NCBI RefSeq assembly: GCF_900090235.1
Contig: NZ_LT607750.1
Location: 5,447,001-5,511,000 of the forward strand
Direction of reading: 5' to 3'
Source: Micromonospora echinaurantiaca
Lineage (GTDB): Bacteria > Actinomycetota > Actinomycetes > Mycobacteriales > Micromonosporaceae
Length of the DNA: 64,000 nucleotides
In this document: piece by piece, positions 1 to 64,000 of the stretch
Position numbering within the stretch: position 1 is the first letter of the stretch
Layout: the number at the start of each line of letters is the position of its first letter
The notes under the pieces: generated by a model
What the model was told of the DNA's origin: nothing
What the model saw: only the letters and a program-made list of their open reading frames with translations
Databases searched by the model: none
Position numbers and translations under genes: made by a program

Positions 1-209
1 TCCGCAAGGACGGCAGGACAGCCCGATTCACCGTCGACGGAGTAGCCCGCTACCCGAAGAACAAGTTCCCGTCCGCGCTGGTCTACGGCCACACCGGCAA
101 GGCGCAGCTCCGGTTGATCACCTGTGGTGGTGGCTACGACAAGGCGGCGAGGTCGTACAAGGACAACGTCGTGGTGTTCGCGAGCCTGGCTGCGGGGCGT
201 GTCGCGTGA
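1..209 (+). CDS. Class F-type sortase, C-terminal fragment (5' end outside window)
   Basis: The frame that is open from base 3 to the TGA at 207-209 encodes the last 68 residues of a protein. It carries LRLITCGGGYD (the active-site Cys in the TLxTC-like strand), followed by a spaced RSYKDNVVVFA segment typical of the C-terminal beta-strand of class E/F sortases, where the catalytic Arg lies. Such enzymes are membrane-anchored transpeptidases that cut a sorting signal and attach proteins to the cell wall. Only the tail is visible, so the signal anchor, catalytic His and true length cannot be judged. The small secreted protein downstream on the other strand has no visible sorting motif, so a substrate link is not supported. 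Confidence 0.8.
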   Translation, partial: RKDGRTARFTVDGVARYPKNKFPSALVYGHTGKAQLRLITCGGGYDKAARSYKDNVVVFASLAAGRVA

Positions 210-409
210 GGCGGTGAATGGCGGGCGGCTTCACGTGCGGGCGGCGACGGCCAGCTCCGAAGCCGGGAAACCGAGGTGCGTGGTCCCGGCACCGCTGCAC
301 CCGAGAAGGACGAGGCCAGCGGCCGCCACGGGGAGACCGTGACGGCCGCTGGCACTCCTGGTCGCCTCAGGCGGCCCAGCCCACCGGCCAGCCGACGCTG
401 TCGAGCAGA

Positions 410-721
410 TCAGTCCAGCTCCAGGTCCAGTTCCACGTCGTTGATGCAGACATTGACGATGTTGTTGTTTGGACCAAATTCCGTGCTGTTCTCCTGGTTG
501 ACGGACTGCTCAACGACGATGGCAATCTCGCTGTCCTCGATGAAGTTCCTCTCGAAGACGCTGACGGCGGCCGCTTCGTTGGACTGCTCGATGGTGCCGC
601 AGGTGTTGCTGTCCGACGCCTCGCCGTCGTAGGCCATCGCGGCTGTGGGCGTGCCGAGCAGCAGGGCGGCACCGCCCAGGGCGACCGCGCCGGCGAGCTT
701 GGCCAGGTACCTCTTCGACAT
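410..721 (-). CDS. Small secreted protein of unknown function (103 aa)
   Basis: The start chosen is the ATG at 719-721, because a strong ribosome binding site (GGGAGAGGAAAC) precedes it. A longer in-frame start at 760 would add 13 residues in front of the signal peptide. Residues 1-30 form a classic Sec signal peptide (MSKR, hydrophobic core, TAAMA cleavage site). The mature part of about 73 residues is acidic and rich in Asn, Gln, Val and Ile, with only two Cys (41 and 92) and a C-terminus of alternating acidic and hydrophobic residues (VELDLELD). It is lower in GC than its neighbours. I do not recognise the family: size and export resemble chaplins or rodlins, but no chaplin signature is present. 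It is a single gene between a sortase tail and the NAGGN operon. Confidence 0.7.
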   Translation of the reverse strand: MSKRYLAKLAGAVALGGAALLLGTPTAAMAYDGEASDSNTCGTIEQSNEAAAVSVFERNFIEDSEIAIVVEQSVNQENSTEFGPNNNIVNVCINDVELDLELD

Positions 722-1138
722 GTTTCCTCTCCCTTCCGGTCGGCTCGGTAGATGAGCCACGACAAACGTAAGGAGGATTCATGTCCGGTCGCGCCGGTTT
801 CCGGGTTTCTGCGGCAAACCGACCTACAGATGATAAGTGTAGTTTTTTCGGCTTTGGGGCGTCAGGCCCATCTGGTCAACTCGCGCGCCCTCTGAGCATC
901 TTGAGCTCGGGCGAGGCAGTCTGGCTGGCACCGCCGAAGCGTCGCCCCGACTGGGGGGTTTATCACAGCAGCGGGCGGCTGAGATCCGCCCAGGGTGACG
1001 GCCTACGACACGAACGGCCACCGTCGCCCCGCCCACGACCACGGTACGTGAGCGGGGGTGCGGATTGTAGCAACTCTTCACACGATCGTCATCGTCTCAA
1101 CAGGCGAATCGCAACATCCTCTGGCAGCATGGCCTCGC
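722..1138. other. Intergenic region between divergent genes; likely promoters
   Basis: About 417 bases with no convincing gene. It contains the most AT-rich stretch nearby (roughly 825-855, with a run of six T), plausibly promoter DNA for the minus-strand secreted protein. On the plus strand there is a textbook AAGGAGG six bases before an ATG at 781. The 125-residue frame that follows has no recognisable domain and runs into the amidotransferase start, so I do not call it. The operon promoter for the genes from 1139 probably lies in the last 150 bases, but no clear -35/-10 pair could be picked. Confidence 0.4.
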
Positions 1139-2923
1139 ATGTGCGGACTTGCGGGTGAGTTCCGCCGTGACGGTCTACGCGCCGATGTGGCGGCGGTGGA
1201 GCGCATGGCGGCCACGATGAGTGACCGAGGGCCCGACGACAGCGGCGTGTGGTCCCAGGGGGCGACGGCCCTGGGACACCGACGGCTGAAGATCATCGAC
1301 CTTTCCGCGGCGAGCGGTCAGCCACTGGTCGACCCGGACGCCGGGTTGACCGGCGTCTTCAACGGCTGCGTCTACAACTACCGGGAACTGCGGGCGGAGC
1401 TGACCGCCCGGGGCCACCGCTTCTTCTCCACCGGCGACAGCGAGGTCGTGGTCAAGGCGTACGCCGAGTGGGGCCTCGACTTCGTCGACCACCTGGTCGG
1501 CATGTTCGCCGTGGCGATCACCGAGCGGGACACCGGCCGGCTGGTGCTGGCCCGGGACCGGCTCGGCATCAAGCCGCTCTACCTGGCCGAGACGCCGGGC
1601 GTGGTGCGGTTCGCCAGCACCCTGCCGGCGCTGCTGGCCGGCGGCGGGGTCGACACCAGCCTCGACCCGGTCGCCCTCGCCCACTACCTGAGCTTCCACA
1701 GCATCGTGCCACCGCCGCGCACCATCCTGCGCGGGGTGACCAAGCTGCCCCCGGCCACCGTGCGGGTCTACGAGCCGGACGGCCGCACCCACGAGCGGGT
1801 CTACTGGGATCCCTCGTTCACCCGGGACACCGGCCGGGCCGGCTGGTCCGCGCAGGACTGGCAGGACGCCCTGCTGGAGTCGCTGACCACCGCCGTACGC
1901 CGACGGATGGTCGCCGACGTGCCGGTGGGCGTGCTGCTCTCCGGCGGCCTGGACTCCAGCCTGGTGGTGGCCCTCCTCGCCGAGCAGGGGCAGCGCGGGC
2001 TGGCCACCTTCTCCATCGGCTTCGACGCCGTCGGCGGCCGGGAGGGCGACGAGTTCGTCTACTCCGACCTGGTGGCGAAGACCTTCGACACCGACCACCA
2101 CCAGATCAGGGTCGCCGCCGGCGACCTGGTGCCGCCGCTGGAGGCCGCCGTGGCGGCCATGAGCGAGCCGATGGTCAGCCACGACTGCGTCGCGTTCTAC
2201 CTGCTCAGCGCGGAGGTCGCGAAGCACGTCAAGGTGGTCCAGTCCGGTCAGGGCGCGGACGAGATCCTCGGCGGCTACCACTGGTACCCGCCGCTGGCCG
2301 GCGTCGACCGGGAGCGGGCCCTCGACACGTACGCCAGCGCGTTCTTCGACCGGGACGCGCCCGGACTGGCCCGGGTGCTCAACCCGGCGTGGCTGGCCGA
2401 CGGCGACCCGGCCCGGGAGTTCGTGGCCGCGCACCTGGCCCGGCCCGGCGCGCAGACCGCCGTCGACGCCGGCCTGCGGATCGACACCCAGGTGATGCTG
2501 GTCGACGACCCGGTGAAGCGGGTGGACAACATGACCATGGCGCACGGCCTGGAGGCCCGGGTGCCGTTCCTCGACCACGAGTTCGTCGAACTCGCCGCCG
2601 GTTGCCCGCCCGAGCTGAAGCTGGCCCAGGGCGGCAAGGGCGTGCTCAAGGAGATCGGCCGTCGGGTGCTGCCGCACGAGGTCATCGACCGGCCCAAGGG
2701 CTACTTCCCGGTACCCGGCCTGACTCACCTGGAGGGGAAGCTGCTCGGCCGGGTCCGGGACGCGCTCACCGCCCCCGCCGCCCGCCGCCGTGACCTGTTC
2801 CGCGCCGACTACGTCGACGCGCTGCTCGCCGACCCGAACGCCGAACTGACCCCGCTGAACGGAAACAAGCTGTGGCAACTCGGACTCCTGGAAATGTGGC
2901 TCCAGAGCCACGGAATCGACTGA
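1139..2923 (+). CDS. N-acetylglutaminylglutamine amidotransferase (AsnB-like)
   Basis: Glutamine-dependent amidotransferase (594 aa) that converts N-acetylglutaminylglutamine to its amide, NAGGN, a dipeptide osmolyte. The start is the ATG at 1139, because Cys must be residue 2: MCGLAGEF gives the class II glutaminase nucleophile. The glutaminase domain covers about 1-210, with RGPDDSG (30-36) and NGCVYNYREL. The asparagine-synthetase domain follows, with the pyrophosphate loop SGGLDSS at 268-274 and GQGADEILGGY further on. The length matches the dedicated NAGGN amidotransferase family (TIGR03104) more than ordinary AsnB. It is followed after 2 bases by the GNAT/ATP-grasp partner and then the M42 peptidase, the fixed trio of this pathway, so the context makes the assignment firm. 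Control by osmotic stress is inferred from the family only. Confidence 0.93.
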   Translation: MCGLAGEFRRDGLRADVAAVERMAATMSDRGPDDSGVWSQGATALGHRRLKIIDLSAASGQPLVDPDAGLTGVFNGCVYNYRELRAELTARGHRFFSTGDSEVVVKAYAEWGLDFVDHLVGMFAVAITERDTGRLVLARDRLGIKPLYLAETPGVVRFASTLPALLAGGGVDTSLDPVALAHYLSFHSIVPPPRTILRGVTKLPPATVRVYEPDGRTHERVYWDPSFTRDTGRAGWSAQDWQDALLESLTTAVRRRMVADVPVGVLLSGGLDSSLVVALLAEQGQRGLATFSIGFDAVGGREGDEFVYSDLVAKTFDTDHHQIRVAAGDLVPPLEAAVAAMSEPMVSHDCVAFYLLSAEVAKHVKVVQSGQGADEILGGYHWYPPLAGVDRERALDTYASAFFDRDAPGLARVLNPAWLADGDPAREFVAAHLARPGAQTAVDAGLRIDTQVMLVDDPVKRVDNMTMAHGLEARVPFLDHEFVELAAGCPPELKLAQGGKGVLKEIGRRVLPHEVIDRPKGYFPVPGLTHLEGKLLGRVRDALTAPAARRRDLFRADYVDALLADPNAELTPLNGNKLWQLGLLEMWLQSHGID

Positions 2924-2925
2924 CC

Positions 2926-4746
2926 GTGACCGACACCATCGCGACCGGGATGGCGCGGCTCGACCGGGCCCGCGGCGACGTCCGGCGGTACGAGCGGGTC
3001 GGTCCGGGCGGCGACCCGGTGGCGCCAGGCGGCGACGAGCGGCCGGCCGACGACGCGGGCGTGGTGCTGGACTGCGGCTGGGGCCGCCTGGTCTTCGGGC
3101 AGACCTTCGCCGACCAGGCGGAGGTCGCCGACGTGCTGCGCTCCGAGGCGGCCGGCTCCCGGGACATCTGCATCTACCTGCGGGACCCGCACGTGCTGGT
3201 CTCCCGGCTGCCGGACGAGCTCTTCATCGACCCGTCGCTGACCTACCGGCTGTCGCTCGGCGCGAACCGGCGGGCCGCCGCCGACCCGCCGGTCGACCTG
3301 CCCGGGGTACGCGTCCGGCCGCTGCGCGACGCCGCCGACGCGGACGCGGTCAACCGGATCTACGCGGCCAACGGGATGGTCACCGCACCGGTCGACGTGC
3401 TGGTCGCCAACGCCCGCACCGACCGCTTCCTGCACCTGGTGGCCGAGGCGGCCGACGGCGCGATCGTCGGCACCGTCACCGGCGTGGACCACGTCGCGGT
3501 CTTCGCCGACCCGGAGCGCGGCGCCAGCCTGTGGTGCCTCACCGTCGACTTCAACCGGGCCCCGCCCGGCACCGGGCAGGCGCTGATCACCGAGCTGGCG
3601 TCCCGGTTGGTCGACCGCGGCCGGGCGTACGTGGACCTGTCGGTGCTGGCCGAGAACGAGGGGGCGATCCGGCTCTACGAGCGGCTCGGCTTCCACCGGA
3701 CCGCCACGCTCTGCGTGAAGCGGAAGAACCCGATCAACGAGCGGCTCTTCCTGCCCGCCCTGCCCGAGGGCTACGACCGGCTCAACCCGTACGCCCGGAT
3801 CGTCGCGGACGAGGCGATGCGGCGGGGCATCCGGGTGGAGGTGACCGACCCGGCCTGGGGCGAGCTGCGGCTGACCAGCGGAGGCCGGACCATCCTCACC
3901 CGGGAGTCGCTGTCGGAGCTGACCTCGGCGGTGGCGCTGAGCCGCTGCGACGACAAGCGGGTGACCCGGCGGATCCTCGCCGAGGCCGGCCTGTCGGTGC
4001 CGCGCGGCCGGACCGCCACCGGCGACGCCGGCGACACCGCCTTCCTGGCCGAGGTCGGCCGGGTGGTGGTCAAGCCGGCCCGCGGCGAGCAGGGCAACGG
4101 CATCACCGTCGGGGTGGCCAGCCCGGAGGCGCTGGCCACCGCGGTCGAGCTGGCCGCCCGGTTCTGCCCGGACGTGCTGATCGAACAGCTGTGCGCCGGC
4201 GAGGACCTGCGGGTGATCGTGATCGACCACGAGGTGGTGGCCGCGGCGGTGCGCCGGCCGGCCGCGGTCACCGGGGACGGCGTGCACGACATCGCCGAGC
4301 TGATCGAGCGGCAGAGCCGCCGCCGGGCGGCCGCCACCGGCGGCGAGTCCCGGATCCCGGTGGACGACCTGACCCTGGACGTGCTGGCCGAGGCCGGCTA
4401 CGGCCTGCACGACGTCCTGCCCGAGGGGGAGGTGCTGGTGGTGCGCCGGACCGCCAACCTGCACACCGGCGGCACCATCCACGACGTCACCGGCGAGCTG
4501 CACCCGGAGATCGCCGAGGCGTGCGTGGCCGCGAGCCGGGCACTGGACATCCCGGTCACCGGGCTGGACCTGCTGGTCGGCTCCCCCGACCGGCCCGAGC
4601 ACGTCTTCATCGAGGCGAACGAGCGGCCCGGCCTGGCCAACCACGAGCCGCAACCGACCGCCGAGCGCTTCGTGGACCTGCTCTTCCCCGGCACCCGGGC
4701 CCCGCAGCGGCTCTGGTCGCCGGCCGGCCCGGGAGGTGCCACGTGA
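2926..4746 (+). CDS. ngg: N-acetylglutaminylglutamine synthetase (GNAT + ATP-grasp fusion)
   Basis: Bifunctional enzyme (606 aa) expected to acetylate glutamine and ligate a second glutamine, making N-acetylglutaminylglutamine for the downstream amidation. An N-terminal segment (about 1-120) precedes a GNAT acetyltransferase domain (about 127-263, with NEGAIRLYERLGF at its end) and an ATP-grasp ligase domain (about 335-600, with VVKPARGEQGNG around 382-392 and the metal-binding FIEANERPG near the end). This is the architecture of TIGR03103. The GTG at 2926 is chosen as start, 2 bases after the amidotransferase stop; an ATG at 2950 is possible. The stop overlaps the GTG of a 27-codon repeat mini-ORF (GTGA at 4743-4746) that links it to the peptidase gene. 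Confidence 0.92.
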   Translation: MTDTIATGMARLDRARGDVRRYERVGPGGDPVAPGGDERPADDAGVVLDCGWGRLVFGQTFADQAEVADVLRSEAAGSRDICIYLRDPHVLVSRLPDELFIDPSLTYRLSLGANRRAAADPPVDLPGVRVRPLRDAADADAVNRIYAANGMVTAPVDVLVANARTDRFLHLVAEAADGAIVGTVTGVDHVAVFADPERGASLWCLTVDFNRAPPGTGQALITELASRLVDRGRAYVDLSVLAENEGAIRLYERLGFHRTATLCVKRKNPINERLFLPALPEGYDRLNPYARIVADEAMRRGIRVEVTDPAWGELRLTSGGRTILTRESLSELTSAVALSRCDDKRVTRRILAEAGLSVPRGRTATGDAGDTAFLAEVGRVVVKPARGEQGNGITVGVASPEALATAVELAARFCPDVLIEQLCAGEDLRVIVIDHEVVAAAVRRPAAVTGDGVHDIAELIERQSRRRAAATGGESRIPVDDLTLDVLAEAGYGLHDVLPEGEVLVVRRTANLHTGGTIHDVTGELHPEIAEACVAASRALDIPVTGLDLLVGSPDRPEHVFIEANERPGLANHEPQPTAERFVDLLFPGTRAPQRLWSPAGPGGAT

Positions 4747-4826
4747 GCGAGCGGAGCGAGCGAATCAGCAGGCTCAGCGCGCAGGTGCCTCATGACGGCA
4801 CGCAGCGAAGCGGAGTGCCGGCATGA
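4743..4826 (+). repeat. 80-bp stop/start-coupled repeat unit (family 1), mini-ORF of 27 codons
   Basis: This unit fills the whole gap between the NAGGN synthetase and the M42 peptidase. It reads GTG AGC GAG CGG ... CCG GCA TGA and would encode a 27-residue peptide beginning MSERSERIS and ending TQRSGVPA. Its GTG overlaps the synthetase stop as GTGA, and its own stop overlaps the peptidase start as ATGA, 80 bases later. A stem with one mismatch (arms 4790-4801 and 4815-4826) ends on the peptidase start codon. Three close relatives sit at 11875-12108. It looks like an inserted mobile repeat that keeps translational coupling intact; whether the peptide is made or matters is unknown. Confidence 0.9.
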
Positions 4827-6046
4827 GCCCGCGACCGCTGGCGATCGACCTCGACTACCTGCGCCAGGTGCTGGTGGAGCTGCTGGAGATCCCCAGCCCG
4901 TCGGGGCGTACCGACCACGTGCAGCAGTACGTCGGCGAGCGGCTCTCCGCGCTCGGCATCGGCTCCACGCTGACCCGGCGCGGGGCGTTGAGCGCCTGCC
5001 TGCCCGGGCCCCGCGCCACCGGCGCCGACCGGGCGATCGTGGTGCACACCGACACCATCGGCGGGATGGTGAAGCGGCTCAAGGAGAACGGCCGGCTGGA
5101 GCTGAAGCCGATCGGCACGCACAGCGCCCGGTTCGCCGAGGGCGCCCACGTGCGGATCTTCACCGACGACCTGGACCGGGTGATCACCGGCCAGGTGCTC
5201 CCGCTCAAGGCCAGCGGGCACCGCTACAACGAGGGGGTGGACTCCCAGGGCATCGGCTGGGAGCAGGTCGAGGTACGGGTCGACGAGCCGGCCGAGGACA
5301 TCGCCGGGCTGCGGGCGCTCGGCATCGACGCGGGCGACTTCGTGGCGTTCCTGCCCAACCCGACGGTCACCCCTCACGGGTACGTCAAGTCCCGGCACCT
5401 CGACGACAAGGCCGGCGTGGCGGCGGTGCTGACCGCGTTCAAGGCGCTGGTCGACGCCGGCGTCCGCCCGGCGGTCACCGCACACCTGCTGGTCACCGTG
5501 ACCGAGGAGATCGGGCACGGCGCCTCGCACGGCCTGGATCCGGACGTGGCGGAGATCGTCTCGGTGGACGCGGCGGTGGTCGCCCCCGGCCAGCAGTCCC
5601 GCGAGGACGCGGCCACGCTGGCCATGGGCGACGGGGTCGGGCCGTTCGACTACCACCTGACCCGCAACCTCGCCTCGATCGCCGCCGAACACGGGGTACG
5701 GCTGGTCCGGGACGTCTTCGACTACTACCGCTCGGACGTGGCGGCGGCGGTGGAGGCCGGGGCGCACGCCCGGGTGGCGCTGCTCGGCTTCGGCGTCGAC
5801 GCCACCCACGGGCACGAACGCACCCACCTCGACGGGCTGCGCCACCTGACCCAGTTGCTCTGCCTCTACCTGCAGAGCGACCTGGTCTTCCCGGAGTGGG
5901 ACGCCGAACCGGAGGGCGACCTGGCCGACTTTCCGTCGCTGGCGGTGCAGCCGGCCGGCGGGGAGGGGCCCCGTGAGGGACCGATCGGCATCGCCGACGC
6001 CGCCGGGGCCGCCGGGGCCGACCCGCATTCCCGTTCGGCGGTGTGA
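4823..6046 (+). CDS. Osmoprotectant NAGGN system M42-family peptidase
   Basis: Metallo-aminopeptidase-like hydrolase (407 aa) of the M42 clan, third member of the NAGGN trio (TIGR03106 type). Visible metal-site elements are VVHTDTIGG (His75, Asp77), RHLDDKAGVAA (about 200), TEEIGHG (Glu pair) and a C-terminal ATHGHERTH. Family knowledge suggests a role in turnover or processing of the dipeptide, but the exact substrate is not shown by the sequence. The ATG at 4823 overlaps the stop of the repeat mini-ORF (ATGA), so the gene is predicted to be read by re-initiation in the same transcript as the two biosynthetic genes. Confidence 0.88.
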   Translation: MSPRPLAIDLDYLRQVLVELLEIPSPSGRTDHVQQYVGERLSALGIGSTLTRRGALSACLPGPRATGADRAIVVHTDTIGGMVKRLKENGRLELKPIGTHSARFAEGAHVRIFTDDLDRVITGQVLPLKASGHRYNEGVDSQGIGWEQVEVRVDEPAEDIAGLRALGIDAGDFVAFLPNPTVTPHGYVKSRHLDDKAGVAAVLTAFKALVDAGVRPAVTAHLLVTVTEEIGHGASHGLDPDVAEIVSVDAAVVAPGQQSREDAATLAMGDGVGPFDYHLTRNLASIAAEHGVRLVRDVFDYYRSDVAAAVEAGAHARVALLGFGVDATHGHERTHLDGLRHLTQLLCLYLQSDLVFPEWDAEPEGDLADFPSLAVQPAGGEGPREGPIGIADAAGAAGADPHSRSAV

Positions 6047-6056
6047 TCGAAATCCG

Positions 6057-6085
6057 TTGCCGGGGGCACCGGCACTGGATAGCGT
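6057..6085 (+). promoter_or_regulatory. Promoter of the RNase Z leader (-35 TTGCCG, -10 TAGCGT)
   Basis: TTGCCG at 6057-6062 and TAGCGT at 6080-6085 are separated by 17 bases, the standard spacing for the main sigma factor. Transcription would begin near 6091, only a few bases before the extreme Shine-Dalgarno sequence at 6098-6110. No other pair of similar quality precedes the RNase Z gene. Confidence 0.6.
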
Positions 6086-6090
6086 GGCCG

Positions 6091-6342
6091 TACACGGGAA
6101 AGGAGGTGGTCCAGACTTGTATAGCAATCGGACTCGTGAGGTGGCTGTCCGCTAGCCGCTGTCCTCGACAGTAATCCCGTCCGCCGCGAGGCGGGCACAG
6201 GCACCATCGTCGAGACCGTGTGGCAGCGGTGCGGCGAATCCACGACAGCCACCCGACCCCCGGGGTACCGGCCCAGTCCAGCCGGTCCGCGCGAGCGCGG
6301 AAGCCCCGGGGGTCGCTTCATGTTCCGGGAGGGCCCGTGTCG
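6091..6342 (+). promoter_or_regulatory. Structured 5' leader with very strong SD and a short leader ORF
   Basis: The leader starts with AAAGGAGGTGGTCC (6098-6112), almost the full complement of the 16S rRNA 3' end. About ten bases after its core lies TTG at 6117, opening a 12-codon frame (M-YSNRTREVAVR) that stops at TAG 6153-6155; a GTG at 6106 opens another 22-codon frame. Next come two compact hairpins (CTGTC/GACAG at 6159-6171 and CCGCC/GGCGG at 6181-6194) and a long-range 11-bp stem, GACCCCCGGGG 6255-6265 with CCCCGGGGGTC 6304-6314, ending just before the RNase Z ribosome binding site (6327-6333). This layout resembles a peptide-coupled attenuator, but no ligand or known riboswitch class was recognised. 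Confidence 0.45.
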
Positions 6343-7266
6343 ATGCGCGAGCTGGTGGTGCTGGGTACGGCCAGCCAGGCGCCGACCCGGCAGCGCAACC
6401 ACAACGGCTACGTGCTGCGCTGGGACGACGAGGTGATCCTCTTCGACCCGGGCGAGGGCAGCCAGCGGCAGATGCTCCACACCGGGGTGACCGCCACCGA
6501 CCTGACCCGGGTCTGCGTCACCCACTTCCACGGCGACCACTGCCTGGGCCTGCCCGGCACCATCCAGCGGCTCTCCCTGGACCGGGTGCCGCGCCCGGTG
6601 GCGATGCACTTCCCGGCCGGCGGCGCCGAGTACTTCGCCCGGCTGCGGCACGCGTCCAGCTTCTACGAGACGGCCGAGCTGCGGGTCGAGCCGATCGAGG
6701 CCGACGGGCAGCGGATCGCGCTGCGCAGCGGCACGCTGGAGGCCCGCCGGCTGCGGCACCCCATCGAGACGTACGGCTACCGGCTGGTCGAGCCGGACGG
6801 CTGCCGGATGCTGCCGGAGAAGCTGGCCGCGTACGGCGTCACCGGGCCGGCGGTCGGCGAGCTGATCCGGCTCGGCCACCTCGACCTCGACGGACGCCGG
6901 GTCACCCGGGACGAGGTGAGCGTGCCCCGGCCCGGGCAGCGGTTCGCCTTCGTGATGGACACCGGCCTCTGCGACGGGGTGTACGCCCTCGCCGAGCACG
7001 CCGACCTGCTGGTCATCGAGTCGACCTTCCTGGAGTCGGAGGCCGCGCTCGCCGCCGAGGTCGGCCACCTGACAGCGGCCCAGGCCGCGCGGGTGGCGGC
7101 CGAGTCGGGGGTACGCCGGCTCGTGCTCACCCACTTCTCCCAGCGGTACGCCGACGCGAGCCGGTTCGCCGACGAGGCGCGCGAGCACTTCGACGGGGAG
7201 CTGGTGATCGCCGAGGACCTGCTCACCGTGCAGGTGCCGGCACGGCGGGTAGCCTCGGCCGGGTGA
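6343..7266 (+). CDS. rnz: Ribonuclease Z
   Basis: tRNA 3' endonuclease of the metallo-beta-lactamase fold (307 aa, the usual length of the short form) that trims tRNA precursors lacking an encoded CCA. The zinc site HFHGDH is at residues 61-66, with supporting FVMDTG (about 205) and [10 protein letters not shown] near the C-terminus. The ATG at 6343 is preferred over the in-frame GTG at 6337, because GGGAGGG at 6327-6333 is spaced correctly only for the ATG. The tRNA-Leu at 17033 in this window lacks an encoded CCA, so the organism needs such an enzyme. The stop overlaps the start of the next gene as GTGA. Confidence 0.92.
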
Positions 7267-7772
7267 GCGTCACCCTCCGCCGGGCCACCCGGGACGACCT
7301 GCTCGCGGTCGGCGCCCTCCACCAACGCTCCCGCGTCGCCGCGTACTCGTCCTTCCTGCCCCCGGCGTCGCTGGCCGAGCCGACGCCCGAGGCGATGGGC
7401 AGCTACTGGGTCGAGCGGTGGACCTGGGAACGCGACGACCACCTGATGACCGTCGCCGAGCGCGATGGAACGCTGGTCGGCTTCAGCTACGTGGGCCCGG
7501 ACGACGAGGGTGACCCGGAGACCGGGCTGCTCCACGCCATCCACCTGGCGCCGGCCGAACGGGGCCGCGGGGTGGGCCGGGAGCTGATGGTCGACGCGCT
7601 GACCACCATGCGGGAGCGCGGCTGGCGACGCGCGGCGCTCTGGGTGCTCGCGGGGAACAGCCACGCCCGGCGCTTCTACGAGCGGGGCGGGTGGGCGCCC
7701 ACCGGGCAGGAGCGGGAGGACCTGATCGGCTCGGCGGTCACCATCCAGCTGCGCTACGCCCGCCCGTTGTGA
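7263..7772 (+). CDS. GNAT-family N-acetyltransferase
   Basis: A 169-residue single-domain acetyltransferase. The acetyl-CoA pyrophosphate loop (Q/RxxGxG/A) is visible as [14 protein letters not shown] in the middle, followed by the helix and the C-terminal [13 protein letters not shown] motif. The substrate cannot be predicted. The GTG start overlaps the RNase Z stop (GTGA), so the two are probably co-translated. Confidence 0.88.
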
Positions 7773-7833
7773 CCGCCCGTTCGCTCTGAGCTGATCGGGG
7801 CATGCCCGTCGATGCCGCCGCGTTGCCGGGGTC

Positions 7834-8790
7834 ATGGAGAACGATCACACGGTGCCGGAGCCGGCCGAGGCCGCCGCTCTGGACGCGTACTCCCGGGTGG
7901 TCACGACCGTGGCGGCCCGGGTGCTGCCCAGCGTGGCCGCGCTGTCGGTGCGGACCGCGCGGGGGGCCGGCGCCGGCTCCGCGGTCACCGTGGGCGCCGA
8001 CGGCCTCCTGCTGACCAGCGCACACGTGGTGCAGGGTGCCGGGAGCGGGACGGCGAGCTTCGCCGACGGCACCGAGACCCGGTTCCGGGTGGTCGGCGCC
8101 GACCCGCTGTCCGACCTGGCGGTGCTCCGGGTCGACGAGGCCACCGTGCCGCCGGTCGAGCTGGGCGACGCCGACGCGCTGCGGATCGGCCAGCTGGTGG
8201 TCGCCGTCGGCAACCCGATGGGGCTGGCCGGCTCGGTCACCGCCGGCGTGGTCTCCGGGCTGGGCCGCTCGCTGCCCGCCCGGGACGGCCGGGTGACCCG
8301 GCTGATCGAGGACGTCATCCAGACCGACGCCGCACTGAACCCGGGCAACTCCGGCGGCGCGCTCGCCGACTCGGCCGGCCGGGTGATCGGGGTGAACACC
8401 GCTGTCGCCGGCTACGGGCTCGGGCTGGCCGTGCCGATCAACACCACCACCCGGCAGATCATCGCCGACCTGACCACCGACGGCCGGGTCCGGCGGGCCT
8501 GGCTCGGCGTCGCCGGGGCGCCGGTGCCGCTGCCGCCGGAGGTCGCCGCGCGCACCGGCCAGCGGCGCGGCCTGCGGGTGGTGGAGGTGGTGCCGGGCAG
8601 CCCGGCCGGGGTGGCCGGGATCTACCTGGGCGACGTCATCGTCTCGGCCGGCGGACGGCCGGTCCGCGACGGCCAGGGCCTGCAACGGCTGATGCTCGGC
8701 CGGGCGATCGGCACCCGGCTGCCGGTCACCGTGCTGCGCAAGGGCGCCTTCGTCGACGTGGTGGCGGTGCCCACCGAACTGACCCGCTGA
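7834..8790 (+). CDS. HtrA/DegP-like trypsin-type serine protease with PDZ domain, no signal peptide
   Basis: Protein of 318 aa with a complete catalytic triad: His64 (TSAHVV), Asp94 (SDLAVLRV) and Ser173 (GNSGG). One PDZ domain follows at about 225-310 (VVPGSPAGVAGIYLGDVI). Unlike most actinobacterial HtrA proteins, no signal peptide or membrane segment is visible at the N-terminus, which suggests a cytoplasmic quality-control protease. The ATG at 7834 is the first start that covers the domain; only weak ribosome binding sequence precedes it. The gene stands alone and ends 14 bases before a strong bidirectional terminator. Confidence 0.9.
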   Translation: MENDHTVPEPAEAAALDAYSRVVTTVAARVLPSVAALSVRTARGAGAGSAVTVGADGLLLTSAHVVQGAGSGTASFADGTETRFRVVGADPLSDLAVLRVDEATVPPVELGDADALRIGQLVVAVGNPMGLAGSVTAGVVSGLGRSLPARDGRVTRLIEDVIQTDAALNPGNSGGALADSAGRVIGVNTAVAGYGLGLAVPINTTTRQIIADLTTDGRVRRAWLGVAGAPVPLPPEVAARTGQRRGLRVVEVVPGSPAGVAGIYLGDVIVSAGGRPVRDGQGLQRLMLGRAIGTRLPVTVLRKGAFVDVVAVPTELTR

Positions 8791-8804
8791 GTCCGCCACA
8801 GCGA

Positions 8805-8837
8805 ACGGGCCGCTCCCCCGGAGGGGAGGCGGCCCGT
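8805..8837. terminator. Bidirectional terminator between convergent genes
   Basis: A long GC-rich inverted repeat (ACGGGCCGC TCCCC, short loop CGGA, GGGGA then GCGGCCCGT with one bulged G). It sits between the protease gene on the plus strand and cystathionine beta-synthase on the minus strand, so it can serve both. Confidence 0.8.
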
Positions 8838-8854
8838 GCGCGGTCAGTGCTCGG

Positions 8855-10225
<1,371 letters not shown>

Positions 10226-10307
10226 CTCGTTGTGCCCTTCTCCTCCGGCGCCGGCGCCGGCGGCCGGGCTGGTGATTCGCGGTTTCCCGGGCCCAGGGTA
10301 CGTCGGG

Positions 10308-10664
10308 TCAGGGCACCACGTGACCGGGGATCACCGACCGGCGACGCTCCTCCCACTCCAGGAAGCGCTCGGTCTCGGCGAGCACGCTGCCGGCCAGCCA
10401 GGTGACCATGACCGCGTCGTCGGCCAGGCCGAAGATCGCCAGCGGGATCTCCGGGAGCAGGTCGACCGGCGAGACGATGTACGCCGTCGCCGCGGTCATC
10501 AGGGCCAGCCGGAGGCCGCCGTCGTACTCGCCGCGGGCGGTGGCCCGGATCATCCGGGGCAGCGCCGCCAGCCGCGCCCCGAGCGACGGGCCGCCCCGCG
10601 CGCCGGCCATCAGCGCCCGCGCCAGCGCGGTGAAGGCCGCGCTCCGCTTCAACGTCTTCGCCAT
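10308..10664 (-). CDS. YkvA/DUF1232 family small membrane protein
   Basis: Protein of 118 aa with the DUF1232 signature YIVSPVDLLPEI...FGLADDAVM, a hydrophobic hairpin followed by an amphipathic segment. The function of the family is not settled. The ATG at 10662-10664 (MAKTLKR) is chosen because GGAAGAG precedes it; the upstream extension to 10784 is compositionally unlike a protein. It lies upstream of cbs on the same strand, with an 82-base gap. Confidence 0.85.
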   Translation of the reverse strand: MAKTLKRSAAFTALARALMAGARGGPSLGARLAALPRMIRATARGEYDGGLRLALMTAATAYIVSPVDLLPEIPLAIFGLADDAVMVTWLAGSVLAETERFLEWEERRRSVIPGHVVP

Positions 10665-10813
10665 CTCTTCCGCCCCTCTCCGGGTGCCAGGGTGCCGCGC
10701 CCGCGCAACCCCCGCGCCGACCGGCCCGGCCGGCACCGGTACTGGTACCCAGTCGTCGTGTTCCCGGCACCCGCCCGCCGGCACGACGACAGCGTCCTGT
10801 CGTGCCGGCGCGA

Positions 10814-10819
10814 TAATGT
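10814..10819 (+). promoter_or_regulatory. -10 box TAATGT of a leaderless transcript
   Basis: TAATGT is followed by six bases and then the ATG at 10826. No ribosome binding site is present, so the SGNH hydrolase gene is probably translated from a leaderless mRNA. The same geometry recurs at several genes in the window. Confidence 0.5.
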
Positions 10820-10825
10820 CGCCTC

Positions 10826-11878
10826 ATGGGGGTCGCTGGTTCCGTCGTACCGGTTGGTCCGGGCTGGCAGCGCGCCCGGCGGGTCGCCCGCCTGGCGGCG
10901 ATCGGCACGGGCGCCACGGTGGCGGCCGCGGCGGCGACCACCGGGGTGCTGCTCGGCCAGGCCCGGCAGGCCCGGCGCACCATCCCGATGGCCGAGGCCC
11001 CGCCGCCGCGCTGCGACGGGGTCTACGGCGCCAAGCTGCCCGGCCCGCCGGTCACCGTGGTCATCCTCGGTGACTCCTCGGCGGCCGGCTACGGGGTGCA
11101 CCGGCGCCGGGAGACACCCGGCGCGCTGCTCGCCACCGGCCTGTCCCGCCGGTTGCAGCGGCCGGTCCGGCTGCACCGGTTCGCCGTGGTCGGCGCGATC
11201 TCCGCCGGGCTCCGGCACCAGGTGGAGGCGGCACTGGAGTGCCAGCCCGACATCGCGGTGATCCTGATCGGCGGCAACGACGTCACCAACCGCACCCCGC
11301 TCGGGCTCGCCGTGCGCTACCTGGTCGAGGCGGTCCGCGCGCTGCGCGCCGCCGGCTGCGAGGTGGTCGTCGGCACCTGCCCCGACCTGGGCGCCATCCG
11401 GCCGATCCAGCCGCCGCTGCGCTGGCTGGCCCGGCGCTGGAGCCGCCAGCTCGCCGCCGCGCAGACGGTGGCCGTGGTCGAGGCCGGCGGCTGGACGGTC
11501 TCCCTCGGCGATCTGCTCGGCCCCCGGTTCGCGGCCGAGCCCACCCGGATGTTCGCCTGGGACCGCTTCCACCCGTCCGCCGAGGGCTACGCGGTGGCCG
11601 CCGCCGCGCTGCTGCCGACCATCCTCTCCGCGCTGGGCGCCGGGCCGGAACGCCGGCCTGCGCCGGTGCGCGGAGAAGGCGTACGGTCGCTGCCGGAGGC
11701 CGCGCAGGAGGCGGCCCGGCACGCGGGCACCGAGGTCAGCGGCACCCAGGTCCGAGGCCGCGACCGAGGTCCCGCCGGACGGTGGGCGCAGCTGCGTCGG
11801 CGGGCGTTCTTCGGGGCCGGTGCCGTGCCGCAACCCGGTCGCGCCACCGACTCACCCACAGTGGAGGGACTGGCATGA
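10826..11878 (+). CDS. SGNH/GDSL hydrolase, membrane-anchored (paralogue 1)
   Basis: Esterase/lipase-like protein (350 aa). A hydrophobic N-terminal segment (about 21-46) serves as signal anchor. SGNH block I is GDSSAAG with Ser84; the third block is GGND near 152; the last block is DRFHPSAEGY near 247, with the catalytic Asp/His pair. A basic tail of about 75 residues follows the domain. The next real gene is a paralogue with the same blocks, and the two are linked by three tandem repeat mini-ORFs. The stop overlaps the first repeat start (ATGA at 11875). The substrate (acyl or acetyl ester) is unknown. Confidence 0.88.
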   Translation: MGVAGSVVPVGPGWQRARRVARLAAIGTGATVAAAAATTGVLLGQARQARRTIPMAEAPPPRCDGVYGAKLPGPPVTVVILGDSSAAGYGVHRRRETPGALLATGLSRRLQRPVRLHRFAVVGAISAGLRHQVEAALECQPDIAVILIGGNDVTNRTPLGLAVRYLVEAVRALRAAGCEVVVGTCPDLGAIRPIQPPLRWLARRWSRQLAAAQTVAVVEAGGWTVSLGDLLGPRFAAEPTRMFAWDRFHPSAEGYAVAAAALLPTILSALGAGPERRPAPVRGEGVRSLPEAAQEAARHAGTEVSGTQVRGRDRGPAGRWAQLRRRAFFGAGAVPQPGRATDSPTVEGLA

Positions 11879-11949
11879 GCGAGCGAGTCATCAGGCTCAG
11901 CGCGGGGGTGCCTCATGACGGCACGCAGCGCAGCGGAGTGCCGTCATGA
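11875..11949 (+). repeat. Family 1 coupled repeat, unit 1 (71-bp variant)
   Basis: This mini-ORF starts on the ATGA overlap with the first SGNH gene and stops on the ATGA of the next unit, 71 bases later. It is the 80-bp unit with 9 bases (three codons of the SERSERIV segment) missing, so the coding frame and the overlaps are kept. It contains a perfect 12-bp inverted repeat (arms 11913-11924 and 11938-11949) whose right arm ends in the next ATGA. Confidence 0.9.
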
Positions 11950-12029
11950 GCGAGCGCAGCGAGCGAATCGTCAGGCTCAGCGCGGGGGTGCCTCATGGCG
12001 GCACGCAGCGCAGCGGAGTGCCGTCATGA
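11946..12029 (+). repeat. Family 1 coupled repeat, unit 2 (80 bp)
   Basis: A full 80-bp unit encoding a 27-residue peptide (MSERSERIV ... TQRSGVPS). Start and stop both lie in ATGA overlaps with the flanking units. It is identical to unit 3 by eye, which suggests a recent tandem duplication. Confidence 0.9.
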
Positions 12030-12109
12030 GCGAGCGCAGCGAGCGAATCGTCAGGCTCAGCGCGGGGGTGCCTCATGGCGGCACGCAGCGCAGCGGAGTG
12101 CCGTCATGA
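12026..12109 (+). repeat. Family 1 coupled repeat, unit 3 (80 bp)
   Basis: Same sequence as unit 2. Its stop overlaps the ATG of the second SGNH hydrolase (ATGA at 12106-12109). The downstream gene itself begins ATG AGC GAG, like the repeat, as expected if insertion occurred at an RTGAGC target. Confidence 0.9.
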
Positions 12110-12909
12110 GCGAGCAGATGATCACCTCGGGGATCGCCCGCCGGCTGGGCCGGGCGGCGGCGCTCTCCCTGCTCGCCGGCACGGTGGGCGGCGCGGCCGT
12201 CCTCGCCGGCCAGGCCTTCCTCGCCCGCCACCGCCAGTACGCCCAACCCGAGCTGGGGCTCGCGCTGCGCGCCACGGTCGGGCGGTCCGGCGCCCCGCCG
12301 CTGCGGCTGGTGCTGCTCGGTGACTCGTCGGCCCTCGGGGTCGGCGTCGCCCGCCTCGACGACACCATCGGCGGCCAGCTGGCCAACCTGCTCGCCGAGG
12401 GCCCGTCCGGGCGGCAGGTCCACCTGTCCAGCGTCGGCGTCTCCGGCTCCCGCGCCACCGACCTGGCCACCCAGGTGGCCCGGGCACTGCTCGGTGAGCG
12501 GCCCGACGTGGCGGTGATCCTGATCGGCGCCAACGACGCCACCAGCCTGCGCCGGCCGGCCGACGCCGCCGCGTACCTCGGCGCGGCGGTGCACCGGCTG
12601 CGTGAGGCCCGGGTGGAGGTCGTCGTCGGCACCTGCCCCGATCTCGGCGCGGTACGCGCGATCGCGCCCCCGCTGCGGCAGCTCGTCGGCTGGTCCGGGC
12701 GGCGCATCGCCCGCGCCCAGACCGCCGCGGTGCTCGACGCCGGCGGCACGGTGGTCGACCTGGCCACCGAGACCGGGCCGGTGTTCCGGGCCGACGCCGG
12801 CACCCTCTGCCACGACGGTTTCCACCCCTCCGCCGACGGCTACCGGGTCTGGGCGCACGCCCTGCTGCCCGCCGTCGCCGCCGCGGCGGCCGTCGCCTCC
12901 CGCCACTGA
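12106..12909 (+). CDS. SGNH/GDSL hydrolase, membrane-anchored (paralogue 2)
   Basis: A 267-residue protein homologous to the gene before the repeats. N-terminal membrane anchor at about 17-40; block I GDSSALG with Ser74; GAND in block III; DGFHPSADGY near the C-terminus. It lacks the basic tail of paralogue 1. The start at 12106 is set by the ATGA overlap with the last repeat unit. An alternative frame through the repeats (from 11995) is open and in frame, so an extended N-terminus is formally possible but would consist only of repeat sequence. Confidence 0.88.
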   Translation: MSEQMITSGIARRLGRAAALSLLAGTVGGAAVLAGQAFLARHRQYAQPELGLALRATVGRSGAPPLRLVLLGDSSALGVGVARLDDTIGGQLANLLAEGPSGRQVHLSSVGVSGSRATDLATQVARALLGERPDVAVILIGANDATSLRRPADAAAYLGAAVHRLREARVEVVVGTCPDLGAVRAIAPPLRQLVGWSGRRIARAQTAAVLDAGGTVVDLATETGPVFRADAGTLCHDGFHPSADGYRVWAHALLPAVAAAAAVASRH

Positions 12910-13080
12910 CCCACGCCCCACCGGCGACGCGGATCGCCCGATGCCCGGGCTCGGCGCCCCTGGCCCCGCGCCCGGCGCCCGAGGGGCACGGGCGCCCGAA
13001 GCCCTCCCGACGCCAGCCGAAGCCCGAGCCCCGAGACCGAAGGCCCGACGCCCGAGGCCGGAAGCCCGAGGCCGGCAAGA

Positions 13081-13152
13081 TCGTGCTTGATCCTGGATGT
13101 AGTGGCCTTCGGGGCGCCGCTCCGACGCCACCACATTTAGGATCGAGCGTGA
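13081..13152. repeat. Palindromic intergenic element, family B copy 1 (degenerate)
   Basis: The left arm 13081-13106 and right arm 13127-13152 pair over 26 positions with about six mismatches or wobble pairs. The left arm contains GATCCTGGATGTAGTGGC, which also occurs at 43088-43105 in a better conserved copy. It is a REP-like element located between genes. Confidence 0.7.
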
Positions 13153-13254
13153 TCATGCGGCGACCGGCGACCGGCGACCGCCGACCGGCGATCCGCGGGC
13201 GGCGACCGGCTCCAGGGGTGACATTTCCCGCCGGGTGCGCGCCTTCCGCGCCAA

Positions 13255-13273
13255 GTTACCCGCGGGTTAACGT
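13255..13273 (+). promoter_or_regulatory. Leaderless promoter with overlapping palindromic operator (thiolase)
   Basis: GTTACCCGCGGGTTAAC (13255-13271) is an imperfect palindrome around CCCGCGGG. It overlaps a -10 box TAACGT (13268-13273), which is followed by six bases and the ATG at 13280. A regulator binding here would block the promoter. The family of that regulator is not known from this window. Confidence 0.4.
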
Positions 13274-13279
13274 TGGTTC

Positions 13280-14542
13280 ATGCCGACTGAGTCGTCCCGC
13301 GACGCTGTCATCGTCGCCACCGCCCGCTCCCCCATCGGCCGGGCGCACAAGGGGTCCCTGCGCGAGGTCCGGCCGGACGACCTCGCCGCGACCATCGTCC
13401 AGGCCGCGCTCGACAAGATCCCGGCGCTCGACCCGACCGAGATCGACGACCTCTACCTCGGATGCGGCCTGCCCGGCGGCGAGCAGGGCTTCAACATGGC
13501 CCGCGTGGTGGCCACCCTGATGGGCCTGGACGGCCTGCCGGGCGCCACCGTCACCCGCTACTGCGCGTCGTCGCTGCAGACCACCCGGATGGCGATGCAC
13601 GCGATCCGGGCGGGCGAGGGTGACGTCTTCATCTCCGCCGGCGTGGAGTGCGTCTCCCGCTACGCCCGTGGCAACTCCGACGCCCTGCCGCCGGAGGCGC
13701 AGGCGCTGGTCGGTGGCGGCTGGGAGAACCCGCGGTTCGCCGAGGCGCGTCAGCGGTCGAAGGCGCGCGCCGAGGCCGGCGCCCCGGTGTGGACCGACCC
13801 GCGGGAGGCCGGCGAGCTGCCGGACATCTACCTCGCCATGGGGCAGACCGCCGAGAACCTGGCCCAGGTGTACGACGTGACCCGCGCCGACATGGACGAG
13901 TTCGGCGTACGCAGCCAGAACCTGGCCGAGAAGGCGATCGCCGACGGTTTCTGGGCCCGGGAGATCACCCCGGTGACCACCCCGGACGGCACCGTGGTCA
14001 GCACCGACGACGGCCCGCGTCCCGGCGTCACCCTGGAGGGTGTCGCCGGACTGAAGCCGGTGTTCCGCCCGGACGGCCGGATCACCGCCGGCAACTGCTG
14101 CCCGCTCAACGACGGCGCCGCCGCCGTGGTGGTGATGAGCGCCCAGCGGGCCCGGGACCTGGGGCTCACCCCGCTGGCCCGGATCGTCTCCACCGGCGTC
14201 ACCGCGCTCTCCCCGGAGATCATGGGCCTCGGCCCGGTCGAGGCGTCCAAGCAGGCGCTGAAGCGGGCCGGCATGACCATCGACGACGTCGACCTGGTGG
14301 AGATCAACGAGGCGTTCGCCGCGCAGGTGATCCCCTCCTACCGCCAGCTCGGCATCCCGCTGGAGAAGCTGAACGTGGCTGGCGGCGCCATCGCCGTGGG
14401 GCACCCGTTCGGCATGACCGGCGCCCGGATCACCGGCACCCTGCTCAACGCGCTGGAGTGGCACGACAAGACCATCGGCCTGGAGACGATGTGCGTCGGC
14501 GGTGGCCAGGGCATGGCCATGGTGCTCGAACGCCTCAGCTGA
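13280..14542 (+). CDS. Acetyl-CoA C-acetyltransferase (thiolase)
   Basis: Thiolase (420 aa) that cleaves 3-ketoacyl-CoA or condenses acyl-CoAs in fatty-acid metabolism. The acylated nucleophile is Cys95 (YCASS). The C-terminal half has NEAFA, GGAIAVGHPFG (His) and CVGGGQG (second Cys), so all catalytic residues are present. The 420-residue length fits the FadA/degradative type. There is no ribosome binding site at the ATG; a -10 box six bases upstream suggests a leaderless mRNA. No partner beta-oxidation gene is adjacent. Confidence 0.93.
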   Translation: MPTESSRDAVIVATARSPIGRAHKGSLREVRPDDLAATIVQAALDKIPALDPTEIDDLYLGCGLPGGEQGFNMARVVATLMGLDGLPGATVTRYCASSLQTTRMAMHAIRAGEGDVFISAGVECVSRYARGNSDALPPEAQALVGGGWENPRFAEARQRSKARAEAGAPVWTDPREAGELPDIYLAMGQTAENLAQVYDVTRADMDEFGVRSQNLAEKAIADGFWAREITPVTTPDGTVVSTDDGPRPGVTLEGVAGLKPVFRPDGRITAGNCCPLNDGAAAVVVMSAQRARDLGLTPLARIVSTGVTALSPEIMGLGPVEASKQALKRAGMTIDDVDLVEINEAFAAQVIPSYRQLGIPLEKLNVAGGAIAVGHPFGMTGARITGTLLNALEWHDKTIGLETMCVGGGQGMAMVLERLS

Positions 14543-14683
14543 GCCCGCCGCCGGCCGGTCACGCCCGTCACCACGCCGCATCCCGGCGAAGACGGCCGTG
14601 GCCGGCACAGCGGACCGCAAGACCGGCCGTGACCGGCGCTGGCCGCGTCGTGCCGTGGGCGCAGGGCAAGCCGTACGCCCGGG

Positions 14684-15004
14684 TCAGAGCGCGCTGCGGG
14701 TCGCCGTCACCTCGGCGGCGGCCCGCGCCAGCACCTCGGGTGGCGGGCCGGCGGCGACCAGGTCGGCGGCGACCACCCGGAGCTGGTCGGGCAGGGCGAG
14801 GTCGTTGTCGAGCCGGGGCACCGTACGGCGGGGCTGCCCCTCTGCGTCGGCGGCCAGGTTGGCCACCTCCTGCACCAGCCGGTGCACCAGGTCCCCCCGC
14901 GCGGCGTTGCCGCCGGCCGCCTGGGCCGCCCAGCGCGGCTGCTCCCAGTGCCCCACCTGCCGCACCAGCAGCTCCACCGCCCGCCCCAACTCCATCCCAC
15001 TCAC
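14684..15004 (-). CDS. Conserved hypothetical protein (106 aa)
   Basis: A soluble, mostly helical, Ala/Leu-rich protein with GNAARGDLVHRLVQEVANLA in the middle and PRLDNDLALPDQLRVVA later. I recognise the pattern as a small actinobacterial protein without assigned function. The GTG at 15004 lies six bases after TAGGGT (15016-15011), a leaderless arrangement; the ATG three codons later is an alternative. Confidence 0.65.
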   Translation of the reverse strand: MSGMELGRAVELLVRQVGHWEQPRWAAQAAGGNAARGDLVHRLVQEVANLAADAEGQPRRTVPRLDNDLALPDQLRVVAADLVAAGPPPEVLARAAAEVTATRSAL

Positions 15005-15010
15005 CCACCC

Positions 15011-15016
15011 ACCCTA
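15011..15016 (-). promoter_or_regulatory. -10 box TAGGGT of a leaderless transcript
   Basis: TAGGGT on the minus strand, six bases before the GTG start at 15004. Confidence 0.45.
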
Positions 15017-15054
15017 CGACCACCACCCGCCCCCACCCGGCCCAACCCGCAGGC

Positions 15055-15115
15055 GTCGATCATGAAGTTGTTGACCACTCGATCGGCGTGTCGCGACAAC
15101 AACTTCATGATCGAC
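15055..15115. repeat. Palindromic intergenic element, family A copy 1
   Basis: Perfect 19-bp arms (15055-15073 and 15097-15115, core GATCATGAAGTTGTTG) around a 23-base loop ending CGGCGTGTCGCGA. Copies with the same arms are at 37252 and 52211, and the 37252 copy shares the loop. It lies 18 bases downstream of the Bax-inhibitor gene stop (minus strand), so it may also act as a terminator. Confidence 0.85.
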
Positions 15116-15132
15116 GGGAGTGCACCGGGGGG

Positions 15133-15882
15133 TCAGCGGCGGAGGTAGGAGAGGAGGCGGAGGATCTGCCAGTAGAGGAAGATCAGGCCGACCAACATGC
15201 CGAACGCGCAGAGCCAGGCGTACCGGCGGGGTAGGCCGGCGCGGATGGATCGCTCGACCAGGTCGAAGTCGAGGATGAAGCTGAGCGCGCCCGCGATGAT
15301 CGCGACCACCGAGAACGCGTACGCCGGCCAGCCGACCTCGCCGGTGAGGCTGTAGATCTCCAGCCCTTGCCGGCCGGTGACCAGGTAGACGGCCAGGTTG
15401 ACCAGGCTGATCGCGACGATCCCGAGCAGCGTGCCGACCACCAGCCGGGCCAGCAGCGGCGTGGCCCGGACCAGCCGGGCCCGGTAGAGCAGCGCCATGC
15501 CGAGGAAGACGCCGAAGGTGCCCGCCACCGCCTGCACCACGATGCCCGGGTAGACCAGTTCGAACGCCCGGCTGGCCACGCCCAGCAGCAGCCCCTGGAG
15601 CAGGGCGTAGCCGACGATCGGCACCGGGTTGGCGATGCCGCGCCAGGAGATCACCACGGCGAGCACCAGCCCGGCCAGCGCGGTGCCGGTCAGCGCGGCG
15701 GGCACCCAGACCGCCTGCGGCACCACCACCCAGGCGACCGCGGCGGTGAGCCCGGTGAGCAGCAGCAGCCCGACCGTGCGCACGACCACGTCGTCGACGG
15801 TCATCGCCTCCGCGCCGCCGACCCGCCGCTGCACCCGACTGGTCTCGTCCAGCCGAGTCAACACCGGGTTGCTGCTGCGCAC
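15133..15882 (-). CDS. Bax inhibitor-1/YccA family membrane protein (short paralogue)
   Basis: Integral membrane protein (249 aa) with seven predicted hydrophobic segments and the family ending GMLVGLIFLYWQILRLLSYLRR. It begins SSNPVLTRL, the same N-terminal motif as its neighbour (TSNPVLARL), so the two are tandem paralogues. The GTG at 15882 has GGAGGAGGCGAC upstream. BI-1 proteins are proposed ion channels or stress proteins; no specific bacterial role can be read from the sequence. Confidence 0.88.
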   Translation of the reverse strand: MRSSNPVLTRLDETSRVQRRVGGAEAMTVDDVVVRTVGLLLLTGLTAAVAWVVVPQAVWVPAALTGTALAGLVLAVVISWRGIANPVPIVGYALLQGLLLGVASRAFELVYPGIVVQAVAGTFGVFLGMALLYRARLVRATPLLARLVVGTLLGIVAISLVNLAVYLVTGRQGLEIYSLTGEVGWPAYAFSVVAIIAGALSFILDFDLVERSIRAGLPRRYAWLCAFGMLVGLIFLYWQILRLLSYLRR

Positions 15883-16106
15883 GTCGCCTCCTCCGCCGCG
15901 TACCCCTCGCTGTCACTCTGCCCCGGACGGCCCGGTGGTGGCGGGCAAACGCCACGGCCCACCGCGGCCCGCGAAGCGACGGGAGGCCGGAGAGCGACGG
16001 CGGCCGGAAAGCCACGGTGCGCGGCCCGGAAGCGACGGGGCCGGCCAGAAAGCGACGGCGCCCGCCCCCGGGTGCGGGGACGGGCGCCGGTCGGCTGCGG
16101 GCGAGG

Positions 16107-16922
16107 TCAGTCGTCGCCCTGGAAGTAGCTCAGCAGGCGGAGCACCTCCAGGTAGAGCCAGACCAGGCTGACCAGGATGCCGAAAGCGGCCACCCAGGAG
16201 TAGCGCTGCGGCAGGCCCATCCGGACGCCGTCCTCGACCTCCTTGAAGCTGAGCACGAAGCTCAACGAGGCGACCACGATGCAGACCAGGCTGAAGCCGA
16301 TGGCCAGCGGGCTGCCGTCGCGCAGGCCGGTGTTGACGCCGAAGAGCGCGAACACGAGGTTGATCAGCATGACCGCGAACAGGCCGGCCATGACGGCGAT
16401 CATGCCCTTGACGAACTTCGGGGTCGCCCGGATGACCTTCGCCTTGTAGAGCATGGCCATCAGGAAGAAGACCCCGAAGGTGGCCACCACGGCCTGCAGC
16501 ACGATGCCGTCGTAGAGCGACTCGAAGGCCTTGCTGACCATGCCGACGAAGACGCCCTCGACGACGGCGTACGTGACGACCAGCGCCGGGTTCGCCATCC
16601 GGGAGAACGAGATGATCAGGCCGAGCACCAGACCGACGATCGCGGCGCCCATCCAGGCGACGCCGACCAGCGCGTCAGGCACGAGCACCCAGGCGGCCGC
16701 GGCGGAGACGCCGAGGATGCCCAGGAGCGTGACGGTCTTGACCACCACGTCGTCGAGCGTCATGGGGGCGACGGTGGGCGGAGCGACCGGGTAGCCCGCC
16801 TCCGTCGGGTACTGCTGGGGGTAGCCGGGCTGTCCGTAGGGCCCGGTCGGGGCGTACCCGGCGGAGCGCTCCCGCTCGGCCGCCTGGCCGAGCCGGGCGA
16901 GCACCGGGTTCGAAGTCTTCAC
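16107..16922 (-). CDS. Bax inhibitor-1/YccA family membrane protein (long paralogue)
   Basis: A 271-residue membrane protein with a proline/tyrosine/glycine-rich N-terminal stretch (GPYGQPGYPQQYP, about 25-45) before seven hydrophobic segments, ending VSLVWLYLEVLRLLSYFQGDD. The GTG at 16922 (VKTSNPVLARL) is chosen because GAGGGAGG lies at correct spacing; the longer frame to 16970 adds a His-rich stretch unlike the paralogue. A 224-base gap, containing a repeated AAGCGACGG-type stretch, separates it from the short paralogue downstream. Confidence 0.9.
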   Translation of the reverse strand: MKTSNPVLARLGQAAERERSAGYAPTGPYGQPGYPQQYPTEAGYPVAPPTVAPMTLDDVVVKTVTLLGILGVSAAAAWVLVPDALVGVAWMGAAIVGLVLGLIISFSRMANPALVVTYAVVEGVFVGMVSKAFESLYDGIVLQAVVATFGVFFLMAMLYKAKVIRATPKFVKGMIAVMAGLFAVMLINLVFALFGVNTGLRDGSPLAIGFSLVCIVVASLSFVLSFKEVEDGVRMGLPQRYSWVAAFGILVSLVWLYLEVLRLLSYFQGDD

Positions 16923-17032
16923 TGTCAGGCCTCCCTCAGGGGGTCGATGCACGTGAACGTGCACCGTCAAGAGTAAACGTCCCGGCCAGTCCCGTGGAGA
17001 TCGGTGACCTGAGGGGAAGCTGAAAGTGTCGG

Positions 17033-17113
17033 TGCCCGGGGCGGGGGTCGAACCCGCACGCCTTGCGGCAGCCGCTTTTAAGGCGGCCGTGTCTGCCGTT
17101 CCACCACCCGGGC
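17033..17113 (-). tRNA. tRNA-Leu(UAA), bldA counterpart
   Basis: The minus strand folds into a class II tRNA. Acceptor arms are GCCCGGG and CCCGGGC, with discriminator A. The anticodon arm is GCCGC-CTTAAAA-GCGGC, with anticodon TAA at 17078-17080. A long variable arm and the T arm GCGGG-TTCGACC-CCCGC follow. The 3' CCA is not encoded (CCG follows). UUA is the rarest codon in high-GC actinomycetes; in Streptomyces this tRNA (bldA) controls development through TTA-containing genes. I noticed no in-frame TTA codon in the genes of this window. Confidence 0.95.
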
Positions 17114-17202
17114 GGGGGACACCGGCGCGTCGACACGCGTGGGTGCAGTGTCACGGTAGCGGGTCCTCGGCGACCCGGCGTACCCCGATGCCCGGCCCAC
17201 AC

Positions 17203-17208
17203 TAGGGT
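17203..17208 (+). promoter_or_regulatory. -10 box TAGGGT of a leaderless transcript
   Basis: TAGGGT followed by seven bases and the GTG at 17216. No Shine-Dalgarno sequence is present. Confidence 0.55.
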
Positions 17209-17215
17209 CAAGACC

Positions 17216-19063
17216 GTGAGCAGCGCAGCGCCCACGGCCCCCGACGCCGTCCCTGACCAGGCTGTCCACTCCACCGAAAGGGCGCTCGGGGCCCGGCTCG
17301 CCCGGTTGCGGGCGGCCGCCGCGCGCAACCGTACGGACCTGCTCGTCGGCCTGCTCTTCGTGGTGCTCGCCGGCTGGCTCACCCACGGCCTGTGGCCCGA
17401 CCCGACCGGCCGGACCCTGGCGCTCAACCCGGAGGACCAGGCCCTCTACGAGTGGTTCCTGGCGGTGGACGCACGCGCGCTGCTGGGCGACTTCGGCCTG
17501 CTCAGCGACCGCCTCAACGCGCCGGACGGGGTGAACCTGATGACCAACACCTCGGTCATCGCGCTCGGCGTGCTGCTCGCCCCGGTCACCCTGCTGCTCG
17601 GTGCGCCGGTCACCTTCGCGCTGCTCGCGGCGGGGAACCTGGCCGGCACCGCGATCGCCTGGTACCTGCTGTTCACCCGGACCCTGCGGGCCCGCCGGCT
17701 CGCCGCCGGGCTGGGCGCCGCGGTCTGCGGCTTCGGCCCGGGCATGGTCTCGCAGAGCAACAGCCATCTGCACATGACCGCCCAGTGGCTGGTGCCGATG
17801 ATCGTCTGGCTGGTCATCCGGATGCTGCGCGCCGCCGACCCGGGCCGTGCGGGCGGCGACGGCGCGGGGAGCACCGGGCCGGACCGGCGCCGGCTGACCA
17901 CCTCGGCGATCGGCCTCGCCGCCGCGGTGACCGCGCAGGTCTTCATCGGCGAGGAGGTGCTCTTTCTCTGCGCGGTCACGCTGCTGGTCATGGCGGTCGG
18001 CTACGCGGTGGTGGATCGGGACCTGGCCCGGCGCGCGCTGCCCGGCTTCGCCGGCGGGATGGCGCTCGCCACCGGGCTGGCCCTGCTCGCGCTCGCCGGG
18101 CCGCTGTGGTTCCAGTTCGCCGGCCCGCAGGGCGTCGCCGACGGGATGTTCAGCCCCGACTACTTCTCGGCGGACCTGCGCAGTTGGTGGTCGATCTCCC
18201 CGCTGTCGCTGGCCGGTGGCGCGGAGGCGGCCCGGCTCACCACCGGCCCGGCCGAGTACAACACCTTCCTCGGCTGGCCGCTGCTGACGGTCACCGTCGG
18301 CTGCGCGGTCTGGCTGGGCCGCCGCCCGCTGGTCGTCGCCTGTGTGGCCGGCGCGCTCGCGATGGGGGCGCTCTCCCTCGGCCCCCGGCTCGTGCTGGAC
18401 GGCGACCGCACCGCGCTGCCCGGCCCGTACGCCCTGATCGCCGGGCTGCCGGTGGTGGACGGGGCGCTGCCGATGCGGTTCGCCCTCGCCGTGCTGCCGC
18501 TGACCGCCACCCTGCTGGTGCTGGCGGTGGACCGGGCACTGCGCGACACCGGCCGGGTCCGCCGGGTGGTGCCGGCGCTGGTCGGCGCGGCGCTGCTGCC
18601 GCTGGTGCCGACGCCGCTGCCGACCGCCGACCGGCCGCCGGTGCCGGAGTTCATCACCGCCGGCCACTGGCGGCAGTGCGTGGAGCCGGGCGGGGTGCTG
18701 GTGCCGGTGCCGCTGCCCACCCCGAAGGATCCGTGGCCGATGCGCTGGGCGGCCGCCGCCGACGCCGGCTTCGGCATCCCGGAGGGCTTCTTCATCGGCC
18801 CGTACGGCCGGGGGGGCACCGCCGCGATGGGCACCTACAAGCAGCCCACCTCGGCGCTGCTGGCCGAGGTCGCCAAGCGCGGCCTGCAACCGGCCATCGG
18901 CGACGAGCAGCGCCAGCAGGCGAAGAAGGACGCCGACTTCTGGGGCGCGTCGTGCGTGGCGCTGGCGGTGGACACCCCGCACGCGGAGAGCCTGCGCGGC
19001 ACGCTGGAGCAGCTCTACGGCCCGGCCACCCGGATCGCCGACGCCTGGATCTGGCGGGTCTGA
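17216..19063 (+). CDS. Polytopic membrane protein, GT-C glycosyltransferase-like
   Basis: A 615-residue protein with a short soluble N-terminus, about eleven or more hydrophobic segments and a C-terminal extracytoplasmic part of about 120 residues (with PTPKDPWPMRWAAAADAGF). An early loop after the first membrane segment has NPEDQALYEWFLA, with acidic residues where GT-C enzymes have their catalytic motif, and QSNSHLHMTAQW follows later. This suggests transfer of a sugar from a lipid-linked donor, but no donor or acceptor can be named. The start at GTG 17216 is supported by the leaderless promoter geometry. The long antisense frames over this gene are shadows. Confidence 0.65.
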   Translation: MSSAAPTAPDAVPDQAVHSTERALGARLARLRAAAARNRTDLLVGLLFVVLAGWLTHGLWPDPTGRTLALNPEDQALYEWFLAVDARALLGDFGLLSDRLNAPDGVNLMTNTSVIALGVLLAPVTLLLGAPVTFALLAAGNLAGTAIAWYLLFTRTLRARRLAAGLGAAVCGFGPGMVSQSNSHLHMTAQWLVPMIVWLVIRMLRAADPGRAGGDGAGSTGPDRRRLTTSAIGLAAAVTAQVFIGEEVLFLCAVTLLVMAVGYAVVDRDLARRALPGFAGGMALATGLALLALAGPLWFQFAGPQGVADGMFSPDYFSADLRSWWSISPLSLAGGAEAARLTTGPAEYNTFLGWPLLTVTVGCAVWLGRRPLVVACVAGALAMGALSLGPRLVLDGDRTALPGPYALIAGLPVVDGALPMRFALAVLPLTATLLVLAVDRALRDTGRVRRVVPALVGAALLPLVPTPLPTADRPPVPEFITAGHWRQCVEPGGVLVPVPLPTPKDPWPMRWAAAADAGFGIPEGFFIGPYGRGGTAAMGTYKQPTSALLAEVAKRGLQPAIGDEQRQQAKKDADFWGASCVALAVDTPHAESLRGTLEQLYGPATRIADAWIWRV

Positions 19064-19096
19064 CCACCCTCGGCACGGCCGGGCGCGAGACGGCGA

Positions 19097-19125
19097 ACGC
19101 CCCTCCGCCGGGGGCGGAAGGGCGT
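19097..19125. terminator. Bidirectional terminator between convergent genes
   Basis: Inverted repeat ACGCCC.TCCGCC / GGCGGA.GGGCGT with a short loop and one mismatch, located between the GT-C-like gene and the NADH dehydrogenase gene. Confidence 0.75.
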
Positions 19126-19143
19126 CCGTCGACGTGCCGTGGG

Positions 19144-20475
19144 TCAGCGGCGCGCGGCGCCGACCGGCTGGGACGCCTCGGCGAACTCCTCGCGCGGGTC
19201 GTGCAGCTGGCCGAGGGCGACCACCTCGCGCTTGAGGAAGAACGCCAGGGTCCAGTCGACCACCACTCGGACCTTTCGGTTGAACGAGGGGATCCGGCTC
19301 ATGTGGTACGTCCGGTGCATGAACCAGGCCGGCCAGCCCTTCATCTTGACGCCGTACACCTGGGCCACGCCCTTGTGCAGGCCGAGGCTGGCCACGCTGC
19401 CGGCGTGCTTGTGCTTGTACTCCACCGGCTCCCGGCCGCGGATGACGGCGACGATGTTGTCGGCCATCCGGGCGGCCTGGCGCACCGCGTGCTGGGCGCT
19501 CGGCGAGCAGTACGCCCCGGGCGGGCCGGTCAGGTCGGGCACGGCCGCGCAGTCGCCAGCGCTCCACGCGCCGTCGATCACCCGGCCGCCGTCGACCACC
19601 TGCAGCGTCGGCAGGCAGGTGACCCGGCGCCGCTCGTCGCGCGGGAAGTCGGTCGCGTCCAGCAGCGGCGACGGCTTGACGCCGGCCGTCCAGACGATGG
19701 TGTCGGACTTGAAGCTGTCGCCGTCGGAGAGCTTGACCACCCCGTCGACGCAGGACTCCAGCCGGGTGTCCAGCCGGATGTCCATGTCCCGCTTGAGCAG
19801 CTGCTGGACGGTGTAGGCGCCCATGTCCCGGTCGACCTCGGGCAGCACCCGCTGGGTCGCCTCGACCAGCACCCAGCGCATGTCCGTCGGCTTCAGCTCC
19901 GGGTAGTAGCGCAGCGCGTCGCGGGCCATGTCCTCCATCTCGGCGAGCGCCTCGATGCCGGCGTACCCGCCGCCGACGAAGACGAAGGTCAGCGCGCTGC
20001 GGCGGACGTCCGGGTCGGGCGTGGCGGCCGCCACGTCGAGCCGGTCCAGCACGTGGTTGCGCAGGTAGATCGCCTCGCCGATGGTCTTGAACCCGATGCC
20101 GTGTTCGTGCAGGCCGGGGATCGGCAGGGTCCGGGAGACCGAACCGGGTGCCACCACCACGTGGTCGTACCGGATCTCCCGGGTCGGGCCGCTGATCGGC
20201 TGCACCACGGCGGTCCTGCGGTCGTGGTCGATCCGCGTCACCGCGCCCGCCACCACCTTGCACCGGCGCAACTCCCGTCGCAGCGGCACCACGGAGTGCC
20301 GCGGGGAGATGTTGCCGGCCGCCGCCTCGGGCAGGAACGGCTGGTAGGTCATGTGGGGCTGCGGGTCCACCACGATGACCTCAGCCTCACGGGAGCTGAG
20401 CTTCTTCGACAGGCGCAGGGCCGCGTAGAGACCGACGTGCCCGGCACCCACCACAAGGATCCGCTTCGGATTCAC
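19144..20475 (-). CDS. ndh: Type II NADH dehydrogenase / NAD(P)/FAD-dependent oxidoreductase
   Basis: Flavoprotein (443 aa). The FAD-binding GAGHVG is at 10-15, the NAD-binding VFVGGGYAGIE near 166-176, and a second FAD motif DGAWSAGDCAA is near 315. The C-terminus (VRVVVDWTLAFFLKREVV) is amphipathic, as expected for peripheral membrane attachment. NDH-2 enzymes pass electrons from NADH to menaquinone without pumping protons. The GTG start at 20475 has GGGGAAAG upstream. A sulfide:quinone-reductase-like role is less likely because no redox Cys pair is seen. Confidence 0.88.
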   Translation of the reverse strand: MNPKRILVVGAGHVGLYAALRLSKKLSSREAEVIVVDPQPHMTYQPFLPEAAAGNISPRHSVVPLRRELRRCKVVAGAVTRIDHDRRTAVVQPISGPTREIRYDHVVVAPGSVSRTLPIPGLHEHGIGFKTIGEAIYLRNHVLDRLDVAAATPDPDVRRSALTFVFVGGGYAGIEALAEMEDMARDALRYYPELKPTDMRWVLVEATQRVLPEVDRDMGAYTVQQLLKRDMDIRLDTRLESCVDGVVKLSDGDSFKSDTIVWTAGVKPSPLLDATDFPRDERRRVTCLPTLQVVDGGRVIDGAWSAGDCAAVPDLTGPPGAYCSPSAQHAVRQAARMADNIVAVIRGREPVEYKHKHAGSVASLGLHKGVAQVYGVKMKGWPAWFMHRTYHMSRIPSFNRKVRVVVDWTLAFFLKREVVALGQLHDPREEFAEASQPVGAARR

Positions 20476-20601
20476 GTCATCTATCTTTCCCCGGGCGGCT
20501 CGGCTAATCCCGTCCGCGCCCCCCTTCTGTGACCGAGCACAACCCCTGTGACCTGCGCAACGTGGGCGGCTGGGGTGCCGTCGCCGGGCCTGCCCCGGGC
20601 G

Positions 20602-21165
20602 TCACCTGCGGCGCAGCAGCCACCCCAGCAACGCGGTCACCCCGGCCGCCACCAGCAGACCAGCGACCGTCACCAGCTGGAATCCGCCGTCGCCGCCGGC
20701 CCCGGCGATCTCCGCCAACAGCACCCCGAGCACCGCGGCGGCGAGCACCACCGCGCCGGCCCGGATCAGCCAGCGGACCAGCACGTCCGGGTCGACCACC
20801 GCGTCGTACGGCAGCACCGCGGCGAGCGCGCAGAGGGTGTGGGTGAGGTACAGCACCGCCGCCACGGCGAGCAGCCGCCAGAGCGCGATCGGCCGGCCGT
20901 ACCCGTCGGTGGCCAGCAACCACCCGCCGACGGTGACCAGCGCCGCGAAGGTCGGCCAGACCCGGCGTGGCCCGACCGCGGGCAGCACCGCCACCAGCAC
21001 CAACGCGCCGAGCGGCCGCCCGGACAGCACCTGCGCCGGGTACGCCAGCACGAAGCCCACCAGCACGCTGAGGAAGATGCCGGCGCGTACCAGCAGCGGG
21101 GTGAGGCTGACCCGACCGGCCGCGCGCCGGACCGCCCGGACCCGTTCGGTGACCGCGTCGATCAT
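20602..21165 (-). CDS. Hypothetical membrane protein (187 aa), last gene of the MoxR/DUF58 operon
   Basis: About six hydrophobic segments and a basic C-terminus (GWLLRRR). No family recognised. The ATG at 21163-21165 is chosen because it overlaps the preceding mini-ORF stop as ATGA. The longer frame to 21255 would consist only of repeat-derived residues. The gene is connected to the DUF58 gene by three 59-bp coupled repeats plus one shorter unit, so it is probably translated by successive re-initiation. Confidence 0.75.
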   Translation of the reverse strand: MIDAVTERVRAVRRAAGRVSLTPLLVRAGIFLSVLVGFVLAYPAQVLSGRPLGALVLVAVLPAVGPRRVWPTFAALVTVGGWLLATDGYGRPIALWRLLAVAAVLYLTHTLCALAAVLPYDAVVDPDVLVRWLIRAGAVVLAAAVLGVLLAEIAGAGGDGGFQLVTVAGLLVAAGVTALLGWLLRRR

Positions 21166-21209
21166 CCGCGCCCGCTCCCGTCCGCCACCGCGAGCCGCCG
21201 CCCGCTCAC
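21162..21209 (-). repeat. Degenerate coupled unit (15 codons) before the last operon gene
   Basis: GTG AGC GGG CGG ... CGC GGA TGA. It starts on the GTGA overlap with the last 59-bp unit and stops on the ATGA overlap with the membrane-protein start, 44 bases later. Only its first bases resemble the repeat, so it is either a decayed repeat or the original gene junction. Confidence 0.7.
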
Positions 21210-21268
21210 CGGACCGCCTTCGTTCGCGACTGCGGGGCTCGCAAACCCGGCTCACTCCTCGCGCTCAC
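21206..21268 (-). repeat. 59-bp coupled repeat (family 2), unit 3
   Basis: A 20-codon mini-ORF (MSARSEPGLRA...), one base different from units 1 and 2 by eye (GCGGTC for GTGGTC near the 3' end). Start and stop lie in GTGA overlaps. It contains GTTTGCGA / TCGCGAAC arms that can form an 8-bp stem with one G-U pair. Confidence 0.9.
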
Positions 21269-21327
21269 CGGACCACCTTCGTTCGCGACTGCGGGGCTCG
21301 CAAACCCGGCTCACTCCTCGCGCTCAC
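21265..21327 (-). repeat. 59-bp coupled repeat (family 2), unit 2
   Basis: Identical to unit 1. It begins at GTG 21327 and ends at TGA 21265-21267, both in 4-base GTGA overlaps. Confidence 0.9.
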
Positions 21328-21386
21328 CGGACCACCTTCGTTCGCGACTGCGGGGCTCGCAAACCCGGCTCACTCCTCGCGCTCAC
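21324..21386 (-). repeat. 59-bp coupled repeat (family 2), unit 1
   Basis: The GTG at 21386-21384 overlaps the DUF58 stop (21383-21385) as GTGA. The unit encodes 20 residues (MSARSEPGLRA ... SRTKVVR). Its sequence is unrelated to the 80-bp family, but its construction is the same. Confidence 0.9.
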
Positions 21387-22786
21387 CGGGCACCCACCCG
21401 GGGAGCGGTGGCCAGCCGGGCCACGTCGCGCAGCACCTGGTCCAGGCTGCCCGCGCCGGCCCAACCCACCACCGGCACGCCGTGCTCGCGCAGCTGCCCG
21501 ATCATCGTGTCCCGGTCCAGCCGCCACAGCCGGTACGCCACCTCCGCCCAGCCGCGGTCCTTCGGCACCGGCAGGTCGGCCGGCAGGGTGTCCACCGCGA
21601 CCACGAACCGACCCGAGCGGGCCAGCCGGGCCAGCATCTGCGCCGACCGCTCGTCCAGCAGCGGGGTGAGCACCACCACCAGCGCGTCGGCGGCGAGCAG
21701 CTGCGGCCCGAACACCTGGTCGTACGGCTCGTGCGGGGAGTGCTCGGGGCGCACGTCGAGCAGCCACTCCAGCACGGTCAGGTACTGCCGGCGGCCGGTG
21801 GCCGGGCGCAGCCGGCGGGCGCTCGGGCCGTACTCGAGCAGCGAGACCCGGTCGCCCCGGTGCAGGTAGTGCTCGGCGATCGCGGCCGCCGCCCGGACCG
21901 TGGTGTCCAGCACCGAGGCGGCGCCGTCGACGCCACCGGAGCGGCCCGCCTCGGCGAGCACGTCGAGCAGGACGACCACCTCCGCGTCCCGGTCGGACAG
22001 GGTGGCCGCCACGTGCAGTTGCCGGGCCCGCAGCGAGACCCGCCAGTCGATGCGGCGCAGCCGGTCACCGGGCGCGAAGACGCGCACCCCGGCCAGCTCG
22101 CCGCCCTCGCCGGGCCGGCGCGAGTGGTGCGCGCCGACCAGGCCGGCGGCCCGGGGCATCGCCTCGACCGCCTCGAACGGCTCGGTCTTCGGGTAGACCC
22201 GGGTGCGGACCGGTTCGGTGATCACCGCGCGGGAGACGAGCAGGCCCTGCGCGGCGGCGACCCGCGCTCCGGCCGGGCCGACCGGGTGTCGCCCCCAGCG
22301 CAGCGCCCGACCGGCGAGCTCCAGGTCGACCGCGGTGGCGGTGGCGAGCGAGGTGACGAACGGGCGGTCGGCCACCGCCGGGGCACCCGGCCCGGGGGCG
22401 GTGGCGATCGCGGCGCCGGCGATGCTGGCCCGCTCGATGCGCAGCCAGGGGGAGACCCGGGCGCGGACCACCGTCACGTCGTAGTCCACCCTGTCCGGGT
22501 TGCCGACGGTGACCGTGCCGACGACCTCGCCCCCCTCGACCAGGTGGTCGTCCCCGCCGGCGATCCACACCTGGGGCAGCCCGGTCGGCCGGCGGTGCAG
22601 CGCGTACGCCGTGCCGAGCGCGATCGGCGCGGCCAGCACGATCAGGTCGACCCGGCCGAGCAGCACCGCCGCGATCAGCAGCAGGCCGGTCAGCAGCACC
22701 GCCCGGCCGAGCGCCCAGGTGGGCACCCAGCCGGGCGACGGCTCCGGCTCACCCGCGTCGACGCGCGGCACCGTGGACCTGGCCAT
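21383..22786 (-). CDS. DUF58 domain-containing protein (vWA-like)
   Basis: A 467-residue protein with two N-terminal membrane helices (about 28-60) and a C-terminal half with the DUF58 signature GDRLRRIDWRVSLRARQLHV followed by the vWA-like fold (EVVVLLDVLAEAG). DUF58 proteins are found almost always beside MoxR ATPases and are thought to act in metal insertion or in assembly at the membrane. The ATG overlaps the MoxR stop (TGATG), and its own stop overlaps the first 59-bp repeat. Confidence 0.9.
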   Translation of the reverse strand: MARSTVPRVDAGEPEPSPGWVPTWALGRAVLLTGLLLIAAVLLGRVDLIVLAAPIALGTAYALHRRPTGLPQVWIAGGDDHLVEGGEVVGTVTVGNPDRVDYDVTVVRARVSPWLRIERASIAGAAIATAPGPGAPAVADRPFVTSLATATAVDLELAGRALRWGRHPVGPAGARVAAAQGLLVSRAVITEPVRTRVYPKTEPFEAVEAMPRAAGLVGAHHSRRPGEGGELAGVRVFAPGDRLRRIDWRVSLRARQLHVAATLSDRDAEVVVLLDVLAEAGRSGGVDGAASVLDTTVRAAAAIAEHYLHRGDRVSLLEYGPSARRLRPATGRRQYLTVLEWLLDVRPEHSPHEPYDQVFGPQLLAADALVVVLTPLLDERSAQMLARLARSGRFVVAVDTLPADLPVPKDRGWAEVAYRLWRLDRDTMIGQLREHGVPVVGWAGAGSLDQVLRDVARLATAPRVGAR

Positions 22787-23793
22787 CAGCGCCCGGGCCG
22801 GCCGGCGGCGTAGCTGGGCAGAGCGCCGCTGGCCGGGGCCGGCGTGCCGGCGAGCACCTCACCGACCACGAAGGACGGATCGACCCGGCGCAGCCACATC
22901 TCCGGGCGCAGCGTGATCCGGTGCGCCAGCGCCGGCGCGGCGACCTCCTTGACGTCCTCCGGCACCACGTAGTCCCGGCCGGCGAGGACCGCCCGCACCC
23001 GGGCCAGCAGCAGCAGCGCCAGCGATCCGCGCGGTGAGGCGCCGACCAGCACCGACGGGTGCTCGCGGGTGGCCGCCGTCAGCGCCACGATGTAGCGGCC
23101 CACCGAGTCCTCCACCACCACGTCCTCCAGCGCGGCCTGCATGGCGCGCAGCGTGACGGCGTCGACCACCGGCTTGATCTCGGCCTCCTCGCGGCGGCGG
23201 GCCATCCGCCGGCGCAGCACCTCCCACTCCTCCTCCTGCTCCGGGTAGCCGAACGACACCCGCAGCAGGAACCGGTCGAGCTGCGCCTCGGGCAGCGGGT
23301 AGGTGCCCTCGTACTCGATCGGGTTGGCGGTGGCCAGCACGTGGAACGGCTCGTCCAGCCGGTACGTCACGCCCTCGACCGAGACCTGCTTCTCCTGCAT
23401 CGCCTCCAGCAGCGCCGACTGGGTCTTCGGCGGGGTCCGGTTGATCTCGTCGGCGAGCAGCAGGTTGGTGAAGACCGGGCCGGCCCGGAAGGCGAAGTCA
23501 CCGCTGCGCTGGTCGTACAGGAACGAGCCGGTGACGTCGGCGGGCAGCAGGTCCGGGGTGAACTGGAGCCGGCGGAAATCCAGCCCGAGTGCCTGGGCGA
23601 AGGAGCGGGCGGTCAGCGTCTTGCCCAGCCCGGGCAGGTCCTCCAGCAGCACGTGGCCGCCGGCCAGGATCCCGGCGAGGACGAGCTCCAGGGCTTCCCG
23701 CTTGCCGACCACGACCTGGCCGACCGCGTCCAGCACCGCCCGGGCGAGGTGGCCGACCTCGGTGGCGGGGATCGTCCGGTCGACGTCGTTCAT
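22786..23793 (-). CDS. MoxR-family AAA+ ATPase
   Basis: A 335-residue AAA+ chaperone-like ATPase. Walker A is LEDLPGLGKT (50-59), Walker B LLLADEINR (111-119), with a sensor region ATANPIEYEGTYPLPEAQLDRF. The C-terminal lid contains DPSFVVGEVL. It probably remodels or activates membrane partner proteins together with the DUF58 gene product. It overlaps both neighbours by one base (TGATG). Confidence 0.95.
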   Translation of the reverse strand: MNDVDRTIPATEVGHLARAVLDAVGQVVVGKREALELVLAGILAGGHVLLEDLPGLGKTLTARSFAQALGLDFRRLQFTPDLLPADVTGSFLYDQRSGDFAFRAGPVFTNLLLADEINRTPPKTQSALLEAMQEKQVSVEGVTYRLDEPFHVLATANPIEYEGTYPLPEAQLDRFLLRVSFGYPEQEEEWEVLRRRMARRREEAEIKPVVDAVTLRAMQAALEDVVVEDSVGRYIVALTAATREHPSVLVGASPRGSLALLLLARVRAVLAGRDYVVPEDVKEVAAPALAHRITLRPEMWLRRVDPSFVVGEVLAGTPAPASGALPSYAAGRPGR

Positions 23794-24380
23794 CAGATGC
23801 TCTCCAGTTCGGCGACGATCGCCGCGAGGTCACGCGGCGACGGGGTACGGCGGGGCGGGGTCTCCAGGAACGTCCACAGCCGCTCGCCCAGCAGGGCGCG
23901 GGCCCGGGCCGGATCCGACTCGCGGGTCACGCCGTGCCGCTGGCGCAGCCGCTCGTCGGCCAGCTCACCGAGCCGGGGCAGGATCACCTTGGTGAACCGT
24001 TCCGGCCGGGTGGCGGACCAGTCCAGCGGCACCTCCCAGCCGTTGATCGCGGTCCGCAGTGCGTCCCGGGCGCCCCAGTTCCAGACGCCGTCGTCCACGC
24101 CGACGGAGGCCCGGGGTCCGGCGCCCGGCAGCGGCGGCGGGGGCGTCAGCGCGGCGACGATCCGGCGCACCGCGAAGAGCGCGAGCACCCCGGCGACCAG
24201 GATCAGCAGGGAGACCCGCAGGCCGACCGCGCGCAGCCCGGCGACCAGCACGACCACCACCGCCGCCATGCCGGCCAGGGTGCGCAGCACCTGCCCGACC
24301 CGGCCGCCCCGGTCCCGCTCGTCGGCCCGGGGCCGCTCCTCCTCGAAGCTGAGCAGGTCGTCGATGCTGGTGCTGCTCAT
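23793..24380 (-). CDS. Hypothetical membrane protein of the MoxR operon (195 aa)
   Basis: Acidic N-terminus (SSTSIDDLLSFEEE), two close hydrophobic segments (about 32-72), then a soluble domain of about 115 residues. No family recognised. Its place between the DUF4129 and MoxR genes, with overlaps on both sides, marks it as a component of the same membrane system. Confidence 0.8.
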   Translation of the reverse strand: MSSTSIDDLLSFEEERPRADERDRGGRVGQVLRTLAGMAAVVVVLVAGLRAVGLRVSLLILVAGVLALFAVRRIVAALTPPPPLPGAGPRASVGVDDGVWNWGARDALRTAINGWEVPLDWSATRPERFTKVILPRLGELADERLRQRHGVTRESDPARARALLGERLWTFLETPPRRTPSPRDLAAIVAELESI

Positions 24381-25114
24381 GACGCCGGCTCCGCCCCGAC
24401 CACCGTGGTGAGCTCACCACGCAGCCGGCGCAGCGCGGCGCGGGCCTGGTCCCGGGTGTGTTCGTCGACCGGGTGGGTGGCGTACCGCGCCTCCCGGTAG
24501 ACGTGGGCGAACTCGGCCAGCACGTCGGCGCTGACGATCGCCGGCACACCGGCGTCCGGGTCCCCCCGCAGCAGGCGGGTGACCAGGTCGGTGGGGGTGT
24601 CCCCGGGCAGCCGGGGGACGCCGGCCGCGGCGGCCGCCTCCTCCAGCCGGACCCAGCAGGCGATCACCGCGGTCCGCGGGTCGGTGTCCCGGTCGTCCAG
24701 CTCGACCAGGCCGGCGTCGAGGGCGGCGACCACCTCGCGGGCGGTGCCCTCGGCGGTACGCCGGGCCGGCTGCACCGGCAGCGCCCGGGTGGTCCGGCGG
24801 ATCGCGCCCCGGACCAGGGTCCAGGCCAGGTAGCCGAACGCGACCAACGCGGCCAACCCGAGCAGCACGATCGCCACGGTGCCGAGCCACTGCGGGATCT
24901 GCGCCCTGGTGGCCTCCCCCGCGTCCCGTGGCTCGACCGGTATCGACGGCGGCGGTTGCACCGACGGGTAGTCCGGGACGTAGGGGACGTTGTCGGCGGC
25001 GGGCGGAATCCGGCTCGCGCCGATCGACGAGTGCGCGGCCGCCAGCGCGGCGACGGCGAGCAGGGCGACTACCGCCGCCACCGGCCACCACCTGCGCAAC
25101 CCGCTGAGATCCAT
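24377..25114 (-). CDS. DUF4129 domain-containing membrane protein
   Basis: A 245-residue protein with an N-terminal membrane helix (about 10-28), a proline-rich outside loop (PSVQPPPSIPVEP), a second helix (about 78-100) and a C-terminal DUF4129 domain (WVRLEEAAAAAGVPR...DTPTDLVTRLL...YREARYATHPV). It is the first gene of the DUF4129-X-MoxR-DUF58 operon. GGAGG precedes the ATG at good spacing. The stop overlaps the next start as ATGA. In some actinobacteria this domain is fused to transglutaminase-like proteins of the same cluster; here that gene is not adjacent. Confidence 0.85.
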   Translation of the reverse strand: MDLSGLRRWWPVAAVVALLAVAALAAAHSSIGASRIPPAADNVPYVPDYPSVQPPPSIPVEPRDAGEATRAQIPQWLGTVAIVLLGLAALVAFGYLAWTLVRGAIRRTTRALPVQPARRTAEGTAREVVAALDAGLVELDDRDTDPRTAVIACWVRLEEAAAAAGVPRLPGDTPTDLVTRLLRGDPDAGVPAIVSADVLAEFAHVYREARYATHPVDEHTRDQARAALRRLRGELTTVVGAEPAS

Positions 25115-25192
25115 CCGGGACTACCTCCGGACCATCGGGGCACACCGCAACGGTCGGTGAGTTCCGTCCGTCATCGTCACCGCCCCGCCGTT

Positions 25193-25933
25193 TCAGTCCA
25201 CCCCGGCCGACCGCTTCGCCCGGGCGAACACATCGTCCAGCATCCCTGGTGTCAGCCGTCCCGTGAAGGTGTTCTGCTGGCTGACGTGGTAGCAGCCGAG
25301 CAGCTCCGGGGCGGCCGTGCCGGACCAGTGTGCCCCATGCGCGAACGCCGGTCGCGGGCTGGGCGGGCGCTGGCCGTACACCTGACGCAGCACCGGCCAC
25401 CACGCGGCCCAGGCGAACGCGCCCAGCGCGACCACGACGCGCAGGGTGGGACGGATCAGCGCGACCTCGCGGTGCAGCCACGGCGCGCAGGTGTCCCGCT
25501 CCTGGGGCGTGGGCTTGTTGTCCGGCGGCGCGCAGCGCACCGCGGAAAAGATCCGGGTGTCCCGCAGGGCGAGGCCGTCGTCGACGGAGACGCTGGTCGA
25601 CTGGTTGGCCAGGCCGGCGCGGTGCAGCGCGGCGAAGAGCACGTCGCCGGAGCGGTCGCCGGTGAAGATCCGTCCGGTGCGGTTGCCGCCGTGCGCGGCG
25701 GGGGCCAGGCCGAGGATGGCGATGCGCGCGTCCGGAGCGCCGAAGCCGGGCACCGGCCGGCCCCAGTACTCCTGGTCACGGAAGGCCGCCCGGCGGGTCC
25801 GGGCCACCTCCTCCCGCCAGTCGACCAGCCGGGGGCAGGCGAAGCAGTCGCTGACCGCGCCGTCGAGGTCGGCCAGGTCGGTCGCCCGCGCGGCGCGGGC
25901 GACCACCTCCTCGGGCGTACGCGGCTCAGCCAA
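25193..25933 (-). CDS. Uracil-DNA glycosylase, family 5 (Fe-S type, UdgB-like)
   Basis: DNA repair enzyme that removes uracil and other deaminated bases. Motif A is GLAPAAHGGNRTGRIFTGD (about 75-93), the family 5 form. The iron-sulfur cluster ligands are Cys30 and Cys33 (CFAC), Cys134 (VRCAPPDNKP) and Cys149 (DTC). The C-terminal CYHVSQQNTFTGRLT contains the HxSxQNT-type motif. The start is uncertain: TTG at 25933 overlaps the hydrolase gene by 8 bases and gives a normal N-terminus (MAEPRTPEEV). An in-frame GTG ten codons further on would also retain the cluster Cys. Confidence 0.88.
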   Translation of the reverse strand: MAEPRTPEEVVARAARATDLADLDGAVSDCFACPRLVDWREEVARTRRAAFRDQEYWGRPVPGFGAPDARIAILGLAPAAHGGNRTGRIFTGDRSGDVLFAALHRAGLANQSTSVSVDDGLALRDTRIFSAVRCAPPDNKPTPQERDTCAPWLHREVALIRPTLRVVVALGAFAWAAWWPVLRQVYGQRPPSPRPAFAHGAHWSGTAAPELLGCYHVSQQNTFTGRLTPGMLDDVFARAKRSAGVD

Positions 25934-26612
25934 GCTTGGCCCGGAAGAGTTCGAGGGTACGGGCCCAGGCGGTGGCGGCGGCCCGCTGGTCGAAGTTCTC
26001 CGGCCGGTCCTCGTTGAAGAAGGCGTGCGCGGTGCCCGGGTAGTCGTAGGTCTGGCAGCTGCCGCCGGCGGTCTCGATGGCCCGCCGGACGGTCTGTACG
26101 CCGTCGGCGGCGGAGGTGCCGTCCGCTTCCGAGCAGTGGATGTGCGCGGCCTTGCCGGCGTAGTCGGCCCACTCGGCGCGCATCCCGTCCCACGGCAGCC
26201 GGGGGTAGAACGCGGCGGTGGCGACGATCCGCTCGGAGCGGGTGGCCGCCCAGAGGGCCAGGCTCGCGCCGGCACAGAACCCGGCGCACCCGACCTTGCC
26301 GGCGACCTCGGGACGGCCGGCGAGGTAGTCGGCAGCGTTGGCGATGTCCGCCGCCGCCTCGTCCATCTGCCGGGCGTTCAGCATCTGCCGGGGCTCGTCC
26401 GGCTTGCTGGCCGGGCCGCCGTGCCGGAAGTCGGGAGCGAGGGCGACGAAGCCGGCCTCGGCGAACCGGTCGACGACGGCCTGGACGTGGGGCACCAGCC
26501 CCCACCAGTCCTGGATGACGATGACCGCGGGGCTCGCCGCACCGCCGGAGGGTATCGCGAGATACCCCTCGCTCGTCCCCCCGTTGCTGGTGAAGCTCAC
26601 CATTTCGCCCAT
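25926..26612 (-). CDS. Dienelactone hydrolase family protein
   Basis: Alpha/beta hydrolase (228 aa). The nucleophile is Cys113 in GFCAG, the usual Cys of dienelactone hydrolases, and GTAHAFFNE near the C-terminus supplies His. The position of the family Glu (IQEIWG) is IQDWWG here, a Glu-to-Asp change. The substrate is unknown. AGGAGG lies eight bases before the ATG. It overlaps the downstream glycosylase gene, so both are probably in one transcript although functionally unrelated. Confidence 0.88.
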   Translation of the reverse strand: MGEMVSFTSNGGTSEGYLAIPSGGAASPAVIVIQDWWGLVPHVQAVVDRFAEAGFVALAPDFRHGGPASKPDEPRQMLNARQMDEAAADIANAADYLAGRPEVAGKVGCAGFCAGASLALWAATRSERIVATAAFYPRLPWDGMRAEWADYAGKAAHIHCSEADGTSAADGVQTVRRAIETAGGSCQTYDYPGTAHAFFNEDRPENFDQRAAATAWARTLELFRAKLG

Positions 26613-26749
26613 CGACCCGTCCTCCTAGCGGTCAGTCATCGTTGGCTGGTCGCCCAGTGGTCCTACGTGCCGGTAGCCTGCCACGCCCCCACCGTCGGCG
26701 GGAAGACGCTGGAACAGTGGCATTCACCTCCCGTTCGCCTCCCGGTACG

Positions 26750-26785
26750 CCGACGGCGGCGCGGAGGTCTCCGCGCCGCCGTCGG
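26750..26785 (-). terminator. Strong terminator hairpin
   Basis: Perfect 16-bp stem (CCGACGGCGGCGCGGA and its complement) with a 4-base loop, 17 bases after the stop of the minus-strand gene at 26803. Confidence 0.85.
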
Positions 26786-26802
26786 GGTTGCCCTACGGGA
26801 GG

Positions 26803-27285
26803 TCAGGCCTTCTTGGTGAGGCAGAGCAGGTAGCCCTTCTTGCCGGGCTCGATGCTGTAGAAGACGTACCCGTCCTCACCCTCCTTGATGTACTGCTCGC
26901 AGGCCTCGCCCGTCTTGGCCTGCGCCTCGGTCTGGCCGTCGACCCGGCCGACCACGTTGTACACCGCCTCGGTGGAGGTGCAGTCGACGACCTTGGCGTT
27001 GTCGACCTCCTCCTCCTCGGTGCCGGTGATCTCGGGCAGCTCGGCGATGCAGTCGCCCGCCTTGGCCTCGGCCGTCTCGTCCTTGTTCAGGAAGTTGCCG
27101 ATGGCCGTACCGAGGCCGAACTTCAGCCCGGCGATGACCAGGAACACGACGATCGCGCCCACGATGCCGAGCACCTTCTTGCCGCCGGACTTCTTCGACT
27201 GCGGCTCCGCCGGGGGCGGCGCCTGGACACCCGGCTGGGACTGCGGGGCGTCCGGGGCGGGGGGCGGTGCGACCTGCTCTGACAC
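26803..27285 (-). CDS. Membrane-anchored LppU/SCO3897-like protein of unknown function
   Basis: A 160-residue protein. The proline-rich cytoplasmic N-terminus (about 35 residues) is followed by one membrane helix (GIVGAIVVFLVIAGL), then an outside domain with four Cys (GDCI, VVDCT, EACEQY, LLCL) that could form two disulfides. The domain resembles small actinobacterial LppU-type proteins. The GTG start has GGAAGG upstream. It is a single gene with its own terminator. Confidence 0.75.
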   Translation of the reverse strand: MSEQVAPPPAPDAPQSQPGVQAPPPAEPQSKKSGGKKVLGIVGAIVVFLVIAGLKFGLGTAIGNFLNKDETAEAKAGDCIAELPEITGTEEEEVDNAKVVDCTSTEAVYNVVGRVDGQTEAQAKTGEACEQYIKEGEDGYVFYSIEPGKKGYLLCLTKKA

Positions 27286-27401
27286 GGATTTTCCTTCCGA
27301 GGGGTTGATGAGCAGACGACACCGTAACGATCACCCGCCGACCCCGCTGCCCCGCCGACCTCATCCGTTCAGCTATTTCCCAGCTTCGGCCCGCACGTGC
27401 G

Positions 27402-27435
27402 GACCCCGGTCACTCCAGGGTGGGTGACCGGGGTC
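27402..27435. terminator. Terminator hairpin
   Basis: Perfect 12-bp stem GACCCCGGTCAC / GTGACCGGGGTC with a 10-base loop, just after the stop of the HAAS-domain gene (27449). Confidence 0.8.
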
Positions 27436-27448
27436 TCGGGCGGATCGC

Positions 27449-28468
27449 TCAGCCGGTGGCGCTCGGGGTGGGGGTGGTGCTCGGGCTCACCGTCGCACCC
27501 GGGGTCGGCGTGCCGGTGGCGTCCGGCCCACCGGTGGGCTCCGGCGTGTCGGTGGCGCCCGGCGTCGGGGTGCCCAGCGGGGGTACCGTCGGCGCGGGTG
27601 CGGCCGGGGCGCGCGGCGCGAAGGGCGCCTGGTCCGGGCAGTACGGGTAGGTCCGCAGCAGCGGGTTGCCGGTGCCGATCGGGTCGCGCGGGTCCGGGCA
27701 GTCCGGGTAGCCCAGCCGGATCGGCGCGCCGTTCTGGTCGAACAGGCGCGCGTTCTCCACCAGCCGCCCCTCGCTGTCGTAGACGAAGACGTCCCGCACC
27801 CGCTCGTACGGGTTGTCCACCGAGATCGCGTCGTAGCCGTAGTCGTGGTAGCCCGCCCGGTCCTCCGCGTTGGCCAGCCCGGCCAGGGCGAAGACGACGA
27901 GCACCAGGCTGGCCGCGTGCATCGCCCAACGCGGCCAGCGTCGCAGCCGCGTCGAGCGGTGGCCCAGCCAGATCGAGGCGAGCAGGAAGCCGACCAGCAT
28001 CACCAGCCCGCCGACCAGCTCGCCACCGAAGCGCGGCAGCAGGCCGAAGCCGCCGCCGGTGGTGATCACGGTGACCAGCATGGCGGCCAGGTAGCCGCGC
28101 ACCACCCACCAGGCCGGGCGGAGCAGGCGCAGGAACTCGCTCGCCCGCGCGTACCCCAGCAGCGGGCCGAGCTGGGTGTCCAGCTGGCGCGCCTGGCGGC
28201 GGGTCCGGCCCACGACGGCGGCCACCCGCTGGTCGAGGTTCCGCCCGGCGGCGGTGGCCGGCGCGCCGGCGGCGGCCCGCAGTTCGGCCGCGTACGCCTC
28301 GGGCTCGCCGAGGCGCTCGACCAGCGAGCCGTCGGCCTCGGCGGCCACCTCGGCGAGGTGCTCCGGCAGATCCTCGGTCAGTTCGTCGCGGACCTCAGCG
28401 GGCAGGTCGGCCAGCGCGGCCCGGACCCGCCCGACGTAGTTCGCGATCTCCTGCTCCGTGACGGTCAT
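27449..28468 (-). CDS. HAAS-domain (DUF1700-like) membrane protein paired with PadR regulator
   Basis: A 339-residue protein. Residues 1-65 form a helical HAAS-type domain (YVGRVRAALADLPAEVRDELTED... LGEPEAYAAELRAAAG). Four hydrophobic segments follow (about 120-215). An extracytoplasmic part of about 80 residues ends in a long Thr/Pro/Gly-rich tail. HAAS proteins are usually encoded with PadR regulators and relay signals to or from the membrane. The ATG overlaps the PadR stop (ATGA), so the two are a unit. Confidence 0.85.
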   Translation of the reverse strand: MTVTEQEIANYVGRVRAALADLPAEVRDELTEDLPEHLAEVAAEADGSLVERLGEPEAYAAELRAAAGAPATAAGRNLDQRVAAVVGRTRRQARQLDTQLGPLLGYARASEFLRLLRPAWWVVRGYLAAMLVTVITTGGGFGLLPRFGGELVGGLVMLVGFLLASIWLGHRSTRLRRWPRWAMHAASLVLVVFALAGLANAEDRAGYHDYGYDAISVDNPYERVRDVFVYDSEGRLVENARLFDQNGAPIRLGYPDCPDPRDPIGTGNPLLRTYPYCPDQAPFAPRAPAAPAPTVPPLGTPTPGATDTPEPTGGPDATGTPTPGATVSPSTTPTPSATG

Positions 28469-28806
28469 GCCGCCATCCCCCGATCGTCGAGCAGTGTGTC
28501 CATCGTGGTGGCGAACGAGCGCCAGAGCTTGCCGGAGCGGGCGAGCTGGTCCCGCCCGGCGGCGTTGAGTGAGTAGTACTTGCGGTGCGGGCCGGACTCG
28601 CTGGGCACGACGTACGTGGTCAGCAGGCCGGCGGCGAAGAGCCGGCGCAGGGTGCCGTAGACGGAGGCGTCGCCGACCTCCTCCAGGCCGGCCTCGCGCA
28701 ACCGGCGGAGGATGTCGTAGCCGTAGCCGTCCTCCTCGCGCAGCACGGCGAGGACCGCGAGATCCAGCACGCCCTTCAGCAGCTGTGTGGTGTCCACGAT
28801 CCGCAC
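28465..28806 (-). CDS. PadR-family transcriptional regulator
   Basis: A 113-residue winged-helix protein: LLKGVLDLAVLAVLREEDGYGYDI, then the recognition helix region DASVYGTLRRL and wing GPHRKYYSL. The short length without the C-terminal dimer arm is typical of the group paired with HAAS membrane proteins. It probably represses its own operon through the palindromes directly upstream. The GTG at 28806 lacks a clear ribosome binding site. Confidence 0.92.
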   Translation of the reverse strand: MRIVDTTQLLKGVLDLAVLAVLREEDGYGYDILRRLREAGLEEVGDASVYGTLRRLFAAGLLTTYVVPSESGPHRKYYSLNAAGRDQLARSGKLWRSFATTMDTLLDDRGMAA

Positions 28807-28846
28807 ACTACTGTGCGATGCGTAGTACCGTCAACGAAACAGTACT
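28807..28846. promoter_or_regulatory. Two operator-like inverted repeats upstream of padR
   Basis: ACTAC-N10-GTAGT (28807-28826) directly abuts the padR start, and AGTAC-N13-GTACT (28824-28846) follows. Both are perfect in the arms and share the TAGTAC core, as expected for a PadR-type autoregulatory site. Confidence 0.55.
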
Positions 28847-28881
28847 TCGCCGCGCCGGTGGCCGCCCGTCCTCCGCCCGCC

Positions 28882-28887
28882 TAGGGT
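28882..28887 (+). promoter_or_regulatory. -10 box TAGGGT of a leaderless transcript
   Basis: TAGGGT followed by six bases and the ATG at 28894 of the LysE-family gene. Confidence 0.55.
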
Positions 28888-28893
28888 CGGGGC

Positions 28894-29520
28894 ATGTCGT
28901 GGAGCAGCTACGGATCGTTCCTGGTCTTCGCCCTGGTGCTGATCCTCATCCCCGGCCCGGACTTCGCCGTGGTCACCCGCAACACCCTGGCCTCGGGGCG
29001 ACGGCGCGGCGTGTGGAGCGCCGTCGGCGTCACCGGTTCCAACGCGGTGCAGGGCATCGCGGCGGCCGCCGGCCTGGGCGCGCTCGTCGTCCGCTCCCAG
29101 CCGCTGTTCGAGGCGATCCGCTGGGTCGGCGTGGCCTACCTGGCGTACCTCGGCGTGCAGGCGTGGCGCTCGGCGTGGGTCGGCCGCTACCCGCCGCTCG
29201 CCGGCGACGCGGCCCCGCCAGGTCAGGCGGCGGCTGGCTTCCGGCAGGGCTTCCTGTCCAACATCACCAACCCGAAGGTGCTCGCCTTCTACCTGGCCGT
29301 GCTGCCGCAGTTCGTCGGCGGTTCGGCGCCGCTGACGGTGCTGATGGCGTTCGCGCTCAGCCACGCGGTGCTCTCACTGCTGTACCTGCTGGTGCTGGTC
29401 GGCGCCCTGCACCGGGCACGGCGGATCCTCTCCCGGCGACGGGTGCGCCGCTGGCTGGACGGGCTGACCGGGTTCGCCCTGCTCGGCTTCGGCGCCCGGC
29501 TCGCCACCGAACGCGCCTGA
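28894..29520 (+). CDS. LysE/RhtB-family amino-acid exporter
   Basis: A 208-residue membrane protein with six hydrophobic segments. Family motifs are IPGPDFAVVTRNTLASGRRRG near the start and FLSNITNPKVLAFYLAVLPQF in the middle. The substrate (an amino acid or analogue) is unknown. The gene is divergent from padR, and the shared intergenic region holds the PadR-like palindromes, so regulation of both sides by PadR is possible. Confidence 0.9.
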   Translation: MSWSSYGSFLVFALVLILIPGPDFAVVTRNTLASGRRRGVWSAVGVTGSNAVQGIAAAAGLGALVVRSQPLFEAIRWVGVAYLAYLGVQAWRSAWVGRYPPLAGDAAPPGQAAAGFRQGFLSNITNPKVLAFYLAVLPQFVGGSAPLTVLMAFALSHAVLSLLYLLVLVGALHRARRILSRRRVRRWLDGLTGFALLGFGARLATERA

Positions 29521-29531
29521 CCGCTACGGCC

Positions 29532-30476
29532 TCACGGCTGGAGGCTCCAGGCGATGCCGTCGAGGATGTCGTGCTCGGAGGCGACCACCGAGGGCATCCC
29601 GGCCCGCTCCATGATCACCCGGAGCACCAGGGCGCCGGCGCCGATCACGTCGGCCCGGCCCGGGTGCATCACCGGGATCGCCAGCCGCTGCTCGCGGGTC
29701 TTGCCGAGCAGGTCGGCGGTCACCTCCGCCACCGCCTCGTACGACACCCGGGCGTGGTGGATGCGGGCCGGGTCGTACTCCTGGAGCCCCTCGGCGATGG
29801 CGACCACGGTGGTGACCGAGCCGGCGAGCCCGACCAGCGTGGCGGCCTCCCGACCGGGCACGACCTCCAGCGCCCGATCGACGGCGACCCCGATGTCGGC
29901 CTGCGCGGCGGCGATCTCGTCCAGGCTCGGCGGGTCGCCGTGCAGGTGCCGCTCGGTCATCCGGACGCAGCCGATGTCCATCGAGACGGCCGCCTCGACC
30001 CCGCCGGTGCGGGTGCCGACCACGAATTCGGTCGAGCCGCCGCCGATGTCGATGACCAGGAAGGGCTCGGGCGCGTCGGCGGGCAGCCCGCGCACCGCGC
30101 CGGTGAAGGAGAGGCGCGCCTCCTCGTCACCGGTCACCACCTCGGGCGCGACCCCGAGGGTCCGCTCGACCATCTCCCGGAAGTCGGCGGCGTTGGCGGC
30201 GTCCCGGGACGCCGACGTGGCACACATCCGGATCCGCTCCGCGCCGAGCTTGTCGATGTCGGCGGCGTACGAGGCCAGCGCCACCCGGGTCCGCTCGATC
30301 GCCTCCGGGGCCAGCCGACCGGTCTTGTCGACACCCTGGCCGAGCCGGACGATCTCCATCCGCCGGCTCAGGTCGACCAACGGCGCCTCCGGCCCCGCGT
30401 CGGTGTCGGGCAGGTCGGCCACCAGCAGGCGGATCGAGTTGGTCCCACAGTCGATGGCGGCCACGCGCGTCGTCAC
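29532..30476 (-). CDS. ppx: Exopolyphosphatase / pppGpp phosphohydrolase (Ppx/GppA)
   Basis: A 314-residue member of the ASKHA phosphotransferase fold. Phosphate-1 motif AAIDCGTNSIRLLVAD is at the N-terminus, phosphate-2 VIDIGGGSTEFV at about 139-150, followed by VGLAGSVTTV. It hydrolyses polyphosphate or the pentaphosphate alarmone; the short actinobacterial form lacks the C-terminal HD-like domain. GTG 30476 lies seven bases after TAGGGT, indicating a leaderless mRNA. It belongs to the conserved eno-ftsB-DUF501-ppx neighbourhood. Confidence 0.93.
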   Translation of the reverse strand: MTTRVAAIDCGTNSIRLLVADLPDTDAGPEAPLVDLSRRMEIVRLGQGVDKTGRLAPEAIERTRVALASYAADIDKLGAERIRMCATSASRDAANAADFREMVERTLGVAPEVVTGDEEARLSFTGAVRGLPADAPEPFLVIDIGGGSTEFVVGTRTGGVEAAVSMDIGCVRMTERHLHGDPPSLDEIAAAQADIGVAVDRALEVVPGREAATLVGLAGSVTTVVAIAEGLQEYDPARIHHARVSYEAVAEVTADLLGKTREQRLAIPVMHPGRADVIGAGALVLRVIMERAGMPSVVASEHDILDGIAWSLQP

Positions 30477-30483
30477 GGCAGCA

Positions 30484-30489
30484 ACCCTA
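30484..30489 (-). promoter_or_regulatory. -10 box TAGGGT of a leaderless transcript (ppx)
   Basis: TAGGGT on the minus strand (30489 to 30484), seven bases before the GTG at 30476. Confidence 0.55.
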
Positions 30490-30577
30490 CGGCAGTCCAC
30501 CGCCCCCGGCCCGGCGGTCCGGCCCGCCGCGGGCGCCGCCGGCCGCGCCGGAGCAGGCCCGGCGACCGACCGTCCGC

Positions 30578-31117
30578 TCATAGGCGCAGCAGCATGCGGG
30601 TGTTGCCGAGGGTGTTCGGCTTGACCCGCTCCAGATCCAGGAACTCGGCGACGCCCTCGTCGTACGAGCGCAGCAGCTGCTCGTAGACCGGCTGCGGCAC
30701 CGGCGCGCCGTCGATCTCGGTGAAGCCGAACGAGCCGAAGAACCGGGTCTCGAAGGTGAGCACGAAGATCCGGGAGACGCCGAGGTCGCGAGCGGCGTCG
30801 ATCAGCTCCCCGACGATCCGGTGGCCGATCTTGCGACCCCGGCACGACGGGTCCACCGCCACCGTCCGGATCTCGGCCAGGTCCTCCCACATCACGTGCA
30901 GCGCGCCGCAGCCGACCACCGCGTCGTCGGCGGCCCGGACCGCCACCCGGAACTCCTGCACGTCCTCGTAGAGGGTGACGGTGGCCTTGCTGAGCAGCCG
31001 CCGGTCGTCGGTGTAGGTGTCCACCAGCCGCCGGATGCCGCGGACGTCACGGGTGCGGGCCCGGCGGACGACGATCTCGTCCGCGGCGACCCGGTCCGGT
31101 TCGGCGACCCCGGTCAT
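30578..31117 (-). CDS. Amino-acid N-acetyltransferase, short ArgA-like GNAT
   Basis: A 179-residue GNAT protein. IVVRRARTRDVRGIRRLVD begins the fold; CGALHVMWEDLAEIRTVAV, the CoA loop SCRGRKIGHRIV and RIFVLTFETRFFGSFGF follow. This pattern matches the short actinobacterial N-acetylglutamate synthases that start arginine biosynthesis. The ATG overlaps the DUF501 stop (ATGA), placing it in the ftsB-DUF501 transcript. Other arginine genes are not in the window, so the role rests on sequence pattern. Confidence 0.82.
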   Translation of the reverse strand: MTGVAEPDRVAADEIVVRRARTRDVRGIRRLVDTYTDDRRLLSKATVTLYEDVQEFRVAVRAADDAVVGCGALHVMWEDLAEIRTVAVDPSCRGRKIGHRIVGELIDAARDLGVSRIFVLTFETRFFGSFGFTEIDGAPVPQPVYEQLLRSYDEGVAEFLDLERVKPNTLGNTRMLLRL

Positions 31118-31680
31118 TCGGCCGCCGGCACGTCCACGCACGGCCCGGCGGTCCACCAGGGCTCCACCAGCTCCAACGTCTCGTCGCCGAACGGGTTCAC
31201 CCCCGGCCCGGCGGCCAGCGCGTGACCGAGGTGCACGTGCAGGCACTTCACCCGGCCGGGCATGCCACCGGCGGAGATGCCGGCGATCTCCGGCACGTGG
31301 CCGATCGCCTCGCGGCGGGTGAGGTAGTCCTGGTGCGCGGCCTGGTAGCGGGCGGCCAGCTCCGGGTCGGTGGTGAGCCGGTCGGCCATCTCCTTCATCA
31401 GCCCGGCGGACTCCAGCCGGCTGCACGCCGCGGTCGCCCGGGGGCAGGTCAGGTAGTACAGCGTCGGGAAGGGGGTACCGTCGGCCAGCCGCGGCGTCGT
31501 CTCCACCACGTCGGGCAGGCCGCACGGGCAGCGGTGGGCCACCGCCCGGGTGCCCCGGGGCGGGCGGCCGAGCTGCGCGGCCACCGCGGCCAGGTCGGCC
31601 TCGGTGGCCGGTTCCCGCTGCGGCAGGGGTACGGAGTCCGCCGCCGGCTCCTGCGGTGGTACGACAGTCACGGTGCCCAT
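31114..31680 (-). CDS. DUF501 domain-containing protein
   Basis: A 188-residue soluble protein. DUF501 features are AVAHRCPCGLPDVVETTPRL, PTLYYLTCPRA and VKCLHVHLGHALA, with five conserved-looking Cys and several His suggesting a metal site. Function is unknown, but the position after ftsB and before ppx is conserved across actinobacteria. The last residues overlap the acetyltransferase start. Confidence 0.9.
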   Translation of the reverse strand: MGTVTVVPPQEPAADSVPLPQREPATEADLAAVAAQLGRPPRGTRAVAHRCPCGLPDVVETTPRLADGTPFPTLYYLTCPRATAACSRLESAGLMKEMADRLTTDPELAARYQAAHQDYLTRREAIGHVPEIAGISAGGMPGRVKCLHVHLGHALAAGPGVNPFGDETLELVEPWWTAGPCVDVPAAE

Positions 31681-31705
31681 CTCTCGTTCGGTGCCCGGCC
31701 GGTGC

Positions 31706-32335
31706 TCACTTGTCGGGCTGCTCGGCGTTGGCGGCCTCCACGCTCGACCAGAGGGTGTCGTACCACGGATCCGGGGTGGTTGGCCGGGACGGGGTGCCGC
31801 GGCCGGCGTCCCGGGCGGCGCCCTCCGGGTCGTTGAGCAGGATCACGATCTTCTCGCCCGGCCGGGTCATGAAGAACCGCTCCCGGGCCTTGGTCTCGAT
31901 GAACGCGTCGTCCTGCCACTTGGCCGCCTCGGCGGACAGGTCGGCGATCAGCTTCTCCTGCTTCGCCTGGGACGCCTCCATCCGCTCGATGTCGGCCTGC
32001 TGGTCCAGGTAGACCCGCACCGGATAGGTGTAGGCCAGGGCGAGCGCGATCAGCACCGCGAAGAGCACGGTGGCCCGCCCGGTGAAGCGTCGGGGGTGGG
32101 GTGCGGTGAGCCGCTTGACCGAGCCACCCGCCGCCGCACGACGGGCAGCGGCGGGCCGGTTCGCGGAGCGTACGCCCTCGGCACCGCGGGCGGCACCGGG
32201 CGCGCGGCCGGCGGCGGCGCGCGGGTCGGCACGGACCCCGCCGTCGCGGGCCGATCCCCGGGCGGCCCGGCTCCCGCCCGGCCGACCCGGCCGGCGGGCG
32301 GGACGCTGACCGCCCGGTGTGCGGCGCTGCTGCAT
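31706..32335 (-). CDS. FtsB/DivIC-family septum formation initiator
   Basis: A 209-residue bitopic division protein. A long basic, disordered cytoplasmic N-terminus (1-85, rich in Arg, Ala, Pro, Gly) precedes one membrane helix (88-106), then a short extracytoplasmic coiled coil (about 108-150) with the family end KARERFFMTRPGEKIVIL. It would link FtsL and FtsQ in the divisome. ATG 32335 has GGGGAGGGG at correct spacing; the upstream frame to 32578 is a shadow of the gap. It is located directly downstream of eno, as usual in actinobacteria. Confidence 0.9.
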   Translation of the reverse strand: MQQRRTPGGQRPARRPGRPGGSRAARGSARDGGVRADPRAAAGRAPGAARGAEGVRSANRPAAARRAAAGGSVKRLTAPHPRRFTGRATVLFAVLIALALAYTYPVRVYLDQQADIERMEASQAKQEKLIADLSAEAAKWQDDAFIETKARERFFMTRPGEKIVILLNDPEGAARDAGRGTPSRPTTPDPWYDTLWSSVEAANAEQPDK

Positions 32336-32367
32336 CGTCACACCCCTCCCCCGAGGCTTCGCGGGAC

Positions 32368-33819
<1,452 letters not shown>

Positions 33820-33901
33820 TTACCCGGACATTCCCGGATTCTCGTACCTCAACCGGCAACGGGTTTGCGTACCGTGGACCCGATCGAGGAGGCTGAGCGC
33901 C

Positions 33902-34594
33902 ATGCCCGCCGCCTCGACCACCCTCCGTATGCTCGCCGTGTCGGTCATCGCGTCGCTCACCGTCACCGGCTGTCAGGCCCTCGACGACGCCGGCCGGGCG
34001 ATCGGGCGGTCCGACCTGGTCAACGATCTCGCCGCCCGGCTGGACCGGGCGCTGGAGCTGACCTACTCCGCCGACTACCAGTTGCCGGGCGGGCAGACCG
34101 CCAGCATCGCCCAGGCGCAGCAGCCGGCGCGCTCCGCGTACACCTACCCGGGTGGCAGGCTGACCGTCACCGACGAGGCGACCACCCGCTGCGAGACCAC
34201 CGGCGCCCGGACGACCTGCACCCTGGAGGCGCCGCCGGCGCCGAACAGCAAGCCGTCGGTGGCCGTGTTCACCGAGGCCAAGCGGCGCGGCCTGGTCACC
34301 CCGCCGGTCGTGGTGGGGATGTTGACCGAGGCCGCGCTCGACCCGGACGCGGTGATCACGCAGAGCGACACCACCGTGGCCGGGCGGCACGCCACCTGCG
34401 TGGACGTACGCCAGGCCGCCGGCAACTTCACCGCCTGCGTGACCACCGAGGGCGCCCTGGGCAGCTTCACCGGGCAGGTTGACGGCAAGCCGGTGGAGCT
34501 GGCGCTGAGCCGCTACCGGGAGACCGTCGACCAGACGGCGTTCGACCTGCCGCCCGGCGCCGGCGTGGTCGACCGCCGCACGGCCGACTCGTGA
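33902..34594 (+). CDS. Putative lipoprotein (230 aa)
   Basis: N-terminal signal peptide with lipobox LTVTGC (Cys24). The mature part has two Cys pairs (CETTGARTTC; CVDVRQ...CVTTE) and a mostly beta composition, reminiscent of LppX/LprG-like or LpqN-like actinobacterial lipoproteins, but I cannot assign a family. ATG 33902 has GAGGAGG upstream. The stop overlaps the nudC start (GTGA). Confidence 0.75.
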   Translation: MPAASTTLRMLAVSVIASLTVTGCQALDDAGRAIGRSDLVNDLAARLDRALELTYSADYQLPGGQTASIAQAQQPARSAYTYPGGRLTVTDEATTRCETTGARTTCTLEAPPAPNSKPSVAVFTEAKRRGLVTPPVVVGMLTEAALDPDAVITQSDTTVAGRHATCVDVRQAAGNFTACVTTEGALGSFTGQVDGKPVELALSRYRETVDQTAFDLPPGAGVVDRRTADS

Positions 34595-35475
34595 CCGCGG
34601 CGACCGGCGCCGGCGCCCGCTTCGTGCCCGGGGCGGGGCACGCCGGGCCGCCCGCGCCGGACGACCCGGCGCTGCTGGTGGCCGGCCGGAAGCTGCTGGT
34701 CGGCGCGGACGGGCGGTTCCTCCGGATCGCCGACCTGCCCGCCGGCACCGACTGGATGCCGCTCGGCACGCTCGACGGCGTCCCCGTCTGGGGCGCCGCC
34801 CGGCCGGCCGAGCACACCGGCGATCGTCCGGGCGGTGGCGAGGACGGCACCGGGCACCCGGGCCGCTGGTTGAGCTGGCGGGCGCTCGCCGCCGAGGTGC
34901 CGGAGCCGCTGGCCGCGCTGGCCGGGCGGGCCCTGCAGGTGGTCACCTGGCGGCACGCCCACCGCTGGTGCGGCGCCTGCCGGGCCGAACTGGCCGACGT
35001 GCCGGGCGAGTCGGCCCGGCGCTGCCCCGACTGCGACCTGTACGTGCCGATGCAGCTCTCCCCGGCGGTGCTGGTGGCGATCACCCGCCCCGGTCCGGCC
35101 GGCCGCCCCGACGAGCTGCTCCTGGTCCGCCACTCGTACGGGCCGACCGAGCTGTGGGCGCTGGTCGCCGGCTTCGTCGAGGCCGGCGAGACGCTGGAGG
35201 CGGCGGCGCACCGGGAGGTCGGCGAGGAGGTCGGGCTGGCCCTCGACCGGCTGACCTACTTCGGCAGCCAGCCGTGGGCGATGTCCGGCCCCGGGGTGCT
35301 GCTCGCCGGCTTCACCGCCACCGCCGCCGACCCGACCGCCGAGCCGGTCATCGACGGGCGGGAGCTGACGCAGGCGCGCTGGTTTCCGCTGGACGCGCTG
35401 CCGGCGGAGCTGCCGCCGGCGTACTCCATCTCGCGCTGGCTGATCGACGCCACGGTGACCGCGGCCCGGGGCTGA
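34591..35475 (+). CDS. nudC: NAD(+) diphosphatase / NADH pyrophosphatase (NudC-like)
   Basis: A 294-residue Nudix hydrolase that cleaves NAD(H), and in some bacteria NAD-capped RNA, to NMN and AMP. The zinc ribbon Cys127, Cys130, Cys145, Cys148 is intact. The Nudix box occupies 194-216 (GFVEAGETLEAAAHREVGEE). The NudC-specific SQPWPFPxS motif reads SQPWAMSGP at 226-234, so it is altered after the Trp. The GTG start overlaps the lipoprotein stop. Confidence 0.9.
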   Translation: MTAATGAGARFVPGAGHAGPPAPDDPALLVAGRKLLVGADGRFLRIADLPAGTDWMPLGTLDGVPVWGAARPAEHTGDRPGGGEDGTGHPGRWLSWRALAAEVPEPLAALAGRALQVVTWRHAHRWCGACRAELADVPGESARRCPDCDLYVPMQLSPAVLVAITRPGPAGRPDELLLVRHSYGPTELWALVAGFVEAGETLEAAAHREVGEEVGLALDRLTYFGSQPWAMSGPGVLLAGFTATAADPTAEPVIDGRELTQARWFPLDALPAELPPAYSISRWLIDATVTAARG

Positions 35476-35576
35476 CCGGCGACGGACGCCGCCCGGAGCC
35501 GGGCCGGGCTGACCGGCGACGGCCGTTGGCGCGACCGCGCGGGGCTGACCGGCGACGGGCGCCGCCCGGAGCCGGG
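35469..35576 (+). repeat. Direct repeats at the nudC stop codon
   Basis: GGGCTGACCGGCGACGG occurs three times (from about 35469, 35507 and 35542). The first and third copies extend over 35 bases, differing at about one position. The first copy includes the nudC stop codon, so the repeat looks like a duplicated 3' end of the gene. Confidence 0.7.
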
Positions 35577-35580
35577 TGGG

Positions 35581-37200
35581 TCAGACGCCGAGCAGGGTGC
35601 GCAGGTGGCGCGGGGGCGGGCAGTCGTGGGCGAGCATCGCGTCGTGCCAGTCGCGCACCGGCACGCCGTCCGGACGCGCGGCGGCGATCTCGGCCACCTC
35701 GCTGTAGCCGACGAAGTAGGTCGACAGCTGCGTCGAGGTGAGCAGCGCGCGCCGCCACTTGCCGGCCGCCTCCCCCTCCTCCTGGAAGCCGCGCCCGGTC
35801 ATCAACGCCATCGCCTCTGCCTCGGGCAGCTCCTCGCAGTGCACCAGCTGGTCGAGCAGCGCGTTGATGGTCATCCGCAGCTGCATCTTGAGCTGCTGCA
35901 GCCGCACCGGCAGGCCGCCGAAGCCGAGCCCGGCCATCAGCTCCTCGGCGTAGACCGCCCAGCCCTCGATGAACGGGCCGGAGCGCGCCACCGCCCGCAC
36001 CCGGGTGTCGCCGACGTAGCGGCGGGCGTGGGCGAGCTGGAGGAAGTGCCCGGGCATCGCCTCGTGCACGGTCAGGTTGCGGATCATGTGGTCGTTGTAC
36101 TCGCGGTAGAAGGATTCGATTCGGTGCGCCGGCCAGTCGGCGGGGGTCGGCGCGATGCAGTAGAAGGTGGGCACGTTCGCCGTCTCCAGCGGGCCGGGCG
36201 AGTCGCAGTAGGCGACCGCCACCCCCCGGGCGAACTCCGGCATCACCTGGATCACGCACGGGTCGTCGACCAGGGTGACCAGGTCGTGCGCGCGGACGAA
36301 GTCGCTCGCCTCGTCCAGCGTCACGCCGGCCAGGTCCACGATGGAGTGGTCGTCCGGGTGCTCGGCGGCGAGCAGGTCCAGCGCCCGGCGTACCGTCTCG
36401 TCGTCGGCCGGGCCGCCGACCAGCTCGACCGCCGCCGCGCGGATCTCCTCGGTGACCCGGTCCAGGTTGGCCCAGGCGCGGCGCTGGATCTCGGCGGCGC
36501 CCAGCTCGGTGTCCAGGGTGTGCCAGAGCCGCGCCTCCCAGCGGCGCCGGCCCAGCCGCGGGTCCCGCCCCGGGCCGGCGTCGGCGGCCAGGCCGATGCG
36601 CAGCCAGGCGACGAACTCCTCCAGCGCCGCGATGGCCGCGGTCGCCGCCGGCTCGACCCGGTCGTGCAGCGCGGGCGCCTGGTTGAGCAGCGCCGACACC
36701 TCGTCGCGGATCAGCGCCGCCGTGCCGGTGAACTGCCCGACCGCCGTCTCGGCGTGGATCCGGGGCATGTCCCGCAGCGTCGCCCGCGCCGTGGCCATCG
36801 CGTCCGGTACGGCGGCGAGCCGGCCGGCCAGGCTTTCCAGCCGGACCTCGGCCGGGGCGTACGGGCGGGCGACCAGCGCGTGCAGCAGCGGGCCGGGATT
36901 GTGCCGCAGCGGATCCCACTCGTGGGTACGGATCTCGGTCGCCTCGAACAGCGCCCGGTCGACCAGGCCGGTCAGCAGTGCGTGGTCGACCCGCTCCTCG
37001 ACGTCCAGCGCGTCGGGGTCGAGTTCGGAGAGGGCGTGCGCGGCGTCGGTCAGCATCGCCCGGTCGGCCGCCACGGCGTCGGCGGAGAGGTCCGGCAACC
37101 GGTCGTCGTACCGGTGGTCCCCCGCCGACGAGGCCAGCCCCGGCCGGCTCTCCAGCAACGCGTCGACGATCCGCTCCGCCACCACCCCGAACGACTCCAC
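35581..37200 (-). CDS. DUF885 family putative metallo-carboxypeptidase
   Basis: A 539-residue, mainly helical protein with the zinc motif HEAMPGH (His-Glu...His) near residue 378, followed by EGWAVYAEEL with the third ligand. DUF885 proteins are relatives of M3/M32-type peptidases without signal peptides. The substrate is unknown. GTG 37200 lies six bases after TAGGGT (37212-37207), pointing to a leaderless mRNA. Confidence 0.88.
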   Translation of the reverse strand: MESFGVVAERIVDALLESRPGLASSAGDHRYDDRLPDLSADAVAADRAMLTDAAHALSELDPDALDVEERVDHALLTGLVDRALFEATEIRTHEWDPLRHNPGPLLHALVARPYAPAEVRLESLAGRLAAVPDAMATARATLRDMPRIHAETAVGQFTGTAALIRDEVSALLNQAPALHDRVEPAATAAIAALEEFVAWLRIGLAADAGPGRDPRLGRRRWEARLWHTLDTELGAAEIQRRAWANLDRVTEEIRAAAVELVGGPADDETVRRALDLLAAEHPDDHSIVDLAGVTLDEASDFVRAHDLVTLVDDPCVIQVMPEFARGVAVAYCDSPGPLETANVPTFYCIAPTPADWPAHRIESFYREYNDHMIRNLTVHEAMPGHFLQLAHARRYVGDTRVRAVARSGPFIEGWAVYAEELMAGLGFGGLPVRLQQLKMQLRMTINALLDQLVHCEELPEAEAMALMTGRGFQEEGEAAGKWRRALLTSTQLSTYFVGYSEVAEIAAARPDGVPVRDWHDAMLAHDCPPPRHLRTLLGV

Positions 37201-37206
37201 CCACCG

Positions 37207-37212
37207 ACCCTA
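37207..37212 (-). promoter_or_regulatory. -10 box TAGGGT of a leaderless transcript
   Basis: TAGGGT on the minus strand, six bases before GTG 37200 of the DUF885 gene. Confidence 0.55.
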
Positions 37213-37251
37213 ACCAACCCGAGCGTCCGGCGCGCCGCACTCGTCCGGCGC

Positions 37252-37312
37252 GTTGATCATGAAGTTGTTGTCATCCGCCTCGGCGTGTCACGACAACAAC
37301 CTCATGATCAAC
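37252..37312. repeat. Palindromic intergenic element, family A copy 2
   Basis: 19-bp arms (37252-37270 and 37294-37312, core GATCATGA) with one mismatch and a 23-base loop sharing CGGCGTGTC.CGA with the copy at 15055. The mazG stop codon (37308-37310) lies inside the right arm, so the element supplies the gene's end. Confidence 0.85.
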
Positions 37313-38300
37313 CGGGCTGGTCGGGGGTGCGGGCGGTGCGTTCGGCGGCGCGGACGGCGTCGGCGTAGGCGAGGGTGGTGCGGCGGAGGGCGGCTTCGGG
37401 GTCGATTCCTGCCTCGCGTGCGGCGGCGACGGTAGCCAGCAGGCTGGCGCCGAGTCTGGCCTCGGGGTCCACCTGGGACTCGGCGAGCGGAGGCGGGACG
37501 GCCAGACCGATGCGGCCGGCGCGCTCCAGGATCTTCGCGGCCAGCGCGAGCGCGGGCTGGCTGGGCGCCACCCCGTCCAGCACCGAGCCGCGCGGCTTCT
37601 CGGCCCGCTTGATCTGCTCCCAGTTCTCGGTGATCTCGTCCAGGGTGCCCGCCTCGGCGCCGGCGAAGACGTGCGGGTTGCGCCGGATCATCTTGTCGAC
37701 CAGCCCGCCGGCCACGTCGTCGACGTTCCACCGCTCGCCCTCGGGCAGCTCCTCGGCCAACCGGGCGTGCAGCACCACCTGGAGCAGCACGTCACCCAGT
37801 TCCTCGCGGAGGGCGTCGGTGTCCCCGGCGCCGATCGCGTCGTACGCCTCGTAGCACTCCTCGAGCAGGAACCGGGCCAGGCTCTCGTGGGTCTGGGCCC
37901 GCTTCCACGGGTCACCGCCGGGCGACGCCAGCCGGTCCATCACCGCTACCGCGTCCAGCAGCCGGGCGCCGGGCGGATCCCACGAGCCGTACATCAGCTC
38001 CAGCTCGGCCAGGCCCGGCTCGCGGGCCAGCCGCAGCCCCAGCTCCCGGGCCAGCGCCTCGTCGCCGGTCGGCCCGGCCAGCCAGACCGCGGTGCCCCGC
38101 GCGGCGGCCGCGTCCAGCAGCGCGGTGGTCGCCGCGCCCTCGACCACGGTGACCTCGGCGCCCGCCGCGCGGACGGCCGTGGTCAGCTCGCTCTCCGCGC
38201 CGGCCAGCACCGGGGCCTGCCGTACGACGTCCCAGGCCGCCGCGGTCAGCAGACCGGCCGGCAGCCGGGGCGAGGTGACCAGCAGGACGATCCGGGGCAT
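37308..38300 (-). CDS. mazG: MazG-family nucleoside triphosphate pyrophosphohydrolase
   Basis: A 330-residue protein. The MazG domain starts at about residue 130 with EECYEAYDAI (147-156, EExxE) and EELGDVLLQVVLHA (166-179), the magnesium-binding acidic motifs. Residues 1-110 are a divergent extension typical of actinobacterial MazG. It removes pyrophosphate from non-canonical or excess NTPs. The gene is followed by an intergenic palindrome that contains its stop codon and preceded 2 bases upstream by the lipoprotein gene. mfd-mazG linkage is conserved in actinobacteria. Confidence 0.92.
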   Translation of the reverse strand: MPRIVLLVTSPRLPAGLLTAAAWDVVRQAPVLAGAESELTTAVRAAGAEVTVVEGAATTALLDAAAARGTAVWLAGPTGDEALARELGLRLAREPGLAELELMYGSWDPPGARLLDAVAVMDRLASPGGDPWKRAQTHESLARFLLEECYEAYDAIGAGDTDALREELGDVLLQVVLHARLAEELPEGERWNVDDVAGGLVDKMIRRNPHVFAGAEAGTLDEITENWEQIKRAEKPRGSVLDGVAPSQPALALAAKILERAGRIGLAVPPPLAESQVDPEARLGASLLATVAAAREAGIDPEAALRRTTLAYADAVRAAERTARTPDQPG

Positions 38301-38302
38301 GC

Positions 38303-39022
38303 TCAGAGGTCGGTCACCGCGTCGGAGCCGGGCTCCCCCAGCGGCACGTTGACCGCGGGAGCGCCACCGGAGAAGGTGAGCACGGGGAACTCCAGCGGGC
38401 GGTAGCGCGGGTTCACCGTGACGTCGTGGCCCTCGACCGCCTCGGCCAGCGCCTTGCGGATGGCCAACGCACCGCGCAGCTGGTCGTCGTTGAGCTGCCT
38501 ACCGGCGACCTCGTCAGTCATCTCGGCCGAGATCGCCCCGGCCTTGCGGCCCGCCGCGATCACGTCGGCGATGTCCTGCGCCGTCGGCTCTACCGGCTCG
38601 CCAACCGGCATCCCGGACAGGCAGGTGTAGAGCTCGGCCAACCGCCGCACGTAGTCGCTCTCCGGCGAGAGCCCGACCTCCTGCGCGACCTGCTGCGGCA
38701 TCGCCTGCCCGCGCGGCTGGTAGTTCCGCTCGGCCGACACCCGCTCGCACACCTCGGTCAGCACCAGCACGCTCGCCACCTGGCGACGCGCGGGCAGCTG
38801 CGGCCCGGGCAGGTCCGGCTGCTCCTCGCCGGGGCTGGGCGTGGCGGCGGAGGTCGGCGCCGGGTTCTTCACCCGCGCGTCGTCCAGCACGGCGGTGACC
38901 GCATCCTCGGTGATCCGGTGATCACCGACGTACGCGGCGACGCCGGGCTCGGCACGGCAACCGGAGAGGGCGACGAGGCCGACCGCCACGCTGGCGACGG
39001 CGACAAGACGGCGAGCACGCAT
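38303..39022 (-). CDS. SurA N-terminal-domain-like lipoprotein
   Basis: A 239-residue lipoprotein (lipobox LVALSGC, Cys22). The mature start AEPGVAAYVGDHRITEDAVTAVL resembles the N-terminal helix of SurA/PrsA-type peptidyl-prolyl isomerases, but no PPIase domain follows. The family lies between mfd and mazG in actinobacteria. ATG 39022 (MRARRLVAV) is chosen for the normal signal peptide. It is translated just before mazG, with a 2-base gap. Confidence 0.82.
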   Translation of the reverse strand: MRARRLVAVASVAVGLVALSGCRAEPGVAAYVGDHRITEDAVTAVLDDARVKNPAPTSAATPSPGEEQPDLPGPQLPARRQVASVLVLTEVCERVSAERNYQPRGQAMPQQVAQEVGLSPESDYVRRLAELYTCLSGMPVGEPVEPTAQDIADVIAAGRKAGAISAEMTDEVAGRQLNDDQLRGALAIRKALAEAVEGHDVTVNPRYRPLEFPVLTFSGGAPAVNVPLGEPGSDAVTDL

Positions 39023-39088
39023 GGGGGTCACTCTCTCACGCCAACCCACGTCGCTGTGACGCCCCCCACCTCCCCGACCGGCCGGGGT

Positions 39089-39192
39089 CCGTACAGCGCG
39101 GCGGCCGGTCCCAGGCCCGTACAGCGCGGCGGCCGGTCCCAGGCCCGTACAGCGCGGCGGCCGGTCCCAGGCCCGTGCAGCGCGGCGGCCGG
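39089..39192. repeat. 28-bp tandem repeat, 3.7 copies
   Basis: The unit CCGTACAGCGCGGCGGCC... is repeated at 39089, 39117, 39145 and (partial, one change) 39173. The first three copies are identical by eye. It lies between mfd and the lipoprotein gene, outside coding sequence, and is a candidate variable-number locus. Confidence 0.9.
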
Positions 39193-39215
39193 GGAGGGCG
39201 TGGCGCCCTCCCCGG
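39189..39215 (-). terminator. mfd terminator hairpin
   Basis: Perfect 12-bp stem CCGGGGAGGGCG / CGCCCTCCCCGG with a 3-base loop, 21 bases after the mfd stop. Confidence 0.85.
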
Positions 39216-39235
39216 TCGAGCCGGGCTCGTCCCGG

Positions 39236-42883
<3,648 letters not shown>

Positions 42884-43236
42884 GTGATCACTTCCGTGGG
42901 GAGTCGGCACGCGTGGACAGGCACACGACAGATGCCCCTCGTCCGGCCGGACGGGGGGTGCACGACTGCCAGCCTATCTCCGCCGCCCGACACCCCACCC
43001 CCTTCCCGCGCCCTCCGAACCGGAAGGACCCGCCGGAGCACCGGCGCGGTGAACCGTCCCGCGCCCCGCGCCCCGCGCCCCGCGCTCGATCCTGGATGTA
43101 GTGGCCTTCGACACGCAGCGAGGCCACTACATCCAGGAAATTGCGCGATCTTGGACCGGCAGATGCCGTCGGGCCCGGCCGGGAACGCGACCAGGGACGC
43201 TTGACCGGGTCGGCGGCTTCATGATCGGGTTTTGTC
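42884..43236. other. Intergenic region between divergent genes, with palindrome
   Basis: About 350 bases without a gene. It contains the mfd ribosome binding site, short GCCCCGC direct repeats (about 43060-43083) and the family B palindrome at 43081-43147. No clear promoter pair was picked. Confidence 0.5.
43081..43147. repeat. Palindromic intergenic element, family B copy 2
   Basis: The core arms CCTGGATGTAGTGGCCT (43091-43107) and its complement (43121-43137) are perfect over 17 bp with a 13-base loop; imperfect pairing extends outward to CGCGC/GCGCG. The same core occurs at 13092-13106. Confidence 0.85.
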
Positions 43237-44160
43237 ATGGCTGAGGAGTGGCGGGCGCAGTTCGACGCGGAGGTGAGCTTCGCCAACGGCGGCGGGCTAC
43301 GGACGGACGGGTTCCGGCTGGACATCCCCGGCCGGGAGATCAGCGACGCCGACCTGGGCGCGCTCCTGGTGCGGCACCTCGGCCTGTTGATGGTCGCCGA
43401 GGTACGGATCAGCAACAAGACGATCATCCAGGAGCCGCACAAGGGCGGCCGCGGCCTGGCCGCCACCGAGGGCGCGACGGCCGGTGGGGCGCGGCGGCTG
43501 GTGGAGCTGAGCTACGTGATCAGCGACGGAATGGTCACCCTGCCCGGCTGGCCGGCGCCGCGGATCGGTGACTGGCTGACCTTTGCGGCGTCCCGGGGGA
43601 ACTACGCGCCGGGCACCGAGTTCCGGGTGGCCCGGGTCGACATGATCGCCAACACCGGCACCTACCTGGACACTCCCGCGCACCGCTGGGCCGACGGGGC
43701 CGACCTGTCCGGGGTGCCGCTGGACCGCCTCGCCGACCTGCCCGGCATCGTGGTGCGGGTGCCCGCCGGCACCCGGGCGATCGACCAGCTGATGCTGGCC
43801 CCGTACGACGTCGCCGGGCGCGCGGTGCTGCTGCACACCGGCTGGGACGCGCACTTCGGCACCGACCGGTACGGCGCGCCGGAGGCGCCCCACCTGACTG
43901 GGGAGGCCGCTCGGGCGCTGGCCGAGGCGGGCGCGGCGCTGGTCGGCATCGACTCGATCAACATCGACGACATGAGCCCGGCGGCCGGCGGCGAACGCCC
44001 CGCACACAGCAGCCTGCTCGCCGCCGGCATCCCGATCGTGGAACACCTGACGGGTCTGGATGAGCTGCCGCCGGACGGCTTCCGGTTCACCGCCGCCCCG
44101 CCGCGGGTCGCCGGCATGGGTACCTTCCCGGTCCGCGCCTTCGCCCTCGTCGACGCCTGA
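43237..44160 (+). CDS. Cyclase-family hydrolase (KynB-like) fused to a small conserved N-terminal domain
   Basis: A 307-residue protein. Residues 1-67 (EEWRAQFDAEVSFANGGG ... VAEVRISNKTIIQEPHKG) resemble a small conserved actinobacterial protein often found as a separate gene. Residues 85-307 are a cyclase/formamidase fold (RLVELSYVISDGMVTLPG). The metal motif HxGTHxDxPxH reads NTGTYLDTPAH here, so two expected His are replaced (Asn and Tyr) while Asp and the last His remain. This suggests altered metal binding or a different reaction. The substrate is unknown. The gene is single. Confidence 0.8.
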   Translation: MAEEWRAQFDAEVSFANGGGLRTDGFRLDIPGREISDADLGALLVRHLGLLMVAEVRISNKTIIQEPHKGGRGLAATEGATAGGARRLVELSYVISDGMVTLPGWPAPRIGDWLTFAASRGNYAPGTEFRVARVDMIANTGTYLDTPAHRWADGADLSGVPLDRLADLPGIVVRVPAGTRAIDQLMLAPYDVAGRAVLLHTGWDAHFGTDRYGAPEAPHLTGEAARALAEAGAALVGIDSINIDDMSPAAGGERPAHSSLLAAGIPIVEHLTGLDELPPDGFRFTAAPPRVAGMGTFPVRAFALVDA

Positions 44161-44189
44161 CCACCCCCGCTGGCCCGGGGCCGGCTTGT

Positions 44190-44266
44190 AGATCCACACG
44201 AGATTGGCGATATGGCGGTATCCGCCGCGCGTGGATACCGCCATATCCCGGACATGGAGTGGATCT
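44190..44266. repeat. Long intergenic palindrome, family C
   Basis: The inner stem is perfect over 15 bp (GATATGGCGGTATCC, 44209-44223, with 44233-44247) around a 9-base loop. An outer 8-bp stem (AGATCCAC 44190-44197 with 44259-44266) encloses it. It lies between convergent genes and may double as terminator. Confidence 0.85.
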
Positions 44267-44284
44267 CGCGGCCCTGCCGGGTGG

Positions 44285-45325
44285 TCAGTAGCGGACGCTG
44301 ATGCGGCGCGCGACGGCGTCGACGCGGATCTCGCCGCCGTAGGGCACGATCAGTTGCGGGTCGGTGTGGCCGAGGTCGACGTCGAAGACCAGCACCGCGT
44401 CCGGGGCGTACTCGGCGAACGCCCGGGTCACCGCCGCCCGCTGCTCCGCCGCGTAGGCCTGCCGCTGCTCGGGGGTGTGCGGCCGCGCGAAATCCCAGGC
44501 CTTGGCCCGGCCGACCACGGCGGCCGGGAAGGTGGCCAGCAGGCCGCGCTCGCCGAGGTTGCGCAGGATCCGGTAGACCTCGGTGCCCGGCGGCAGCTCC
44601 TCGGAGGTCTCGATCAGGAAGACCGAGCCGGCCAGCTCGGCGGCCGGGGCGACCCGGTCGGCGGCGAGCAGCCAGTGCAGGATCTCCAGGTTGCCGCCCC
44701 AGGTGCGTCCCTCGACCACCCGCTCGGGTCCCTGCCAGCTCCAACCGCTGCCCGGGAACATCAGCGGCTCATCCGCCAGCGACGCCGGGTCCTGCCAGTC
44801 GTTGGGCTGGTCGCCCCACTCCGTCGCCGGGGTCAGCTCGTACCAGCCGGAGGTGAACAGGGCGGCGCGCAGCGAGTCGAAGGTCAGCGGGTGTGGCGAG
44901 CCGGGCCGGCCGAGGTGAACCAGCACCGACCCGCCGTGGTAGCTCACGATGCCCAGCCGGTGCAGGTGGTTGAGCACGTTGGTGTTGTCCGAGTAGCCGT
45001 AGTAGGGCTTCGGGTTGGCCCGTAGCACCGCGTCGTCCAGGTGCGGGGTGACCGTGATCAGGTCGTCGCCGCCCACGGTGGCCAGTACGGCGGTCACCGA
45101 CGGGTCGGCGAAGGCGGCGGTCAGGTCCCGGGCCCGGTCGCGCGGGTCGGCGCCCATCACCCGGGTGGTCGGGTACTCCACCGGTTCCAGGCCGAACTCC
45201 TCCCGCAGCCGGCGCAGGCCCAGCTCGTACACGTGGGGGAAGAGACCCGGCAGGCCGGCGGAGGGTGAGACGACCGCGACCCGGTCGCCGGGTCGCGGCT
45301 TGGGGGGATAACTGAGCGGCGTCAT
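44285..45325 (-). CDS. S66-family LD-carboxypeptidase-like serine peptidase
   Basis: A 346-residue protein of the LdcA/MccF family. The nucleophile elbow YYGYSDNT gives Ser112. TWGGNLEIL in the second half and [15 protein letters not shown] near the C-terminus supply the Glu and His positions. LdcA members trim muropeptide tetrapeptides during peptidoglycan recycling; MccF-like members cleave microcin-type conjugates and give self-immunity. The length and the YGYSDNTN form suggest the MccF-like branch, but this is uncertain. There is no signal peptide, so it acts in the cytoplasm. Confidence 0.85.
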
Positions 45326-45441
45326 GATCGAACGCTAACCGGCCGGTCGAGCGGTTTCCGGCCGGCAAAGAAGCATGAGTCCGGCAAATCCCGTCATAGG
45401 CTGAGGTTCAGGCCCCCTCCTTCCCGCCGGGGCCACGCGGA

Positions 45442-45471
45442 TACGATCCAGGGAGTCGGACAGCGCTGTCC
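45442..45471 (+). promoter_or_regulatory. ppc -10 box and adjacent perfect palindrome
   Basis: TACGAT at 45442-45447 is a plausible -10. GGACAGCGCTGTCC (45458-45471), a perfect 14-bp palindrome, starts about ten bases later, where transcription should begin. It could be an operator for ppc; no regulator is encoded nearby. Confidence 0.4.
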
Positions 45472-45496
45472 TTCGTACTCGCGTAAGGAGCGCACC

Positions 45497-48283
45497 GTGA
45501 CCGACCAGCACGACCACGACGGCCCCGACGCCGCCCTGCGGGCCGACATCCGCCGCCTCGGCACCCTGCTCGGCCAGACCCTGGCCCGTCAGGAGGGCCG
45601 CCCGCTGCTCGACCTGGTCGAGGAGATCCGCGCGCTGGTCCGCTCCGACGCCCCCACCGCCGCCCGGCGGCTCGGCAGCCTGGACGTCACCACCGGCACC
45701 AAGCTGGCCCGGGCCTTCTCCACCTACTTCCACCTGGTCAACATCACCGAGCAGGTGCACCGGGCCCGCGACCTGCGCCGCCGCCGGGCGATCCAGGGCG
45801 GCTGGCTGGACCAGGCGGCCAAGATGATCGCCGAACGCGGGGTGCCGGCGGAGGAGATCGCTGCGGTGGCCCGCCGGCTCGCGGTCCGGCCGGTGTTCAC
45901 CGCGCACCCGACGGAGGCGGCCCGCCGGTCGATCCTGTCGAAGCTGCGGGCCATCGCCGACGAGCTGGACACCGAGACGGCGAACGCGATCCTCTACGGG
46001 GCCAGCGACGAGGGGCCGGCCAACCGTCGGCTGGCCGAGCTGCTCGACCTGATGTGGCAGACCGACGAGCTGCGGCTGGACCGGCCGGACCCGACCGACG
46101 AGGCCCGCAACGCCATCTACTACCTGCGCGACCTGTTCGCCGAGGCAGCTCCGCAGGTGCTCGACGACCTCGCCGACACGCTGCGCACCCTCGGCGTCGA
46201 GACCTCGCCGACGGCGCGTCCGCTGACCTTCGGCACCTGGATCGGCGGCGACCGGGACGGCAACCCGTTCGTCACCCCGACGGTGACCCGCGACGTGCTG
46301 ACCATCCAGCACGAGCACGGCATCGAGGCCACCGAGAAGGCCATGGATCACCTGATCAACGAGGTGTCGGTCTCCCGCCGGCTGCGCGGGGTGTCGCTGG
46401 ACCTCTCCGCCAGCCTGGCCGCCGACCTGGACGCGCTGCCCGAGGTGGCGCCCCGGTTCCGCCGGGTCAACGCCGAGGAGCCCTACCGGCTCAAGGCCCG
46501 CTGCGTGAAGGCCAAGCTGGCCAACACCCGGCAGCGGCTGCGGCAGGGCACCGCGCACGTGCCCGGCCGGGACTACCGCGGCTCGGCCGAGCTGATCGCC
46601 GACCTGGAGCTGCTGCGCGCCTCGCTGGCCCGCAACTCCGGCCAGCTCACCGCGGTGGGCCGGCTCGCCTCGACGATCCGTACGGTCTCCGCGTTCGGCC
46701 TGCACCTGGCCACCATGGACGTCCGCGAGCACGCCGAGGCGCACCACGCGGTGCTGGCCCAGCTCTACGGGGCGGTCGGTGAGGTCTCCGACTACCCGTC
46801 GCTGACCCGGCTGGAGCGCACCAAGCTGCTCGCCGACGAGCTGGCCGGCCGCCGGCCGCTGTCCACCCTCGACACCCCGCTCACCGAGGCGGCGCGCAAG
46901 ACGTTCGACGTGTTCGGCACCATCCGCGAGGCGCAGGACCGGTTCGGCAACGAGGTCATCGAGTCGTACATCATCTCGATGACCCTCGGCGTGGACGACG
47001 TGCTCGCCGCGGTGGTGCTGGCCCGCGAGGCCGGGCTGGTCGACGTGCACAGCGGCCGGGCCCGGATCGGTTTCGTCCCGCTGCTGGAGACCCCGGCCGA
47101 GCTCAACGCCGGCGGTGACCTGCTCGACGAGCTGCTCTCGCTGCCGGCGTACCGGGCGCTGGTGGCCGCCCGCGGGGACGTGCAGGAGGTCATGCTCGGC
47201 TACTCCGACTCCAACAAGGAGGCGGGCATCACCACCAGCCAGTGGTCCATCCACCGGGCCCAGCGCGCGCTGCGCGACGTGGCCGCCCGGCACGGCGTGC
47301 ACCTGCGGCTCTTCCACGGCCGGGGCGGCACGGTGGGTCGCGGTGGCGGGCCGACCCACGAGGCCATCCTGGCCCAGCCGTACGGCACCCTGGACGGCGC
47401 GATCAAGGTCACCGAACAGGGTGAGGTGATCTCCGACAAGTACACCCTGCCGTCGCTGGCCCGGGAGAACCTGGAGCTGACCCTGGCCGCGGTGCTGCAG
47501 GCGACGCTGCTGCACACCGCCCCGCGGCAGCCCGCCGAGCTGCTGGAACGCTGGGACGCGACGATGGAGCTGGTCTCCGAGGCGGCGTTCCGGTCGTACC
47601 GGTCGCTGGTCGAGGACCCGGACCTGCCGGCGTACTTCTGGGCGTCGACGCCGACCGAACTGCTCGGCGCGCTGAACATCGGCTCCCGCCCGGCGAAGCG
47701 GCCGAACACCGGGGCCGGGCTGGCCGGCCTGCGGGCCATCCCGTGGGTGTTCGGCTGGACGCAGACCCGGCAGATCGTCCCGGGCTGGTTCGGGGTCGGC
47801 TCCGGGCTGGCCGCGGCCCGCGCCGAGGGCCGAGCCGACGTGCTGGCCGAGATGCACCGCAACTGGCACTTCTTCCGCACGTTCCTGTCCAACGTGGAGA
47901 TGATGCTGACCAAGACCGACCTCAGCATCGCCCGCCGGTACGTCGAGACGCTGGTGCCGAAGAAGCTGCACCCGATCTTCCACAAGATCGAGCAGGAGTA
48001 CGAGCTGACCCGGCAGGAGGTGCTGGCGGTGACCGGGTCCCCGGCGCTGCTGGACGGCTCGCCGGTGCTCCAGCGCACCCTCGCCGTACGGGACACCTAC
48101 CTGGAGCCGCTGCACCACCTCCAGGTGGCGCTGCTGCGCCAGTACCGCGACTCCGGCGCCGCCGGCCGGGCGGTGGCCACCGCACCGGGTGGCCGGCGCG
48201 CGCCGAGCGACGGCACCGCCCTGGAGCGGGCGCTGCTCACCACGGTCAACGGCATCGCCGCCGGCATGCGCAACACGGGCTGA
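45497..48283 (+). CDS. ppc: Phosphoenolpyruvate carboxylase
   Basis: Anaplerotic enzyme (928 aa) that carboxylates PEP to oxaloacetate. The catalytic His137 lies in [18 protein letters not shown] and the glycine-rich [14 protein letters not shown] loop (about 610) are intact, and the protein ends MRNTG, matching the conserved C-terminal active-site RNTG. GTG 45497 has AAGGAG at good spacing. It is a single gene. Confidence 0.98.
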
Positions 48284-48364
48284 GCCGTCCCGGACCGCCG
48301 GCGGGACTGGCGAACCCGCCCGCGCGGGCGCCGGCACCGGCCGGGCGGATCAGGCCCGGCCGGA

Positions 48365-49120
48365 TCAGAAGTCGCCGCCGCCGAAATCGCCACCACCGAA
48401 GTCGCCGCCGCCGAAGTCGCCGGCCTGGTCAGCACCGACGTCGCCGCCCTGGTCGCCGTAGTCGGCGCCCTCGGCGTAACCCTCCTGGTAGCCCGCGTCG
48501 TAGCCGTAGCCCGGGTCGGCGAACGCCGGCGAGAAGAGCGCGTCGGCGATCAGCAGGCCGCCGAGCACGCCGGCGCCGGCGCCCAACGCCGTCTTCCACC
48601 ACGGGGTGGAGTACCAGCCGGCCGGCACCGGCCGGCCCTGGAATCGCCCACCCGGGTAGTAGTAGGGCGTGTCCCGGCCCGGCTGCGGGCCGGCCTTGAA
48701 CGTCTGCCCCTGCACGTCGACCTGCCGCTCCCTGGTGAGCTGCCCGGCGCCCGCCGCTGCCGCCAGCGGGGGCAGCTCCGGACCGGGGTCGATGCCGAGC
48801 GCCACCCGGGCCGCCCGCGCGTACGCGAGCCCCTCCAGCGCGGTCTCCCGGGCCAGCCGGTACTGCTGGACGGTGCGAGCCTGCTCCAACTGGCCGCCGG
48901 CGGCGTTGTAGCGCTCCCCGGCGTCGACCAGCGCCTGGCGGACCGCCGGGTCGTCGCCGTGCAGGTTCATCACCTGGCCGCCCAGGCGCTCGTACCAGCG
49001 CTGGGCGTCGGCCCGCGCGTCGGCCAGGTCCCGCTCCTGCCGGGCCGCGCTCTCCCGCCGCCACCACAGGAACGCGCCGAGCAGCAGCGCCGCCAGGATC
49101 ACCACCAGCAGAAGTTCCAT
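48365..49120 (-). CDS. Membrane-anchored protein with GGGDF repeats at the C-terminus
   Basis: A 251-residue protein. An N-terminal membrane helix (3-19) is followed by a helical region (25-115) and a second hydrophobic segment (about 180-200). A Tyr/Gly/Asp-rich C-terminus ends in four tandem copies of GGDF-type repeats (DFGGGDFGGGDF...). The GGGDF repeats are encoded by a 15-bp tandem repeat, so copy number may vary. It has nothing to do with GGDEF cyclases. Family not recognised. It is divergent from rmuC. Confidence 0.75.
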   Translation of the reverse strand: MELLLVVILAALLLGAFLWWRRESAARQERDLADARADAQRWYERLGGQVMNLHGDDPAVRQALVDAGERYNAAGGQLEQARTVQQYRLARETALEGLAYARAARVALGIDPGPELPPLAAAAGAGQLTRERQVDVQGQTFKAGPQPGRDTPYYYPGGRFQGRPVPAGWYSTPWWKTALGAGAGVLGGLLIADALFSPAFADPGYGYDAGYQEGYAEGADYGDQGGDVGADQAGDFGGGDFGGGDFGGGDF

Positions 49121-49173
49121 GGCCGGAAGGTACCCGCGCCGCCGACGTCGTACTCTTCTGGCAAGCTCCGGGG

Positions 49174-50352
49174 GTGGACTTCTCGACGCTGGCCGTGGTG
49201 GTCGTCTGCCTCGCCGCCGGTGGCGCCCTGGGCTGGCTCGCCGCCCGGTCCCGTGCCGCGGCCGAGATCGCCCGGCTGGACGCCACCCTGCGCGCCACCC
49301 GCGAGGGCGAGGGCCGGCTGGAGCAGTCCATGCGGGCGCTGAGCTACGAGGCCACCGCGCAGTCCCAGGAGGCGGTCGCCCGGGCGGTCGCCCCGCTGCA
49401 CGACACGCTGCGCCGCTACGAGCAGCGGGTCGCCGAGCTGGAGCGCGACCGGGTCGACTCCTACGCCGAGCTGCGCGAGCAGGTCCGCGCGATGAGCACC
49501 GTCTCGGGCGAGCTGCGTACCGAGACGAAACAGCTGGTGGCGGCGCTGCGGGCGCCCCAGGTGCGGGGCCGCTGGGGGGAGCACCAGCTGCGCCGGATCG
49601 TCGAGGCGGCCGGCATGCTGGAGCACTGCGACTTCGCCGAGCAGGTCACCGCCGCCACCGACCACCAGGGGGTCCGCCCCGACCTGGTGGTACGCCTGCA
49701 CGGCGGCCGGTCCGTGGTGGTGGACGCCAAGGCGCCCTTCGACGCGTACCTGACCGCGATGGAGGCGCGCGACGAGCGCGGGCGGGACACCCACCTCGAC
49801 GCGCACGCGAAGCACCTGCGGGCGCACGTCGACGCGCTGGCCGCGAAGTCCTACTGGGCCGCGTTCGACAGCACCCCCGAGTTCGTGGTGCTCTTCGTGC
49901 CCGCCGACCCGTTCCTCGACGTCGCCCTCCAGCGCGACCCGACGCTGCTGGAGCACGCGTTCGCCCGCAACGTGGTGCTGGCCACCCCGGCCACCCTGGT
50001 CGCGCTGCTGCGTACGGTCGCCTACTCCTGGCGGCAGGAGGCGCTGGCACGCAACGCGGTGGCGGTGCACTCGCTGGCCCGCGAACTCTACGGCCGGCTG
50101 TCCACACTGGGCGACCACGTCGGCAAGCTCGGCGCCTCGCTCAGCGGCGCGGTCACCGCGTACAACCGGGCGGTCGGGTCGCTGGAGGCGCGGGTGCTGG
50201 TCAGCGCGCGCAAGCTCGCCGAGCTCGGGGTCTCCGACCAGGAGCTGGCCGCGCCGGCGCAGATCGAGCTGGCGCCCCGCCAACCGCAGGCGCCGGAGCT
50301 GCTCGACACCGCCGACGCCGAGGTCCCCCCGCTCCGCGCCTCCCTGGATTGA
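49174..50352 (+). CDS. rmuC: DNA recombination protein RmuC
   Basis: A 392-residue protein. A single N-terminal membrane helix (4-22) is followed by a coiled coil (about 30-110). The RmuC nuclease-like domain comes next: RGRWGEHQLRRIVEAAGML, VDAKAPFDAYL, VVLFVPADPFL. The RmuC family limits inversion rearrangements in E. coli. GTG 49174 is the most upstream start that keeps the anchor. The gene stands alone on the plus strand. Confidence 0.92.
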   Translation: MDFSTLAVVVVCLAAGGALGWLAARSRAAAEIARLDATLRATREGEGRLEQSMRALSYEATAQSQEAVARAVAPLHDTLRRYEQRVAELERDRVDSYAELREQVRAMSTVSGELRTETKQLVAALRAPQVRGRWGEHQLRRIVEAAGMLEHCDFAEQVTAATDHQGVRPDLVVRLHGGRSVVVDAKAPFDAYLTAMEARDERGRDTHLDAHAKHLRAHVDALAAKSYWAAFDSTPEFVVLFVPADPFLDVALQRDPTLLEHAFARNVVLATPATLVALLRTVAYSWRQEALARNAVAVHSLARELYGRLSTLGDHVGKLGASLSGAVTAYNRAVGSLEARVLVSARKLAELGVSDQELAAPAQIELAPRQPQAPELLDTADAEVPPLRASLD

Positions 50353-50531
50353 CCCCACGCGGCCCGGGGCGCGCCGGCGCGGGCGGGTCGCCCGGCGGGC
50401 CGCGACGCGGGCGGGCACGCCCGACGGGTTCGCGGCGGGTATGCCCAGCGGGGTCGCGGTGCGGGCGGGTCGCCCGCCGGCAGGCCGCAACGCGGGCGGC
50501 CACGGCGCGGGCGGGCCGGGCCGGGGCGGCG

Positions 50532-50996
50532 TCAGCCGCGCCGGGCGGACTCGACCAGGAACGGGATGCCCTGCTGGCAGGTGGTCATCATGCCGGGTTG
50601 GGCCCGGCCGGTGACGCTCACCTTCGCGCCCACCGCCAGCACGTCGCGCGGTCCGCCGATCAGCAGGTAGCCGTCGAGCAGCCGGCAGTTGGGCTCCACT
50701 CCGGCGGTGACCGTGCCGGTCAGCGTGGTGTCACCCACCGGCGGTGGCGGGGTCGGCCCGCCCGGGCGCTTGGTGCCCAGCGGCGGGTCGGGAATCGTCG
50801 GGTCGACCGGGTCGTCCGGGACCCGGGTGCTCGGTGACGGGCTGGGGCTCGCCGGCGTCGGGTCGGGCGGACTGGTCGCCGGTTGCGCTCCCGTCGGGCT
50901 GGGGTTGGAGGTGCCGTCGCCGCCGTCCTGGCCGCCGCAGGCGCTCAGCGCCACGCAGACCACCAGCGCGGAGAGGGCGAGCCGAAAGGTCCTCAT
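50532..50996 (-). CDS. Putative lipoprotein with Pro/Thr-rich linker (154 aa)
   Basis: Signal peptide with lipobox ALSAC (Cys20). Residues 25-88 are a Pro/Ser/Thr-rich, probably disordered linker. The C-terminal 65 residues (LTGTVTAGVEPNCRLLDGYLLIGG) contain two Cys and look like a small beta domain. Function unknown; similar domains occur in several actinobacterial lipoproteins. Confidence 0.75.
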   Translation of the reverse strand: MRTFRLALSALVVCVALSACGGQDGGDGTSNPSPTGAQPATSPPDPTPASPSPSPSTRVPDDPVDPTIPDPPLGTKRPGGPTPPPPVGDTTLTGTVTAGVEPNCRLLDGYLLIGGPRDVLAVGAKVSVTGRAQPGMMTTCQQGIPFLVESARRG

Positions 50997-51171
50997 ACCC
51001 GTATCGGACGCAGCGGCGCCGGCCGCCGTTCCCGAGCCGGGCGGCCGACCGTCCCGCGCCGCCCCTCGGTGCCCGGGGCGAGCACCTGCCCGCGGCCGGT
51101 GGACGCCGCGCCGGCTGCCGGGGCCACGGACGAGGCGATCCCACGCACCGCCGACACCTGAGCCGCCGCCG

Positions 51172-52161
51172 TCAGCCGCGGGCCGCCGCGGCGGCCTTCA
51201 TGTCGCGCTTGAGCTCCTGCGGCAGCGAGAAGGTCAGCCGCTCGTTGGCGGTGACCACCTCCTCGACGTCGGTGAAGCCACGCGCGGCGAGGTGGGCGAG
51301 CACCTCCTGGACCAGCTCGTCGGGGACGCTCGCGCCGGAGGTCAGGCCGACCGTCCGCGCCTCGGCCAGCCAGGCGTCGTCGATCTCGTCGGCGAAGTCC
51401 ACCAGGTGCCCGGCGCGCGCACCGGCGTCCAGGGCGACCTCGACCAGGCGTACCGAGTTGGAGGAGTTGCGCGAGCCGACCACGATCACCACGTCGCAGT
51501 CCGGGGCGATCTCCTTGACCACGTGCTGCCGGTTGGAGGTGGCGTAGCAGATGTCGTCGCTGGGCGGCGACTGGAGCATCGGGAGCCGCTTCTTCAGCCG
51601 GGCCACCGTCTCCAGCGTCTCGTCGACCGACAGGGTGGTCTGGGAGAGCCAGACGACCTTGTTCGGATCGCGGACGGTGATCTTGTCGGCGTCCTCCGGG
51701 CCGTCGACCAGCTGGATGTGCTCGGGTGCCTCGCCGGAGGTGCCGATGACCTCCTCGTGCCCCTCGTGGCCGATCAGCAGGATGTCGTAGTCCTCGGCGG
51801 CGAACCGCTTGGCCTCCTGGTGCACCTTCGTGACCAGCGGGCAGGTCGCGTCGATGGCCTTCAGCGACCGCGCCTTCGCCTGCTCGTAGACCTCGGGGGC
51901 GACGCCGTGCGCGGAGAAGATGACGGTGGCGCCCTCCGGCACCTCCTCGTTCTCCTCCACGAAGATCGCGCCCTTGGCCTCCAGGGTGCGCACCACGTGC
52001 TTGTTGTGCACGATCTGCTTACGCACGTAGATCGGGGCGCCGTAGAGCTTGAGCGCCTCCTCCACGGTCTGCACCGCGCGGTCGACCCCCGCGCAGTAGC
52101 CGCGGGGCTTGGCCAGGAGCACGCGCTTGCCGGTCCGGGAAGTCGCTTCAGCCTGAGTCAC
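51172..52161 (-). CDS. ispH: 4-hydroxy-3-methylbut-2-enyl diphosphate reductase
   Basis: Last enzyme of the MEP isoprenoid pathway (329 aa), making IPP and DMAPP with a 4Fe-4S cluster. The three cluster Cys are present: [11 protein letters not shown] (Cys23), [10 protein letters not shown] and [10 protein letters not shown]. The His pair regions ([16 protein letters not shown]) are also present. GTG 52161 ([11 protein letters not shown]) is preferred because TACGAT lies six bases upstream, a leaderless arrangement; the longer frame to 52194 reads through that promoter. Confidence 0.96.
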
Positions 52162-52167
52162 CCGCCC

Positions 52168-52173
52168 ATCGTA
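52168..52173 (-). promoter_or_regulatory. -10 box TACGAT of a leaderless transcript (ispH)
   Basis: TACGAT on the minus strand, six bases before GTG 52161. Confidence 0.5.
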
Positions 52174-52210
52174 CGTGCCGTCCCGGCGACCCACAGCGGG
52201 CCCGACCTCG

Positions 52211-52271
52211 GTTGATCATGAGGTTGGCGGCACCTTCCGCGATCGACATCGCCGCCAACCTCATGATCAAC
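52211..52271. repeat. Palindromic intergenic element, family A copy 3
   Basis: Perfect 21-bp arms (52211-52231 and 52251-52271, core GATCATGAGGTTGG) around a 19-base loop. Unlike the other copies it sits between divergent genes (ispH and xseA), upstream of both promoters. Confidence 0.9.
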
Positions 52272-52295
52272 GGGGGGATGGTCGGGGGTGGGCCG

Positions 52296-52301
52296 TAGGG
52301 T
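52296..52301 (+). promoter_or_regulatory. -10 box TAGGGT of a leaderless transcript (xseA)
   Basis: TAGGGT followed by six bases and GTG 52308. The family A palindrome ends 24 bases upstream, overlapping the region where a -35 box would lie. Confidence 0.6.
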
Positions 52302-52307
52302 GGGCGG

Positions 52308-53531
52308 GTGAACGCGGGCGAGGTGGGCGGAAAGAGCAGCTCCGAGGAGCCGTGGCCGGTCCGGGTGGTGAGCCAGAAGGTCGGGCAGTGGATCGCGCGG
52401 CTGGGGTGGGTGTGGGTGGATGGGCAGGTGGCCCAGATCAGCCGCCGGCCCGGCGCGACCACCGTCTTCCTCACCCTGCGGGACCCGTCGGCCGACCTGA
52501 GCCTGACCGTCACCACCAACCGCGACGTCCTCGACGCCGGCGCGCCCGAGCTGCGGGAGGGCGCCCGGGTGGTGCTGCACGCCAAGCCCGAGTTCTACGC
52601 CGCCCGGGGCACGCTGAGCCTGCGCGCCGACGAGATCCGGCAGGTCGGCCTCGGCGAGCTGCTGGCCCGGCTGGAGAAGCTCAAGAAGCTGCTCGCCGCC
52701 GAGGGGCTCTTCGACCGGACCCGCAAGCGCCGCCCGCCGTTCCTGCCCAGCCGGATCGGGCTGATCACCGGCCGCGCCTCGGCCGCCGAGCGGGACGTGC
52801 TGACCAACGCCCGGCGGCGCTGGCCGGCGGTGGAGTTCCGCACCGTCAACGTGGCCGTGCAGGGGCCCAGCGCCGTCCCGCAGATCGTCGACGCGCTCAA
52901 GGTGCTGGACGCCGACCCGGCCATCGACGTGATCATCCTGACCCGGGGCGGCGGCAGCATCGAGGACCTGCTCCCCTTCTCCGACGAGGCGCTCTGCCGG
53001 GCCGTCTTCGCCTGCCGTACACCGGTGGTCAGCGCGATCGGCCACGAGACGGACGCGCCGCTGGTCGACTACGTCGCCGACGTGCGTGCCTCCACCCCCA
53101 CCGACGCGGCCAAGCGGGTCGTCCCCGACCTCGCCGAGGAGGTACGCCTCATCGGCCAGGCCCGGCACCGGCTGGAACGGGCGGTACGCAACCTGGTCGA
53201 CCGCGAGTCGCACCGGCTCGACGGGCTGCGCTCCCGCCCGGTGCTGGCCCGACCGGAGGTGATGGTCGAGCAACGGGCCACCGAGGTCACCGCGCTGCGC
53301 CAGCGCGCCGGCCGCTGCCTCGACCACCGGCTCGCCGCCGCCAGCGACGACCTGCGGCACACCCTGGCCCGACTGCGCGCCCTCTCCCCCGCCGCCACCC
53401 TCGACCGGGGGTACGCGATCGTCCAGCGCGCCGACGGCCACGTGGTACGCGCCGCGTCCGAGGTGGCCAAGGGTGACCCGTTGCGGGTTCGGCTCGCCGA
53501 GGGCGAGCTGGCCGCGACGGTCGACGGATGA
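52308..53531 (+). CDS. xseA: Exodeoxyribonuclease VII large subunit
   Basis: A 407-residue catalytic subunit of ExoVII, which degrades single-stranded DNA to oligonucleotides. The N-terminal OB fold ([26 protein letters not shown]) is followed by the catalytic domain with [33 protein letters not shown] and [24 protein letters not shown], then a helical part. The start is fixed by the leaderless promoter. xseB follows after 27 bases. Confidence 0.97.
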
Positions 53532-53558
53532 GCCGGGCCGCAGGCACGATGTGGTGGG

Positions 53559-53777
53559 ATGGCAGCGATGACTGACGAGAAGAACGACGAGCGGCTCAGC
53601 TACGAGCAGGCCCGCGCCGAACTGGCGTCGGTGGTCGAGCGGCTGGAGGCCGGCGGCACCTCGCTGGAGGAGTCGCTGGCGCTCTGGGAGCGCGGCGAGG
53701 CGCTCGCGGTGATCTGCCAGCGCTGGCTCGACGGCGCCCGGGCCCGTATCGACGCCGCCCGCCAGCCGGCCGACTGA
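53559..53777 (+). CDS. xseB: Exodeoxyribonuclease VII small subunit
   Basis: A 72-residue helical subunit that binds XseA. The family pattern [37 protein letters not shown] is complete. ATG 53568 ([10 protein letters not shown]) is a good alternative start, with GGTGGG upstream. Confidence 0.95.
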
Positions 53778-53827
53778 CCGTCACACCCGCCGGCTGAGCG
53801 CCACACCCGCCGGCTGAGCGGCACGCC

Positions 53828-53861
53828 GGTCGTGGTGGGCGGACCCGCGCCCACCACGACC
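53828..53861. terminator. Bidirectional terminator between convergent genes
   Basis: Perfect 13-bp stem GGTCGTGGTGGGC / GCCCACCACGACC with an 8-base loop, between xseB and the LppX-like gene. Confidence 0.85.
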
Positions 53862-53872
53862 GCGTGGTCACC

Positions 53873-54721
53873 TCAGTTGAAGAGGTTGTACAGCTCCTGC
53901 GGGGCCTCGACCACCTGGTCCGCCGGGGGCTTCCGGGCGGCGGTGGCGTTGCCGTAGTCGGAGTAGGTGATGCGGACGTCCTGCGCCGTGTTCTGGCCGG
54001 CCGCCGGGATCTGGATGACCAGCTCGCTGAGCCGGCCCTGCGCGTCGAGCCGCGCGGTGAACGGCACCGACTTCGCCTGGGCGCCGAGCGCGGTGATCAC
54101 ACCGGGGTCCATCGAGCCGGCCTCGGCGGCCTTCGACACGTCGATGGTGCCGGCGTAGCTGCCCTCGCCGGTCTGCCGCACCTCGGTGATGCCCTGGGTG
54201 AGCACGTCGCTGCCGGCCGGGTCGAGCTTGTCGAAGTCGAAGCCGAGGTTGCGGTTGCCCTTGATCCGGGTCTGGTCGAGGTGCTGGTACTTGCCCAGGT
54301 TGAGCTTCTGCACGGCGGGCAGGCTGCCGGCCGTCTTCCCACCCAGCTCCAGCTTGACCCAGCTGTCCGGGCGGGCGTGGATGAGGTCGAGCTTCATGAA
54401 CAGGTCGTCGGTCGGCGCGCCGACGGTCACCTGCATCTCGGCGCTCTGGCTCGGCTCGTGCACCTGCCCCTCGGCGGTGGAGCCGGCGCCGGACATGGTG
54501 AACCGGAAGTTGCCGTTGCTGATCTCCCGGGTGGAGTTCAGCAGCGCCTGCTTGGCGTCACCGGCCACCGGGGATGCGGCGCCGGAGGCGGTCCCGGACG
54601 CCGAGACGGTCGGGGTGGCGGAGGAGCCCGCCGAAGGGGTCCCGGTGGCGTTGCAGGCGGCTAGACCGGGAGTGAAGAGCGCGGCGGCCACCAGGCCGGC
54701 ACCCAGTCGTCGAACAGTCAT
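53873..54721 (-). CDS. LppX/LprAFG-family lipoprotein
   Basis: A 282-residue lipoprotein. Lipobox GLAAC (Cys23) is followed by a Ser/Thr-rich linker (24-52) and a domain of alternating beta strands (FRFTMSGAGSTAEGQV, DDLFMKLDLIHARPDSWVKLEL, GKYQHLDQ). This matches the LppX_LprAFG fold that carries lipids across the periplasm in mycobacteria. Here the cargo is unknown. GGGAG precedes the ATG. Confidence 0.82.
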   Translation of the reverse strand: MTVRRLGAGLVAAALFTPGLAACNATGTPSAGSSATPTVSASGTASGAASPVAGDAKQALLNSTREISNGNFRFTMSGAGSTAEGQVHEPSQSAEMQVTVGAPTDDLFMKLDLIHARPDSWVKLELGGKTAGSLPAVQKLNLGKYQHLDQTRIKGNRNLGFDFDKLDPAGSDVLTQGITEVRQTGEGSYAGTIDVSKAAEAGSMDPGVITALGAQAKSVPFTARLDAQGRLSELVIQIPAAGQNTAQDVRITYSDYGNATAARKPPADQVVEAPQELYNLFN

Positions 54722-55032
54722 CTGTGTCTCCCAAGAGGGTCACCCGACGCACCTGGCGGCGGCCGGAAACCGGGCGGCGCGGCAGCACGGTCGGCCACGC
54801 CGCGCGGGCCCGCCGGAGTCGGCCGGGCGAGTCCGCTCCTCTCCTGTTCCCTGCCGCCGCGTCGCACAATCACCGTTCTGTCCGGTTGCCCCGGTCGGGT
54901 GCGGCGCGGGCGCGGTGACGACCACCGGCCGGTGCCCGCCGGAACTCGGCCCCGACATGCGGAAACGGGGCGGCCGAAGCCGCCCCGTTTCCCGGTCCGG
55001 GACCGGTCAGGTACTCGTCGCCCGCCGGCCGG
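54722..55032. other. Intergenic region with terminator
   Basis: About 310 bases between two minus-strand genes. It contains the terminator of the DUF4245 gene (54961-54992) and presumably the promoter of the LppX-like gene. Nothing else was recognised. Confidence 0.5.
54961..54992 (-). terminator. Terminator hairpin after the DUF4245 gene
   Basis: Perfect 14-bp stem GGAAACGGGGCGGC / GCCGCCCCGTTTCC with a CGAA tetraloop, 41 bases after the stop at 55033. Confidence 0.9.
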
Positions 55033-55857
55033 TCAGCGCAGCGAGATGGCGAGGTGACGCAGTTCGTTGTCCCGGGCGTCGCCCACCACGATGATCGTCC
55101 GGGTCGGCTCCAGCAGCACCAGCGCCTGCTCGTTGCCCCGGGCGGTGTACCGCTGCCAGGTGCGTCCGCCCAGGTCGGTCTGCCCCTGTGGCTGCCCCTG
55201 GTCGGTCAGCTCGGTCGGCAGCAGCCGCTCCGCGGGCACGCTGCTCTGTACCAACTGGGCCCCCCGGCCCTCCGGCGTGAGGTAGCCCAGGCGCAGCGTC
55301 GACCCGCCCTCGACGGTCTGGAAGTTGGCGCTGACCGTACGCCAGCCGTCGCCCAGGTCGGCCGGGACGGCCACCGGGAACGCGTTGGCCGCCCGGGCCG
55401 ACTCGACGGCCGGCGCCGAATCGACCGTGACCGGCTGGTCGCCGCCGAGGAAGCCCCGGTAGAAGGCGAGCAGCAGGGCGATCGGGATCAGCAGCACCAG
55501 CAGCGAGATGGCCATGTCCTTGGGCGACCGCTCGGACTTGCCGGCGTCCACCCGCGGCGGCGGGGCGGGCACCTCCCCGGTCTCGGCAACCCCGTCGACC
55601 TCGGCGCCACCGGCGGGCACCGGCCCCGCCCCGGGTACGCGGGCGGCCGGGCCCGGCTCGACCATGGCCGGCTCGCCGGCCGGGGCGGCGGCGGGGGGTC
55701 GGCCGCCCTCCGTCACCGGCGGCTGGCCGTCCGGCGGGGTCGAGTCGGCGGGTACGCGATCGGCAGGCTGTGCGGGTTCCACCCCGCCATCTTCCCGCAC
55801 CGCCCGACCGGCGGTATCCGGGCCATCACCGCCCCGCTCCGGCGCCGGCTCGGCCAT
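55033..55857 (-). CDS. DUF4245 domain-containing membrane protein
   Basis: A 274-residue protein. A disordered Pro/Ala/Gly/Glu-rich N-terminus (1-108) precedes one membrane helix (about 114-134, [20 protein letters not shown]) and an outside DUF4245 domain ([18 protein letters not shown] ... LAISLR). Function unknown. It is conserved next to glpX in actinobacteria, as here (divergent). The ATG at 55857 is chosen; the extension to 56268 would overlap glpX coding sequence. Confidence 0.85.
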
Positions 55858-55939
55858 CGTGTGAGGATCAGCGACAAACCGGCAGCTGCGACACGGAATG
55901 CTGCCGGCCCACCCCGCACCGTCGCGAGGAGGAGCCGTC

Positions 55940-56971
55940 ATGACGAACACCAGGACGCGGATCCCACAGGATCTCGACCGCAACCTTGCCCTCGACCTGG
56001 TCCGGGTCACCGAAGCCGCGGCGATGGCCGCCGGCCGGTGGGTCGGCCGGGGCGACAAGGAGGGCGGCGACGGGGCCGCCGTCGACGCGATGCGCAAGCT
56101 GATCAACTCGATCCCGATGCGGGGGGTCGTGGTGATCGGCGAGGGTGAGAAGGACAACGCGCCGATGCTGTTCAACGGCGAGGAGGTCGGCGACGGCACC
56201 GGCCCGGAGGTGGACGTCGCGGTCGACCCGATCGACGGCACCACCCTGATGAGCAAGGGCATGCCCAACGCCCTGGCGGTGCTCGCGGTCGCCGAGCGGG
56301 GGGCGATGTTCGACCCCAGCGCGGTCTTCTACATGGAGAAGCTCGCCGTCGGGCCGGTCTACGCCGACGTGGTGGACATCAACGCCGGGGTGGCCGAGAA
56401 CCTGCGTCGGATCGCCAAGGTCAAGGGCACCGACATCTCCGAGGTGACGGTCTGCGTCCTCGACCGGTCCCGGCACGACGACCTGGTGGCGCAGATCCGC
56501 CGGGCCGGCGCGGGCATCCGGTTCATCTCCGACGGGGACATCGCGGGCGCCATCGCCGCCGCCCGCGGCGAGTCGGACGTCGACGTGCTGATGGGCATCG
56601 GCGGTACGCCGGAGGGCATCACCGCCGCCTGCGCGCTCAAGTGCATGGGCGGGGCGATGCAGGCCAAGCTCTGGCCGCGCGACGACGAGGAGCGGGAGAA
56701 GGCGCTCGCCGCCGGGCACGACCTGGACCGGGTGCTCACCACCGACGACCTGGTCACCGGGGACAACTGCTTCTTCGTGGCCACCGGCGTCACCTCCGGC
56801 GACCTGCTGCGCGGGGTCCGCTACAAGGCGGGCGGGGCGTACACCCAGTCGATCGTGATGCGCTCGAAGAGCGGCACCATCCGCGTGATCGACTCGTACC
56901 ACCGGCTGGAGAAGCTGGCCCTCTACTCGGCCGTCGACTTCGACGGCCGTCCGCTGGCCGAGCAGGAGTGA
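55940..56971 (+). CDS. glpX: Class II fructose-1,6-bisphosphatase
   Basis: Gluconeogenic phosphatase (343 aa). The metal/substrate motif [12 protein letters not shown] and [11 protein letters not shown] are intact, with [20 protein letters not shown] in the second half. Start ATG 55940 has GAGGAGG upstream. The stop overlaps the following transporter start as GTGA. Confidence 0.96.
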
Positions 56972-57939
56972 GCGCCGCCGGGACGACGGTCCGACCCGTC
57001 CCGCCGGCGACCCGCCGGATCGTCGGGGTGGGCTTGGCGATCGCCTCCGGGGTCGCCGTGGCCGTGCAGTCCCGGATCAACGGCGAGTTGGGCGTACGGC
57101 TGGCCGACGGCATCGCCGCCGCGGTGGTCTCCTTCGGGCTGGGCCTGCTGGTGCTGCTGGTGCTGGTGCCCGCCACCCCGACCGGGCGGCGCGGGCTGGC
57201 CGCCCTGCGCCGCGCGCTGGCGGCCGGCGAACTGCGGCCGGTGCAGTGCCTGGGCGGGGTCTGCGGCGCGTTCCTGGTGGCCACCCAGGGGCTGACCATC
57301 GGCGCCCTCGGCGTGGCGGTCTTCACCGTGGCGGTGGTCGCCGGCCAGTCGGCGAGCAGCCTGGCCGTTGACCGCGCCGGGGTCGGCCCGGCCGGCCGGC
57401 AGCCGGTCACCGGTCAACGGCTGGCCGGCGCCGGGCTGACCGTGGTCGCCGTGCTGCTCGCCGTCGGCGACCGGTTCGGCGACCCGGCCGCGCTGGCGCT
57501 GGCCGTGCTGCCGCTGCTCGCCGGGGTGGCCATCGCCTGGCAGCAGGCGGTCAACGGCCGGGTACGGGTGGCCACCGGCAGCGCGCTGACCGCCACCCTG
57601 GTCAATTTCACCGCGGGCACGCTGGCGCTGCTCGTCACGTTCGCCGTCGACCTGGCGGTACGCGGCCGCCCGGCCGGCGGGCTGCCCACCGAGCCCTGGC
57701 TCTATCTCGGCGGCCCGATCGGCATCGTGTTCATCGCCGTCGCCGCCGCGATCGTCCGGTTCACCGGCGTGCTGCTGCTCGGCCTGGCCACCATCGCCGG
57801 TCAGGTGGTCGGCGCGGTGGTGGTCGACGTGGTGCTGCCCACCGCGGCCTCGCACCCCGGCCCGGCCACCCTGCTGGGCGCGGCGCTGACCCTGGCCGCG
57901 GTGGTGGTGGCCGCCGTCGGCCCACCAGTGCGCCGGTAG
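56968..57939 (+). CDS. DMT-superfamily membrane protein (DUF606/YdcZ type, duplicated)
   Basis: A 323-residue protein with about ten hydrophobic segments, in two homologous halves: the first begins [21 protein letters not shown] and the second [20 protein letters not shown]. This is the fused form of the YdcZ family, where single-half proteins usually act in pairs. The substrate is unknown. The GTG start overlaps the glpX stop. Confidence 0.85.
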
Positions 57940-57994
57940 CCGCCGGTCAGGTGTCGCTCCGGCCCGCTGAGCGGGCGGATCGGATGCCCGTGGA

Positions 57995-58924
57995 TCAGAC
58001 ACTGGTCGGGTGCGGGGCGGGCAGGGTGGCGGCGAGGGCGTCGTCGAGCGGCGTGGGGTCGATGCCGAAGGTGGCCGTGGCGGCCGTGGAGTCCAGCACG
58101 AACGGCCCGGCGAACTGGTAGGCCACCTCGCGCATCTCCTTCGCCGTCGGGTCGAACAACCCGCCCAGCCACAGCACCGGCCCGGGCATCCGGGTGAGCT
58201 TCGGCGCGGGCGCCCCGGCCAGGGCCGCCGCCCGGGTGGCCAGTTCCCGGATCGAAACCGCCGGCGCCGTCGGCACGTGCCAGGCCCGCCCCCAGCCACG
58301 CTCGTCCGTGGCCACGGCCACCAGCGTCCGGGCCACGTCCCCGACGTACGTCCAGCTGTGCGGCGCGTCCAGGTCGGCCGGCACCAGCGCCCGCTTGCCG
58401 GCCGCCACCCGGGGCAGCACCAGCATGTTCACCATCGACTGCGCGCCGGCGCCCAGGTAGTCGGAGCCCCGCACCTCGGTGACCCGGACCCGACCGGCCC
58501 GGTGCGCGGCCAGCGCGTCCGTCCACATCCGCACCCGGACCTGCCCCTTCACGCTGTTCGGCCGCAGCGGCGTCGACTCCGTCATCGGCGCGTCCACCGG
58601 GCCGTAGCCGTAGAGGTTGCCGACCGTGGCCAGCACCGCACCGCTGCGCTCGGCGGCGGCGAGCATCGCGCCGGCCAACGGCGGCCAGTCGGTGGTCCAC
58701 CGGTGGTAGGCCGGGTTCGCGCAGTTGTAGAGCGCCGCCGCGCCGGTGGCCAGCTCGGCCAGCCGCCCGGCGTCCGTGGCGTCCGCCGCGATCCGCTCGA
58801 CGCCCGGGTGCGCCGGCCCGCCGCCCCGGCGGGTCACCAGCCGCACTCGCTCCCCCCGGTCGGCGAGCAGTCGGGCGGTGGCCGAGCCGACGGGGCCGGC
58901 GCCGACGATCAGGTGCAGTGCCAT
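57995..58924 (-). CDS. NAD-dependent epimerase/dehydratase-like oxidoreductase
   Basis: A 309-residue extended-type SDR. The nucleotide motif LIVGAGPVGSATA is GxGxxG near the start, but the usual catalytic YxxxK is not evident (GNLYGYGP occupies the region), so it may be an atypical SDR with another role. GGAGGAACTCTG precedes the ATG. It is divergent from the TetR gene, with two TetR-type operators between them, so it is the likely regulatory target. Confidence 0.85.
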   Translation of the reverse strand: MALHLIVGAGPVGSATARLLADRGERVRLVTRRGGGPAHPGVERIAADATDAGRLAELATGAAALYNCANPAYHRWTTDWPPLAGAMLAAAERSGAVLATVGNLYGYGPVDAPMTESTPLRPNSVKGQVRVRMWTDALAAHRAGRVRVTEVRGSDYLGAGAQSMVNMLVLPRVAAGKRALVPADLDAPHSWTYVGDVARTLVAVATDERGWGRAWHVPTAPAVSIRELATRAAALAGAPAPKLTRMPGPVLWLGGLFDPTAKEMREVAYQFAGPFVLDSTAATATFGIDPTPLDDALAATLPAPHPTSV

Positions 58925-58954
58925 CAGAGTTCCTCCAGAGCGGTCGTACGTTCC

Positions 58955-59022
58955 GAGAGCGCTGCTCTCACTCGGGCATCAGCATGACCCGTTCTCGCCG
59001 ACTCCGTCAAGAGCACTGCTCT
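58955..59022. promoter_or_regulatory. Pair of TetR-type operators (AGAGC-N3-GCTCT)
   Basis: AGAGCGCTGCTCT (58956-58968) and AGAGCACTGCTCT (59010-59022) are perfect inverted repeats of the same sequence. They lie 54 bases apart in the region shared by the divergent oxidoreductase and TetR genes. A half site GCGCTCTC at 59035-59042 precedes the TetR start. Confidence 0.85.
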
Positions 59023-59061
59023 CGATTTTGATCCGCGCTCTCATCGTGGCAGGGTGGTCCC

Positions 59062-59760
59062 ATGTCCGCGTCCTCGATCCGCGCCCGGGTCCGCGCCGAG
59101 ATGATCGACGAGATCAAGGCGGTGGCCCGACGGCACCTGGCCACCGACGGCGCCAACCTCTCCCTCCGGGCGGTGGCCCGCGACATGGGCATGGTCTCGT
59201 CGGCGATCTACCGCTACTTCCCCAGCCGGGACGACCTGCTCACCGCGCTGATCATCGAGGCGTACGACGCGCTCGGCACTGCGGTGGAGGCGGCGGACGC
59301 CGGCTGTGACCGCCTCGACCTGCGCGGGCGTTGGCACGCGGCCTGCCGGGCGGCCCGCCGCTGGGCACTCGCCCATCCCGCCGAGTACGCGCTGCTCTAC
59401 GGCAGCCCGGTGCCCGGTTACGCCGCTCCCGACGACACCATCGGGCCAGCCCAGCGGCCACCGCTGACCCTGGTCGGCATCCTCCGGGACGGGTTCGCCG
59501 CCGGCCGGATCGATCCGCCGCCGGCCACCGAGCCGGCCGACCCGCTCCGCGCCGACCTGGCGGAGATGTCCACACTGGTGGGCGGCGGTGTGCCGGAGGC
59601 CCTGCTGGCCCGGGGCATGGCCGGCTGGACCCAGCTCTTCGGGCTGATCAGCTTCGAGCTGTTCGGCCGGATCAACCGCGCGCTCCCGCACCGGGACGAC
59701 TACTTCGATCACCAGATCGCGCTGATGGCCGACCTCATCGGCCTGCCCCGCACGACCTGA
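59062..59760 (+). CDS. TetR-family transcriptional regulator (WHG-domain type)
   Basis: A 232-residue repressor. The N-terminal HTH is LSLRAVARDMGMVSSAIYRYFPSRDDLL. The ligand domain has RWALAHPAEYALLYGSPVPGY, typical of the WHG-type C-terminal domain. CAGGGT lies six bases before the ATG, so the transcript may be leaderless. It most likely represses itself and the divergent oxidoreductase gene through the operators at 58955-59022. Confidence 0.93.
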   Translation: MSASSIRARVRAEMIDEIKAVARRHLATDGANLSLRAVARDMGMVSSAIYRYFPSRDDLLTALIIEAYDALGTAVEAADAGCDRLDLRGRWHAACRAARRWALAHPAEYALLYGSPVPGYAAPDDTIGPAQRPPLTLVGILRDGFAAGRIDPPPATEPADPLRADLAEMSTLVGGGVPEALLARGMAGWTQLFGLISFELFGRINRALPHRDDYFDHQIALMADLIGLPRTT

Positions 59761-59813
59761 CCCGAGCGGCCGGCTACGACGCCCAGCCCGGCTGGACCGG
59801 CCCGGGGCACCAC

Positions 59814-61406
59814 TTAGTCGTACGAGGCGAGTGCCGGGTAGGGCGGATCGGCCGTCCCCCGAGGGTCCGACGGCTGCACCAGCCGAGCGGCCCGGCGCAC
59901 CAGCACCAGCCCCGGCACGGTTGCGACGACGGCCAGCAGCACGGTCATCCAGGTGCGCGGCGGCGTGCCCAGCACCCATCCGGCAGCCGGTACGCCCACC
60001 AGCGCGACGGTCAGCAGGAAGGCCCGGAACACCGCGCCCGACCAGCCGTCCTGGGCGCCCCGGTGCCACGTGACCACGAGCGGGACGAACGCGGCCAGCG
60101 CGCCGAGCGCCGCCACCACACCCACTGCCAACACCGTGCCGAAGTCATCGGACCTGGACCAGCCCGTCGCCAGCAGCAGGACGACCGGGAGCATCGCCAC
60201 GAGACCGGCGAGCCCCCAACCGGCTCCGCGACCGAGCCGACGCAGCGCGGCGTGGGCGGCCGCCACCAGCACCAGGAACCCGAGCGTCAACGCCAGCGCG
60301 GCAGCCAGCAGCGCGTCCGTCTGCCGCTGCTCCGGCGCGACCTCGCCGAGCGTCGGTGGACCGTCCCGGAATGGGCCGGCGAACCCCTCGGACGATGGGA
60401 AACCGATCCGCTCCCACCGGCCGTCCGCGCGGCGCACCAGGTATCCGTCCCGGCCGTTCGCGACCACCACCAGGTGGCCACCGTCCGCCCCGGCCGCCAC
60501 CGCGAGCTGACGGGACGAGAAGTGCTTCCCCACATCGCCCGGATCCGGGTAGCGGCGGGCCAGCGTCTCGCGCTGCGCGTCCGAGATCTCCCAGGCCATC
60601 CGCCAGGTCCGGCCCGCGTCGTCGCTCTCTTCCACCCGAAGATGCCCGACGACCACCCGGTAGCACCGGGCCGGCACGTCCGGCACGCATCCCATCCGCC
60701 GTGGTTCGTCCCGCCGCTCGTGCAGCTGCCGTCGCTCCGCCTCCGCGGGTTCCCGCCACCCCGCCGCCCCGTCGTCGCTGACCGACCACGCCCACTGCGA
60801 AGGTTCCTGTGGCCAGTTGCCGGCGAAGCCGCCGCCGGTGGCGACCGCCGGCCGGCCGTCGACGACCGCCGCGGCGAGGGCGTAGGGGTAGTGCACGGCG
60901 CTGGTCGCGGCGACCGCGAACATGGCCGTCGGCAGTACCACCAGCAGGCGGACCAACCGGGCCGAGCGGTACCGCAGCGGAGCCCGGCGCGCCCGCGTCC
61001 AGCCCCACCAGGACAGCAGGAGGGCGGGCAGGGTGAGCAGGTCGGTGGGGTCGGTCCGGACGAGGGACGGCCCGGCGACCGCCGTCCACGCCGCCGACGC
61101 GAGTTCGGCCGGGTAGGCGTGGGACTTGACAGCGGTGAAGCCGACGCCGACGAGGCCGAACCCGACCGCGACGACGGTCCGGTCCGGCAGCCGTGGCGCC
61201 GCCAGCGTGATCAGCGCCGCGACCAGTGGGGGCGCGAGCACCAGGCCGGCGACGTCGCTGAGCTTGCCGGTCGCCGGGCCGGGGAAGGCCGCCTTCAACA
61301 CGTGATCGTTGATCAGCAGCAGGGCCAGACCGGCGAGCGTCACCGGGTGGACCAGCCAGGCCAGGGCCGCGGGTGCGCCGTCGCGCGGGGGTACGGGGGC
61401 GCTCAT
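59814..61406 (-). CDS. Large polytopic membrane protein with extracytoplasmic domain (530 aa)
   Basis: About five hydrophobic segments precede a soluble domain (about 185-345). That domain contains repeated strand-turn segments (VVGHLRVEESDDAGRTWRMAWEI, HLVVVANGRDGYLVRRADGRWERI) similar to BNR/sialidase-like beta-propeller blades. Several more hydrophobic segments follow. No known family assigned. The stop TAA is one of very few in this window. It is a single gene. Confidence 0.75.
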   Translation of the reverse strand: MSAPVPPRDGAPAALAWLVHPVTLAGLALLLINDHVLKAAFPGPATGKLSDVAGLVLAPPLVAALITLAAPRLPDRTVVAVGFGLVGVGFTAVKSHAYPAELASAAWTAVAGPSLVRTDPTDLLTLPALLLSWWGWTRARRAPLRYRSARLVRLLVVLPTAMFAVAATSAVHYPYALAAAVVDGRPAVATGGGFAGNWPQEPSQWAWSVSDDGAAGWREPAEAERRQLHERRDEPRRMGCVPDVPARCYRVVVGHLRVEESDDAGRTWRMAWEISDAQRETLARRYPDPGDVGKHFSSRQLAVAAGADGGHLVVVANGRDGYLVRRADGRWERIGFPSSEGFAGPFRDGPPTLGEVAPEQRQTDALLAAALALTLGFLVLVAAAHAALRRLGRGAGWGLAGLVAMLPVVLLLATGWSRSDDFGTVLAVGVVAALGALAAFVPLVVTWHRGAQDGWSGAVFRAFLLTVALVGVPAAGWVLGTPPRTWMTVLLAVVATVPGLVLVRRAARLVQPSDPRGTADPPYPALASYD

Positions 61407-61472
61407 GCCGTCACGGTCCCAGCGGCCGGTCGCGATCGGGACACGGGCCGGCCGTGATTGCGTAGCGTCCGC

Positions 61473-62441
61473 TCAGGTGCCGTCGGAGGAGTGCCCGGGG
61501 AAGAGGTGCGCGCTCGGGTCGATGGCCACCGCCGCGTTGTTGATCGCGGTGGCTGCCTCGCCGAAGCCGGTGGCGATCAGCCGCACCTTGCCCGGGTACT
61601 CGGTGATGTCGCCAGCCGCGAAGATCCGGGGCAGGTTGGTCGCCATCGCGCTGTCCACCACGATGTGCCGACGGTCCAGCCGCAGTCCCCACTCGGCGAG
61701 CGGCCCGAGGTCGGCGGTGAAGCCGAGCGCCGCGATCACGGTGTCCACCGGCAGGGTCTCGGCGGCACCGCCGCGTACGGTGATCTCGGCGCCGGTCACC
61801 GAACCGTCGCCGTGCAGCCGGGTCACCTCGGCGTTGACCACCACCCGTACCGGCAGCGCCAGCACCCGGGCCACCGTGGCGGCGTGTGCCCGGAACTTCT
61901 CCCGGCGGTGCACCAGGGTCACCGACCGGGCCAGCGGCTCGAGGGTGGCCGCCCAGTCGAACGCCGAGTCGCCGCCGCCGACGATCAGCACGTCCCGCCC
62001 GGCCAGTTCGGCCGGCTGCGGTACGAAGTAGACGATCCCGGCGCCGACGAAGTGCTCGGCGACCGGCAGCGGGCGGGGTGTGAAGCTGCCCAGCCCGCCG
62101 GTGATGACGACCGCGCCGCAGCTCACCTGCTCGCCACCGGCGAGCCCGAGCACCGGCCGCTCGCCGGCGTAGCTGAGCTTCTCGGCCCGGGTGCCGAGCA
62201 GGTAGAGCGGGTCGAACGGGGCGGCCTGGGCGACCAGGTTCGTCACCAGGTCCCGCCCCTTGATCGACGGAAAGCCGGCCACGTCGTGGATGAGCTTCTC
62301 CGGGTACATGGCGGTGATCTGCCCGCCGGGCTCCGGCAGCGCGTCGACCACCGCGACCGACAACCCACGGAACCCGGCGTAGTACGCCGCGAACAGCCCG
62401 GCCGGGCCGGCCCCGATCACCGCGACATCGACCTCACGCAT
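61473..62441 (-). CDS. Ferredoxin-NADP reductase, thioredoxin-reductase-like type
   Basis: A 322-residue flavoenzyme. FAD motif GAGPAGLFAAYYAG is at 10-23, NADPH motif VLIVGGGDSAFDWA near 152-165, and the C-terminal ATNLPRIFAAGDI. The redox CxxC of true thioredoxin reductases is absent, and PEPGGQITAMYPEKLIHDVAGFP is typical of the TrxR-like FNR group. It passes electrons between NADPH and ferredoxin. Confidence 0.92.
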   Translation of the reverse strand: MREVDVAVIGAGPAGLFAAYYAGFRGLSVAVVDALPEPGGQITAMYPEKLIHDVAGFPSIKGRDLVTNLVAQAAPFDPLYLLGTRAEKLSYAGERPVLGLAGGEQVSCGAVVITGGLGSFTPRPLPVAEHFVGAGIVYFVPQPAELAGRDVLIVGGGDSAFDWAATLEPLARSVTLVHRREKFRAHAATVARVLALPVRVVVNAEVTRLHGDGSVTGAEITVRGGAAETLPVDTVIAALGFTADLGPLAEWGLRLDRRHIVVDSAMATNLPRIFAAGDITEYPGKVRLIATGFGEAATAINNAAVAIDPSAHLFPGHSSDGT

Positions 62442-62558
62442 GGGCGTACCGTCGCTTTCCGCTCACGGATCTACGCGTGCTGATCCCGACGGTAGGGCCG
62501 CCGGCCGGCCCGGGCAAGCACGTCCCACCACGCCGCGCGGGCGGCGCCGGCGCCCTGG

Positions 62559-63212
62559 TCAGGGCAGGGTGAGCGAGGACTCGGAGTGGTAGGGGCCACC
62601 GAGGTCGGGGCGGCGGCGCCGGAAGACGATCGCGGCCACCACCCCGCCGAGCAGCCCGAACAGGTGCCCCTGCCAGGAGATCCGGTCGTCGGTGGGAAGG
62701 ATGCCGACCAGTTGCCAGCCGTAGAGCAGGCCGACCAGCAGGAAGACCGCGAAGTTCCACCAGCTGCGCTCGACGATGCCCCGGGTGAGCAGGATGCCGA
62801 GGTAGCCGAAGATCACTCCGCTGGCCCCCACCACCACCGAGTTGGGCGAGCCGGTGAACCACACCCCGAGCCCGCTGACCAGCACGATCACCAGAGTGGA
62901 CCAGAGGAACCGGCGGGCGCCCGCGGCGAGCACGAAGGTGCCGAGCAGGATCAGCGGGATGCTGTTGCTGTAGAGGTGGTCGAAGCCGTGGTGCAGGAAC
63001 GGTGAGAAGAAGACCCCGTCCAGCCCGTCGATCCGCTGCGGGATGATCCCGGCGGCGGCGTCCAGCCCGAAGGCCAGGCCCTGGTCGGCGGCCTCGACGA
63101 GGAAGAGGAACGGCACCACCGCGCACATGGCGACGAAGGCCCGGCCGAGCGCCGCGTAGAACGCCTCGGTGCCGAACCGGTGCGGGTCGCCGCTTCCGGG
63201 GAGCAGGGTCAC
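62559..63212 (-). CDS. Rhomboid-family intramembrane serine protease
   Basis: A 217-residue protein with six hydrophobic segments. The catalytic Ser131 lies in GASGVIFGYLG and His183 in SWQGHLFGLLGG; HHGFDHLYSN (74-83) in the second helix provides the oxyanion His/Asn. All functional positions are intact, so an active protease is expected. GTG 63212 has GGAGG directly upstream. Substrates are unknown. Confidence 0.93.
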   Translation of the reverse strand: MTLLPGSGDPHRFGTEAFYAALGRAFVAMCAVVPFLFLVEAADQGLAFGLDAAAGIIPQRIDGLDGVFFSPFLHHGFDHLYSNSIPLILLGTFVLAAGARRFLWSTLVIVLVSGLGVWFTGSPNSVVVGASGVIFGYLGILLTRGIVERSWWNFAVFLLVGLLYGWQLVGILPTDDRISWQGHLFGLLGGVVAAIVFRRRRPDLGGPYHSESSLTLP

Positions 63213-63279
63213 CCTCCAATGGCTATCAGCAATCGCCGGCCACCGCCACTCACGGCCCGGTCCGCGGACGCGGAACGGC

Positions 63280-63311
63280 GGCGGGGCGGGTGGTAGGCCA
63301 CCCGCCCCGCC
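63280..63311 (-). terminator. Terminator hairpin
   Basis: Perfect 14-bp stem GGCGGGGCGGGTGG / CCACCCGCCCCGCC with a TAGG loop, 12 bases after the stop of the transglycosylase gene. Confidence 0.9.
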
Positions 63312-63323
63312 GACCAGGATCGA

Positions 63324-64000
63324 TCAGTACCAGCCCACGTCCTGCGAGTGCGCCCACGCCTTGCAGGGAGTGCCGTAGCGGCCCTCGATGTAGCCGAGGC
63401 CCCACTTGATCTGGGTGGCCGGGTTGGTCCGCCAGTCGTCGGCGACCGAGCCCATCTTGCTGCCCGGCAGCGCCTGGGGGATGCCGTACGCCCCGGAGGA
63501 GGGATTCTCGGCCTTGTGGTTCCAGCCGCTCTCCTTGTCCCAGAGCTTGTTCAGGCAGGGGAACTGGTCGATCTTGAAGCCGGCGTCGAGCGTCAGCGCG
63601 CAACCGACCTTCCGGTTGCCGCTGAACTCGGCGCAGGACGCCGGGATCGGCCCGTCGTACGGCTTGCTCTCCGCCGCCTTGCGCTCCGCCTCTTCCCGCG
63701 CCTTCTTCCGCGACGCCGCGGCGGCCTCGGCCTCGCGGGCCCGCTTGGCGGCCTCCTTGGCGGCCGCCTCCGCGCGCAGCTTGGCCTGGTACTCGGCGGC
63801 CCGCTGCTTGGCGGACTCCACCTGATGGGCAGCCTGCCGCTCGCGCTGGTAGTCGAACTCGGCCTGCTCGACCGCGACTCCGGCCTGCGCGGTCAGGCCC
63901 TGCTGCTGGGTCTCCCGGTCTTCGCCCAGGTAGAAACCGCCGGCAACGCCCACGGAGAGCAGCGCGACAGCGGCCGTGCGGGCGCCGAACCGGCTCCACA
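63324..64000 (-). CDS. Lytic transglycosylase-like secreted protein (N-terminus outside window)
   Basis: The last 225 residues are visible. An N-terminal membrane segment (ALLSVGVAGGFYLG) precedes a long Ala/Lys/Glu-rich coiled coil (about 45-115 of the visible part). The C-terminal SLT-like domain has KESGWNHKAENPSSGAYGIPQALPG with the likely catalytic Glu, and the end KWGLGYIEGRYGTPCKAWAHSQ. Such proteins cleave peptidoglycan glycan strands; resuscitation-promoting factors have a related fold. The frame stays open to the window end, so the start codon and possibly a longer N-terminus are missing. Confidence 0.85.
   Translation of the reverse strand, partial: WSRFGARTAAVALLSVGVAGGFYLGEDRETQQQGLTAQAGVAVEQAEFDYQRERQAAHQVESAKQRAAEYQAKLRAEAAAKEAAKRAREAEAAAASRKKAREEAERKAAESKPYDGPIPASCAEFSGNRKVGCALTLDAGFKIDQFPCLNKLWDKESGWNHKAENPSSGAYGIPQALPGSKMGSVADDWRTNPATQIKWGLGYIEGRYGTPCKAWAHSQDVGWY

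Follow-up and report, generated by a model that had tools for sequence, protein, structure and literature searches.

A 59-bp repeat before start codons in Micromonospora that probably is a small mobile element of MIRU type

A 59-bp repeat of Micromonospora is, with a probability that we put at about 80%, a small mobile element of MIRU type that resides before start codons. In nearly all copies the unit stands immediately 5' of a DTGA start codon in the sense of transcription, and it supplies its own GTG start and mini-ORF, the closing TGA of which overlaps the next start. The unit also closes both other frames with TGAs (+1 and +14), which immediately end any upstream gene that enters one of them. 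Orthologous sites were found both empty and occupied, at the junction behind a DUF58 gene and before a gene with cNMP-binding and HATPase_c domains, indicating apparent mobility; together with a match between the flank of an array and the tail of its last unit, this suggests transposition at ribosome-binding sites.

The family was described from an array in the window, by which we mean the whole 64,000-nucleotide stretch analysed (positions 5447001-5511000 of a 7.2-Mb single-contig genome, Micromonospora echinaurantiaca). The array lies on the minus strand, with the following features.

21383..22786, minus strand: DUF58 gene, upstream of the array; its stop, the TGA at 21385-21383, overlaps unit 1's GTG start
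21328..21386, minus strand: 59-bp unit 1, subfamily A59; GTG start, 20-aa mini-ORF, Shine-Dalgarno-like GAAGG close to its end
21269..21327, minus strand: 59-bp unit 2; same sequence as unit 1
21210..21268, minus strand: 59-bp unit 3; a single T-to-C change, GAAGGTGG to GAAGGCGG
21166..21209, minus strand: 44-nt unit, probably decayed, with a 15-aa mini-ORF
20602..21165, minus strand: 187-aa downstream gene; its ATG at 21165 overlaps the stop of the last mini-ORF (ATGA)

An earlier note on this DNA had reported three 59-bp units, two of them identical and one with a single change, followed by a 44-nt unit, and both the coordinates and Tandem Repeats Finder (21203-21389, period 59, 3.2 copies, 99% matches) agree with that description. 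Three such units with at most one change rule out chance; the 23-nt unit start occurred three times in the window at up to three mismatches and in none of 100 dinucleotide shuffles. The boundaries are GTGA or ATGA at each minus-strand junction, as the note had stated, and every 59-bp unit does encode a 20-residue mini-ORF: mini-ORFs of 20, 20, 20 and then 15 aa, joined by 4-nt overlaps, link the DUF58 stop to the 187-aa gene. The upstream gene was rightly named, its product matching Pfam PF01882 (DUF58). The downstream gene, called a membrane-protein gene, has a fittingly hydrophobic product as judged by eye, but this product matched nothing in Pfam at E 0.001. In this operon, three further junctions were checked and are ATGA or TGATG overlaps, and the array thus keeps an overlapping operon overlapping. 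Further tandem repeats in the window were located at 35469-35576 (36 bp), 39089-39192 (28 bp) and 53769-53824 (20 bp).

A two-unit query had 41 BLAST matches in the own genome, and an 18-nt start pattern allowing two mismatches had 52, versus 2 for the reversed control. We placed 39 loci, with one to four anchor matches each and with a few decayed or chance matches among them. Coding frames were called by a three-periodic Markov model, for which 36 long ORFs from the window served as training set. For each locus we recorded the position of the upstream stop, and whether reading from the first unit start arrives at a gene via 4-nt or 1-nt overlaps or in frame. The upstream stop fell at the TGA of the first GTGA (+1) in 26/39 loci and at the second TGA (+14) in 3/39, the best downstream coding frame shared the strand of the unit in 36/39, and the downstream gene was reached in 33/39, plain in-frame fusion accounting for three of these 33 (L025, L031 and L042). 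The chain was broken in the remaining six (L014, L015, L032, L033, L038 and L043), which counts against the mobile-element reading.

Sixty loci were also hand-picked, one per cluster, from part of the matches in five other genomes of the genus. A downstream gene on the same strand was reached in 59 of them, eight times by in-frame fusion. Upstream stops, called by the model and perhaps wrong in some cases, lay at +1 in 39/60 loci and at +14 in 2/60. Of the other 19, with a stop at neither position, 18 nonetheless reach the gene, indicating that the start codon is the anchor and that gene/gene overlap is not strictly needed. The coupled mini-ORF design proposed in the earlier note hence extends across the genome and the genus, and the unit is not mostly intergenic or out of frame elsewhere. 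As to the stop/start architecture, the DTGA chain is real, but its anchor is the start codon rather than a strict overlap of two genes. Where units are in frame with the downstream gene (the three own loci named above and the eight from other genomes), MSARSE-type N-terminal extensions, whether false or real, may be present in predicted proteins, and gene callers may extend proteins into units.

The start pattern (at most one mismatch) was detected in 151/151 Micromonospora genomes, the own genome included, with a reversed-pattern control near zero. Across the family it was present in 53/121 genomes and 26/44 genera sampled, some with one match only, which may be chance. Across the class it was present in 7/197 genomes, namely three Micromonospora and four with one single-mismatch match each, so that class-wide matches outside the genus are about at the level of the reversed control. 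The 18-nt unit pattern (at most one mismatch) had no match in 14 genomes of the same order from another family.

To follow one junction across species, we fetched the best 80 of 159 relatives from a search with the DUF58 protein as named loci, one genome per species. These best 80 are from Micromonospora and close genera, the nearest, Micromonospora sp. C28SCA-DRY-2, being 97% identical over the best segment. An unbroken 4-nt DTGA overlap chain runs from the DUF58 stop to the downstream gene in 78/79 readable loci (L087, with too short a contig, was left out, and L144 was counted despite an odd DUF58 frame); the exception is L120, with a TAG/GTG arrangement. The chain contains no mini-ORF in 19 loci, one in 49, two in 6 and three in 4, with lengths of 5-39 aa. 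Short gaps had phase 2 in 24/24 loci with a downstream frame readable independently of start choice, and empty junctions had phase 0 in 18/18 readable loci. Such conservation of phase is comparative evidence for selection on the coupling by stop/start overlap.

The presence of units at this junction varies between species. Junction states, assigned by hand in 80 rows including the window, were empty in 20, A59 in 3, B56 in 10, C59 in 22 and short in 25. The DUF58 gene tree, in which many branches are weak, requires at least 27 changes among these five states; with short-gap rows left out (55 rows kept), switches between empty and unit-bearing number at least 12. A single 59-bp unit, present in L090 and absent from its near neighbour L098, is the difference between their junctions. 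L114, with one unit, and L103, with none, also neighbour each other on the tree, and here the first codons of the gene differ too. Units have been gained, lost and decayed at this junction while the overlap chain stays. The Salinispora loci L157 and L159 have local duplications of other sequence at the junction, with the overlap chain intact. If the repeats were instead regulatory parts of the host, taken up at particular junctions to adjust the ratio in which neighbouring genes are translated, and mobile only secondarily, the phase kept across the sampled species and the Shine-Dalgarno-like tail of most units would be accounted for; the frequent switching between species and the 20 empty rows argue against this explanation, which we consider unlikely.

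The clearest occupied/empty site is the start of the gene with cNMP-binding and HATPase_c domains (Pfam), for which 17 of 30 loci were inspected. Eleven of the 17 are without the unit and have tacctggaggcNca (10 loci) or tacctggagacgca (L268) directly before DTGA, and L267 has a different short gap. The other five bear a unit, the last 9 nt of which are GGAGGCCCA in L254, L264 and L269. The unit of L266 ends in GGAGGCACA, and its upstream copy carries the identical variant; that of L255 ends in GGAAGCTCA, two bases off its own upstream copy and one off the empty neighbour L257. The five unit-bearing orthologs may share insertion events and are not to be read as five counted insertions. GGAGGCCCA itself resembles ordinary element tails, with agreement at 7 or more of 9 positions in 10/46 tails and at 8 or more in 3/46, one of which is the cNMP/HATPase_c locus itself.

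Two other junctions were compared. Before purE (AIR carboxylase, PF00731), where the upstream gene is purK-like by eye, 13 of 30 loci are joined directly, 7 via mini-ORFs and 6 by in-frame extension, and 4 are unchained as coded, two of these (L180 and L191) being TGATG overlaps. The overlap-chain rule is thus strong but not absolute, with looser coupling at purE. In L009 and L164, the purK-like gene before purE reads past the unit's first TGA, which lies in a different frame, and ends at the second (+14), which gives its protein a short C-terminal tail. The junction before the DLLAFEEE gene, the counterpart of which starts at 24380 in the operon of the window, has 59-bp units in L284 and arrays like the 80-bp family in L304 and L306, so both repeat families use one site. 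Eleven of the 25 loci inspected there (of 29 returned) had no motif match, and no neighbour sharing the flank was found among the 25, leaving this junction without a clean comparison.

The ends of the units resemble ribosome-binding sites. In a set of 39 unit ends (36 distinct) from 27/39 own loci, with ends set by hand, a Shine-Dalgarno 4-mer occurred within the last 16 to 5 nt of 28/36 distinct units, versus 3/36 for mid-unit stretches, and the anti-Shine-Dalgarno pairing energy of the tails was modestly better than that of shuffled tails (-8.2 vs -6.4, s.d. 2.6). The bases before an array also match the end of its last unit. With hand-set ends at 33/39 own loci, the matching run was 41 vs 21.2 in pairing shuffles (p=0.00085), and at the 30 of 60 hand-picked loci from other genomes that were paired it was 58 vs 17.8, a value reached in 0/20000 shuffles. 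When a single parsing rule was applied, 46/94 loci were kept (17/34 own and 29/60 others, the remainder failing the automatic parse); this set, which overlaps both earlier ones, gave 87 vs 25.7 (0/5000 shuffles), with no comparable excess when the match was shifted by 1-2 nt. The signal persisted (64 vs 19.1, 0/10000 shuffles) in the 34 loci left after 12 of the 46 were dropped as similar, some of them on weak k-mer likeness.

By position, the excess was clear only at -4 to -1 in the 46 loci, and at -3 to -1 after similar loci were removed. In the 13/46 loci with agreeing last three nucleotides, agreement extended to -9 (48/78 vs 33.4, p=0.0011) and was at control level at -10; flank and tail were equal at 8 or more of 9 nt in 4/46 loci, with 0.3 expected from cross pairs. 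The length of 9 nt rests on this 13-locus subset, on the count of near-identical pairs in the 46 loci and on one site. At loci with an ATGA gene the unit started with GTGA in 7/7 cases (of the 46 parsed, a set in which only GTGA units were parsed), and the first base of the element appears to belong to the element itself. ATGA units occur elsewhere, for example in L105 and L113.

The simplest reading of these matches is an insert, directly before the start codon, of an element of some 50 bp together with as many as 9 bp copied from the target, and it is possible that the likeness instead comes from insertion guided by likeness or from later gene conversion. A broader form of the latter idea dispenses with a transposase: the repeats would spread through local duplication or slippage, through gene conversion, or through recombination guided by homology between similar ribosome-binding sites, and the flank/tail likeness would reflect site choice or conversion. 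Identical units in tandem, the Salinispora duplications and the frequent resemblance of element tails to ribosome-binding sites are consistent with this, but the same unit sits at dispersed loci of the own genome, empty and one-unit neighbours share one junction, and the tails track the local flank despite their diversity (32 distinct last-5 strings in 46 loci). We therefore hold such a spread to be improbable, to about the same degree as the regulatory explanation.

The subfamilies bear on whether the peptide matters. Type A reads the core TTGCGAGCCCCGCAGTCGCGAAC as LRAPQSRT, and types B and C read it as LASPAVAN or RSPAVAN; relative to type A, the B type has 5 nt missing before the core and 2 extra after it. 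One DNA core is thus read in two frames, with compensating indels that restore the phase, which indicates that the phase is conserved and not the peptide. Among the 39 unit ends, unit length modulo 3 was 2 in 32, 0 in six and 1 in one, and several of the lengths other than 2 go with in-frame fusion to the next unit or gene. In the type A core (12 distinct units), 16 synonymous and 10 nonsynonymous-class substitutions were counted, against 37 and 98 possible changes; this lean, to which a few sites contribute most, is a hint of peptide constraint and speaks against this reading. The units of the window encode the peptide MSARSEPGLRA... of the earlier note, but it is not conserved across subfamilies, so the pattern is better explained by mobility together with selection on phase than by selection for a peptide. 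A small peptide under selection (MSARSEPGLRAPQSR...), encoded by the repeats and raised in dose by the array, would fit the open mini-ORFs of most copies and the synonymous lean of type A, which lends it weak support; given the different frames of subfamilies A and B/C and the mini-ORFs of 5-15 aa that persist at the DUF58 junction in other species, we regard it as very improbable.

A structured RNA or a REP/palindromic element was rejected and has hardly any probability left. Column-shuffled alignments never fold as well as the real one (0/100, a weak control), and a CGCGA/TCGCG pair can be seen by eye within the unit. Against this, the window unit folds no better than 200 dinucleotide shuffles (z=+0.46), Rfam gave no match up to E 1 in 20900-21600, and the unit has one 6-nt palindrome only.

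The window also contains an 80-bp family, in an array (11875-12115) with a mini-ORF chain of 24, 27 and 27 aa leading into a 267-aa gene. This family has 67 BLAST matches genome-wide, including a nine-unit array at L049. Of 39 loci fetched, nine lacked a core match within the scanned part, and a DTGAG start was missing from two core matches; in the 30 arrays analysed the gene was reached in 28 and the upstream stop lay at +1 in 22. Like the 59-bp family it shows a DTGA chain and, by eye, a GGAG/GAGG-like tail. It differs in that its units are mostly 80 bp, its mini-ORF mostly 27 aa and its tail nearly invariant, and in that its flank/tail signal is weak (run test 125/10000, last-5 test 719/10000). 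The two families had been called unrelated, which is correct for the window's own 59-bp unit (6 nt in common with the 80-bp unit, equalled in 287/300 shuffles) but not for a GCAGCG-type 59-bp unit of another species (L086), in which a block of 17 nt is identical to part of the 80-bp unit (0/300 shuffles), so the two families may have parts in common.

For the mobile element that we favour, we propose that a transposase-like activity, which we infer along with its target recognition, would place the element directly ahead of a start codon and copy a few target bases, at least 3 nt and perhaps the 9 nt of a Shine-Dalgarno sequence plus spacer. Of the two resulting ribosome-binding sites, one would serve the mini-ORF and the other the gene. 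If the mini-ORF is translated, termination-reinitiation would hand the ribosomes on, translation of the gene would survive, and the insertion would be tolerated, presumably with no host function of the element. Each insertion would rebuild a similar site at the 3' end, favouring tandem arrays, to which slippage or unequal exchange may add further units, and selection would later hold the phase while the sequence decays. It is conceivable, and in our view rather unlikely, that actinobacteria harbour a class of mini-transposons homing to ribosome-binding sites, with MIRUs and the 59-bp and 80-bp families as members with different bodies; their machinery would recognise the Shine-Dalgarno/start-codon site, perhaps via the translated mRNA and not just via DNA, and copy about 9 bp, making each insertion a fresh target and a translational relay. 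The tandem copies could serve as typing markers.

Among known systems, REP/BIME palindromic repeats are short, multi-copy and located outside the main genes. The 59-bp family is likewise short, multi-copy and outside the main genes; unlike REP/BIME, its unit shows no special folding or stable palindromic hairpin, and it carries in-phase mini-ORFs. MITEs and non-autonomous IS derivatives are small, dispersed, devoid of their own transposase and associated with target duplications. The 59-bp family is similarly small and dispersed, with no transposase of its own; its flank/tail match beyond chance may stem from a target duplication, from homology-guided insertion or from gene conversion. The unit is without terminal inverted repeats of at least 6 nt (apart from the palindrome, no inverted pair of that length was found within it) and its placement at start codons is strict.

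The closest comparison is with MIRUs. Supply et al. (1997) reportedly proposed that these insert into DTGA sites, and to our knowledge, how they move is still open. A second, genus-wide family obeys an identical placement rule, its sites are both filled and vacant among about 80 sampled species, and its tails track the local flank, all of which makes this question testable. No start-codon repeats of such a kind outside mycobacteria were found among the matches listed for open-licence papers (titles and abstract starts), which is no proof of absence. In one review, MIRUs are seemingly mobile repeats at start codons with an internal ORF coupled at -4, likely doing little harm to the gene, and their insertion is thought to be tolerated because the coupling limits damage (PMC12548453). 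They are given as 40-100 bp long, at 41 places in M. tuberculosis H37Rv, in another paper (PMC2734929). By its architecture, the 59-bp element would work like a MIRU, a likeness of design that need not mean common descent. Unlike MIRUs, the family occurs in Micromonosporaceae, has mostly 56- and 59-bp units and subfamilies in two frames, and shows the flank/tail likeness found here. Both consist of short repeats, dispersed and in tandem, that stand at start codons in the orientation of the downstream gene, carry an ORF coupled at -4 (DTGA), and leave occupied and empty sites suggestive of mobility.
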